Source of the DNA: Acidobacteriota bacterium
GTDB taxonomy: Bacteria; Acidobacteriota; Vicinamibacteria; Vicinamibacterales; UBA8438
Assembly: GCA_022562495.1 (NCBI GenBank)
Contig: JADFPE010000009.1
Span: 1 to 39,362, forward strand
Length of the DNA: 39,362 nucleotides
Direction of reading: 5' to 3'
Numbering within the stretch: position 1 is the stretch's first letter; each line of letters opens with the position of its first letter. Made by a program: the position numbers and the translations under genes. Under the pieces are notes generated by a model. That model made no database searches and was not told the DNA's origin. It worked only from the letters and a program-made list of their open reading frames with translations. Of the stretch, positions 1 through 39,362 are shown piece after piece.

Positions 1-1
1 G

Positions 2-163
2 ACCCTCGTGCTGGGCGTGACGGGTGCCTGCGGCGGGGCGGCGCCGGACCCGGAGACGATGGACACGAGCGCACCGGCGGCGGCCGTCCATCGCGACCCG
101 ACCCTGGGCGTGGTGCCGTCCGCACCGTTCAAGGAGTCTAGCCCCCGCGTAGCGGGGCTGTGA
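2..163 (+). CDS. C-terminal part of a small putative lipoprotein (5' end outside window)
   Basis: The frame starting at base 2 is open from the window edge to a TGA at 161-163. It begins with hydrophobic residues running into a possible lipobox cysteine (LVLGVTGAC), followed by a Gly/Ala/Pro/Asp-rich stretch like the linker after a lipoprotein cleavage site. The last codons (SSPRVAGL) lie within a GC palindromic repeat at 141-160 that recurs at 13805-13824, so the present C-terminus may have been created by that repeat. No family is recognised. It could instead be non-coding, since only about 53 codons are visible and the start is missing. Confidence 0.3.
   Translation, partial: TLVLGVTGACGGAAPDPETMDTSAPAAAVHRDPTLGVVPSAPFKESSPRVAGL
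141..160 (+). repeat. 20-bp GC palindromic repeat, copy 1
   Basis: GCCCCCGCGTAGCGGGGCTG occurs here and, as an exact reverse complement, at 13805-13824. The core CCCCGCGTAGCGGGG can fold into a short hairpin. It supplies the last codons before the stop of the upstream partial frame. Confidence 0.7.
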
Positions 164-228
164 GAAACGCTCGGCTAGCGAGGCGGAGCCTCGTTAGCCT
201 GCACCCGGGACTAACGGGAGGGGGAGTC

Positions 229-1422
229 ATGCAGAAACTGAGAGGACGTCGTCGACTCGCACTGGGCGCGGTCTGTCTCGCGCTGATTGCCGTCGTCGTG
301 TTGGGGCAAGCGATGCTCGGCCGGACGGTGGCCGCACAGGGAAACATGGTCTTTGGCCCGATGTTCGAGGTCGACCCGTTGTGGCCGAAACCGCTGCCGA
401 ACCACTGGCTGCTCGGCACGACCATCGGCGTGTCGGTGGACGCCCGGGACCACATCTGGATCATCCACCGCGGCGATTCGCTGTCCGCCGGCGAGGTGCC
501 GGCCGCGCAAGATCCACCGAACGCGGCCGAGTGCTGCTTCCCGGCGCCGCCGGTGCTCGAATTCGACCAGGCGGGGACGCTGGTCGGATCCTGGGGCGGT
601 CCCGGTGACGGGTACGAATGGCCGGCGTCGAACCACGGCATCTTCGTCGACCACATGGACAATGTCTGGATCGGAGGCAACGGCGGTCCCGACGCGCAGA
701 TCCTGAAGTTCACCCGGCACGGTCGCTTCCTGATGCAGGTCGGTCGCTCGGGCGCCAGCACCGGCAGCAACGACCCCGCGAACTTCAGCCGAGTGGCCAA
801 GATCTTTGTCGACCCCAAAGAGAACGAGGCCTACATATCGGACGGCTACGGCAACAAGCGGGTGGTGGTGCTCGACGCCGACACCGGTGAGTTCAAACGC
901 TTCTGGGGTGCCTACGGGAACACCCCGGACGACACCGACCTGGGCCGTTACGATCCGAACGCCGAGCCGGCGCCGCAGTTTCGCAACCCGGTACATTGCG
1001 CCGAGCTGTCGTTCGATGGGCTCTTGTATGTCTGCGACCGGGTGAACGATCGGATCCAGGTGTTTGAGCCCGACGGCACCTACGTCCAGGAACTGTTTGT
1101 CGCCAAGGACACGCTGGGCGCCGGCTCCGTGTGGGACATCGCGTTCTCGCGAGACGCCGGCCAGAAGTACATCTATCTTGCTGACGGCGTGAACGAGAAG
1201 ATCTACATCATCGACCGCGCGTCGATGCAGGTCCTGTCGAGCTTTGGCGACGGCGGACGACAGCCGGGTCAGTTCTACGGGGCGCACAGCATCATGACCG
1301 ACTCGCACGGGAACATCTACGTGACCGAGACGTTCGAAGGCAAGCGGGTGCAGAAGTTCGTCTACAAGGGCGAGGGCCCGATCCGGGCGCCGGATCAGGG
1401 TGTCGTCTGGCCGGCGAATTAA
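229..1422 (+). CDS. Exported NHL-repeat six-bladed beta-propeller protein
   Basis: This 397-residue protein has a basic N-terminus and a hydrophobic segment at about residues 11-36, typical of a signal peptide, ending near VAAQG. The rest holds repeated propeller-blade motifs (for example DHIWIIHRG, DNVWIGGNGG, NEAYISDGYGNKRVVVLDADTG, LYVCDRVNDRIQVFEPDG, NIYVTETFEGKRVQKF), as in NHL-repeat and peptidyl-alpha-hydroxyglycine amidating-lyase-like proteins. Such proteins bind or process ligands on the propeller face, but the substrate here cannot be read. The start at ATG 229 is chosen because GGAGGGGGAG lies just upstream; an in-frame upstream start at 160 has no such signal and would run through a repeat. 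A strong terminator follows at 1501-1536. Confidence 0.85.
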   Translation: MQKLRGRRRLALGAVCLALIAVVVLGQAMLGRTVAAQGNMVFGPMFEVDPLWPKPLPNHWLLGTTIGVSVDARDHIWIIHRGDSLSAGEVPAAQDPPNAAECCFPAPPVLEFDQAGTLVGSWGGPGDGYEWPASNHGIFVDHMDNVWIGGNGGPDAQILKFTRHGRFLMQVGRSGASTGSNDPANFSRVAKIFVDPKENEAYISDGYGNKRVVVLDADTGEFKRFWGAYGNTPDDTDLGRYDPNAEPAPQFRNPVHCAELSFDGLLYVCDRVNDRIQVFEPDGTYVQELFVAKDTLGAGSVWDIAFSRDAGQKYIYLADGVNEKIYIIDRASMQVLSSFGDGGRQPGQFYGAHSIMTDSHGNIYVTETFEGKRVQKFVYKGEGPIRAPDQGVVWPAN

Positions 1423-1500
1423 GAGATACCGGCAGGGCGGGATGCGGCCTGCCGCTCTTGTGGCTTCAGGCTGCGGGCATCACAGGCTTCAGGTACTCCA

Positions 1501-1536
1501 GGCGGTGGGTTTCCTACGGACCCACCGCCTTTTTTT
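1501..1536 (+). terminator. Rho-independent terminator of the beta-propeller gene
   Basis: A perfect 10-bp stem GGCGGTGGGT (1501-1510) pairs with ACCCACCGCC (1520-1529) across a 9-nt loop and is followed by seven T residues (1530-1536). It lies about 80 bp after the stop codon of the NHL protein. It is the clearest intrinsic terminator in the window. Confidence 0.93.
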
Positions 1537-1620
1537 GTTGGGCTGCGGATAGCGGCGGTGCCTCTCCAGCCGTGTGATGGGCGCCGTCAGAGCAAAGCCC
1601 AAAGCCCGAACGACACGGTC

Positions 1621-1729
1621 GGTGTTCCTGCCGAGGTGTTCGCCTGACAAGGCGCGACGAGCGAGCAGCCAGGTGGGCTGTGACCGAGGAAGCAACGCAG
1701 CTCAGGTGGGCGCCTCGGTCAGGAACACC
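1621..1729 (+). repeat. Interspersed repeat copy A, flanked by inverted repeats
   Basis: The core at about 1641-1712 contains GGCGCGACGAGCGAGCAG and GTGACCGAGG-AAGCAACGCAG, shared with copies near 18194, 24838, 31443 and 37971. It is bracketed by imperfect inverted repeats of about 17 bp: GGTGTTCCTGCCGAGG at 1621-1636 and CCTCGGTCAGGAACACC at 1713-1729. The right arm touches the stop codon of the cyclase gene. The element fills the spacer between two convergent genes and has no coding capacity of its own. Confidence 0.65.
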
Positions 1730-2739
1730 TAGAACATCGCGATCGGGTTCACCGGCGACCCGGTGCCGTTCGGAATCGGCAGCGGCGCGATGGTCAGCAT
1801 GAACTCCCATCGGCCCCGTGCGGCGGCCGCCTCGCTCAGCGCTTGGAAGTCGGCGCGGTCGAGCAGGTGGATGCCCAGCATCGTCAAGGCGAAGTTGTGG
1901 AGGGCGAGCCGGGGCAGGTCGCCGTCCGGCTGTGGCATGTAGCCGGGGGTCTCCCACCCGGCAAGCGCGACATCGCGCTCTCGCAGCCACGGGATCACCG
2001 CGTTGTCGAGACCGGCGGCCTCCCGGCCCGTGTCGAACGGGCCGATGTCGTCCTGCCTGGCCCATCGACCCCACCGCACGAGGAAGGCATCGCCGGGCCC
2101 GACGCGCACTCCGGCCATCTCCTCCCACGCCTCGAGATCCTCGACATAGATGCGAGTGCCCGGCTCCAGATACGGCACCCCCTTCAGGCGTGGGATGTCA
2201 TAGAGCACGCCCCGCGTCACGATACCGTCCTTCATGTTGAGGATGGAGTTCTTCATCGCGCCATCCTCCATCGTCACCAGATCCGCCACGTCATAGCCGT
2301 TCCACATCTTGCCGTCGAAGAAGATGTGGGCGAACGCGTCGAGATGTGTCGTGCCCGGGCCGTGGATGCAGGGGTAGGCGATCCGGTCTGCGGCGGCGGA
2401 TCGTGACGCGCGCACCATCGACCATTCGATCGGGCACGGGTTGTCGAGGCTGACGTAGGTCTGGGCGTCGGACGCCAGTGAGACGGTGAAGCCCTCGGTG
2501 ACGAGCGCCGCCGCCGCGGCGCGTTTGGCTGGTGTCACCAGGTTGAGCGCGCCCAGCTCGTCGTCCGGTCCCCACCGGCCCCAGTTCGAGAGCTCCCGCA
2601 GCCACCGCTCGTATTGGGCCGCCGTCACCAACGGATGTGACGTGTCGGGCCGTTGTGCGCCGAGGCCGGCCGAGACGGCGGCGACGCAGACAGTGCCCAT
2701 CAGCAACCAGGCCGGGAACGCAGGTCGGTATCTCTTCAT
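1729..2739 (-). CDS. Exported cyclase-family protein (kynurenine-formamidase-like)
   Basis: This 336-residue protein has a signal peptide (MKRYRPAFPAWLLMGTVC, cleavage near GLGAQ). Its mature part matches the cyclase/kynurenine formamidase fold (PF04199). The metal-site motif is visible as GTTHLDAFAH, equivalent to HxGTHxDxPxH, and RGVLYDIPRLKG and GDAFLVRWGRW are also typical. Family members are metal-dependent hydrolases of amide or lactone bonds; the substrate is unknown. The start at 2739 is preferred over an upstream in-frame start at 2841 because it gives a clean signal peptide and because a TATAAT lies 12 nt before it. It is divergent from the STAS gene. Confidence 0.85.
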   Translation of the reverse strand: MKRYRPAFPAWLLMGTVCVAAVSAGLGAQRPDTSHPLVTAAQYERWLRELSNWGRWGPDDELGALNLVTPAKRAAAAALVTEGFTVSLASDAQTYVSLDNPCPIEWSMVRASRSAAADRIAYPCIHGPGTTHLDAFAHIFFDGKMWNGYDVADLVTMEDGAMKNSILNMKDGIVTRGVLYDIPRLKGVPYLEPGTRIYVEDLEAWEEMAGVRVGPGDAFLVRWGRWARQDDIGPFDTGREAAGLDNAVIPWLRERDVALAGWETPGYMPQPDGDLPRLALHNFALTMLGIHLLDRADFQALSEAAAARGRWEFMLTIAPLPIPNGTGSPVNPIAMF

Positions 2740-2751
2740 GGGATCGCTGGC

Positions 2752-2757
2752 ATTATA
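2752..2757 (-). promoter_or_regulatory. -10 element (TATAAT) for the cyclase gene, near-leaderless
   Basis: On the minus strand a perfect TATAAT ends 12 nt before the ATG at 2739. There is no Shine-Dalgarno sequence between them and no good -35 match. Transcription starting 6-7 nt after the -10 would leave a 5' leader of only about 6 nt. Confidence 0.5.
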
Positions 2758-2933
2758 CCTGCGTCGCACCGCATTCTCGACGGTGGGCAGACACCTGGGC
2801 ACCGGCTTGCTTGTCGGAGGGCCGAGCAGTCGAGAGATCACGTGGCGGTTCGTGGGCGACCGGTGTTCGGTTTTCGCGGAGCGGTCGTTGACCTGTATAT
2901 GAGGAAAGGCCGGCGCGATCAGAGAGGGCGACC

Positions 2934-3332
2934 ATGGAGATCACCCACCGCACACGAGGCTCGACGACGATCATCCGCATGAGCGGACGCTGGGTCTGCG
3001 ATTACGACCTGCGCACCGACCTGCGTAGTCACGTTCATCGCCTCATCGAGGCGGGGCGGCTCGACCTTGTGCTGGATCTGAGCGGGGTGACCTTCGCCGA
3101 CTCGACGGTGGTCGGTGAGATCGCCGCGACGCATGTCGCGCTGCACCGGCGTGGGGGGCGGTTGACACTGCTGAACCCGAACACGCGGATGTCCCGGCTG
3201 CTCTCGGTCTCCCGGCTGGCGAGTGTCATCGGGGTCATCCGATCAGGCGATTCGCCGGCGGGCCCTCTCGGCGAGATCACACGGAGCATGGACGCGGAGC
3301 CCCAGGTCCCCATCGGACGCGCGGTGCCGTAG
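2934..3332 (+). CDS. STAS-domain protein (anti-sigma-factor-antagonist-like)
   Basis: This 132-residue protein aligns with STAS domains of the SpoIIAA/RsbV type. It has a beta-strand start (EITHRTRGSTTIIRMSGRW), then LDLVLDLSGVTFADSTVVGEI, with the Ser of ADST where the phosphorylated serine of anti-anti-sigma factors sits, then a helix and GGRLTLLNPNTRMSRLL. About 25 residues follow the domain and look disordered. An AGAGGGCG ribosome-binding site precedes ATG 2934. No kinase or sigma factor gene is adjacent, so its partner is unknown. It may regulate a sigma factor or act in another STAS-based switch. Confidence 0.75.
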   Translation: MEITHRTRGSTTIIRMSGRWVCDYDLRTDLRSHVHRLIEAGRLDLVLDLSGVTFADSTVVGEIAATHVALHRRGGRLTLLNPNTRMSRLLSVSRLASVIGVIRSGDSPAGPLGEITRSMDAEPQVPIGRAVP

Positions 3333-3443
3333 CGCGTCCGTCTCCTTGCGTCCGACGCGGTCGGTGCGTCATCGGTACGGGGCGCGACAGCGTGGGTATC
3401 ATGTCGCGCACTGCCGCCTGTCCGTCTACCGGACCGGCGCCGG

Positions 3444-3489
3444 CGGACAGCGCGGTCCGGAACGCTATAATCATCCGACACATGATGTG
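3444..3489 (+). promoter_or_regulatory. Putative promoter and short palindrome upstream of the cytochrome gene
   Basis: CGGACA (3444-3449) lies 16 bp before a perfect TATAAT (3466-3471). The TATAAT is followed by an 11-bp inverted repeat, CACATGATGTG (3479-3489), near the expected transcription start and so placed like an operator. The first gene of the cytochrome/PepSY run starts at 3577 with its own ribosome-binding site. The rest of the 3333-3576 gap shows nothing I can name. Confidence 0.45.
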
Positions 3490-3576
3490 CGGGCGTTCGT
3501 GAGCCCGGCGGCACGTACACTGGCCGCCGAGTCCATGACGTGGCGCCATGGCTGGGGGAACGGGCAAGGAGACGAC

Positions 3577-4077
3577 ATGCGAACGAAGATCGGGCTGATT
3601 GTCGCGGCCGCGAGCGTGGTGGCCGCGTGCGCGGCGGACGCACCCACCGGGCCGCCGTTCCGGACGGACGCGACCGTTCGGATGCTGATGGCGAACCTGG
3701 TCGATCCGGCGGCCGACCTGGTGTGGGATGCGGTCGGGACGATCGTGGACGTGAACGGCGAGAACCACTGGGAGCCGGAGACCGAGGAGCAGTGGTTGTC
3801 GGTCCGTTACGGCGCAATGTCGATGATCGAGGCCGGCAACCTGCTGATGATGGACACCCGTGCTCGCGACCAGGACCAGTGGATCCGGCTGTCGGAGGCG
3901 ATGATGGACGCCGGCACGCTGATGTTCCAGGCGGCCGAGGACGAGGACGCGGACCGGGTGTTTGCGCTGGGTGAAGACGTCTACAACGCCTGCAACAACT
4001 GCCACATGCTGTATTGGATCGACGATGCCGACCGCGGTCGCGCCATCGACTCCGCGTCCGGAGGGGCAGCGCCCTAG
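3577..4077 (+). CDS. Class II c-type cytochrome, lipoprotein
   Basis: This 166-residue protein has a lipoprotein signal peptide (MRTKIGLIVAAASVVAAC, lipobox VAAC). A mostly helical body follows, with a single haem-binding motif CNNCH about 30 residues from the C-terminus. A C-terminal CxxCH in a small four-helix protein is the layout of cytochrome c' and related class II cytochromes. The protein should be anchored in the envelope and carry one covalent haem; whether it binds gases or transfers electrons is not visible. ATG 3577 is preceded by CAAGGAGACGAC. A second class II cytochrome of similar size lies at 5912-6415, and a PepSY membrane protein sits between them. Confidence 0.82.
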   Translation: MRTKIGLIVAAASVVAACAADAPTGPPFRTDATVRMLMANLVDPAADLVWDAVGTIVDVNGENHWEPETEEQWLSVRYGAMSMIEAGNLLMMDTRARDQDQWIRLSEAMMDAGTLMFQAAEDEDADRVFALGEDVYNACNNCHMLYWIDDADRGRAIDSASGGAAP

Positions 4078-4107
4078 GGTTACACAGACCGCGCCGTCGC
4101 CACTCCC

Positions 4108-5712
4108 GTGTCTGCCTCACCAACACTCTGGCGCCGTGTCCTGATCTACATGCATCGCTGGCTGGGCATCGCCGGCAGTCTCCTGTTCGTGGTCTGGTTC
4201 GTGTCCGGCATGGTCATGATGTACGCCGGGATGCCGAGCCTGACCACCGAGGAGCGGTTGTCACGGCTACCGCGGCTCGACCTGTCGCAGGCGCGGGTCG
4301 ACGTGAGCGAGGCGGCCGTACGGGTCGGAGTAGCGCCGCGGCGGATCGTGGTCGGGATGCTCGGGGACCGGCCGGTGTATCGGTTCACCGGCGCCGGCGG
4401 CGTCACCACGGTGTACGCGGATACCGGGGCGGCGTTCGACGGGCTCGACGCCGCGGCGGCCGTGGCGGTCGCCCGTCGGTTCGCACCCGAGCACGCCGCG
4501 ACCACGCGCTACGACGCCAGGCTCAGGGACCCCGACCAGTGGACCCTGCAGAGCCGCGCCTACTTCCCTCTTCATCGTGTGCGTCTGGGCGACGACGCCG
4601 ACACCGTGCTCTACGTGTCGGATCGCACGGGCGAGCCGGTCATGCAGACGACCCGGCAGACCCGGCGGTGGGGCTATGTGGGCGCCGTGCTGCACTGGCT
4701 CTATTTCAGGCCGTTGCGGTCCCGCGCGGCGTTGTGGAGCGACGTGGTCATCTGGCTGTCGGTCCTCGGGTGCGTGCTCTGCCTGTCCGGGCTGGTCTGG
4801 GGGGTGTGGCGGGTCGCGTCCTCGAAGGTCTACCGGCTCCGTGGCGGTCCGTCGCACTCGCCCTATGCCGGCCTGATGCGATGGCACCACTACACGGGAC
4901 TGGTGTTTGGCCTGGTCACCTTCACCTGGGTGTTCAGCGGCGCGTTGTCGATGGACCCCTGGGGCTGGCACCCCGGGACCGGGCCCACACGGGTGCAGCG
5001 TGAGGTGGTCACTGGCGGGTCGCTCCGGCTCGGGCCGTTGACGGTGGCGCAGCTCCGCGCCGGGATCGACGCCATCGTCCCGGCGTTCGTTCCGAAGGAG
5101 CTGGAGGTCGTGCAGTTGCTCGGCGAGCCGTATGTGCTGGCGCAGCACGTCCGGCAGGCGGGAGTCGACAACGTCCGGGGCTCGCTACCGAACACGATGG
5201 CCGGCGAGTGGACGCACCCTCTGGAGCAGCGGCTGGTCTCGGTGGTGCACCCGGAACGCGGAGCGTTCAGCCGGTTCGAAGACGAGGTGTTCGACGCGCT
5301 GGCGGTGGCGGTCATGCCCGGTGCCGACGTCATCGAGGCGACCTGGCTCCGGGCATATGACGCCTACTATTACGACCGGAGTCAGAGACGCCGGCTCCCG
5401 GTGTTGCGCGTCAGATACGACGACCCGCAGCGCACCTGGCTCTACTTCGACCCGCACCGCGGCGCGATCGCGCGCAAGGAAGAACGGCTGACCCGGCTCA
5501 ACCGTTGGCTGTATCACGGGCTGCACAGCCTGGATTTCCCTTTCCTGTACTATCGGCGCCCGCTGTGGGACGTCGTCGTCATCCTCCTCAGCCTCGGCGG
5601 CATCGCGGTCAGCATGACATCGCTCATGCAGGGTTGGCGCCGGCTTCGCCGCCATGGCCGGCGGATCTTCCGGTTTCCCGGCAGGGCCGGCGGGAAGTTC
5701 CGGTCATCTTGA
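4108..5712 (+). CDS. PepSY-associated transmembrane protein
   Basis: This 534-residue membrane protein has the layout of the PepSY_TM family. TM1 with HRWLGIAGSLLFVVWFVSG lies near residues 15-40. A periplasmic PepSY-like part follows, then LHWLYF and a TM block at about 205-240, then WHHYTGLVFGLVTFTWVFSG at about 260-280, a second extracytoplasmic part, and a last TM after LYHGLHSLDFPFLYY. The repeated histidines in or next to the membrane (HRW, LHW, WHH, YHGLH) are candidate haem ligands. Relatives are linked to ferric-siderophore reduction or other transmembrane electron transfer. The GTG start lacks a clear ribosome-binding site; the ATG at 4150 is an alternative. Its place between two c-type cytochromes supports a redox role. 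Confidence 0.8.
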   Translation: MSASPTLWRRVLIYMHRWLGIAGSLLFVVWFVSGMVMMYAGMPSLTTEERLSRLPRLDLSQARVDVSEAAVRVGVAPRRIVVGMLGDRPVYRFTGAGGVTTVYADTGAAFDGLDAAAAVAVARRFAPEHAATTRYDARLRDPDQWTLQSRAYFPLHRVRLGDDADTVLYVSDRTGEPVMQTTRQTRRWGYVGAVLHWLYFRPLRSRAALWSDVVIWLSVLGCVLCLSGLVWGVWRVASSKVYRLRGGPSHSPYAGLMRWHHYTGLVFGLVTFTWVFSGALSMDPWGWHPGTGPTRVQREVVTGGSLRLGPLTVAQLRAGIDAIVPAFVPKELEVVQLLGEPYVLAQHVRQAGVDNVRGSLPNTMAGEWTHPLEQRLVSVVHPERGAFSRFEDEVFDALAVAVMPGADVIEATWLRAYDAYYYDRSQRRRLPVLRVRYDDPQRTWLYFDPHRGAIARKEERLTRLNRWLYHGLHSLDFPFLYYRRPLWDVVVILLSLGGIAVSMTSLMQGWRRLRRHGRRIFRFPGRAGGKFRSS

Positions 5713-5911
5713 CCTGATGCATGCCCCGAGGTACACTGCGCGCCACCGTGCTGCACGGCGTGCCTTGGTATGCGCGGCTGTGGCCATCGGCCCGTCCAGC
5801 CGTGTGATGGCTATCGGGTGCCGGTGTGAGTGAGGGGGGTCCGCGCGGCCGGTCTGCTCGACCGGTACAGCGCGTATCTGCTCGGACGGGGCCCATCGTA
5901 CGGAGGTCGAC

Positions 5912-6415
5912 ATGCGAGTTATTGGTATGCTGTTCGTCATCCTGTTCATGACCGCCGTCACGACGGCGCAGGCTCCGGCTCGTGAGCCGGTCGGCCCTCT
6001 GGCCCTGGTCATGCGGTCCATCCTGTTCCCCAACTCGAACATCCTCTTCGACACGCAGTCGCGGGACCCGGATGCGCCGCCCGAGACCCGCGACGATGGC
6101 ACGGTGTCGGCGACGTTCTCGAATATCTACACCGGGTGGGGGTTGGTGGAGGCCGCCTCGGTCGCGCTCGCCGAGTCGGCCCAGCTCATCATGATGGAGG
6201 GGCGGATGTGTGAGAACGGCCTCCCCGTGCCGGTAGGCAATGCCGATTTCCAGCAGTTCGCGCGCGACCTGGTGGACGTCGGCACGAAGGCCTACGAGAT
6301 CGCCAAGACCAAGAATCTGGACGCCATGATCGAGATCACCAACGACGTGGCAGGGGCGTGCGAGAACTGTCACGCCGTCTATCGCAGGTACGAGGACCGG
6401 TGCACCGCTCCGTGA
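5912..6415 (+). CDS. Class II c-type cytochrome, secreted
   Basis: This 167-residue protein has a signal peptide (MRVIGMLFVILFMTAVTTAQA) and one haem motif, CENCHAVYR, about 20 residues from the end, the cytochrome c' layout. It parallels the lipoprotein cytochrome at 3577-4077 in length and in segments such as SxxALMMxxG-like helices, but it lacks a lipobox and so is probably soluble in the periplasm. A CGGAGG ribosome-binding site precedes ATG 5912. Two extra cysteines (RMCENG and DRCTAP) might form a disulfide. The upstream gap 5713-5911 shows no clear promoter or repeat. Its partner may be the PepSY protein before it or the DUF6644-like proteins after it. Confidence 0.8.
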   Translation: MRVIGMLFVILFMTAVTTAQAPAREPVGPLALVMRSILFPNSNILFDTQSRDPDAPPETRDDGTVSATFSNIYTGWGLVEAASVALAESAQLIMMEGRMCENGLPVPVGNADFQQFARDLVDVGTKAYEIAKTKNLDAMIEITNDVAGACENCHAVYRRYEDRCTAP

Positions 6416-6459
6416 CACGGGTGGGTGGACCGAGACGGCTGAGGACGGAGCACTAGCGG

Positions 6460-6987
6460 ATGGTGCGGAGCGTGTTCGAGTGGATCGACGTGATGCCGAT
6501 GAGCATCGCGTGGCGGGAATCGCTGAACGGCTACCCGCTCCTGCTGACGGCGCATGTCGTCAGCATGGGACTCGTGGCGGGCATCATCATCTTCTGGGAC
6601 ATGCGGCTCGCCGGGGTCGCGCTCAAGCAGGTGCCGCTGTCGAAGTTTCAGGCCACGATGTTTCCCTGGATGACCCTCGGTCTGTTGATCAATGCTGGCA
6701 CCGGTGCCGCGATGGTGTTCAGCCAGCCGATGCGCTACTACCCCAACTTCTACTTCTGGATGAAGAACGGCTTCTTGATCCTCGCATTGATCAACATGTT
6801 GTACTTTCACGCCAGGATCGGCAAAACGGTGGCTGACTGGGAGCACGACCCGGTCATGCCGTTCGCGGCCCGGATGGCCGGCTACGCGTCGCTGGCGCTC
6901 TGGGCCGGCATCATCGTCGCGGGGCGGATGATCGCCTACAGCGGGCTTGTGCCGGCCTGGTGGATCGGGTTGGATCTAGGGTCATAG
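6460..6987 (+). CDS. DUF6644-like integral membrane protein 1
   Basis: This 175-residue protein has four hydrophobic spans: about 22-45 (PLLLTAHVVSMGLVAGIIIFW), 65-85, 100-120 and 140-162. Conserved-looking charged or aromatic positions lie in or near them (H in LTAHVVSMG, WDMRLAG, MRYYPNFYFWMKN). It resembles the DUF6644 family as I recall it; no function is established. Histidines in TM1 and near TM3 (LYFHARIG) could ligate haem, which is only inference. It starts 44 bp after the cytochrome gene, and the paralogous gene follows after 3 bp, so the two are surely co-transcribed. Confidence 0.7.
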   Translation: MVRSVFEWIDVMPMSIAWRESLNGYPLLLTAHVVSMGLVAGIIIFWDMRLAGVALKQVPLSKFQATMFPWMTLGLLINAGTGAAMVFSQPMRYYPNFYFWMKNGFLILALINMLYFHARIGKTVADWEHDPVMPFAARMAGYASLALWAGIIVAGRMIAYSGLVPAWWIGLDLGS

Positions 6988-6990
6988 AAC

Positions 6991-7470
6991 ATGTCGATGT
7001 TGCCGTTCTTCGAATGGATGGGTCGCCTTCGGCTCAGCGCCTTTTTCCTCGAGTCCGTTTGGCCGACGCCGATCGTCCAGAACATCCACCTGATCGCGAT
7101 CGCGGTGTTCGCCGGCTCCGTGCTGGTGGTCGATCTGCGCATGCTCGGTCGGGGGCTGAGGGAGACGCCGCTCGCCGAGCTGGCTCGCAGCGTCGAGCCG
7201 TGGCTCATCGGGAGCTTCGTCGTGTTGGTGCTCTCCGGGATTCCACAGATGACGTCAACGGCGTTGAAGCAGTACTACAGCCCCTTCTTCTGGTGGAAGA
7301 TGCAGGCGGTGCTGATCGGCGTGATATGGACGGTCACGGTGCGTCGGCGGATGTCGATGCGGACCGAGGCCGAGCTCGGGCCGGTCTGGCCCAAGGTGGT
7401 GGGGCTGGTCTCGATCGCGATCTGGACCAGCGTCGCGGTCGGAGCGCGATTGATCGGGCTGATGGGCTGA
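6991..7470 (+). CDS. DUF6644-like integral membrane protein 2
   Basis: This 159-residue paralogue of the preceding gene has four hydrophobic spans. Matching landmarks are VQNIHLIAIAVFAGSVLVVDLRMLG (compare LTAHVVSMGLVAGIIIFWDMRLAG) and QYYSPFFWWKMQAVLIG (compare MRYYPNFYFWMKNGFLIL). The aligned histidine of TM1 (NIHLI versus TAHVV) is kept in both copies, while the second histidine of copy 1 is not. The tandem pair may form a heterodimer in the inner membrane. A 117-bp gap follows before the next gene. Confidence 0.7.
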   Translation: MSMLPFFEWMGRLRLSAFFLESVWPTPIVQNIHLIAIAVFAGSVLVVDLRMLGRGLRETPLAELARSVEPWLIGSFVVLVLSGIPQMTSTALKQYYSPFFWWKMQAVLIGVIWTVTVRRRMSMRTEAELGPVWPKVVGLVSIAIWTSVAVGARLIGLMG

Positions 7471-7587
7471 TCTAAGCTACTGGGCTGATCGAATAGGTGA
7501 AACGCGTGTTCACGCCGGAGGGGTCAACCAGCCGCGCCGGGGGCACGCCAGTCAGGACACGCGCGTGGCGTGAGGGAGACCGAGCAA

Positions 7588-8481
7588 ATGCGAAATCGGC
7601 TCAGACGTACGATAATCGCCGGGACGACGGCCGCCGTCATGGCGGGAGTGTTGTCGGTTGCCGTGGAACCGGTCGCCGGGCAAGGGCAAGAGTATCGGGC
7701 GCCACGGACGGCCGACGGCAAGCCTGATCTGAACGGCATCTGGCAGGCGCTCGGAAGCGCCCACTGGAACATCGAGCCGCATGCGGCCGGGTTCGGACCG
7801 GTCGTCGAGCTGGCGGCGCTCGGCGCGATCCCGGGTGGTCTGGGGATCGTCGAGGGCGGGGAAATTCCCTACCGGCCCGAGGCGCGGGCCAAGCAGCAGG
7901 AGAACCTGGAGCACTGGCTGGAGCGCGACCCGGCCGTGAAGTGCTACATGCCGGGGGTGCCGCGGGCCACCTACATGCCGTACCCGTTCCAGCTCGTGCA
8001 GACACCGGAGTACGTGCTGCTGGCCTATGAGTTCGCGAGCGCCAGCCGGATCGTCTACATGGACCGGCCGGACTTCGAGGCTCCGGTCGACGCCTGGATG
8101 GGGCACAACATCGGCAGCTGGGACGGCGAGACGCTGGTCATCGACGTGACCGCGCAGATGCCCGACACCTGGCTCGACAGCTCCGGCAACCACCACAGCA
8201 TCAACATCCACGTCGTGGAGCGCTACACGGCGATGAGCGAAAATCACCTCATGTACGAGGCGACGATCACGGACCCCGAGATCTACACGCGGCCGTGGAC
8301 GATTCGGTTGCCGCTCTACCGGCGGATCGACACGAACATGCAGCTGCTCGAGTTCAAATGCGTGGAGTTTGCCGAGGAGCTCATGTATGGGCACCTCCGC
8401 AAGGACCCCGACCTGACACCGTCCTATCGGCCCAGCGGGCATGGGTCCGCGCGGGAGATGATACCGGTGCCACCTCAATGA
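7588..8481 (+). CDS. Exported PDL-G-W family protein 1 (function unknown)
   Basis: This 297-residue protein has a signal peptide (MRNRLRRTIIAGTTAAVMAGVLSVAVEPVAGQ). The mature part starts with the motif GKPDLNGIWQ, then CYMPGVPRATYMPYPFQLVQTPEY, SWDGETLVIDVT, VVERYTAMSENHLMYEATITDPEIYTRPWTI and LLEFKCVEF. The same landmarks recur in the next gene and in the pseudogene at 10364-10569. Such proteins are, from memory, common in Acidobacteriota and annotated as hypothetical. The all-beta look suggests a secreted binding or catalytic domain. ATG 7588 is chosen over GTG 7570 because GAGGGAG precedes it. The stop overlaps the next start as ATGA. Confidence 0.75.
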   Translation: MRNRLRRTIIAGTTAAVMAGVLSVAVEPVAGQGQEYRAPRTADGKPDLNGIWQALGSAHWNIEPHAAGFGPVVELAALGAIPGGLGIVEGGEIPYRPEARAKQQENLEHWLERDPAVKCYMPGVPRATYMPYPFQLVQTPEYVLLAYEFASASRIVYMDRPDFEAPVDAWMGHNIGSWDGETLVIDVTAQMPDTWLDSSGNHHSINIHVVERYTAMSENHLMYEATITDPEIYTRPWTIRLPLYRRIDTNMQLLEFKCVEFAEELMYGHLRKDPDLTPSYRPSGHGSAREMIPVPPQ

Positions 8482-9593
8482 CACTGGCGAAGCTTCGGCT
8501 CGACCGCCGAGGGGCATCCAACAGGGCAGCGCGGCTCCGCGTCGCCATGGAGCTGGTCGCACAGCTCCGCGCCGCGGGGCCTCGTCGTGCGTGGCCGGCG
8601 ACAGGTGTCCGATTCGCACGGCTCGCGTCGTGTGCGGCGGTCGTGTGCCTGATGTCGTGGTCGTCGGTGCCGGCCGTCGCACAGTCGGTGGCACCGGACG
8701 AGCAGGGGGCGCGGACCGCGTGGGGCGACCCGGATCTGATGGGAGTCTGGGACTTCCGGAGCCTGACGCCGTTGCAGCGGCCGGCGGCGTTCGAAGGCAA
8801 GGCGGTGCTGAGCGCCGAGGAGGCGGCTGCCTACGAGCGGGAGCGGGTCGCGCTGCTCGACAAGGACCGGCGCACCGACGACGGCCTCTCGACCCGTGCC
8901 GATGTGGCGAATGCGTATAACGAGTTCTGGTGGGACTACGGCAAGGAGCTGACCGAGGACCACCGGACGTCGCTGATCGTGGACCCGCCCGATGGTCGGA
9001 TTCCCGATCTGACGGATGCGGCCCGTGAACGCCGGCAGGTGCGTGGGGAGGCGCGGCGGCGCGACGCCTGGGGACCGGAGGATCGCAGTGTCGCCGAGCG
9101 CTGCATCCTGGGTTTCAACGCTGGGCCGCCGGTGAACCCGAGCGCGTACAACAACAACGTCCAGATCTTTCAGGCGCCCGGCTATGTGGTGGTGCTCAAC
9201 GAGATGGTGCACGATGCTCGCATCATCCCGCTCGACGGGCGCGCGCATCTGCCGGATCACATGCGGCAGTGGCGGGGCGACTCGCGCGGACACTGGGACG
9301 GTGACACGCTGGTGGTCGAGACCACCAATTTCACCAGCCAGACGAGCGTCAGCGGGTCCGGCCGGCAGCTGCGACTCGTCGAGCGGTTCACCCGCATTCG
9401 CGACGACCGCGTGCGCTACGAGTACACGGTGGACGACGCGGAGTCGTTCGCTTCGCCCTGGACAGTGGTGATCCCGTTGAAGCAGAGCGACCAGCCGCTG
9501 TTCGAGTACGCCTGCCATGAGGGGAACTACGGTATGCTGAACCTGATGGAGAGCGCCCGCGCCGTGGACGCCCGCGGGGCCGAGGGATCTTAG
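8478..9593 (+). CDS. Exported PDL-G-W family protein 2 (function unknown)
   Basis: This 371-residue paralogue of the preceding gene overlaps it by ATGA (8478-8481), so it is probably translationally coupled. A signal-like hydrophobic stretch lies at about 50-70 (CAAVVCLMSWSSVPAVAQS). The mature region shows WGDPDLMGVWDF, CILGFNAGPPVNPSAYNNN, FQAPGYVVVLNEM, GHWDGDTLVVETTNF, RLVERFTRIRDDRVRYEYTVDD, SPWTVVIPL and FEYACHEGNYGMLN. The long stretch before the signal suggests the true start may be ATG 8547. Function is unknown; its linkage to DUF6152 and DUF6644-like genes suggests a shared envelope process. Confidence 0.75.
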   Translation: MTLAKLRLDRRGASNRAARLRVAMELVAQLRAAGPRRAWPATGVRFARLASCAAVVCLMSWSSVPAVAQSVAPDEQGARTAWGDPDLMGVWDFRSLTPLQRPAAFEGKAVLSAEEAAAYERERVALLDKDRRTDDGLSTRADVANAYNEFWWDYGKELTEDHRTSLIVDPPDGRIPDLTDAARERRQVRGEARRRDAWGPEDRSVAERCILGFNAGPPVNPSAYNNNVQIFQAPGYVVVLNEMVHDARIIPLDGRAHLPDHMRQWRGDSRGHWDGDTLVVETTNFTSQTSVSGSGRQLRLVERFTRIRDDRVRYEYTVDDAESFASPWTVVIPLKQSDQPLFEYACHEGNYGMLNLMESARAVDARGAEGS

Positions 9594-9672
9594 GGAAAAA
9601 CAACGGTTGACGAACCGGGGAGAGATGTTGATAATCTCTGGGAGCATGTTTACGAACGAGGAGACGAAACTG

Positions 9673-10110
9673 ATGCGAAGAAATCTAGCCGTCGTCCTGG
9701 CCGGTGTGATCCTGGCGCTGGCCACCGTGCCGGTGGCCGCCCATCACGCGTTCTCGGCCGAGTTCGACGCCAACCGACCGATGCACCTTGAAGGTGTGGT
9801 GGTGAAGATGGAGTGGATCAACCCGCACGCGTGGATCCACCTGGAGGTCCGTGGTCATGAAACGATCCCAGATGGGACTGTCTGGATGGTCGAGGGTGGC
9901 ACACCGAACACCCTGCTCCGTCGGGGCTTCAGCAAGCAGTCCCTGCTGCCAGGCACCGAGATCATCGTCGACGGGTATCAGGCCAAAGATGGGTCGAACA
10001 AGGGCAACGGCCGCGACCTGACCTTCCTGGATGGCCGGAAGCTGTTCTTGGGGTCGTCCGGGACCGGCGCGCCGCGGGACGGTCGGGATGTGACCGAGCC
10101 GCCACGGTAA
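9673..10110 (+). CDS. DUF6152-family exported protein
   Basis: This 145-residue protein has a signal peptide (MRRNLAVVLAGVILALATVPVAA) directly followed by the family hallmark HHAFSAEFDANRP, then VKMEWINPHAWIHLEV, WMVEGGTPNTLLRRG and the C-terminal DLTFLDGRKLFLG. This closely matches the DUF6152 pattern. The function is undescribed; the His-His at the mature N-terminus and the NPHAW motif could bind a metal. ATG 9673 is taken because GAGGAGACG precedes it at a good distance. A terminator at 10141-10178 closes the run of exported genes. Confidence 0.82.
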   Translation: MRRNLAVVLAGVILALATVPVAAHHAFSAEFDANRPMHLEGVVVKMEWINPHAWIHLEVRGHETIPDGTVWMVEGGTPNTLLRRGFSKQSLLPGTEIIVDGYQAKDGSNKGNGRDLTFLDGRKLFLGSSGTGAPRDGRDVTEPPR

Positions 10111-10140
10111 GTAGGCGCGACGCCTAGCAGCGCACACGTA

Positions 10141-10178
10141 CAGGGCCCGGGATGCGGCTGCGTCTCGGGCCCTGTTTT
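10141..10178 (+). terminator. Rho-independent terminator after the DUF6152 gene
   Basis: The stem CAGGGCCCG (10141-10149) pairs with CGGGCCCTG (10166-10174), with a 16-nt loop and TTTTGT after it. It lies 31 bp after the DUF6152 stop codon. The T-run is short, so efficiency is uncertain. Confidence 0.7.
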
Positions 10179-10363
10179 GTCTACGGTCGGGCACCGTCGC
10201 GATGCCCCCTCGTCGCGCCTTCTCAACCGGACCCGTTATCTTGACATCCCTCTCGTGCGGGCGTATATCCGACGCTTTGCGCTCCCGGACCCTCGCAGCG
10301 CGTGTCGCCGACACCCGGACCGGGGGACGGTGGCCGATGTGGCGCGCCGGCGGCGGGATCGGC

Positions 10364-10569
10364 ATGCATCGGGTCGAGCACGTCACGCGTGTTGATGCCG
10401 ACACGCTCCTGGTCGAGTTCCCGGTCGAGGCCCCGACCGTCTGGACGCGTCCGTGGTCAGCGGTCATTCCGATAGCGGCGTCCGACGGGCCGATGTTCGA
10501 ATAGCCGGTCACACGGGGCACCGGGGCCTGTACCACGTGCTGTCGGGCGCTCGAGCCCAGGAACAGTGA
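10364..10569 (+). pseudogene. Decayed PDL-G-W family gene, C-terminal fragment with frameshift
   Basis: The frame from ATG 10364 reads HRVEHVTRVDADTLLVEF, TRPWSAVIPI and MFE, then stops at TAG 10502-10504. This matches the C-terminal third of the proteins at 7588 and 8478 (VVERYT/LVERFT, TRPWTI/SPWTVVIPL, LFE). Past the stop, the frame shifted by one base reads AGHTGHRGLYHVLSGARAQEQ to a TGA at 10567-10569, matching the continuation of the intact copy (YACHEGNYGMLN...SARA). A one-base loss in the tyrosine codon after GAA would explain both the stop and the shift. The N-terminal two thirds are absent. The rest of the gap 10179-10363 shows nothing recognisable. Confidence 0.7.
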
Positions 10570-10584
10570 GGGCAGTGCTTCGTC

Positions 10585-12165
10585 TTGGGCAGTGACATCG
10601 ACCGCAGCATTCGGCGGCAGACGCTCGGGGACCTGCTGCGGCGCACGGCCGCGCGGAGGCCGGCCAGGCTCGCCATCGTGTGTGGCGACGTCTCGTGGAC
10701 CTACGCCGAATTCGATGCGGTGTGCAACCGGCTCGCGCACGGCCTCGCGGCGCGCGGGCTGCGCGCCGGTGACCGTCTGGCGTTGCTGTCACGGAACTCG
10801 CACCGTTTTGCCGCGATCCGGTTCGCGGTGGCCCGTCTCGGGGCCGTCCTGGTCCCGGTGAACTTCATGCTCACCGCTGAAGAGGTCGCCTACGTGCTCG
10901 GCCATTCGGGTGCCCGCATGCTGTGCGCGGGGGACGAGTTCGTGCCGGTCGCGCGGGACGCCGTGACCGGTACCGCCGTCGAGATCCTCATCCGGCTGGA
11001 CGGGGACGGGTCCGGGGCGTCGCCCGGGTGGATCCCGTTCGCGCAGCTGGACTCCGCGGACGACCAGGAGCCGGTCGTGGACCTCGACACCGGCGATCTG
11101 GCGCAGATCATCTACACGAGCGGCACCGAGTCACGCCCCAAGGGGGCGATGCTGACCCATGACGCCGTCATCTGGCAGTATGTCAGCTGCATCATCGACG
11201 CCGAGATCGGCGCCGACGATATCCTGTTGCACGCGTTGCCGCTCTATCACTGCGCGCAGCTCGACGTGTTCCTCGGGCCGGCGGTGTATGTCGGCGCGAG
11301 CAACGTCATCGTGGCGCACCCGCAGCCCGAGGTGGTCCTGCCGATGATCGCTCGATACCAGGTGACGTCGTTCTTCGCGCCACCGACCGTCTGGATTGCG
11401 TTGCTGCGATCGCCGTTGTTCGACCAGACCGACCTGTCGTCGCTGCGGAAGGGCTACTACGGCGCCGCAATCATGCCGGTCGAGGTGCTCAACGAGCTCG
11501 GGCGGCGGCTCCCGCAGGTCAGGTTCTGGAACCTCTATGGACAGACCGAGATCGCGCCGCTGGCCACCGTGTTGCAGCCGGACGACCAGATTCGCAAGGC
11601 CGGGTCGGCCGGTCGCCCGGCGCTGAACGTCGAGACCCGCGTCGTTGACGACGCGGGGCGTGCGGTCCAGCCTGGGGAGATCGGCGAGATCGTCCACCGG
11701 TCACCGCATCTCCTGCAGGGGTACTACGACGACCAGGAGCGCACCGATGCGGCGTTCGAGGGCGGCTGGTTTCACAGCGGGGACCTCGCCACGGTCGATG
11801 ACGAGGGCTACATCACGATCGTCGACCGCAAGAAAGACATGATCAAGACCGGCGGCGAGAACGTGGCCAGCCGCGAGGTCGAGGAGACGATCTACGGGGT
11901 GGCGTCGGTGTCGGAGGTCGCGGTGATCGGTGTGCCGCATCCGTACTGGATCGAGGCGGTGGTCGCCGTGGTCGTGTCCCGCCCTGGTCAGACCGTCACC
12001 GAGGCTGAGGTCATCGCGCATTGCCGCGCGCATCTGGCAGGGTTCAAGGTGCCCAAGCGGGTGGTGTTCCTCGAGGCGCTTCCCAAGAACCCGAGTGGCA
12101 AGGTCTTGAAGCGGGAGCTGCGCCTCCGCTGCCAGGGGGCCGTGCCGGCCGGCGCCGCATCGTAG
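10585..12165 (+). CDS. AMP-dependent acyl-CoA synthetase (long-chain or aryl acid ligase type)
   Basis: This 526-residue ANL-superfamily ligase activates a carboxylic acid via an acyl-adenylate and transfers it to CoA. Core motifs are present in order: IIYTSGTESRPKG at about 175-187 (phosphate-binding loop, with ES in place of the usual TG), NLYGQTEIAP near 315, GWFHSGDLATVDDEGY near 394, RKKDMIKTGGENV, and PSGKVLKREL near 502 with the catalytic lysine. An in-frame TGA at 10567 forces the start downstream, leaving TTG 10585 as the best start; GAGGG lies about 12 nt before it. Length and motifs fit fatty-acyl or aromatic-acid ligases. The nearby permease and pca genes favour an aromatic or other organic acid substrate (inference). 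Confidence 0.88.
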   Translation: MGSDIDRSIRRQTLGDLLRRTAARRPARLAIVCGDVSWTYAEFDAVCNRLAHGLAARGLRAGDRLALLSRNSHRFAAIRFAVARLGAVLVPVNFMLTAEEVAYVLGHSGARMLCAGDEFVPVARDAVTGTAVEILIRLDGDGSGASPGWIPFAQLDSADDQEPVVDLDTGDLAQIIYTSGTESRPKGAMLTHDAVIWQYVSCIIDAEIGADDILLHALPLYHCAQLDVFLGPAVYVGASNVIVAHPQPEVVLPMIARYQVTSFFAPPTVWIALLRSPLFDQTDLSSLRKGYYGAAIMPVEVLNELGRRLPQVRFWNLYGQTEIAPLATVLQPDDQIRKAGSAGRPALNVETRVVDDAGRAVQPGEIGEIVHRSPHLLQGYYDDQERTDAAFEGGWFHSGDLATVDDEGYITIVDRKKDMIKTGGENVASREVEETIYGVASVSEVAVIGVPHPYWIEAVVAVVVSRPGQTVTEAEVIAHCRAHLAGFKVPKRVVFLEALPKNPSGKVLKRELRLRCQGAVPAGAAS

Positions 12166-12237
12166 CCGACACGAGCGGGCCGCTTCCCGTACGCGAACCC
12201 AGCGCGATCGGGTGGGCTCGAGAGGGGAGGGGGAGAC

Positions 12238-12282
12238 ATGCGTGTCTTGCTCTCGGCTGCATTACGTACCGCCCCGCAGTGA
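12238..12282 (+). CDS. Possible 14-codon leader ORF before the permease
   Basis: ATG 12238 follows a very strong purine-rich site (GAGAGGGGAGGGGGAGAC) but opens a frame of only 14 codons (MRVLLSAALRTAPQ) ending at TGA 12280-12282, 25 bp before the permease start. It could be a regulatory leader peptide, or the frameshifted relic of an older permease N-terminus. The permease's own ribosome-binding site (CAAGG) is weaker. No homology is recognised. Confidence 0.3.
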   Translation: MRVLLSAALRTAPQ

Positions 12283-12307
12283 CCGTCCAGAACGGCAAGG
12301 CTGTGAC

Positions 12308-13759
12308 ATGACGGCCGACAACGGCACCCCAACCGACTCGCGGTCCGCGACGGTCGGACTGTTGGCAGCGATCGGCATGACGGGCGTCGTCCTGCTCCTG
12401 CCGCCTCCCGAGCAGCTCCCCCCGGAGGCCCACCGGATGGCGGCGTTGTTCGTGGGCGTGCTCGTGCTCTGGTCGACCGAAGCGCTGCCCATTGCGGTGA
12501 CGTCACTGCTGGCGCTGGCCCTGCAGCCGTTCTTCCGCCTGACGTCGCTGGTCGTCGACCGCCCGCCGACGCCCGGAGCCATTTTTGGCGCTGCGGCCGC
12601 CAATTTCATGAGCAGCGTGTTTTTCTTCGTGCTGGTGATGTTTGCCATTGCCTTCGCCTGGGTGAAGACGGGGCTGGCACGACGATTCGCGCTGTGGATG
12701 ATCGCGCAGGCGGGAACCGACGCGACGCGGGTCGTCTACGTGTTCATGATCGGCACCGCCCTGATTTCGATGATCATCTCGGATGTGCCGGCCGCGGCGA
12801 TCTTCATGGCTATCGCTGTCGGCATTCTCGACAAGCTGGAGCTGCGGCCGGGGTCACGGTTCGGCCGAGTCGTGATGATCGGGATTCCGATCGCGGCCCT
12901 GATTGGCGGGGTCGGCACGCCGGCCGGCAGCTCGATCAACCTGTTGGGTCTGACCATCATCGAGCAGAACGGCGGCGCACGCGTGCCGTTTCTGCACTGG
13001 ATGGCGATCGGCGTGCCGATGGTGGTCGTCCTCGTACCGGTCGCGGCCTGGGTGCTCCTGAAGTTTTTCCCGCCGGAGATCACCTCGATCGGGGACCTCG
13101 AGGAGATCAACCAGGAGCGGAGGCAGATCGGGCCCCTCAGCCGGGACGAATGGAAAGTGATCGGGATCATGGGCACGATGCTCGCGCTGTGGATCATGAG
13201 CACGTGGGTCCCAGCGTTCGACACGTTTCTGGTGGCCGTCGTCGGTGCGATCGCGATGTTCCTTCCCGGTATCAGGCTCTTCACATGGAAGGAAGTGCAA
13301 CAGGCCACCGGCTGGGATACCCTGATGGTGATCGGCGCCGTCACCTCGCTGGGCCAGGCGTCCTCGCAGACCGGTCTGGCGACCTGGCTGGCGGAATCGG
13401 TCCTTGGCGGTCTCCAGGACTGGAACGCCGTGCCGCTGATTGCCGCCCTCAGCGCGTTCACGGTCGTTATTCACCTGATGCTGCCGATCAGTCCGGTGAT
13501 TAACGCCGTGATGATCCCGCCGATCATGGTGTTGGGCACCGCCGCCGGCGTGAACCCCGCCCTCTATGCGCTCCCGGTGATCTTCACGGCGTCGTGTGCG
13601 TTTCTTCTGCCGCTCGATGCGGTACCGCTCGTCACCTATAGCCGAGGTTACTACCGGATGTTCGACATGTTGATGCCGGGCCTCGTTATCAGCGCGGTCT
13701 GGGTGGTGCTCATGACGGTGCTCCTGATCGTGATCGGGCCCCTGGTCGGACTGTTCTAG
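12308..13759 (+). CDS. SLC13/DASS-type Na+/carboxylate symporter family permease
   Basis: This 483-residue protein has about 11-12 hydrophobic spans and the layout of the divalent anion:sodium symporter (SLC13, ArsB/NhaD superfamily). It shows AALFVGVLVLWSTEALPIAVTSLLA after TM1, a first re-entrant hairpin around GGVGTPAGSSINLLG (about residues 200-214), and a second around LMLPISPVINAVMIPP (about 395-410) in place of the usual Ser-Asn-Thr motifs. The family imports di- or tricarboxylates or sulfate with Na+. The modified SNT motifs leave substrate and ion open. ATG 12308 is the start; GTG 12212 in frame is less likely because it would add cysteine-rich non-membrane sequence. Its stop codon lies inside a 42-bp palindrome. 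The acyl-CoA ligase upstream suggests an organic acid is imported and then activated. Confidence 0.85.
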   Translation: MTADNGTPTDSRSATVGLLAAIGMTGVVLLLPPPEQLPPEAHRMAALFVGVLVLWSTEALPIAVTSLLALALQPFFRLTSLVVDRPPTPGAIFGAAAANFMSSVFFFVLVMFAIAFAWVKTGLARRFALWMIAQAGTDATRVVYVFMIGTALISMIISDVPAAAIFMAIAVGILDKLELRPGSRFGRVVMIGIPIAALIGGVGTPAGSSINLLGLTIIEQNGGARVPFLHWMAIGVPMVVVLVPVAAWVLLKFFPPEITSIGDLEEINQERRQIGPLSRDEWKVIGIMGTMLALWIMSTWVPAFDTFLVAVVGAIAMFLPGIRLFTWKEVQQATGWDTLMVIGAVTSLGQASSQTGLATWLAESVLGGLQDWNAVPLIAALSAFTVVIHLMLPISPVINAVMIPPIMVLGTAAGVNPALYALPVIFTASCAFLLPLDAVPLVTYSRGYYRMFDMLMPGLVISAVWVVLMTVLLIVIGPLVGLF

Positions 13760-13800
13760 CGATGCGGCGCCGTACGGCGCCGCATCGCTAGAACGCTTTT
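13753..13800 (+). terminator. 42-bp perfect palindrome overlapping the permease stop, probable terminator
   Basis: Bases 13753-13794 form a perfect palindrome whose halves are GTTCTAGCGATGCGGCGCCGT and its exact reverse complement. It begins two codons before the stop, so the TAG (13757-13759) lies in the left arm. It is followed by GCTTTT. As RNA it would form a very stable hairpin with almost no loop. It is a likely bidirectional transcript end between the plus-strand permease and the minus-strand pca operon. Confidence 0.75.
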
Positions 13801-13804
13801 CATC

Positions 13805-13824
13805 CAGCCCCGCTACGCGGGGGC
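13805..13824 (-). repeat. 20-bp GC palindromic repeat, copy 2
   Basis: This is the exact reverse complement of the sequence at 141-160. Here it lies between the permease terminator palindrome and another palindromic repeat, so three different hairpin elements are stacked in about 130 bp. Confidence 0.7.
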
Positions 13825-13886
13825 GAGACCGCTTCGGGCAAGGCTTCAGCCTTGCCCGGCAGGCCTGAAGGCCTGCGCCACATGGC
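13825..13886 (-). repeat. CAGGCCT-type palindromic repeat, intact copy
   Basis: The copy contains two inverted repeats side by side: GGGCAAGGCT...AGCCTTGCCC (13836-13857) and CAGGCCTGAAGGCCTG (13860-13875). On the minus strand it reads TGTGGCGCAGGCCTTC-AGGCCTGC and then GCAAGGCTGAAGCC. The two halves recur, separated by 69 bp, at 37779-37894. No coding signal is seen in the rest of the gap 13887-13944. Confidence 0.65.
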
Positions 13887-13944
13887 CAGCTCTGGTGTGC
13901 CCCCGCTCCCTCTGGGAGAGGGCTGTGGTGAGGGCCACGGGCTG

Positions 13945-14340
13945 CTAAGTGTCGCGAGCCTCGGCCAGCTCCTCGAGCACCTCGCGCACGACGTTCATCG
14001 CCGTCAGCGCCGTCGGCGCCCCGCAATAGATCGCCTGCTGGAGGACGATCTCCTGAAGATCACCCGCGGAGAACCCGCCTTCGACGACCGCCCCCCGAAT
14101 GTGCAACCTCAGCTGGTCCCACTGTTTCAGGGCAATCTGCGTGCCGAGCACCAACACGCGACGGGTGCGATGATCGAGGCCGGGGCGGGTCCAGATTTCT
14201 CCCCATGCATAGCGCGTGAGCAGGTCTTGAAACGCCGTAGTCACCTCCGTCGTCTCGGCGATCGCCCTGTCGACGTAGGCGTCGCCGAGAATCTCACGCC
14301 GCATCTTCATGCCGGCCGCGTGCCGCTGTTTCTCGTCCAT
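13945..14340 (-). CDS. pcaC: 4-carboxymuconolactone decarboxylase
   Basis: This 131-residue protein matches the carboxymuconolactone decarboxylase family (AhpD-like fold) over its full length. It has the start MDEKQRHAAGMKMRREILGD, then FQDLLTRYAWGEIWTRPGLDHRTRR, QWDQLRLHIRGAVVEGGFS and the C-terminal EIVLQQAIYCGAPTALTA. The enzyme converts 4-carboxymuconolactone to beta-ketoadipate enol-lactone in the protocatechuate branch. It is the last gene of the pca operon, 104 bp after pcaB. The enol-lactone hydrolase gene pcaD, often nearby, is not seen in this window. Confidence 0.92.
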   Translation of the reverse strand: MDEKQRHAAGMKMRREILGDAYVDRAIAETTEVTTAFQDLLTRYAWGEIWTRPGLDHRTRRVLVLGTQIALKQWDQLRLHIRGAVVEGGFSAGDLQEIVLQQAIYCGAPTALTAMNVVREVLEELAEARDT

Positions 14341-14444
14341 CGTTGAGCCTCAGTTCGAGAAAAGGTCGAGTGCCGCCGAACGTCGAGGCCTCGGCCTGGT
14401 CCGCTGTGCCAGGGTGCCACTGCCGGCACCCGGGCAGGACGACG

Positions 14445-15812
14445 TCAGACGCCGTCCCGGTCCGTCTCGCCGAGCCGAGCGAGGACCCGTTCGATGAACG
14501 CGTGCGTCGCACCGAGGTAGTGGTCGGGTGACAGCCGGCGCGCGATCTCAGCCCTGTCGAGATGACGCGTGACCACCGGATCGTCGCCCAGGACGTCGGC
14601 GAGCGGGCGACGTTCGTCAACCGCGCGCCGACAGGCCGCCTCGACGCACGTGTGGGCCTCACGCTTGCCGAGCGATTCCGCCAGGGCCATCGAGATGGAC
14701 TCGGCGAGCAGGGTCCCACCTGATGCGTCGATGTTGGCGCGCATCCGCTCGGCGTCGACCGAGAGACTGTCGAGCGCGTCGGCCACCGCCCGCGCGCCGC
14801 CAGCTGAGACCAGGACCAGATCGGGCAGGGTGTCCCATTCCGCCTGCCAGCCGCCGAGGCCGCGTTCGTGCTCCTGGACCATCGCGCCGAGCATCGTTGC
14901 GACAAGACCAGGGGCGCGAATCGCGGCGGCCAGCGCGACCGACGCCGACACGGGATTGCGCTTCTGCGGCATCGTCGACGAGCCGCCGCGCCCCTCCACC
15001 GGCCGCTCGGAGGCTTCACCGATCTCGGTCTGTGCCAGCAGCGAGAGGTCGCGCGCGATCTTGCCAGCGGTGCCGGTCGCCACGCCGAGCGCGCACGCGA
15101 GCTGCGCGAACCGATCGCGGTGCGCATGCCAGGGGATGTCCGGAGCGCGGAGACCGAGTCGCGCGGCCAACCCGTCGGTGACCGCCAGACCGTGCGACCC
15201 GAGCGCCGCCAGCGTGCCCGACGCGCCGCCGAACTGCAGCACCAGCGCGTCGTCGAGCGCCGTTCCCACGCGTTGTCGTGTCCGGTCGAGCGCGTCGGCC
15301 CATCCTGCCGCCTTCAGCCCGAACGTGATCGGCGTCGCCTGCTGCAGCCAGGTTCGACCGGCCATCGTGGCATCGGCGTAGCGTCGCGCCAGAGCCGCGG
15401 CGGCACGCCCCGCTCGCTCGAGGTGACCGAGGGTGGTCGGCACGGCCGCGCGGAGCTGCAGCACGACGCCGGTGTCCAGGATGTCCTGACTCGTGGCGCC
15501 CCAGTGGACGTAGCGCGCCGCATCAGCGTCGATCGCGGCGACACGCGCGGTCAGATGGCGGACCAAGGGGATGACGACGTTGCCGGCGTCGACCGCTTCG
15601 GCACCAATGACCGCGCAGTCGTACAGCTCGGCTTTCGCGGCCGATTGGATCGGGACAACGCAGGTGGCCGGTATCACACCGGCGGTCGCCTCGGCGTCGG
15701 CGAGCGCAGCTTCGACGTCCAGCATCATCTGGAGCTGGGTGTGGCCGGAGAACCGCGCCGAGGTGTCCGCCTCGCCAAGCAAACGGTCGTGCACGCGATC
15801 ACCCGGCGTCAT
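14445..15812 (-). CDS. pcaB: 3-carboxy-cis,cis-muconate cycloisomerase
   Basis: This 455-residue member of the fumarase/aspartase superfamily has the signature GSSTMPQKRNP at about residues 277-287, containing the mobile catalytic loop. Its N-terminus (SARFSGHTQLQMMLDVEAALADAEA), HWGATSQDILDTG and TWLQQATPITFGLKAAGW agree with PcaB. It cyclises 3-carboxymuconate to 4-carboxymuconolactone. It starts 6 bp after the pcaG stop. The argininosuccinate and adenylosuccinate lyases share the fold, but the gene order pcaH-G-B-C makes PcaB the right call. A long open frame antisense to it (14868-17288) is only a GC-bias shadow. Confidence 0.92.
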   Translation of the reverse strand: MTPGDRVHDRLLGEADTSARFSGHTQLQMMLDVEAALADAEATAGVIPATCVVPIQSAAKAELYDCAVIGAEAVDAGNVVIPLVRHLTARVAAIDADAARYVHWGATSQDILDTGVVLQLRAAVPTTLGHLERAGRAAAALARRYADATMAGRTWLQQATPITFGLKAAGWADALDRTRQRVGTALDDALVLQFGGASGTLAALGSHGLAVTDGLAARLGLRAPDIPWHAHRDRFAQLACALGVATGTAGKIARDLSLLAQTEIGEASERPVEGRGGSSTMPQKRNPVSASVALAAAIRAPGLVATMLGAMVQEHERGLGGWQAEWDTLPDLVLVSAGGARAVADALDSLSVDAERMRANIDASGGTLLAESISMALAESLGKREAHTCVEAACRRAVDERRPLADVLGDDPVVTRHLDRAEIARRLSPDHYLGATHAFIERVLARLGETDRDGV

Positions 15813-15818
15813 GAAGGG

Positions 15819-16379
15819 TCACACATCGAAGAACACCGTCTCGTGTGGTCCCTGCAGCACGATCTCGAAGCGGTAGCGTCCCTCCGCGCGACGCGCGGCG
15901 ACGAGGGTCGACCGGCGGTCCGGCGCGACGCACGCCAGGATCGGATCGAGCGCGTTCGACGGCTCATCCTCGAAGTAGATGCGAGTGACGAGTCGCGTCA
16001 GGAGTCCCCGCGCGAACAGGCCGACGACGAGATGCGGCGCTTGAGGCTGTCCCGCGGGTCCCGGCACGACGCCCGGTTTGATCGTCTCGAGCGTAAAGCG
16101 GCCATCGGCATCAGTGTGGACTCGGCCGAACCCGTCGAACGTGGCGTCGGGACCGAGGGTCCGCGAGTCTTCCGGATGGTTGCAGTGGCCGGCGGCGTTG
16201 GCCTGCCAGATTTCGACGAGCGCATCGACGACCGGGTGGCCGGCGCCATCGCGCACGGAGCCCTCCACGACGATGCGTTGCCCGGCTGTGTGATCCGTCA
16301 CGAGCGTTGCGCGGCCCGTCGCCGGTACGAGAATCGCGAAGAAGGGCCCGACCGTCTGCGCAGGCGTCAGCGGAAGCAT
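15819..16379 (-). CDS. pcaG: Protocatechuate 3,4-dioxygenase, alpha subunit
   Basis: This 186-residue intradiol-dioxygenase-fold protein shows TPAQTVGPFFAI, IVVEGSVRDGAGHPVVDALVEIWQANAAG, GRVHTDADGRFTLETIKPG, APHLVVGLFARGLLTRLVTRIYFEDE and a short C-terminus ending ETVFFDV. As in known alpha subunits, the iron-binding Tyr and His residues are absent; these are on the beta subunit. With PcaH it forms the enzyme that opens the protocatechuate ring to 3-carboxy-cis,cis-muconate. Only 6 bp separate it from pcaH and 6 bp from pcaB. Confidence 0.92.
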   Translation of the reverse strand: MLPLTPAQTVGPFFAILVPATGRATLVTDHTAGQRIVVEGSVRDGAGHPVVDALVEIWQANAAGHCNHPEDSRTLGPDATFDGFGRVHTDADGRFTLETIKPGVVPGPAGQPQAPHLVVGLFARGLLTRLVTRIYFEDEPSNALDPILACVAPDRRSTLVAARRAEGRYRFEIVLQGPHETVFFDV

Positions 16380-16385
16380 GGGCTG

Positions 16386-17102
16386 CTAGAGATCCATCGG
16401 TGTGGCGTCTCGCCCACGCAACACGATGTCGAAGCGGTACCCGAGCGCTCGCCCGGGATCGGTGACCCCGAGATCGAACGACGCGATCAATCGCTCCCGG
16501 GCTCGCTCGGTCGGGATCGCAGCGAAAATCGGGTCGAATCTCAGAAGCGGGTCCCCCGGAAAGTACATCTGTGTCATGAGCCGTGTCAGAAAGCTGCGGC
16601 CGAAGACCGAAAAATGTACGTGCGGCGGGCGCCAGGCGTTGTCGTGGTTGTGCCACGGATACGCGCCCGGCTTGATGGTCATGAACCGGAAGTGCCCATG
16701 CGCATCGGTCAGCGTCCGGCCGGCGCCGCTGAAATTCGGGTCGAGGGGCGCGTCGTGGGTGTCGTGCGCGTGGGCGTAGCGTCCGGACGCGTTCGCCTGC
16801 CAGATCTCGACGAGCGTGTCGGGCACGGGTCGTTCGTCCTCATCGAGTACGCGGCCGTCGATGATGATCCGTTCACCGAGCGGTGCGCCGTCGTGCTGAC
16901 GAGTCAGGTCGTGGTCCATCGGCCCGAGGCGCCCGTACCCGTACACCGGCCCGGTGATTTCCGACAGTGTCTGGGGAATGACGACCAGCGGCTGTGTGGG
17001 GTGGCGCAGCGCGGTGGAACGATACGCCGTCGCATCGTTCACCGGGGCATCGCCGGCCGGCGGGCGGCGATACGGGAGAATCTGGAAAGCAGACCTGCTC
17101 AT
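16386..17102 (-). CDS. pcaH: Protocatechuate 3,4-dioxygenase, beta subunit
   Basis: This 238-residue catalytic subunit carries all four Fe(III) ligands: Tyr109 (SGRYAHAHD), Tyr148 (GAYPWHNHD), His161 and His163 (PPHVHFSVFG). Their spacings (39, 13 and 2) equal those of Tyr408/Tyr447/His460/His462 in the Pseudomonas enzyme numbering. The N-terminal part (QPLVVIPQTLSEITGPVYGYGRLGPMDHDLT) is also typical. It cleaves protocatechuate between the hydroxylated carbons. Its ATG overlaps the stop of a pobA-like remnant as ATGA, so translation was probably coupled to that upstream gene. Confidence 0.94.
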   Translation of the reverse strand: MSRSAFQILPYRRPPAGDAPVNDATAYRSTALRHPTQPLVVIPQTLSEITGPVYGYGRLGPMDHDLTRQHDGAPLGERIIIDGRVLDEDERPVPDTLVEIWQANASGRYAHAHDTHDAPLDPNFSGAGRTLTDAHGHFRFMTIKPGAYPWHNHDNAWRPPHVHFSVFGRSFLTRLMTQMYFPGDPLLRFDPIFAAIPTERARERLIASFDLGVTDPGRALGYRFDIVLRGRDATPMDL

Positions 17103-17338
17103 CGGAGCGCTCCGTCGGCCACGAGCATTCGGCCGTCAATCGTATCGAAGTTCGGCATCATCCGCGCGCCGTCCATCCTCGAACGCCAGCCCCACTCCAG
17201 CACGCCGACGCGCATGCTGCCGAGCACGGGCGGGCAGGACGGTCGCTCCACCACGACGTTCGCGATCCCGTGCCGGTCCAGGATCTGAGTACGCAGCAGC
17301 CCGACGGGCCCGCCTCCGACGGTCGCGACCTGGGTCGT
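17099..17338 (-). pseudogene. Remnant of a 4-hydroxybenzoate 3-monooxygenase-like (pobA) gene
   Basis: The minus-strand frame ending at 17099 reads TTQVATVGGGPVGLL, then LDRHGIANVVVERPS and GSMRVGVLEWG. This resembles the N-terminus of PobA (FAD-binding GxGxxG, the ExR-like segment and the RAGVLEQG motif) compressed to about 79 residues. The rest of a normal protein of about 390 residues is missing; the tail (MMPNFDTIDGRMLVADGALR) is not recognised. No start codon is visible at the expected place. The stop overlaps the pcaH ATG. PobA makes protocatechuate, the substrate of the next two genes, which fits the reading. A fused or different flavoprotein fragment remains possible. Confidence 0.5.
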
Positions 17339-17412
17339 GACCTCCCGGCCCACGCAGCACCCGTGGGTGCGCGCTGAGCAACCACGAGATGGCTCGACGG
17401 CAAGGACAAGGG

Positions 17413-18132
17413 CTATCGCCGCGTTCGGACTCTGGCCACCGGATGGGACGGCGCGCGGTGCGTTCGCTTGACACCCAGGAAGATGCGGTGGTGGGCGCCG
17501 CCCTTCTCGAGGCGGGCCCGCACGCGGTTGACCTGCGCGACAAACCCGTGAAAGCGGAGACGCTGCTCGAACTTTCGATCGTCCCAGGCAGACCACACGG
17601 CCAGCACCCCGCCAATCCTGAGTGCCGCGTACGCCGCCCCGACTCCTGCGTTGTCGTAGAGCCCGTGATTGTCCGGCGCTGTGAACGCTGCGGGACCGTT
17701 GTCCACGTCCAACAATATCGCATCGAATCGGCCGGAGTTTGCACGCAGCGTGCAGCGGACGTCCCCGACATCGATCCGAACACGTCTGTCGTTCAGCGGG
17801 TGTCCTGCTAATGACGCGAGCGGCCCGCGGTTCCATTCGACCACCGCAGGTACGAGCTCTGCCACCGTCACGATCGCGTCCGGCGGGAGCAGATCCAGCG
17901 TCGCACGCAGCGTGAACCCCATGCCGAGTCCGCCCACGAGCACGCGTGGCGGCTCCGATGCCCCCACGTGCCGGCAGGCGAGGGTGGCCAACTCCTCCTC
18001 CGATCCATGGGTACGGCTCGACATCAAGGTCTTGCCGTTCACCAGGATGACGTACTCGTCGTCTCGTACGGTCAGGCGCATGTCGCTTCCGTCCGGCGTG
18101 CACGTCTGCCCGAGTAGTTCCCACCTCTTCAT
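17413..18132 (-). CDS. Spermidine-synthase-like SAM-binding protein
   Basis: This 239-residue protein has the Rossmann core of the spermine/spermidine synthase family: PPRVLVGGLGMGFTLRATLD (about 62-81, nucleotide-binding loop), IVTVAELVPAVVEWNRGP (acidic residue after strand 2), VRIDVGDVRC and FDAILLDVDNGP (about 136-147). The N-terminal beta region (MRLTVRDDEYVILVNGKTLMSS) also fits. It probably transfers an aminopropyl or methyl group, but the aminopropyl-acceptor residues cannot be assigned by eye. It is transcribed in the same direction as the pca operon, 74 bp before the pobA remnant, and need not be functionally linked. Confidence 0.75.
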   Translation of the reverse strand: MKRWELLGQTCTPDGSDMRLTVRDDEYVILVNGKTLMSSRTHGSEEELATLACRHVGASEPPRVLVGGLGMGFTLRATLDLLPPDAIVTVAELVPAVVEWNRGPLASLAGHPLNDRRVRIDVGDVRCTLRANSGRFDAILLDVDNGPAAFTAPDNHGLYDNAGVGAAYAALRIGGVLAVWSAWDDRKFEQRLRFHGFVAQVNRVRARLEKGGAHHRIFLGVKRTHRAPSHPVARVRTRR

Positions 18133-18193
18133 GGCTGCGATGTCACTCGTACCACTCTAGCAGTCCGCGGGGAACGCCCCGCTGCATGCGAGC

Positions 18194-18275
18194 GGCGCTG
18201 CATCCCGGCTGCCGGCGTTGCGGCTCGGTCGAATACCGGCCGGTCTGCTCCCTCGGCGCGCCTGGTCAGCCGGGC
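18194..18275 (-). repeat. Interspersed repeat copy E (minus strand)
   Basis: Read on the minus strand it contains CCAGGCGCGCCGAGGGAGCAG, TATTCGACCGAG, CGCAACGCCGGCAGCC and GGGATGCAGCGCC. These match, in the same order and spacing, copies B (24838) and D (37971). It fills most of the 186-bp gap between the spermidine-synthase-like and ion-channel genes. Confidence 0.65.
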
Positions 18276-18318
18276 GCATCGCCGTGCTCGGTGCGACGCG
18301 GGGTGTCCCCACAGGCTG

Positions 18319-19152
18319 CTAGAACAGCGACGCGCCGCAGTACTTACAGCAGACCGCGTCGCTGTCATGACCCTCGGCGCTGCACGCCGGGCAGGCTTGC
18401 GTGGACACCGGTTGCTGCGCGGCGGTGCGCACCAGCTCTGCCGAAACGATGCCGGTCGGGATCGCGATGATGGCGTAGCCCAGCACCATCAGGCCGCTGG
18501 CCGCGATCTGTCCGAGCACCGTCTGCGGCGCGATGTCGCCATAGCCGACCGTGGTCATCGTCACAATCGCCCAGTACACGCCACGCGGAATGCTGGTGAA
18601 CCCGTTGGCCTCGCCTTCGATCAGATACAACAGCGTCCCCATCACGACCGCGATCGACAGCACCGAGGCCAGGAAGACGGTGATCTTGGCCTGGCTGGCC
18701 TTCATCGCCGTCAGCAGCACACGGGCCTCGCTCAGGTAGTACCCGAGCTTGAACAGGCGGAACACCCGCAGCAACCGAAGGGCCCGGATGACGAGCAGCG
18801 ACTGGGTGCCGCCGACGATCAGGCTGAGATAGGTCGGGGCAATCGCCAGCAGGTCGACCACGCCAAAAAAGCTCGAGGCGTAGGCGGTCGGGCGGCGGAC
18901 GCTCGCCAACCGGACCAGATACTCGAGGGTGAAGAGCAGCGTGAACGTCCATTCCAGACGGATCAGCCAGACGCCGAAGCGCGCGTGTGTCGTCTCCACG
19001 CTGTCGAGCATGACGACGACGACGCTGGCCAGAATCGACAGGATCAGCACGACGTCGAACGCCTTGCCGGCGGGCGTGTCCGCTTCGAACACGACCTCAT
19101 GGAGACGCGCGCGGAGTGAGCGGTGACGCGGGACGGCGGGAGCTTGGGTCAT
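18319..19152 (-). CDS. Voltage-gated K+ channel family protein with C-terminal zinc ribbon
   Basis: This 277-residue protein has the six-TM layout of a voltage-gated ion channel. S1-S3 lie at about 25-120, then an S4-like arginine ladder (RALRLLRVFRLFKLGYYLSEAR, about 131-152), S5, a pore helix with the K+ selectivity filter TMTTVGYGD (near residues 197-205), and S6 (GLMVLGYAIIAIPTGIVSAEL). The last 30 residues carry CPAC...CKYCGASLF, a two-knuckle zinc ribbon, which is unusual on such channels. The start ATG 19152 removes an unlikely 66-residue extension. The gene is divergent from the PagL-like gene. Confidence 0.88.
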   Translation of the reverse strand: MTQAPAVPRHRSLRARLHEVVFEADTPAGKAFDVVLILSILASVVVVMLDSVETTHARFGVWLIRLEWTFTLLFTLEYLVRLASVRRPTAYASSFFGVVDLLAIAPTYLSLIVGGTQSLLVIRALRLLRVFRLFKLGYYLSEARVLLTAMKASQAKITVFLASVLSIAVVMGTLLYLIEGEANGFTSIPRGVYWAIVTMTTVGYGDIAPQTVLGQIAASGLMVLGYAIIAIPTGIVSAELVRTAAQQPVSTQACPACSAEGHDSDAVCCKYCGASLF

Positions 19153-19392
19153 GCCGATATCATCACATCGATTCCACGGACCACAGCAGAAGAGAGTGCC
19201 ACGGGGAACACGCATGACCGGGTCAGGATGTTGCACCCCGGCCGACGCTTCGGTATAGTCGCCGACACGTTCGGTCAGGGGGCGACTCCACGAGCGCCCG
19301 GGGCGAACGGGGTCCGGCCTGTCGAGCTTCCCAGCACGTCCGGTACACACGCGGTGCGAATCATCCGTAGAACTGTCGCTGGCCGGCGGTCC

Positions 19393-20016
19393 ATGTCAGA
19401 TCAGAGACGAGTGGTCAGCCTGTTGCTCGCGCTCGCGGTGCCGACGGTCGGCGCCGCGCAGCCCGTGCAGACCGCGGCTGATGTGGAGGTGGGGCCGCCG
19501 CCAATCGAGATCCTGCAACCGGCCGGCGGGCCGGATGGTCGCGACCGCTGGCATCTGGAGCTGACCGGTGGATTCTTTCTGGAGGCCTGGGATCTCAACC
19601 TCTACAAGGAGCAGCTGATCGGCGGTGCGATCACCCTCAGCCGTCAGATGACGCCGACCTGGACCCTCGGTGTCGAGACCAGTCTGCTCCGCGTGAAGCA
19701 GGAACCGATCGGCGACGTCTTTCTGCCTGCCGTGTCCGTCATGGTGCGGTGGAGCGCGTTCCGGGTCGGCGAGACATCGGTGTTCCTCGAAGGCGGCGGC
19801 GGCGCGTCGTACGCCTCCGACGAGGTGCCGATCCGCGGGACCCGCTTCAACCTGATCTTCCAGAGCGGTGTCGGGCTCGTGCGTCCGCTGAGCTCCCGGA
19901 TCGCGCTGGTCGGAGGTCTGCGCTGGCTGCACGTGTCGAACAACAGTCTCCACGGGAGAGACCACAATCCCGATATCCAGGCTCTGGGTCTCTACATGGG
20001 TTGGCGCATGAATTAG
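19393..20016 (+). CDS. Acyloxyacyl hydrolase / PagL-like outer-membrane protein
   Basis: This 207-residue protein has a signal peptide (MSDQRRVVSLLLALAVPTVGAAQ), amphipathic beta strands and a C-terminal aromatic strand (LGLYMGWRMN). Near the end is GLRWLHVSNNSLHGRDHNPDIQALG, which matches the active-site segment of the lipid A 3-O-deacylase PagL (His-Ser next to Asn). It probably sits in the outer membrane and removes a 3-O-acyl chain from lipid A. The upstream gap 19153-19392 holds a TATAGT (19254-19259) but no clear promoter. Many bacteria carry such proteins as acyloxyacyl hydrolase family members with unproved activity. Confidence 0.75.
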   Translation: MSDQRRVVSLLLALAVPTVGAAQPVQTAADVEVGPPPIEILQPAGGPDGRDRWHLELTGGFFLEAWDLNLYKEQLIGGAITLSRQMTPTWTLGVETSLLRVKQEPIGDVFLPAVSVMVRWSAFRVGETSVFLEGGGGASYASDEVPIRGTRFNLIFQSGVGLVRPLSSRIALVGGLRWLHVSNNSLHGRDHNPDIQALGLYMGWRMN

Positions 20017-20075
20017 AGCCCAGGAGGCAGGAGCCGCCGGCCTGTCCGGCCGCAGCCGTGGCGAAGGCAGGTGGG
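20017..20075 (+). repeat. Short hairpin repeat (GCCTGTCCGGCCGCAGCC type)
   Basis: Bases about 20036-20066 read, on the minus strand, TGCCTTCGCCACGGCTGCGG then CCGGACAGGC. This aligns with CGCCTCCGCCAAGGCTACGG and CGGACGCGCC in the insert at 37795-37863. It is a short hairpin-forming interspersed element in the gap before the VWA gene. Confidence 0.5.
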
Positions 20076-20124
20076 CTTTGCCGTCATCTGTGGCGGTCTC
20101 GAGGCACCCGCCACGCGGCTCGCG

Positions 20125-20130
20125 TAGAAT
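20125..20130 (+). promoter_or_regulatory. -10 element (TAGAAT) for the VWA gene
   Basis: TAGAAT lies 16 nt before ATG 20147 and overlaps the alternative ATG 20129. This supports 20147 as the start codon, with a short untranslated leader. There is no clear -35. Confidence 0.4.
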
Positions 20131-20146
20131 GGATCTGGTTCACGCC

Positions 20147-21088
20147 ATGTCCCGTTCCTTCGCGCACCTGACGCTGTTGCTCGTGCCGGTCATCCTGGCC
20201 AGCGCGGTGCTGGCCGCCTCATCGAGCGAGCAGCGACGCCGCAGGACCACCGACGACGTTTTCCGCGCTGGTATCGACCTCGTCCAGATGTCGGCCACGG
20301 TGGTCGACGAGGACGGCCGTCTGGTCGGTGACCTCCGGCGCGAGGATTTCGAGGTGTTCGAAGACGGCCAGCGGCAAACGGTGACCCACTTCACGCGCGA
20401 CCGCATCCCGCTCAGCCTCGGGGTGGTGCTCGACGTCAGCCAGAGCATGTATGGGCAGCGCATCGACGACGCGCGTCTCGCGCTCGACCGGTTTCTGGCC
20501 GACCTGCTGGACCCCGAGGACGAGGTCTTCATCATCGTCTTCAACCACACGCCTCGGGTCGTGGTGCCGTGGACCCGGGGGCCCAGGCAGCTCCGCAACC
20601 GATTGGACGACATCCTGCCGTATGGCGGCACCAGCATCTACGACGCGATGATGGAGGCGTTGCCGATGTTCGACGTCCGGCAGTACCAGCGGGCGGCGGT
20701 GGTCCTGATTTCCGACGGCTCCGACACCGGCAGTCGTGCCAACGTCCGCGACGTCCGGCGGCTTCTCCGGCGCAGCGACGCGTTCGTCTATGCCATCGCG
20801 ATCGACGCGCCCGACACCCGTCCGATCAACGACCGTGTGAACCCGTACGCGCTGCGCGAGATGACGACCGAGAGCGGCGGGTATACCGAGGTGGTGCACG
20901 ACAGCCCCGAGCTCGGACCGGCCACGGCGCGGATCGCCGATGAGCTCAATCATCAGTACACGCTCAGCTACGTGTCCTCGCGTCCGGCCGACGGGAGCTA
21001 TCGCTCGATCCGTGTCCGTATTGTCGGGAAAGAGTATCGCGTGCGCACGCGTCGCGGGTATGTCGCAGAGCCGAACCGCCGTCGGTAG
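20147..21088 (+). CDS. VWFA-related Acidobacterial domain protein, exported
   Basis: This protein of about 313 residues has a signal peptide (MSRSFAHLTLLLVPVILASAVLAAS) and a domain matching the VWFA-related Acidobacterial family (TIGR03436). FRAGIDLVQMSATVVDEDGRLVGDL and EDFEVFEDGQRQTVTHF form the N-terminal strand region. The VWA core has the metal-site motif DVSQSM, FNHTPRVVVPW, GGTSIYDAM and VLISDGSDTGS. The C-terminal tail YTLSYVSSRPADGSYRSIRVRIVGKEYRVRTRRGY is diagnostic. These proteins are abundant in Acidobacteriota, are thought to mediate extracytoplasmic protein contacts, and have no established role. ATG 20129 is the other possible start. Confidence 0.85.
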   Translation: MSRSFAHLTLLLVPVILASAVLAASSSEQRRRRTTDDVFRAGIDLVQMSATVVDEDGRLVGDLRREDFEVFEDGQRQTVTHFTRDRIPLSLGVVLDVSQSMYGQRIDDARLALDRFLADLLDPEDEVFIIVFNHTPRVVVPWTRGPRQLRNRLDDILPYGGTSIYDAMMEALPMFDVRQYQRAAVVLISDGSDTGSRANVRDVRRLLRRSDAFVYAIAIDAPDTRPINDRVNPYALREMTTESGGYTEVVHDSPELGPATARIADELNHQYTLSYVSSRPADGSYRSIRVRIVGKEYRVRTRRGYVAEPNRRR

Positions 21089-21282
21089 CCGACGCCCATA
21101 GCCCTCTGAGAGCAGCCGTTGACAAGCTCCTGCGCCTTCGCCTTCAGGCGTCGGGATTCAGGTGTCAGGACGAAGCCGCAGCTCGGGTCGCACGGGCCTG
21201 CAGGCCCGCCGGGGCTGCGATGTGCGATCGGCCATTGATCAGCGGCCCACTGCTGACGGACCGTGTAGAAGGAGATCAACAC

Positions 21283-23841
21283 ATGAATGGATTGCAACCG
21301 GCTTCCGGCCGGGTCCCCGTCGTTCGAGCCCTGCTGGTCGCACTGGTCCCGCTCGTGCTCGCGGGCGGGGTGACATCGGTCATGGCGCAGGAGCGCCCGA
21401 CCATCGCGGAGAAGACCGAGGGGATGGAGGTGCTCGACGGCTTCTTCCCGATGTACTGGGACGGCGACGCCGGCACGCTCTGGATGAAGATCGCGCGGTT
21501 CGACAGCGACCTGCTCTACATCCGGTCGCTCGCCGCTGGGGTTGGTTCGAACGACATCGGGCTCGACCGGGGGCAGATCGGCGCTGCTGCGCTCGTGCGC
21601 TTCGAGCGGGTAGGGCCGAAGGTGCTGATGGTCCAGCCAAACCAGCGATTCCGCGTCGAGACCGACAATCCGGACGAGGTCCGGGCGCTCGAGGAGGCGT
21701 TCGCGACCTCGGTGCTCTGGGGCTTCACGGTCGAGGCCGAGACCGACGGGGCGGTGCTGGTCGACGTCACCCCGTTCGTGCTCCGAGATGCCCACGGCGC
21801 GGCCGACCGGTTGCCCGGCAGCTACCAGCTCGACGAGAGCCGCAGCGCCGTGTATCTGCCGCGGACCAAGGGGTTTCCGCAGAACACCGAGCTCGAGGCG
21901 ACGTTGACCTTCACCAGTGATGGGCGGGGGAGCGGGCCGGGGTTCGGCCGTGGCTCGATCCGGAGCGTGGCGCCGACGGCGCAGGCGGTGACGATGCGTC
22001 AGCATCACTCGTTCGTCGAGCTACCCGACGACGGCTACATCCCGCGCCCGTACGACCCGCGTGCCGGATACGGGGCGCTGAGCTACGACGACTACGGCAC
22101 GCCACTCGGTGAGCCGATGACCAAGCGATTCCTGCGGCGGCACCGTCTCGAGAAGCGGGACCCGACGGCCGCCGTCAGCGAGGCGGTCGAGCCGATCGTC
22201 TACTACCTCGACCGTGGTACGCCCGAACCGGTGCGCTCGGCGCTGCTCGAGGGTGCGCGCTGGTGGAATCAGGCCTTCGAGGCGGCCGGGTATCGCAACG
22301 CCTTCGAGGTCCGGATGATGCCGGAGGGCGCCGACAACCTCGACGTTCGGTACAACGTCATCCAGTGGGTCCATCGCTCGACCCGCGGCTGGAGCTACGG
22401 CAATTCGGTGACCGATCCGCGCACCGGCGAGATCATCAAGGGGCACGTGTCGCTCGGGTCGTTGCGTGTGCGTCAGGACTACCTGCTGGCCGAAGGGCTG
22501 CTGTCCCCGTACCTCGACGGCGACGAGGAGCCGGCCGAGCTGGCGGAGATGGCGCTGGCGCGAATCCGTCAGCTCTCCGCGCACGAGGTGGGGCACACCC
22601 TGGGTTTGGGGCATAACTACTATGCGAGCTCGAAGGGGCGAATCTCGGTGATGGACTATCCGCATCCGCTCGTCACGCTGAATCAGGACGGCGTCTTCGA
22701 CGTGTCGGATGCCTACGACGTTGGCATCGGGGCGTGGGACAAGGTGGCGATCACCTACGGCTATCAGGATTTCGCCGAGCGTGTGGATGCGCCGGCGGCG
22801 CTCGACAAGATGCTGACAGACGCGTGGGTCGAGGACATCCGCTACATGACCGGACAGGACACCGACGCCAACCCCCGGGTTCACATCTGGGCCAATGGGA
22901 CCGACCCGGCAGCCGAGCTGCACCGGATGATGGATGTGCGAGGCGCGGCACTCGCGCGGTTCGGGGAGGCCGCTGTCAGGAACGGCACGCCGCTGGCGCT
23001 GCTCGAAGAAGCGCTCGTGCCGCTCTTCCTGCACCACCGGTTCCAGATCGACGCCGCCGCGTCGACCCTCGGCGGACTCGATTACATCTACGCGATGCGG
23101 GGTGATGGGCGCGACCCGGTCAGCGTGATCCCGGCGATCGAACAGCGGGCGGCGCTGAGGGCCCTGATGCGGACGCTTCAGGCCGGGGAGCTGACGATCC
23201 CGGAGTCGGTGATCGACCTGATTCCGCCGCGTCCGGCCGGGTTTGGGCGCCATCGCGAGCTGTTCCCCCGCTTCACCGGCGCGATGTTCGACCGCGTGAC
23301 GCCGGCCATTGTCGTCGCCGACATGACCGTCGCGAACATCCTCCAGCCCGCGCGCTCGGCCCGTTTGGTCGAACAGCACGCCCTGGACGCCGCGGTTCCC
23401 GGTCTCGTCGAGGTGATCGACACCCTGGTCGAGACCACCTTCAATGTCCTGTCGTCAGATCGGTATGAGGTCGAGGTCCAGCGCGCGGTCCAGCGGGTCG
23501 TCGTGGACCGGCTGATCCGGCTGGCGTCGGTGGCGCCGATGGCGCAGGTGCGTGCGGTCTCCGCCTACTGGCTGGAGGATCTGGTCCACCGGATCACCGA
23601 GTCGACCGGACTTGGGGGGTGGCAGGCGCGGATCAACGACTCGACCGTCGGCGGGATGGAGGCGAGCGCGCATTTCGAGGCGCTGAGTCGTGACATCCTA
23701 CGCTTCCTCAACCGCCCGGGTGGCATCGTCGAACCGTGGGAGGCACCGGCGGTGCCGCCCGGGAGCCCGATCGGTGATCCGGCGCTGCGCTGGCTGCCGG
23801 AGCCGTTCTGCTCGGAGCCGTTTGTTGTCTCGGGGTGGTGA
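21283..23841 (+). CDS. Exported zinc-dependent metalloprotease
   Basis: This 852-residue protein has a signal peptide (RALLVALVPLVLAGGVTSVMAQ). Its domain order fits the DUF5118-DUF5117 metalloproteases of Bacteroidota and Acidobacteriota. An N-terminal region (FFPMYWDGDAGTLWMKIARF, ELEATLTF) is followed by a beta-rich part, then the catalytic domain with the zincin motif HEVGHTLGLGHN (His434, Glu435, His438, His444) and a downstream Met-turn candidate (SVMDYPHP). A ribosome-binding site GAAGGAGATC precedes ATG 21283. It should hydrolyse proteins outside the cytoplasm; the substrate is unknown. The upstream gap 21089-21282 includes a short palindrome, CGGGCCTGCAGGCCCG. Confidence 0.88.
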   Translation: MNGLQPASGRVPVVRALLVALVPLVLAGGVTSVMAQERPTIAEKTEGMEVLDGFFPMYWDGDAGTLWMKIARFDSDLLYIRSLAAGVGSNDIGLDRGQIGAAALVRFERVGPKVLMVQPNQRFRVETDNPDEVRALEEAFATSVLWGFTVEAETDGAVLVDVTPFVLRDAHGAADRLPGSYQLDESRSAVYLPRTKGFPQNTELEATLTFTSDGRGSGPGFGRGSIRSVAPTAQAVTMRQHHSFVELPDDGYIPRPYDPRAGYGALSYDDYGTPLGEPMTKRFLRRHRLEKRDPTAAVSEAVEPIVYYLDRGTPEPVRSALLEGARWWNQAFEAAGYRNAFEVRMMPEGADNLDVRYNVIQWVHRSTRGWSYGNSVTDPRTGEIIKGHVSLGSLRVRQDYLLAEGLLSPYLDGDEEPAELAEMALARIRQLSAHEVGHTLGLGHNYYASSKGRISVMDYPHPLVTLNQDGVFDVSDAYDVGIGAWDKVAITYGYQDFAERVDAPAALDKMLTDAWVEDIRYMTGQDTDANPRVHIWANGTDPAAELHRMMDVRGAALARFGEAAVRNGTPLALLEEALVPLFLHHRFQIDAAASTLGGLDYIYAMRGDGRDPVSVIPAIEQRAALRALMRTLQAGELTIPESVIDLIPPRPAGFGRHRELFPRFTGAMFDRVTPAIVVADMTVANILQPARSARLVEQHALDAAVPGLVEVIDTLVETTFNVLSSDRYEVEVQRAVQRVVVDRLIRLASVAPMAQVRAVSAYWLEDLVHRITESTGLGGWQARINDSTVGGMEASAHFEALSRDILRFLNRPGGIVEPWEAPAVPPGSPIGDPALRWLPEPFCSEPFVVSGW

Positions 23842-23886
23842 GGAGGGATTGAGACGCGTCGTCATGAGTCTTCACCGGATCCGTGT

Positions 23887-24084
23887 GTGACAGTGGGTGT
23901 CTTGCATGACAGCACGGTTAGCGACCGGGACGTCATGAGGAGGCGGGCGTCCGAGATCCGATCGGTTCGCCGTGACGTCGACCAGATCAGGCCGATCGGC
24001 ACCGCGCTCCGGCGGCTGGCCGAAGCGAGGAGGCGTGGGATGGCGTCGCCGGTCACGACCGGCACGATGCCCCCGGTCGGATGA
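23887..24084 (+). CDS. Possible small hypothetical protein
   Basis: A 65-codon frame with a basic, helix-prone sequence (RRRASEIRSVRRDVDQIRPIGTALRRLAEARRRG) fills most of the 267-bp gap between the metalloprotease and ABC ATPase genes. It has no convincing ribosome-binding site and resembles no family I know. GC bias can give such frames by chance, and it may be a gene remnant. Nothing else is visible in the gap. Confidence 0.2.
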   Translation: MTVGVLHDSTVSDRDVMRRRASEIRSVRRDVDQIRPIGTALRRLAEARRRGMASPVTTGTMPPVG

Positions 24085-24108
24085 CGGCTCCGGGTGCCCC
24101 GTGAGGCG

Positions 24109-24822
24109 ATGCCGACGCTTCAGGCACACGATCTGCGCCGGGTCTACGGCCGTGGTGACAGCCGTGTCGAGGCGCTGCGCGGTGTGAGCCTCGAAGTCGC
24201 GGCGGGCGAGTTCCTGGCCGTTGTCGGGCCGTCCGGCTGCGGCAAGACGACGCTGCTGCACCTGTGTGGCGGCATGGACCGGCCGACCGCCGGCACGGTT
24301 GCCGTCGATGGACTGGCGCTGGGGGACCTCGATGACGAAGCGCTGACCGGGCTGCGCCGCGAGCGTGTCGGGTTCGTCTTCCAGTTCTTCAACCTCCTGC
24401 CCACGCTCACCCTGGCCGAGAACATCGCGTTGCCGTTGCTGCTCGCGGGCGTCGCGCCGGCCGAGGGCGCGACCCGGGCGCGCGAAGGGGCCGAACGGGT
24501 GGGGTTGGGGCACCGTCTGGCCCATTTTCCTGCGCAGGTGTCTGGCGGTGAGCTGCAGCGGGCGGCGGTGGCGCGTGCGGTCATCCACGCGCCGGCCCTC
24601 CTCATCGCGGACGAGCCGACCGGCAACCTCGATACCGAGAGCGGGCAGCGTGTGCTGGAGGTCCTCCGCACCGTGCACCGAGAGACTGGTGTCGCGGTGC
24701 TGCTGGCCACCCACGACCCATTGATCGCCGGGACGGCTGACCGGGTACTGCGGATGCGCGACGGCGTTGAGGTGCCAGCAGTCCTGGGCGACAGTCCCGC
24801 GTCGCATCGAGAGCCGTCGTGA
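24109..24822 (+). CDS. ABC transporter ATP-binding protein (LolD/MacB type)
   Basis: This 237-residue ATPase has Walker A GPSGCGKTT (residues 40-48), the Q-loop FVFQFFNLLPTLT, signature VSGGELQR (near 146), Walker B LLIADEPTGNLD (near 165) and the H-loop LLATHD. LLPTLTxxEN is typical of the MacB/LolD subfamily, whose partners are FtsX-type permeases moving lipoproteins or peptides rather than classical solutes. The partner permease lies at 25654, beyond an inserted vapBC. ATG 24109 is preferred; GTG 24094 is an in-frame alternative. Confidence 0.9.
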   Translation: MPTLQAHDLRRVYGRGDSRVEALRGVSLEVAAGEFLAVVGPSGCGKTTLLHLCGGMDRPTAGTVAVDGLALGDLDDEALTGLRRERVGFVFQFFNLLPTLTLAENIALPLLLAGVAPAEGATRAREGAERVGLGHRLAHFPAQVSGGELQRAAVARAVIHAPALLIADEPTGNLDTESGQRVLEVLRTVHRETGVAVLLATHDPLIAGTADRVLRMRDGVEVPAVLGDSPASHREPS

Positions 24823-24837
24823 TCAGGGCCGCGTCCG

Positions 24838-24932
24838 TCTGGCCAGGCGCGACGAGGGAGCCGATTGGGACAGTTGTGACCGCGGAGCAACGCAGACAGC
24901 CGGGATGCGGCGCCCTTCGGCAGGCTCAGGGC
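24838..24932 (+). repeat. Interspersed repeat copy B plus a GCCCTTCGGCAGGCTCAGGGC element
   Basis: Bases 24838-24910 read CTGGCCAGGCGCGACGAGG, then GTGACCGCGGAGCAACGCAG and AGCCGGGATGCGGCGCC, the best-preserved copy of the family also seen at 1641, 18194, 31443 and 37971. It is directly followed by a 21-bp imperfect palindrome (24912-24932), a sequence seen in many GC-rich genomes. The pair sits between the ABC ATPase and vapC, at one edge of the apparent vapBC insertion. Confidence 0.65.
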
Positions 24933-24961
24933 GTCCAGAGTGCGTCGGGGGGCGCCGCAGG

Positions 24962-25354
24962 CTATTGGCTGCCGCGGTATGTCTCGAGCAGGCCGAGACG
25001 CGCCATCCGGTCGAAGTCGCCGTCGAGCGACCACAGTGGAAGCTGGCGGTCGACAGCGATCGCCCCGATGAGCAGATCCGCCACACCGAACCGATGCCCG
25101 CGTTTGCCCGCCCGCTCCACCCACTCGTCGATACGCGTCCAGGTCGCGTCGACCGGCAGGTACACGGGCAGGCCGGACAGCGCGCGGCGCAGGCCCGGTC
25201 GGTCGGTCCGCGACGCGCCACAGAGGAGCTCGACCCGCACCGGCACGGCAAGGCCGACCGCATCGCGATCCAACAGCTCCGTCAAGTGCTCGGCCTGCCG
25301 CGAGCGGCGGTCGCGAAAGGCCGCGATCCAGACCGACGTGTCCACGCAGATCAT
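24962..25354 (-). CDS. VapC-type PIN-domain ribonuclease toxin
   Basis: This 130-residue PIN-domain protein has the acidic metal site visible: Asp5 (CVDTSVWI), Glu42 ([10 protein letters not shown]), Asp93 ([10 protein letters not shown]) and Asp111/Asp113 ([11 protein letters not shown]). VapC toxins are Mg2+-dependent RNases that cut tRNA or rRNA and are blocked by VapB. The gene starts 12 bp after the antitoxin gene. The pair is transcribed against the flanking ABC transporter genes. Confidence 0.9.
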
Positions 25355-25366
25355 CTGGGTAACCGG

Positions 25367-25567
25367 TCAGCGACGTGGCCGACGTCTCGATCTGGCCGTG
25401 TCGACGTCGAGTGTGATCGCACCCATGAGCTCCTTGAGCTCGTCAACACGCTTCCGGCGGATCAGCTCGCGCAGGGACAGCACCACCGTGTCGGTTTTTG
25501 ACTTGAAACCGAGGATCCGCTGCGCTTCTTCAATCAAACCGTCGGGTACGTCCAACGTCGTCCGCAT
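25367..25567 (-). CDS. VapB-type antitoxin
   Basis: This 66-residue protein starts MRTTLDVPDGLIEEAQRILG, a ribbon-helix-helix-like segment of the VapB/DUF2191 type. It continues with KSKTDTVVLSLRELIRRKRVDELKELMG and ends in a basic tail. The N-terminus should bind operator DNA as a dimer and the C-terminal helix should mask VapC. The start ATG 25567 fits a promoter 7 nt upstream. The AT-rich upstream DNA contrasts with the GC-rich surroundings, supporting acquisition of the module. Confidence 0.85.
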   Translation of the reverse strand: MRTTLDVPDGLIEEAQRILGFKSKTDTVVLSLRELIRRKRVDELKELMGAITLDVDTARSRRRPRR

Positions 25568-25574
25568 ATTATTT

Positions 25575-25630
25575 AGCCTATGTTGTATGCTTCCACACGT
25601 CAATATATGGCCTTGTATTATGCAATGCGG
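25575..25630 (-). promoter_or_regulatory. AT-rich vapBC promoter/operator region
   Basis: On the minus strand TTGACG (25598-25603) and TAGGCT (25575-25580) are 17 bp apart, with the vapB ATG 7 nt after the -10. The short inverted repeat GCATA (25564-25568)/TATGC (25586-25590) overlaps the -10 and may be the VapB operator. The stretch 25565-25620 is the most AT-rich DNA in the window and separates vapB from the permease gene. Confidence 0.5.
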
Positions 25631-25653
25631 CTGATCTTCCGACGGCTTTCTCG

Positions 25654-28233
25654 GTGACGCTCTTCCGCCAGTTCATCGTGCGGGCGCTGCTGCGCGATCG
25701 GGCACGCACCGTGGTCACCCTCGTCGGGCTGACGCTCGGCGTGGCTGTCGTCGTGGCGATCCGGCTCGCCAATGCCAGTTCGATCCGCGGATTCGAGACT
25801 GCGCTCGACGTCGTGGCCGGCAAGACCTCGCTCGAGATCGTCGGTGCCGGCGTCGGGGTGCCCGAGACGCAGTTGGTCCTCCTCGGCTGGCTGCGCGACT
25901 ATGGGCGGGTCAGTCCGGTGATCGACCGCACCGCCCGGGTCCGGGCGCCGGACGGGACCGAGTACCCGGTACGCGTGCTGGGTGTCGACGTGCTGCGCGA
26001 CCTGCCGTTCCGCGAGTACCGGTTGGTGCGGTTCGCGCAGGATGGCCGGGAGCCGCGGCCGCAGGAGCTGCTGGCGCTGTTGCTCGACCCGGCGTCGGTG
26101 GTGCTCACCGAACGGTTCGCCGGACGTCATGCGATCGACCTCGACACGCCGGTGCAGCTGATCATCGGCGACCGGGTTCACGACGCCGTCGTGCGTGGCC
26201 TGCTGCTCGATGAGGGACCGGCGCGTCTGGTGGACGGACAGCTGGCCCTGATGGACATCGCGACGGCGCAGCTGGTGTTCGACCGTCTGGGATGGGTGGA
26301 CCGCGTGGAGATCCAGCTGTTCGATCCCGAGACGATCGACGCAGCCGAGGAGGCGATTGGGGCGCGGCTGCCGGACGGGTTGCGGGTGCAGCGCCCGGCG
26401 CAGCGGGGCCGGCAGGTCGAGCAGATGCTTGCCGCGTTTCACTTCAACCTGACGGCGCTGTCCTACATGGCTCTGGTCGTCGGGCTGTTTCTTGTCTACA
26501 ACACGGTCGCGGTGTCGGTCATCACGCGTCGTCGCGAGATCGGGACCCTCCGTGCCCTCGGCGCGACGCGCGGTCTGGTGCGTCGGCTCTTTCTCGGGGA
26601 AGCCGCGTTGCTGGCGATGGTGGGCGCCGGTCTGGGTCTGCCGGCCGGGTGGCTGCTCGCGCGGGTGGCGGTACGGCTGACGTCGACGACCGTCAACGCG
26701 CTCTACATCACGTCGGCCGCCACCGTGCCGGCGCTCGGTCCCGGCGATCTGCTGCTCGCGTGCGCCGTCGCCATCCCGCTGGCGCTGGCTGGGGCGGCGA
26801 TTCCGGCGGCGGAGGCGGCTGGAGTCACACCGATCGCGGCGGTGCGGGAGGTCGACCGGTTCGTCCCGGACCGCCGCGTCCCGCGCCGTTCCGCCGCGCT
26901 GGCGGCGCTGCTGTTCGGTGCCGGGTGGTGGCTGTCGACGCAGGAGGCGGTCGGCGGGTTGCCGGTCTTCGGGCTAGGCGCGGCCCTGGCGGTCGTGTTC
27001 GGTGCGGCGGCGCTGGTGCCGGCCCTGCTCGAGCTGCTCCGGCGGGTCGGGCGTGCGACCCTCGGCCGGTGGTTCGGCGTGGAAGGCCTGTTGGCGCACG
27101 CCAACCTGTCTGCCTCGGTTTCACGGCTGGCGGTGTCGGTGTCGGCGCTGGTGGTCAGCCTTGCGATGCTGGTGGCCATTGCCATCATGGTCGGCAGCTT
27201 TCGCGAGACGGTGGCCTACTGGGTCGGGCAGACGTTGCAGGGCGACCTCTTCGTGGCGACGGCGGACCGGGCACCCCTCGGCCCTGCGGTGACCATCTCG
27301 GCAGCCACCGAGCGACGCATCGCGGCCCATCCCGCCGTCGCCGCGCTCGACCGGTTTAGCAACGTGGACCTGCCGTATGGACCGGACGATGACCTGATCA
27401 TCCTGGGTGCTGGAGACTTCGAGGTACTGCTCGAGTACGGGGGACTCCTGTTCAAGACCCCGACGGACGGGCGCGTCGCCATGCGCCGCGCGGTTGGCGC
27501 CGATGCCGTGGTGGTGTCTGAGAGCTTCGCGATCAAGCACGACGTGGCGGTGGACGACCGCATCGAGCTCGACACCGTGCAGGGTGTCCGGCCCTTCCGA
27601 GTGGCCGCCGTCTACTACGACTACTCGAGTGATCGGGGCCTCGTGGTCATGGACCGGACGACGTTCACGCGCCACTACGGCGCGCAGCGGCCCATCGGGC
27701 TGACCCTCTATCTCGAGCCGGATGCCGATCCCGAGGTCGTCCGGGAGGAGCTGCTGGCGGGGGTCGGCCCCGACCACCGGTTGTTCATTCGCACCAACGC
27801 GGCGCTGCGGGCAGAGGTGCTGCGGATCTTCGACGCGACGTTCGCCATCACCTACGCGCTCGAGGCGATCGCGATCTTCGTGGCCATCATCGGGGTGGCC
27901 GCCACATTGGTGACGCTGACCCTGGAGCGCCGCCGCGAGCTGGCGATGTTGCGGCTGGTCGGCGCCGGTCGCGGCCAGATACGGCGCATGGTGGTGATCG
28001 AAGCGGCGATACTGGGGATGCTCAGCCAGGGTCTCGGTCTGCCGGTCGGCGTCGTGCTGTCGCTGATCCTGATTTATGTGGTCAACGTGCAGAGCTTCGG
28101 CTGGACCATCCAGTTTCACCTGCCGCTCGGGTTCCTGGCGCAGTCGACACTGCTGATCGCGGTGACGACGGCGCTGGCCGGGTTGTATCCGGCCCGCATC
28201 GCGACACGGCTCACAGAGGGAGGAGAGCGGTGA
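25654..28233 (+). CDS. ABC transporter permease, FtsX/LolCE type (double MacB-like)
   Basis: This 859-residue membrane protein has TM1 at about 17-35 (TVVTLVGLTLGVAVVVAIRLA), a large extracytoplasmic MacB_PCD-like part, then three TMs at about 270-380 including VITRRREIGTLRALGATR. A further pair of TMs follows near 415-460, and then a second copy of the same plan (TM near 490-520, extracytoplasmic part, three TMs from about 730 to the end with LERRRELAMLRLVGAGR). This is the fused layout of the larger FtsX-like permeases. The GTG 25654 start is inferred; an 11-codon frame from ATG 25625 overlaps it. With the ATPase at 24109 and the CrtC/AttH-like gene overlapping at 28230, it resembles AttEFGH-type systems. 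Confidence 0.87.
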   Translation: MTLFRQFIVRALLRDRARTVVTLVGLTLGVAVVVAIRLANASSIRGFETALDVVAGKTSLEIVGAGVGVPETQLVLLGWLRDYGRVSPVIDRTARVRAPDGTEYPVRVLGVDVLRDLPFREYRLVRFAQDGREPRPQELLALLLDPASVVLTERFAGRHAIDLDTPVQLIIGDRVHDAVVRGLLLDEGPARLVDGQLALMDIATAQLVFDRLGWVDRVEIQLFDPETIDAAEEAIGARLPDGLRVQRPAQRGRQVEQMLAAFHFNLTALSYMALVVGLFLVYNTVAVSVITRRREIGTLRALGATRGLVRRLFLGEAALLAMVGAGLGLPAGWLLARVAVRLTSTTVNALYITSAATVPALGPGDLLLACAVAIPLALAGAAIPAAEAAGVTPIAAVREVDRFVPDRRVPRRSAALAALLFGAGWWLSTQEAVGGLPVFGLGAALAVVFGAAALVPALLELLRRVGRATLGRWFGVEGLLAHANLSASVSRLAVSVSALVVSLAMLVAIAIMVGSFRETVAYWVGQTLQGDLFVATADRAPLGPAVTISAATERRIAAHPAVAALDRFSNVDLPYGPDDDLIILGAGDFEVLLEYGGLLFKTPTDGRVAMRRAVGADAVVVSESFAIKHDVAVDDRIELDTVQGVRPFRVAAVYYDYSSDRGLVVMDRTTFTRHYGAQRPIGLTLYLEPDADPEVVREELLAGVGPDHRLFIRTNAALRAEVLRIFDATFAITYALEAIAIFVAIIGVAATLVTLTLERRRELAMLRLVGAGRGQIRRMVVIEAAILGMLSQGLGLPVGVVLSLILIYVVNVQSFGWTIQFHLPLGFLAQSTLLIAVTTALAGLYPARIATRLTEGGER

Positions 28234-29405
28234 GACGGCGAGGAGACAGGAGACAGGAGACAGGAGGCAGGAGACGGGCGCGCCTGCTGCGTGGCTGCGT
28301 CGTCGCGGTGCTGGTCTGGCATGGGGCGCTGTCGGGGCCGCAGAGCCAGGCAGGGGGACAGCGAACGAAGGATGGGTGGCGGCAGGCTGAGACCGGCTAC
28401 ACGCTGCAGTTTCCGCGGGACCACGGGAATCATCCCGACTACCGAATCGAGTGGTGGTATTACACAGGCAACGTGTCGTCCGACGATGGTCGCCGGTTCG
28501 GCTACCAGGTGACCTTCTTCAGGATCGGAATCGATCCCGCTCCGGCGAACCCGTCGCGCTGGGCGGTTCGCGACCTGTTCATGGCGCACCTGGCCCTCAC
28601 CGACATCGGAGCCGGGCGGCAGCTGATGGCCGAGCGGATCGACCGGGGCAGCGTCGGGTGGGCCGGGGCCCGCGCCGGGACGCTCGACGTGTGGAACGGC
28701 GACTGGCGCGTCGAGCTCGACGGCACGACCCATCGGCTGCGGGCGGTCGACCGGGCGTTCGGTGTCGATCTGCGTCTCGAGCCCGGCAAAGGGACGACGG
28801 TCCACGGGGAGGACGGGCTCAGTCGCAAAGGGGCCCAGGTCGGCAATGCCTCCTACTACTACTCGATGACACGGATGCCGACGAGCGGACACCTGGTGGT
28901 CGACGGCGAGACGGTCGCCGTGACCGGCACGAGCTGGATGGACCACGAGTTCGGTACCACGTTTCTCGAGGCCTCACAGGTGGGCTGGGACTGGTTCTCG
29001 CTGCAGCTCGACGATGGCTCGGACCTGATGCTGTTTCAGCTGCGTCGCGCCGACGGCGCGTCGGACCCCCACTCGGCCGGCACCTGGGTGGACGCGGCCG
29101 GCGTCGCGACACCCCTGGGTGCCGGCGAGTTCACGCTCGTGCCCGGTCGGCGCTGGTCGTCGCCGTCGAGTGACGCCGTGTATCCGGTGCAGTGGCGCGT
29201 CGAGGTGCCGGGTCGCGCGGCGCATCTCGATATCTCGGCGGTCGTCGATGCGCAGGAGCTGAATACGCCTGCCTCGACCGGGGTCACCTACTGGGAGGGG
29301 GCGGTGACGGTCAGCGGGCAGGTCGGCGGCCGCGCCGTCAGCGGCCGCGGATATCTCGAGATGACCGGGTACGCCGGACCGCCGATGAGCGAGCTGTTTC
29401 GATAA
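28230..29405 (+). CDS. CrtC/AttH-like lipocalin-fold hydrolase, exported
   Basis: This 391-residue protein overlaps the permease stop as GTGA (28230-28233). After a basic N-terminus and a hydrophobic stretch (LLRGCVVAVLVWHGALSG) comes the family core (carotenoid 1,2-hydratase/AttH, PF07143): HPDYRIEWWYYTGNV, FGYQVTFFRIGI, MAHLALTDIG, YYYSMTRMPTSG, GTSWMDHEFGTTFL and DWFSLQLDDGSDLMLFQLR. The first 15 or so codons are built from five copies of a heptanucleotide (28241-28275) whose count affects the reading frame. Similar genes are coupled to ABC export systems of the AttEFGH type. The enzymatic activity is not established. Confidence 0.8.
   Translation: MRRRGDRRQETGGRRRARLLRGCVVAVLVWHGALSGPQSQAGGQRTKDGWRQAETGYTLQFPRDHGNHPDYRIEWWYYTGNVSSDDGRRFGYQVTFFRIGIDPAPANPSRWAVRDLFMAHLALTDIGAGRQLMAERIDRGSVGWAGARAGTLDVWNGDWRVELDGTTHRLRAVDRAFGVDLRLEPGKGTTVHGEDGLSRKGAQVGNASYYYSMTRMPTSGHLVVDGETVAVTGTSWMDHEFGTTFLEASQVGWDWFSLQLDDGSDLMLFQLRRADGASDPHSAGTWVDAAGVATPLGAGEFTLVPGRRWSSPSSDAVYPVQWRVEVPGRAAHLDISAVVDAQELNTPASTGVTYWEGAVTVSGQVGGRAVSGRGYLEMTGYAGPPMSELFR
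28241..28275 (+). repeat. Heptanucleotide tandem repeat (AGGAGAC)5
   Basis: Five 7-bp units lie in tandem, four identical (AGGAGAC) and one AGGAGGC, starting 11 bp after the GTG start of the CrtC/AttH-like gene. A gain or loss of one unit would change the frame. Related units occur at 35334-35382 and, reversed, at 36905-36925. Confidence 0.85.
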
Positions 29406-29562
29406 ATATCCAGCAAACTCCTGAAGCACGACAGCCTGCTGGTTGCGGGCTTTGGGCGTCAGGCTGTGGGCGGCGCTCTCCAGGTGCTCGGCTCGTACGA
29501 AGAGCGTCAGGCCGCTCCGAACGAAGGGGAGTAATATAGCGGCGTGTGAGAGGAGCGTGCCA

Positions 29563-30804
29563 ATGACCCAGTCCCTGTCTCGTCGTCACTTTCTTGCGGC
29601 TGGCGCCGGTGCGGCGTCGGTCTGGATTCCCCGGCCGGTCAAGGGGTACACCGCGGCCGAGATGCGAGAGCAGGCGGTCAACGACCGGCTCGAGGTCGGG
29701 GTCTCGAAGTGGGATCTCGACACGCCGTGTCTGTGTGTCGACCTGGATCGGTTGGAGGCCAACCTCGACCGGATGCAGACGACCGTCAGGCGCAACGGCA
29801 TCGCCAGCCGGCCACATGCCAAAACGCACAAGTGTCCTGCCATCGCGCAGCTGCAGCTCGCCGGCGGCTCGGTCGGGATCTGCACGGCCAAGATCAGCGA
29901 GGCCGAGGTGATGTCCGAGTACGGCATCGCGGACATCCTCATGACGACGGTCAACGTGACGCCACCCAAGATCCGTCGCGCCATGCAGCTACGGCAGCGG
30001 GGTGCTGGTTTCACGCAGGCGGTCGATACCGCGGCCAACGCCCGCGACCTGTCCGCCGCCGCCACCGAAGCGGGCGTCGTGGCGGACATCGTGGTCGATA
30101 TCGACCCGGGTGGGCACCGGACGGGCATCACGGCGGGCGCCCCGGCGCTCGAGCTGGCGCAACTCGTCGACACGTTGCCCGGGCTGCGGTTGCGGGGCCT
30201 GCTCTGTTACGACGGTGGGGCCCAGCATGTCACCGGGTTCGCCGACCGGCGCCGGCGCGCGCTGGGGAGTCTCGAGGCGGCAGCCGAGACCGCGGTGCAG
30301 ATGACGCGGGCAGGGCTCGACACCGGCATCTTCAGCGGCGGCGGCACCGGGACCTACAACATCGACCACGAGACGTCGGGGCTGACCGACGTGCAGGTCG
30401 GGAGCTACGTGTTCATGGACGCGCAGTATCTCGGCATCGGCGGCGCGGAGAACCCGGAGGTCTACACCGACTTCGAGACGGCGCTGACGGTGCTGACCAC
30501 CGTCCTGAACGCCCAGTATGCGGGACGCGCCACGACCGATGCGGGCGCGAAGGCGAACACCATCAATCGTCCCTGGCCGATCGTCGCCGGTGAGACCGGC
30601 ATGACCTATACCGCGGGCTCTGACGAGTTCGGGACGATCCGCTACGAGGCGGATGCCAGCCGGGTCTATGCGGTGGGGGACAAACTCGAGCTCATCGTGT
30701 CGCACTGCGACCCGGTGGTGAATCTCTACGACCAGATCTACGGTGTCCGGGGCGAGACGGTCGAGGTGGTCTGGCCGATCGCGGCCCGCGGGAAATCCAT
30801 CTGA
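29563..30804 (+). CDS. Tat-exported D-threonine-aldolase / DSD1-like PLP enzyme
   Basis: This 413-residue protein has a twin-arginine signal (SRRHFLAAGAGAASV). The body is a fold-type III PLP enzyme (alanine racemase N-terminal barrel). It shows DTPCLCVDLDRLEANLDRM, the Schiff-base lysine Lys87 in RPHAKTHKCP, SGGGTGTYNI (phosphate-binding) and a C-terminal metal site HCDP (His381, Asp383), as in D-threonine aldolase and D-serine dehydratase. It would cleave or dehydrate D-amino acids, here outside the cytoplasm. AGAGGAGC precedes ATG 29563, and TAATAT at 29532-29537 may be the -10. Export of this PLP family by Tat is notable. The gap 29406-29562 shows no other feature. Confidence 0.85.
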   Translation: MTQSLSRRHFLAAGAGAASVWIPRPVKGYTAAEMREQAVNDRLEVGVSKWDLDTPCLCVDLDRLEANLDRMQTTVRRNGIASRPHAKTHKCPAIAQLQLAGGSVGICTAKISEAEVMSEYGIADILMTTVNVTPPKIRRAMQLRQRGAGFTQAVDTAANARDLSAAATEAGVVADIVVDIDPGGHRTGITAGAPALELAQLVDTLPGLRLRGLLCYDGGAQHVTGFADRRRRALGSLEAAAETAVQMTRAGLDTGIFSGGGTGTYNIDHETSGLTDVQVGSYVFMDAQYLGIGGAENPEVYTDFETALTVLTTVLNAQYAGRATTDAGAKANTINRPWPIVAGETGMTYTAGSDEFGTIRYEADASRVYAVGDKLELIVSHCDPVVNLYDQIYGVRGETVEVVWPIAARGKSI

Positions 30805-30810
30805 ACTTAG

Positions 30811-30897
30811 TCGGGGCTGGGCCCCGAACCCCACGCGGATACTTGCGGGGACCCCGTCGCCCCGCGCCGTGCCCGCGAGGCGCGCACGTGCGCGCCT
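30811..30897. repeat. Hairpins and a 20-bp palindrome after the aldolase gene
   Basis: TCGGGG...CCCCGA (30811-30827) forms a short hairpin just after the stop codon. Bases 30878-30897 (AGGCGCGCACGTGCGCGCCT) are a perfect palindrome, itself within CGCGAGG...CCTCGCG. No T-run follows, so these are not typical terminators. They fill the gap before the ferredoxin promoter. Confidence 0.55.
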
Positions 30898-30950
30898 AGG
30901 CGCCCTCGCGTTCCTCGGGCGCTCCCGATGCGCCCCTTGGGCGACTGAGG

Positions 30951-30956
30951 TATACT
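30951..30956 (+). promoter_or_regulatory. -10 element (TATACT) for the ferredoxin gene, near-leaderless
   Basis: TATACT ends 9 nt before ATG 30966, and the intervening CTCCTCCTA has no ribosome-binding site. The expected transcript would start within about 3 nt of the ATG. Confidence 0.5.
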
Positions 30957-30965
30957 CTCCTCCTA

Positions 30966-31328
30966 ATGTGGACGAAGCTCCAGAACACGCCTCGTAAGAA
31001 GATACCCCGCACGATCGCGGTCATCGACCCCGACACCTGTTTCGGCATTGCCTGTTCGATCTGTCAGGCCGCCTGCCCGGTCGAGGATTGCATCGTCGAG
31101 GAACAAGATGCGGATGGCCGCTGGGTCTGCGCCGTGCTGATCGACAAGTGCATCGGCTGCGGGTTGTGCGTGACCGTCGGCAACCCGACAGCGCCAGGCA
31201 AGCGTGATTTCGGCTGCCCGGCCGACTACGACGCAATCGACATGGTGGCGTATACCGAGGTGGTCGAGGTCATGGAGGCCCAGCTGGACGCCGAGGAGCC
31301 GGCGGAGGCCGAGCCGGTCACGACGTAG
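30966..31328 (+). CDS. 4Fe-4S ferredoxin-type protein with atypical cysteine spacing
   Basis: This 120-residue cytoplasmic protein has two cysteine clusters. The first is Cys25-x4-Cys30-x2-Cys33-x3-Cys37-Pro, with Cys42 nearby, so the first gap is two residues longer than the usual CxxC. The second is Cys62-x2-Cys65-x2-Cys68, whose fourth ligand is probably Cys84-Pro after a 15-residue insert (TVGNPTAPGKRDFG). A 35-residue acidic tail follows. It probably carries two 4Fe-4S clusters and shuttles electrons; no partner enzyme is adjacent. A -10 at 30951 lies 9 nt before the ATG. Confidence 0.82.
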   Translation: MWTKLQNTPRKKIPRTIAVIDPDTCFGIACSICQAACPVEDCIVEEQDADGRWVCAVLIDKCIGCGLCVTVGNPTAPGKRDFGCPADYDAIDMVAYTEVVEVMEAQLDAEEPAEAEPVTT

Positions 31329-31442
31329 CAGGCGGCTGAACAACACGCCCCGGTTGCTCTCCCTCCCCCGTAGTACGGTCCTTCAGGGCCACTCAGGGTC
31401 CACGCAAGCATCAGTTCCCGTGTAGAGCGTCGAGCCGCCCGG

Positions 31443-31500
31443 CTGGCCAGGCGCGAGAAGGGAGCATACGCGCAGTACTTGACCGACGAGCACTCCGCCT
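31443..31500 (+). repeat. Interspersed repeat copy C
   Basis: CTGGCCAGGCGCGAGAAGG, GAGCATACGCGCAGTACTTG and ACCGACGAGCACTCCGCC align with copies A, B, D and E in order. The rest of the 279-bp gap (31329-31607) between convergent genes shows no gene; GGGATGCATCGGCG near 31573 may be the distal end of the repeat. Confidence 0.6.
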
Positions 31501-31607
31501 TCGCACGGTTTCGGCGAGACCTGGTCATCGCCCGGATATGAGCGGGCCGGGCGGCGGTCGGCGCCGCCAGACGGGATGCATCGGCGGTCGCACATGGGAA
31601 GGTATCC

Positions 31608-32093
31608 TTACTCCAGTTCGACCAGCGGCACGCCCGGGTCCACCTGATCGCCCTCCCTGCACCGTACCGCCGTCACGCGCCCGTCCCGTGGCGCTCTGAG
31701 CGGAATCTCCATCTTCATCGCTTCGAGCACCACCAGCGTGTCGCCGCGCGCGACCGTCTGGCCGGCGGCGACCTTGACGGCGGTCACCGTGGCGGGCGTC
31801 GTTGCCGCAATCGGCGTGTCGTCGGTGTCGGGCGGGGCGCGCCCGTCCCGTGGCCCACGCGGCCACCGGTAGGTCCGGCCATCGATGCATCCCCAGTCGG
31901 TGTGTGTCCCACGGGCAACCACCACGGCGAACCGGTGTCCCTCGATCGACACGCGATAGGTGCCGTCGCCGAGACGGCGCACCTCGACCAGCTCGTCGAT
32001 GCCCTCGACCCGGACCCGGCCCCCGACACCGCCCGCGTCACGATCGACGGTGTCCAGGGTCACCCGCTGTGGTGGGCGGCTCATGTGGCTCAT
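31608..32093 (-). CDS. Biotinyl (BCCP) domain protein of an acyl-CoA carboxylase
   Basis: This 161-residue protein has a C-terminal biotinyl domain with the attachment motif EAMKM (Lys127) in TLVVLEAMKMEIPLRAPRDG. The N-terminal 75 residues are a beta-rich linker (RVRVEGIDELVEVRRLGDGTYRVSIEGHRFAVVV). It carries the carboxyl group between the biotin carboxylase and the carboxyltransferase. The ATG 32093 overlaps the biotin carboxylase stop as ATGA. In methylcrotonyl-CoA carboxylases this part is normally fused to the C-terminus of the alpha subunit. An extended start at 32123 is less likely. Confidence 0.88.
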   Translation of the reverse strand: MSHMSRPPQRVTLDTVDRDAGGVGGRVRVEGIDELVEVRRLGDGTYRVSIEGHRFAVVVARGTHTDWGCIDGRTYRWPRGPRDGRAPPDTDDTPIAATTPATVTAVKVAAGQTVARGDTLVVLEAMKMEIPLRAPRDGRVTAVRCREGDQVDPGVPLVELE

Positions 32094-33607
32094 GACAACC
32101 GCCATGCCCCGAGCGTCGCCCACGGGTCGTCGGCTCGGCCGGTCGTGGTCGGCCCGGCCGCAGCACTCGGCTCGAGCCGATCATGCACGGCGAGCGCCGC
32201 TGCCACGGCGAGCGCCGGCCGCTCGTCATCTTCCGTCTCCGCCAGTAGATCGTCCAGCTCGGACTCCAGGAATGTCGTATCGACGCGGCCGTCGACGACT
32301 CGCGGGTGCCGCAACACCCGGCCGATCAGCTCGATGTTCGTCCGGACGCCGAGCACGACGAAGCGTGCGAGTGCCGCCCGGGCCCGCGCGAGGGCGGTGA
32401 CCCGGGTGTCGGCATGTGTGATGACCTTGGCGAGGAGGCCGTCGTAGTGGGACGAGACGACGCTGCCGGTGACGACACCCGCGTCGACCCGGATACCCGG
32501 GCCGACCGGTTCCTGATATCGCAGGAGCGTGCCCGAGTCCGGCAGGAAGTGGTCGGCCGGGTGCTCGGCGTACACACGGCACTCAATCGCGTGGCCCCGC
32601 ACCGAGATCTGGTCCTGCGACCAGGGGAGCGCGGCCCCCGCCGCGACCGCGAGCTGGGCATGCACGAGGTCCCGGCCGGTCACCGCCTCGGTGACGGGGT
32701 GTTCCACCTGCAGGCGTGTGTTCATCTCCAGGAAGGCCAGCGTGGCGTCGTCGTCGGTTCCTTCGACCAGGAACTCGACGGTGCCGGCGTTCCGGTACCC
32801 TGCGGCGTGGGCCGCCCTCACGGCCGCCGTGGAGAGCCGGTCGCGCAGGCCGGCCGTCAGGTGGGGCGCCGGGCTTTCCTCGATCACCTTCTGGTGACGG
32901 CGCTGGATGGAGCACTCGCGTTCGAACAGGTGGATGACGTGGCCGTGGTGGTCGGCCAGGATCTGGACCTCGATGTGGCGCGGCCGGGTCAGCAGGCGCT
33001 CGAGATATAGCGTGCCGTCGCCGAACGCTCCCTCCGCCTCGCGCCGCGCCTCGCCGATCGCCTCGTGCAGCCGGTCCGGTGCTCGCACCACCCGCATGCC
33101 TCGCCCGCCACCGCCGGCCGACGCCTTCACGAGTAGCGGACATCCGAGGCGCCGGGCGGCCTCCGCCAGGCCCTCGTCGGTCTGGTCGCGTGGCATTTCG
33201 CCGGCCACCACCGGCACACCGGCCTCCTGCATCAGCCGACGCGCTTCGACCTTCGACCCCAGCCGACCGATGACGTCGGCCGGCGGACCGACCCAGATGA
33301 GACCGGCGTCGACGCAGGCGGCGGCCATCTCAGGGTTTTCCGAGAGAAATCCGTAGCCGGGATGGACGGCGTCCGCGTCGGTGGTCCGGGCCGCGTCGAT
33401 CACGGCGCCGATCGACAGGTAGCTGTCGCGTGGGTGGGGTGGTCCGATCGTGACCGACTGATCGGCGGCGCGCGTGTGCGGGGCCTCGGCGTCGATGGAC
33501 GAGCAGACGGCGACGGTCTCGATGCCGAGGTCGCGACAGGCGCGGATGATGCGGAGGGCGATCTCGCCACGGTTCGCGACGAGGAGCCGACGGATGCTCA
33601 CGAGCAC
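32090..33607 (-). CDS. Biotin carboxylase subunit of a (methylcrotonyl-like) acyl-CoA carboxylase
   Basis: This protein of about 505 residues carries the complete biotin carboxylase domain: RRLLVANRGEIALRIIRAC at the start, HPGYGFLSENPEMA, the glycine-rich ATP loop VKASAGGGGRGM, HIEVQILADHHGHVIHLFERECSIQRRHQKVIEESPAP, FLEMNTRLQVEHPVTEAVTGRDLVHAQL and HAIECRVYAEHP. It carboxylates biotin with bicarbonate and ATP. The C-terminus after about residue 450 (DPWATLGAWRLS) looks like the linker that continues into the biotinyl domain in fused subunits. The start is GTG 33607 or GTG 33601. The gap 33608-33711 has no visible feature. Confidence 0.88.
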   Translation of the reverse strand: MLVSIRRLLVANRGEIALRIIRACRDLGIETVAVCSSIDAEAPHTRAADQSVTIGPPHPRDSYLSIGAVIDAARTTDADAVHPGYGFLSENPEMAAACVDAGLIWVGPPADVIGRLGSKVEARRLMQEAGVPVVAGEMPRDQTDEGLAEAARRLGCPLLVKASAGGGGRGMRVVRAPDRLHEAIGEARREAEGAFGDGTLYLERLLTRPRHIEVQILADHHGHVIHLFERECSIQRRHQKVIEESPAPHLTAGLRDRLSTAAVRAAHAAGYRNAGTVEFLVEGTDDDATLAFLEMNTRLQVEHPVTEAVTGRDLVHAQLAVAAGAALPWSQDQISVRGHAIECRVYAEHPADHFLPDSGTLLRYQEPVGPGIRVDAGVVTGSVVSSHYDGLLAKVITHADTRVTALARARAALARFVVLGVRTNIELIGRVLRHPRVVDGRVDTTFLESELDDLLAETEDDERPALAVAAALAVHDRLEPSAAAGPTTTGRADDPWATLGAWRLS

Positions 33608-33711
33608 ACGTCCGCGACTCCGCTCGTTGGCGCGCCGGGCCGAACACGGCGCGCCGTGCGCAACAGCGGTCGCATGGCCGACGGCAGCGCATTGGAAGAA
33701 GCCATGGACAC

Positions 33712-35319
33712 CTACATTCTGAAGACACCGAACTTCGGGTGAGGCACCGGCGCGTTGGCGGCCACCGACAGCCCGAGGGCCAGGGCGTTGCGGGTCTCGG
33801 TCGCCGTGATCACACCGTCGTCCCAGAGCCGGGCGGTTGCATAATAGGGCGAGCCCTCGTGGTCGTAGCGGCGCAAGATCGGCTCGCGGATCGCCGCTTC
33901 GTCGTCCAGCGTCAGGGCGACGCCCTTGCGCGACTGCTGCTCCCGTTTCACCGAGACCAGCACCTCCGCGGCCTGTGTCGCGCCCATGACCGAGATCTGC
34001 GCATTGGGCCACATCCACAGCAGCCTGGGGTCGTAGGCGCGGCCGCACATCCCGTAGTTACCGGCGCCGAACGACCCGCCGATGATGACGGTGAACTTCG
34101 GCACCACGGCGTTCGCCACCGCGTGCACCATCTTGGCGCCGTCCTTGGCGATGCCGGCCCGCTCGTAGGTCCGGCCTACCATGAAGCCGGTGACGTTCTG
34201 CAGGAAGACCAGCGGCAGCTGGCGCAGGGTGCACATCTGGATGAAGTGGGTCGCCTTCAGCGCCGACTCGGAGAACAGCACGCCGTTGCTGGCGAGCAGC
34301 CCCACGAGGAAGCCGTGGACCCGGGCGAACCCTGTGACCAGTGTGGGGCCGTAGCGGTGCTTGAACTCGTCGAACCGCGATCCGTCCACCAGCCGCGCGA
34401 TGACCTCACGCACGTCGTACTGCCGTCGCAGGTCGGTGCCGACGATGCCGCCGATCTCGGCCGGGTCATATCGTGGGTCTTCGGGCGACGTGCGGTCGAT
34501 AGCTGCCGGTGTGGTGGTGGGCAGCGTCGAGACCACGGTACGGGCGATCTGGAGCGCATCGAGGTCGTTCTCGGCCAGGTAGTCGGCCACGCCGGACAGT
34601 CGCGTGTGGACATCGGCGCCGCCGAGCTCCTCGGCAGAGACCTCTTCGCCCGTGGCGGCCTTCACGAGGGGAGGCCCACCCAGGAAGATGGTCCCGGTGC
34701 CCTTGACGATAATCGTCTCGTCGGACATCGCCGGCACATACGCGCCCCCGGCCGTGCACGACCCCATCACCACCGCGATCTGCGGTATGCCTTCGGCCGA
34801 TAGCCGTGCCTGGTTGAAGAAGATGCGGCCGAAATGCTCGCGGTCCGGAAAGACCTCCGCCTGCATCGGCAGGAACGCGCCACCGGAATCCACCAGGTAG
34901 ACGCAGGGGAGCCGGTTCTCGAGGGCGATCTGCTGCGCCCTGAGATGCTTCTTGACCGTGATGGGGTAGTAGGTGCCGCCCTTCGCGGTCGCGTCGTTGC
35001 CGACCACCATCACTTCGCGACCAGAGACGCGCCCGATGCCGGTGACGAGGCCCGCGCCCGGCACCGCGTCGTCGTACATCCCGCCGGCGGCCAGCGCCGA
35101 GAGCTCGAGGAACGGCGTGTCCGGGTCCAGCAGGTGGGCGAGCCGGTCGCGCACCGTCAGCTTGCCCAGATCGCGATGTCGGCGGGTCGCCTGCTCGCCG
35201 CCGCCGGCGCGTGCCCGCTCGAGTCGTCCCTGGAGGTCGCGTTCGAGTCGGCGCGTCGCGTCTCGATTGGCGCGGAACTCTGTGCTTGTGGTGTCGACGC
35301 TGGTCGGGAGGACACGCAT
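33712..35319 (-). CDS. Carboxyltransferase (beta) subunit, methylcrotonyl-CoA carboxylase-like
   Basis: This 535-residue member of the acyl-CoA carboxylase beta family shows [55 protein letters not shown] (oxyanion loop), [11 protein letters not shown] and [30 protein letters not shown], and ends FGVFRM. The extended MQAEVFPD segment and the FGVFRM C-terminus are typical of methylcrotonyl-CoA carboxylase, an enzyme of leucine breakdown; a geranyl-CoA or related substrate is possible. It precedes the biotin carboxylase and biotinyl genes on the same strand. Other leucine or isoprenoid catabolic genes are not in the window. Confidence 0.88.
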
Positions 35320-35333
35320 TGGCGAGTGCTCTC

Positions 35334-35382
35334 AGAAGGCAGAAGGCAGAAGGCAGAAGGCAGAAGTCAGAAGACAGGAGGC
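35334..35382 (+). repeat. Heptanucleotide tandem repeat, seven units of AGAAGGC type
   Basis: Four exact AGAAGGC units are followed by AGAAGTC, AGAAGAC and AGGAGGC. It starts 15 bp upstream of the carboxyltransferase ATG, so its length could affect expression of the carboxylase operon. The rest of the gap (35383-35487) contains a doubled GCGCCCAAAGCC-like motif (35438-35470). Confidence 0.85.
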
Positions 35383-35487
35383 AAGAGGATCATCCGCCTG
35401 CGTGTCGACGTACGTCGCGGCGGGTCTTCAAGAGCCGCCCTCGAGCGCCCAAAGCCCAGCGCCCAAAGCCGACGGGTCTTCGAGCAA

Positions 35488-35658
35488 TCACCATCCGCAA
35501 CAATCTGTCTTGTACCCACACTTCGGGCATCGCCAGACGGCGTGCATCCGGAACATCTCGGCGCCGCATCGCTCGCAATGCATGTCGTCGGCCTTCGCTC
35601 GCGTGACGGTGGTCGCCGGCGTGTGCGCCGGGGTGGGCGAGAGCGGTGGCTTCGGCAT
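35488..35658 (-). CDS. Zinc-ribbon mini-protein
   Basis: This 56-residue protein has a Pro/Thr-rich N-terminus and a compact C-terminal zinc ribbon: CERCG (Cys28, Cys31) and CPKCG (Cys44, Cys47), ending in DCCGW. It is probably a structural or regulatory zinc protein; similar one-ribbon proteins are usually of unknown function. A TATAAT 6 nt before ATG 35658 and the lack of a ribosome-binding site suggest a leaderless transcript. It is divergent from the YtxH gene, 62 bp away. Confidence 0.75.
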   Translation of the reverse strand: MPKPPLSPTPAHTPATTVTRAKADDMHCERCGAEMFRMHAVWRCPKCGYKTDCCGW

Positions 35659-35664
35659 GCCGGA

Positions 35665-35713
35665 ATTATAGCGCCCGCTCGCGCTTCCGCGGCCCGGACC
35701 AATCCGGTATGCT
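35665..35713. promoter_or_regulatory. Divergent near-leaderless promoter pair
   Basis: A minus-strand TATAAT (35665-35670) lies 6 nt before the zinc-ribbon ATG at 35658. A plus-strand TATGCT (35708-35713) lies 7 nt before the YtxH ATG at 35721. No good -35 boxes are seen. The two -10 elements are 37 bp apart, so the promoters would compete for polymerase. Confidence 0.45.
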
Positions 35714-35720
35714 GACCCCC

Positions 35721-35999
35721 ATGGACGAACGCTCACGAGTACTGTTGTCGGCGCTGCTGGGTGCGGCACTTGGCGGCATGGCCGGGTATCTGTATCTAAC
35801 CGAACAGGGCCGGCACGTGCGCGGGCAGATCGAGCCGGCGCTGGACGGCATCGTTGCCGAGTTGGAGCGCGCCAGGGCCACCGGCGAGAAGGTCCGGGAA
35901 GTCGCGCGTGAAGGACAGCGCACACTGAACGACCTGATCGGCGAAGATCGGGCGCGCGCCGCCTGGGAGTCGACCGAGGTCCGTCAAGCCTCGTCGTGA
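35721..35999 (+). CDS. YtxH-like small membrane-anchored protein
   Basis: This 92-residue protein has one N-terminal TM segment with small residues (VLLSALLGAALGGMAGYLYLTEQGRHVR) followed by a charged helix (IVAELERARATGEKVREVAREGQRTLNDLI). This is the YtxH layout (gas-vesicle/general stress-like proteins). It probably sits in the inner membrane with its helical tail free. The stop overlaps the next start as GTGA, so it is co-translated with the YihY/BrkB gene. ATG 35709 is an alternative start. Confidence 0.7.
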   Translation: MDERSRVLLSALLGAALGGMAGYLYLTEQGRHVRGQIEPALDGIVAELERARATGEKVREVAREGQRTLNDLIGEDRARAAWESTEVRQASS

Positions 36000-36892
36000 G
36001 CGCCGCCGGTGCGACGCTGCCACCCGGCGACGTCGCCCGCCGGCTCGGACGTCGGGTCGCTCGAGAGGCCAGGGACGCCGGTCACGCCGCCTGGCTGGCG
36101 CTCCGACGTCTGGGGCAGAGCGACGACCTGACGTTTGCCTCCTCGATCGCCTACTACACCCTCCTGTCCCTGTTTCCACTGCTGCTGCTGCTGTTCTCGT
36201 TTCTCGGTCGCGTCACGAGCGACCCGCTTGTCCGGACCGAGCTGGTCGATCTGGTGCTGCAGTATTTCCCCCAGCGCGTCGACTTCATCACCTCGCAGAT
36301 CGATGACGCGCAGGGGGTCAGTGTCGGGCTCGGCGTCGCCGGCAGCCTGGTCATCGTCTGGACGGCGCTCGGTGTTTTTCGCGCCGTCAGCTCCGCGGTG
36401 AACCATGCCTGGAACGTCGAGACCCGGCGCAACTTCCTCCGCCATCAGGCGTCGGCGTTCCTGATGCTGGTGGCTGCCGGGGTGGTCATGCTGGCGGCGC
36501 TGCTGGTCGTCGGCGTGGCCGAGATGGTGGCCACCACCTGGTTCGGGCGGGTGCTCGACGAGGTGCCCGGCGTGGCGCAGGTGACCCACACGGTGCTCCG
36601 CTACCCGGCGACGCTGCTGTTAATCGTCGTGGTGGCGTTCATTCTCTACTTCGTGCCGAACGCCACGGTGCGGCTCGGCGACATCTGGCTGGGCGCGGTG
36701 CTGACCGGTGTGCTGTGGCGGCTGGCGCTGGGCGCCTTCTCCTGGTATCTCGGGCTGGGGGCGGGGGCGCTCAGCGTCTATGGGTCGATGGCCGCGATTG
36801 TCGTGTTCCTGCTCTGGATCTACATCTCGGCGGTCATCCTGATCTACGGCGTCGAGTTCAGCGCCGCCTACGCACGGCTCAGGCGCGCGTAG
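35996..36892 (+). CDS. YihY/BrkB family membrane protein
   Basis: This 298-residue protein has six hydrophobic spans. The family landmarks are visible: DDLTFASSIAYYTLLSLFPLLLLLFSFLG at about 42-70, AVSSAVNHAWNVETRRNFLRHQ, YFVPNATVRLGDIWLGAVLTGVLWRLALG and the C-terminal YGSMAAIVVFLLWIYISAVILIYGVEFSAAYAR. The role is not established; older names (RNase BN, serum resistance) are misleading. It starts at GTG 35996, overlapping the YtxH stop. Confidence 0.88.
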   Translation: MSAAGATLPPGDVARRLGRRVAREARDAGHAAWLALRRLGQSDDLTFASSIAYYTLLSLFPLLLLLFSFLGRVTSDPLVRTELVDLVLQYFPQRVDFITSQIDDAQGVSVGLGVAGSLVIVWTALGVFRAVSSAVNHAWNVETRRNFLRHQASAFLMLVAAGVVMLAALLVVGVAEMVATTWFGRVLDEVPGVAQVTHTVLRYPATLLLIVVVAFILYFVPNATVRLGDIWLGAVLTGVLWRLALGAFSWYLGLGAGALSVYGSMAAIVVFLLWIYISAVILIYGVEFSAAYARLRRA

Positions 36893-36904
36893 GGCAACAT
36901 CGAT

Positions 36905-36930
36905 TCTCCTGTCTCCTGTCTCCTGATACT
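36905..36930 (+). repeat. Heptanucleotide repeat (TCTCCTG)3 and -10-like box before pheA
   Basis: Three exact TCTCCTG units (36905-36925) are the reverse complement of the CAGGAGA-type unit found at 28241-28275. The last unit runs into GATACT (36925-36930), a -10-like box ending 8 nt before the GTG start of the prephenate dehydratase gene. Changes in unit number would alter promoter spacing. Confidence 0.7.
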
Positions 36931-36938
36931 CTCTACCC

Positions 36939-37766
36939 GTGCGGATCGCGTATCAGGGAGTGCCGGGCGCCTACTCCGAAGCGGCGGCGTTGCGGTTCAA
37001 GGCGTCCGCCGATCTCCTGGCGCGGGAGAGCTTCGAGGCGGTCTTCGTGGCGGTCGAGGAGGGCGCGGCAACCCACGGGATTCTGCCGATCGAGAACACG
37101 ATCGGCGGCACGATTCATGAGAACTACGACCTGCTGCTGCAACACGATCTGCCGATTGTCGGCGAGGTCAAGCTGGCGGTGGTGCACAACCTGCTCGTGC
37201 TCGCGGGGACGACGCGCGAGCAGCTGCGGCGTGTGTACTCGCACCCGCAGGGGCTCGCGCAGTGCGAGCGGTTTCTCCGCACGCTCGACCAGGTCGAGCT
37301 CATCCCGACCTATGACACGGCGGGCAGCGCCAAGATGATCCGGGACGGTCAGCTGCGCGATACGGGTGCCATCGCGTCAGCGCGCGCCGCCGAGGTGTTC
37401 CAGTTATCGATTCTCGAGGCGGGCGTGCAGGACTTTGCCGCCAATACCACGCGGTTCCTGGTGATCGCACGCGACCCGGCGCCGCTCGAGACCGCCAACA
37501 AGACGACGATCGTGTTCACGGTGTCCAACGACGCCGGCGCCCTGTTCAAGGCGCTCAGCGTCTTCGCGCTCCGTGACATCGATCTGACCAAGCTCGAGTC
37601 GCGCCCGATTCCGGACCGCCCGTTCGAGTATCTGTTCTACGCCGATCTGTCGGCGACGCGCGAAGACCTGCCGTGCGCGCGGGCCTTGATGCATCTGGCC
37701 GAGTTTGCCCCGTTACTGCGGACACTCGGTTCGTACCCGCGCTGGCAGGAGCCGGACGAGACCTGA
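36939..37766 (+). CDS. pheA: Prephenate dehydratase with ACT domain
   Basis: This 275-residue protein matches monofunctional prephenate dehydratase. It starts MRIAYQGVPGAYSEAAALRF, then GILPIENTIGGTIHENYDLL, SHPQGLAQCERFL, the catalytic-site motif NTTRFLVI (Thr171-Arg172-Phe173), and an ACT regulatory domain with TVSNDAGALFKAL and the phenylalanine-binding ESRP (220-223). It converts prephenate to phenylpyruvate, with feedback control by phenylalanine. No chorismate mutase domain is attached. The GTG start has no ribosome-binding site and lies 8 nt after a -10-like GATACT. Confidence 0.92.
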   Translation: MRIAYQGVPGAYSEAAALRFKASADLLARESFEAVFVAVEEGAATHGILPIENTIGGTIHENYDLLLQHDLPIVGEVKLAVVHNLLVLAGTTREQLRRVYSHPQGLAQCERFLRTLDQVELIPTYDTAGSAKMIRDGQLRDTGAIASARAAEVFQLSILEAGVQDFAANTTRFLVIARDPAPLETANKTTIVFTVSNDAGALFKALSVFALRDIDLTKLESRPIPDRPFEYLFYADLSATREDLPCARALMHLAEFAPLLRTLGSYPRWQEPDET

Positions 37767-37778
37767 TTGGTTCGCCTG

Positions 37779-37894
37779 TGTGGCGCAGGCCTTCCCGCCT
37801 CCGCCAAGGCTACGGCGGACGCGCCGAAGCTCGCGCGGGACGGTAATGCGATCGAAGGAGGGCAGGCCTGCGAGGCAAGGCTGAAGCCGTGCCC
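37779..37894 (+). repeat. CAGGCCT-type palindromic repeat interrupted by a 69-bp insert
   Basis: TGTGGCGCAGGCCTTC (37779-37794) and AGGCCTGC...GCAAGGCTGAAGCC...TGCCC (37864-37894) are the two halves of the intact repeat at 13825-13886, without loss at the break. The 69-bp insert (37795-37863) starts CCGCCTCCGCCAAGGCTACG and is related to the short hairpin repeat at 20036-20066. The 304-bp gap 37767-38070 consists largely of this element and copy D. Confidence 0.65.
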
Positions 37895-37970
37895 CACGCA
37901 TATCTACTCGGTTGAGTCCCAGATCGCCAACGGGTGTGCCAGCCTCGCAGTCAATCCCGCGTTGGGTCAG

Positions 37971-38057
37971 AGCACAGCGCGACGAGGGAGCAGACAGGCA
38001 GTATTCGACCCCGCTGCGCACGACGCGCAACGCAGCCCTTGCGGGATACCCCGCCCA
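37971..38057 (+). repeat. Interspersed repeat copy D
   Basis: AGCGCGACGAGGGAGCAG, CAGTATTCGACC, GCGCAACGCAGCC and GCGGGATACCCCGCC follow the order of copies B and E. It ends 13 bp before the start of the DUF255 gene, so it may contain that gene's promoter or leader. Confidence 0.6.
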
Positions 38058-38070
38058 AACAACGACACTG

Positions 38071-39362
<1,292 letters not shown>

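Follow-up and report, generated by a model that had tools for sequence, protein, structure and literature searches.

The window analysed here, 39,362 nucleotides long, makes up all of contig C36 in the draft genome (4.7 Mb) of an Acidobacteriota bacterium. At positions 3577-10110 it carries eight consecutive genes on the plus strand, all with exported or membrane products, followed by a terminator at 10140-10175, as the earlier reading of this DNA had described. The cluster is made up of two units: a cyt1-PepSY pair (unit 1) and a core that consists of cyt2, DUF6644a/b, PDLa and DUF6152. The features are as follows.

3577..4077, plus strand: cyt1, a class II c-type cytochrome that is exported (lipobox VAAC) and has CNNCH at its C-terminus; unit 1, variable.
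4108..5712, plus strand: PepSY_TM membrane protein, FoxB/CrpH-like, with invariant H16/H260 on one face and H196/H473 on the opposite face; belongs to unit 1 and is lacking in some loci.
5912..6415, plus strand: cyt2, a class II c-type cytochrome with CENCH; core unit, in most cases immediately before the DUF6644 pair.
6460..6987, plus strand: DUF6644a, a 4-TM protein with an invariant His32 in TM1; core unit.
6991..7470, plus strand: DUF6644b, a 4-TM protein in which His33 of TM1 is the sole histidine; core unit.
7588..8481, plus strand: PDLa, an exported PDL-G-W protein and the core orthologue, with invariant C119 and C258 and a predicted C-terminal 8-strand barrel.
8478..9593, plus strand: PDLb, a second PDL-G-W protein whose gene shares 4 bases with PDLa; its paralogues form a very large family.
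9673..10110, plus strand: DUF6152, an exported predicted OB-fold protein with His-His at the predicted mature N-terminus and an invariant Asn-Pro-His; core unit.
10140..10175, plus strand: intrinsic terminator with a 16-pair stem, a 4-base loop and a T-rich tail.
10346..10576, plus strand: remnant of a third PDL gene, covering the C-terminal ~80 residues, with 32% identity to PDLb (E 8e-9).

The intergenic gaps, in gene order from cyt1 to DUF6152, are 30, 199, 44, 3, 117, −4 and 79 bases. With 199 bases between them, PepSY and cyt2 may be transcribed separately. The start of DUF6644b lies only 3 bases behind DUF6644a. A search of the window against Rfam gave no match.

In genera of family f1, to which the window's genome belongs, the order cyt2-DUF6644a-DUF6644b-PDLa-DUF6152 was kept (twenty regions of relatives). 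In some family members (L096, L097 and L103) cyt2 was lacking or stood elsewhere, and PDLb was absent from the sister loci. The distance between cyt1 and the core varied among relatives. The sequence-only reading had taken all eight genes as one unit whose members should be neighbours in related genomes. The linkage proved real in relatives, across genera and orders, and is far stronger than that reading could show, but the eight-gene unit is a composite of two, with cyt1 and PepSY variable and PDLb lacking in sister loci.

Unit 1 was examined by profile searches and alignment. The PepSY protein matched the Pfam family PepSY_TM (PF03929) with 30.8 bits (cut-off 28.8, E 3e-7). Its histidines H16, H196, H260 and H473 were invariant in 8 homologues and lie two on each membrane face, with sides assigned by hydropathy. 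The PepSY_TM proteins FoxB and CrpH are metal reductases with two histidines per membrane face that act in the outward direction, and CrpH supports copper use (PMC13038864). The window protein resembles them in its Pfam match, its two histidines per face, its four main TM helices and its large periplasmic domains; it differs in having no adjoining TonB-dependent receptor and in standing outside the conserved core. A sequence profile of the PepSY protein found no relatives in the PDB, and the sequence is too distant from FoxB for a match. In relatives cyt1 and PepSY were adjacent, split by a two-component system, or split by a cassette that consists of a MotA_ExbB protein, a DUF2149 protein and an exported CobN-like protein of 1314 aa. 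This cassette, present in some sister genomes, is reminiscent of the Hmu system of haem uptake, in which the de-chelatase HmuS removes iron from haem (PMC12583661). The sister loci share with Hmu the exported CobN-like protein, the MotA/ExbB protein and DUF2149 beside PepSY; no HmuR or HmuY was identified in them, the cassette goes with unit 1, and it was absent from the window itself when looked for there. On the grounds of the Hmu-like cassette in the sisters and the FoxB/CrpH-type histidine pattern, the separable second unit cyt1-PepSY is probably a FoxB/CrpH-like metal or haem-iron reductase. As read from its sequence, cyt1 carries a lipobox-like VAAC.

To follow the core beyond the family, 78 loci with PDLa from a scan of named genomes were collected and their neighbours mapped by six-frame profile searches. 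PDL was often doubled and then followed by DUF6152, which occurred in 66 of the 78 loci. DUF6644 was found in 22 loci, always as an adjacent pair, and a class II cytochrome was present in 21 of these 22; the other 56 PDL/DUF6152 loci had neither DUF6644 nor the cytochrome nearby. PepSY occurred in 9 of the 78. The arrangement of the core parts varied. Bryobacterales have PDL-PDL-DUF6152, then DUF6644-DUF6644 on the opposite strand and then the cytochrome, and the parts were rearranged in other Acidobacteriota as well. Two Gammaproteobacteria (L221 and L222) have PDL-PDL-DUF6152-DUF6644-DUF6644; their class II cytochrome stands at a distance of a few genes. The distant Acidobacteriota family f53 has kept cytochrome-DUF6644-DUF6644, with PDL and DUF6152 elsewhere in the genome.

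The phyletic distribution of the families gave the strongest result for co-inheritance. Independent searches of 109 evenly sampled Acidobacteriota genomes found DUF6644, PDL and DUF6152 each in the identical set of nine, which belong to four families (f1, f2, f6 and f53) and are not independent of each other. PDL and DUF6644 scores above the cut-off agreed in each of 40 close relatives, both being present in the same 30. DUF6644 was also present in 14 of 15 further PDL-bearing genomes, mostly of Gammaproteobacteria. PDL genes are numerous, with a density near one per 80 kb in a relative whose genome measures 6.1 Mb, and could in principle adjoin other genes by chance without forming a functional unit. 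The proximity expected by chance within 2 kb was about 7% for PDL and a DUF6644 pair and about 1% for DUF6152, yet the linkage recurs across genera, classes and phyla. With gene order kept across genera and orders, and with identical phyletic sets of DUF6644, PDL and DUF6152, chance adjacency was rejected as hardly credible. The cytochrome, the DUF6644 pair, PDL and DUF6152 are inherited together in two phyla, and it is thus very likely that they make up a single electron-transfer system not described before. In this way linkage and identical phyletic profiles connect three families of obscure function, among them PDL, which has no Pfam model and tens of copies per genome, with one another and with a cytochrome, so that orphan families become one testable system. 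A literature search found no paper naming DUF6644 or DUF6152.

The DUF6644 proteins matched PF20349 with 43.6 and 86.6 bits (cut-off 27; E 4e-11 and 3e-24), and each domain has four TM helices. The TM1 histidine pointed out earlier in the tandem proteins (His32 and His33) was kept in 131 of 132 DUF6644 domains. The domains were in tandem in all 22 DUF6644-bearing loci, and in some loci with DUF6644 paralogues the two were fused into a protein of ~343 aa. Since four helices put the second domain in the same orientation as the first, the pair has two equivalent histidines. An interfacial haem with bis-His ligation is plausible on this pattern and an attractive idea; with a single conserved histidine per domain, it requires the assumption of a dimer. 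The membrane proteins had been expected to offer haem-compatible sites, and in PepSY and DUF6644 the invariant histidines for this are indeed there, but for DUF6644 the haem itself is only deduced, from one histidine per domain. H117 of DUF6644a was considered as a second haem ligand and dropped, being kept in 55 of 132 domains and in this subfamily only. A second DUF6644 pair adjoins DUF1592/DUF1552 proteins in several genera (by Pfam at two loci; the others match by size only), which suggests that DUF6644 accompanies periplasmic c-type haem proteins more generally and supports a role in electron transfer.

Both small exported cytochromes have a single CxxCH near the C-terminus, CNNCH in cyt1 and CENCH in cyt2. 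Their scores against the class II cytochrome family (PF01322), 17.8 and 23.3 bits, were below the cut-off of 26.5 (E 0.007 and 1e-4). Despite this, a family profile matched solved cytochromes c' in the PDB along the CxxCH helix (E 2e-5), in agreement with the earlier assignment of both to class II. An invariant Met in helix 1 is a candidate axial ligand, and a helix-1 Met as haem ligand is expected for c556-type cytochromes; the literature on c556 ligation yielded nothing useful. The window proteins resemble known class II cytochromes (c', c556) in the C-terminal CxxCH helix and the helix-1 Met, and differ from them by their sub-cut-off Pfam scores and their ties to DUF6644 or DUF6152. Exported monohaem cytochromes with membrane partners would also suit an exchange of electrons with external or solid acceptors, with PDL and DUF6152 as scaffold or binding parts of the envelope. 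The core has no multihaem cytochromes or porins and only one CxxCH per cytochrome, which makes such a role very improbable.

The DUF6152 protein matched PF19649 with 105 bits (cut-off 27, E 2e-30). Judged by motif, a signal-peptidase-like site directly precedes His-His in 71 of 73 homologues, and in an alignment of 56 homologues His-His, N28-P29-H30 and several Gly, Trp and Glu residues were invariant. New metalloproteins have been sought by the signature of a histidine as first residue of an exported protein (PMC12537917), and the His-His plus third histidine of DUF6152 match the known composition of N-terminal-histidine metal proteins (PMC10952591, PMC12537917). DUF6152 is not mentioned in the text of PMC12537917 and is not among its four reported classes. 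It resembles the N-terminal-histidine metalloproteins (histidine brace, CopC, DUF4198, DUF6702 and anglerases; PMC12537917) in its predicted cut before the invariant His-His and in a further invariant His, and differs in being predicted as an OB-fold and in that its metal binding is predicted only. The prediction that DUF6152 is an N-terminal-histidine metalloprotein is clear and new, and the family can be regarded as a candidate for this class.

The predicted structure of DUF6152 is an OB-fold (pLDDT 82). Foldseek returned generic OB-fold matches for it, mostly nucleic-acid-binding domains, with a best E of 0.0014, and a sequence profile found no relatives in the PDB. CusF and CcmE are periplasmic OB-fold carriers of copper and haem. 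DUF6152 is like them small, exported and predicted as an OB-fold with histidines; it has no sequence match to them, and its histidines are at the mature N-terminus. From this fold one may construct an explanation in which DUF6152 is a periplasmic chaperone and DUF6644 its membrane partner, the set serving to mature enzymes that contain copper or haem, for example PQQ/cytochrome dehydrogenases or haem-copper oxidases. The N-terminal histidines on the OB-fold model would agree with this, as would the Hmu-like cassette between cyt1 and PepSY in sister genomes and the support of copper use by CrpH (PMC13038864). The cassette, however, goes with unit 1 and not with the PDL/DUF6152 core, and maturation leaves the many PDL paralogues and the several DUF6152 copies per genome unexplained. 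We therefore consider a function in metal or cofactor handling unlikely.

No Pfam model matched PDLa, PDLb or 63 PDLa homologues, and a PDL sequence profile found no relatives in the PDB. C119 and C258 of PDLa were invariant in the alignment of homologues. The PDL model has a moderate pLDDT of 71, with a good C-terminal half of 8 strands, and its best PDB fold matches were mostly FABP, CRABP and NanoLuc barrels and weak (best E 0.016). Calycins are up-and-down barrels of 8 to 10 strands, and with caution PDL may be described as a calycin-like barrel on the basis of this model. In the complete 6.1-Mb genome of the relative, 10 copies were counted in evenly sampled 800 kb, which gives an estimate of ~77 PDL copies (roughly 40-140), and every family f1 genome has at least ~49. 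The family f1 genomes that were counted contain 8-13 copies of DUF6152 and two to six DUF6644 domains. Because of these different copy numbers, with few membrane pairs, several DUF6152 and many PDL, the data suggest that many specificity parts use one common electron line. The literature on paralogue expansions gave nothing useful.

Since the cytochrome and the membrane parts fit this category, we class the core with extracytoplasmic electron-transfer modules, and propose the following mechanism. The DUF6644 pair would form one heterodimer with a b-type haem between the two first-helix histidines and would link the quinone pool to the periplasm by electron exchange. These electrons would be shuttled by cyt2, probably Met-ligated and c556-like. 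DUF6152 would be an OB-fold metalloprotein that holds a transition metal, most likely copper, by its N-terminal His-His and the histidine of the NPH motif. The PDL proteins, as calycin-like barrels, would take up a small organic molecule and confer specificity, and their excess over the other parts would be accounted for in this way. The net reaction would most likely be the periplasmic oxidation of a small organic compound, from which electrons enter the membrane via the cytochrome and DUF6644. That the core of cyt2, DUF6644a/b, PDLa and DUF6152 is an undescribed, co-inherited periplasmic redox module with this mechanism as a whole we put at a probability of about 0.42. The proposal yields concrete predictions, metal binding for DUF6152 and haem for DUF6644, and provides a handle on the role of the many PDL proteins in uncultured Acidobacteriota and Gammaproteobacteria.

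The direction of electron flow was judged from the gene neighbourhoods. PQQ-type dehydrogenases were the commonest extra neighbours of PDL/DUF6152 (17 of the 78 loci), and the electrons of PQQ enzymes are set free in the periplasm. For this reason we tentatively favour inward flow, opposite to the sequence-only reading. In the outward direction of that reading, DUF6644, together with PepSY, would send electrons from the quinone pool via the cytochrome to a metal enzyme in the periplasm; DUF6152 would then be a copper protein of histidine-brace-like type, with molecules bound by PDL as its substrates. In addition to the PQQ neighbours, the small share of loci with PepSY argues against this reductive scheme, and to our knowledge the OB-fold is not the fold of the known histidine-brace oxygenases. 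The scheme gains from the N-terminal His-His and third histidine of DUF6152, a composition known from N-terminal-histidine metal proteins (PMC10952591, PMC12537917), and from PepSY_TM relatives being outward reductases (PMC13038864); we regard it as doubtful. The N-terminal histidines and PepSY favour outward flow and the PQQ neighbours inward flow. It would be a bolder step, and we think quite an unlikely one, to see here a new class of periplasmic enzyme system in which a line of the DUF6644 heterodimer, its interfacial haem and a class II cytochrome feeds or drains DUF6152 as an OB-fold copper protein with N-terminal histidine, while each genome's repertoire of PDL proteins, calycin-like and numbering in the tens, determines substrate specificity.

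Clusters of PQQ quinohaemoprotein dehydrogenases and of DUF1592/DUF1552 (PSCyt) proteins are recurrent neighbours of PDL/DUF6152 and of DUF6644. They differ from the module described above in that they are not in the window's cluster, and the module exists without them. At a second locus of the window's own genome (C114), PDL and DUF6152 stand with a class II cytochrome and a PQQ-type quinohaemoprotein.

Every genome of family f1, including that of the window, carries at least 49 copies of the PDL-G-W gene. In one member (G007) 10 copies were counted in 800 kb of sampled sequence (L227-L266), giving an estimate of ~77 per 6.1-Mb chromosome. No Pfam model matches the PDL-G-W proteins. Their expansion in this family may outweigh the cluster itself as a finding. 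Further PDL sequences lie directly 3' of the cluster terminator and on another contig (C114) of the same genome:

10346-10576, + strand, third PDL gene, reduced to a remnant that encodes the 80 C-terminal residues and is 32% identical to PDLb, the second PDL protein of the cluster
C114:20000-29834 (L206), second PDL locus with a PQQ-type quinohaemoprotein, a class II cytochrome and a divergent DUF6152 protein

The left-end gene of L206 encodes an AHPAPFSF stretch behind a signal-like segment, resembling HupE/UreJ-type N-terminal-His proteins.

The region around the cytochrome cyt1 was also compared among relatives:

229-2739, opposite strand to the cluster, NHL beta-propeller protein and cyclase-family protein
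L087:2549-9249, Hmu-like cassette of a sister genome (MotA/ExbB, DUF2149 and an exported CobN-like protein)

Several relatives (L084-L087, L097) retain the first pair 5' of cyt1. The cassette, also present in L086, L090, L093 and L094, lies 3' of cyt1 and in most cases 5' of PepSY; its CobN-like protein has a C-terminal membrane anchor.

Paralogous DUF6644 pairs are fused in some genera (ORFs of ~343 aa; L182, L183, L187, L188), and in others adjoin DUF1592/DUF1552 (PSCyt) proteins (L189, L190, L192, L193, L197, L198; Pfam run on two loci, the others matched by size only).

Elsewhere the window contains:

13945-17353, - strand, carboxymuconolactone decarboxylase, lyase-type cycloisomerase and both protocatechuate 3,4-dioxygenase subunits
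28308-29405, + strand, CrtC-type double lipocalin protein

The dioxygenase subunits are followed by what reads like a hydroxybenzoate hydroxylase gene, apparently cut, and the group is preceded 5' by AMP-ligase and SLC13-type transporter genes. An ABC-type exporter is encoded close to the lipocalin gene.
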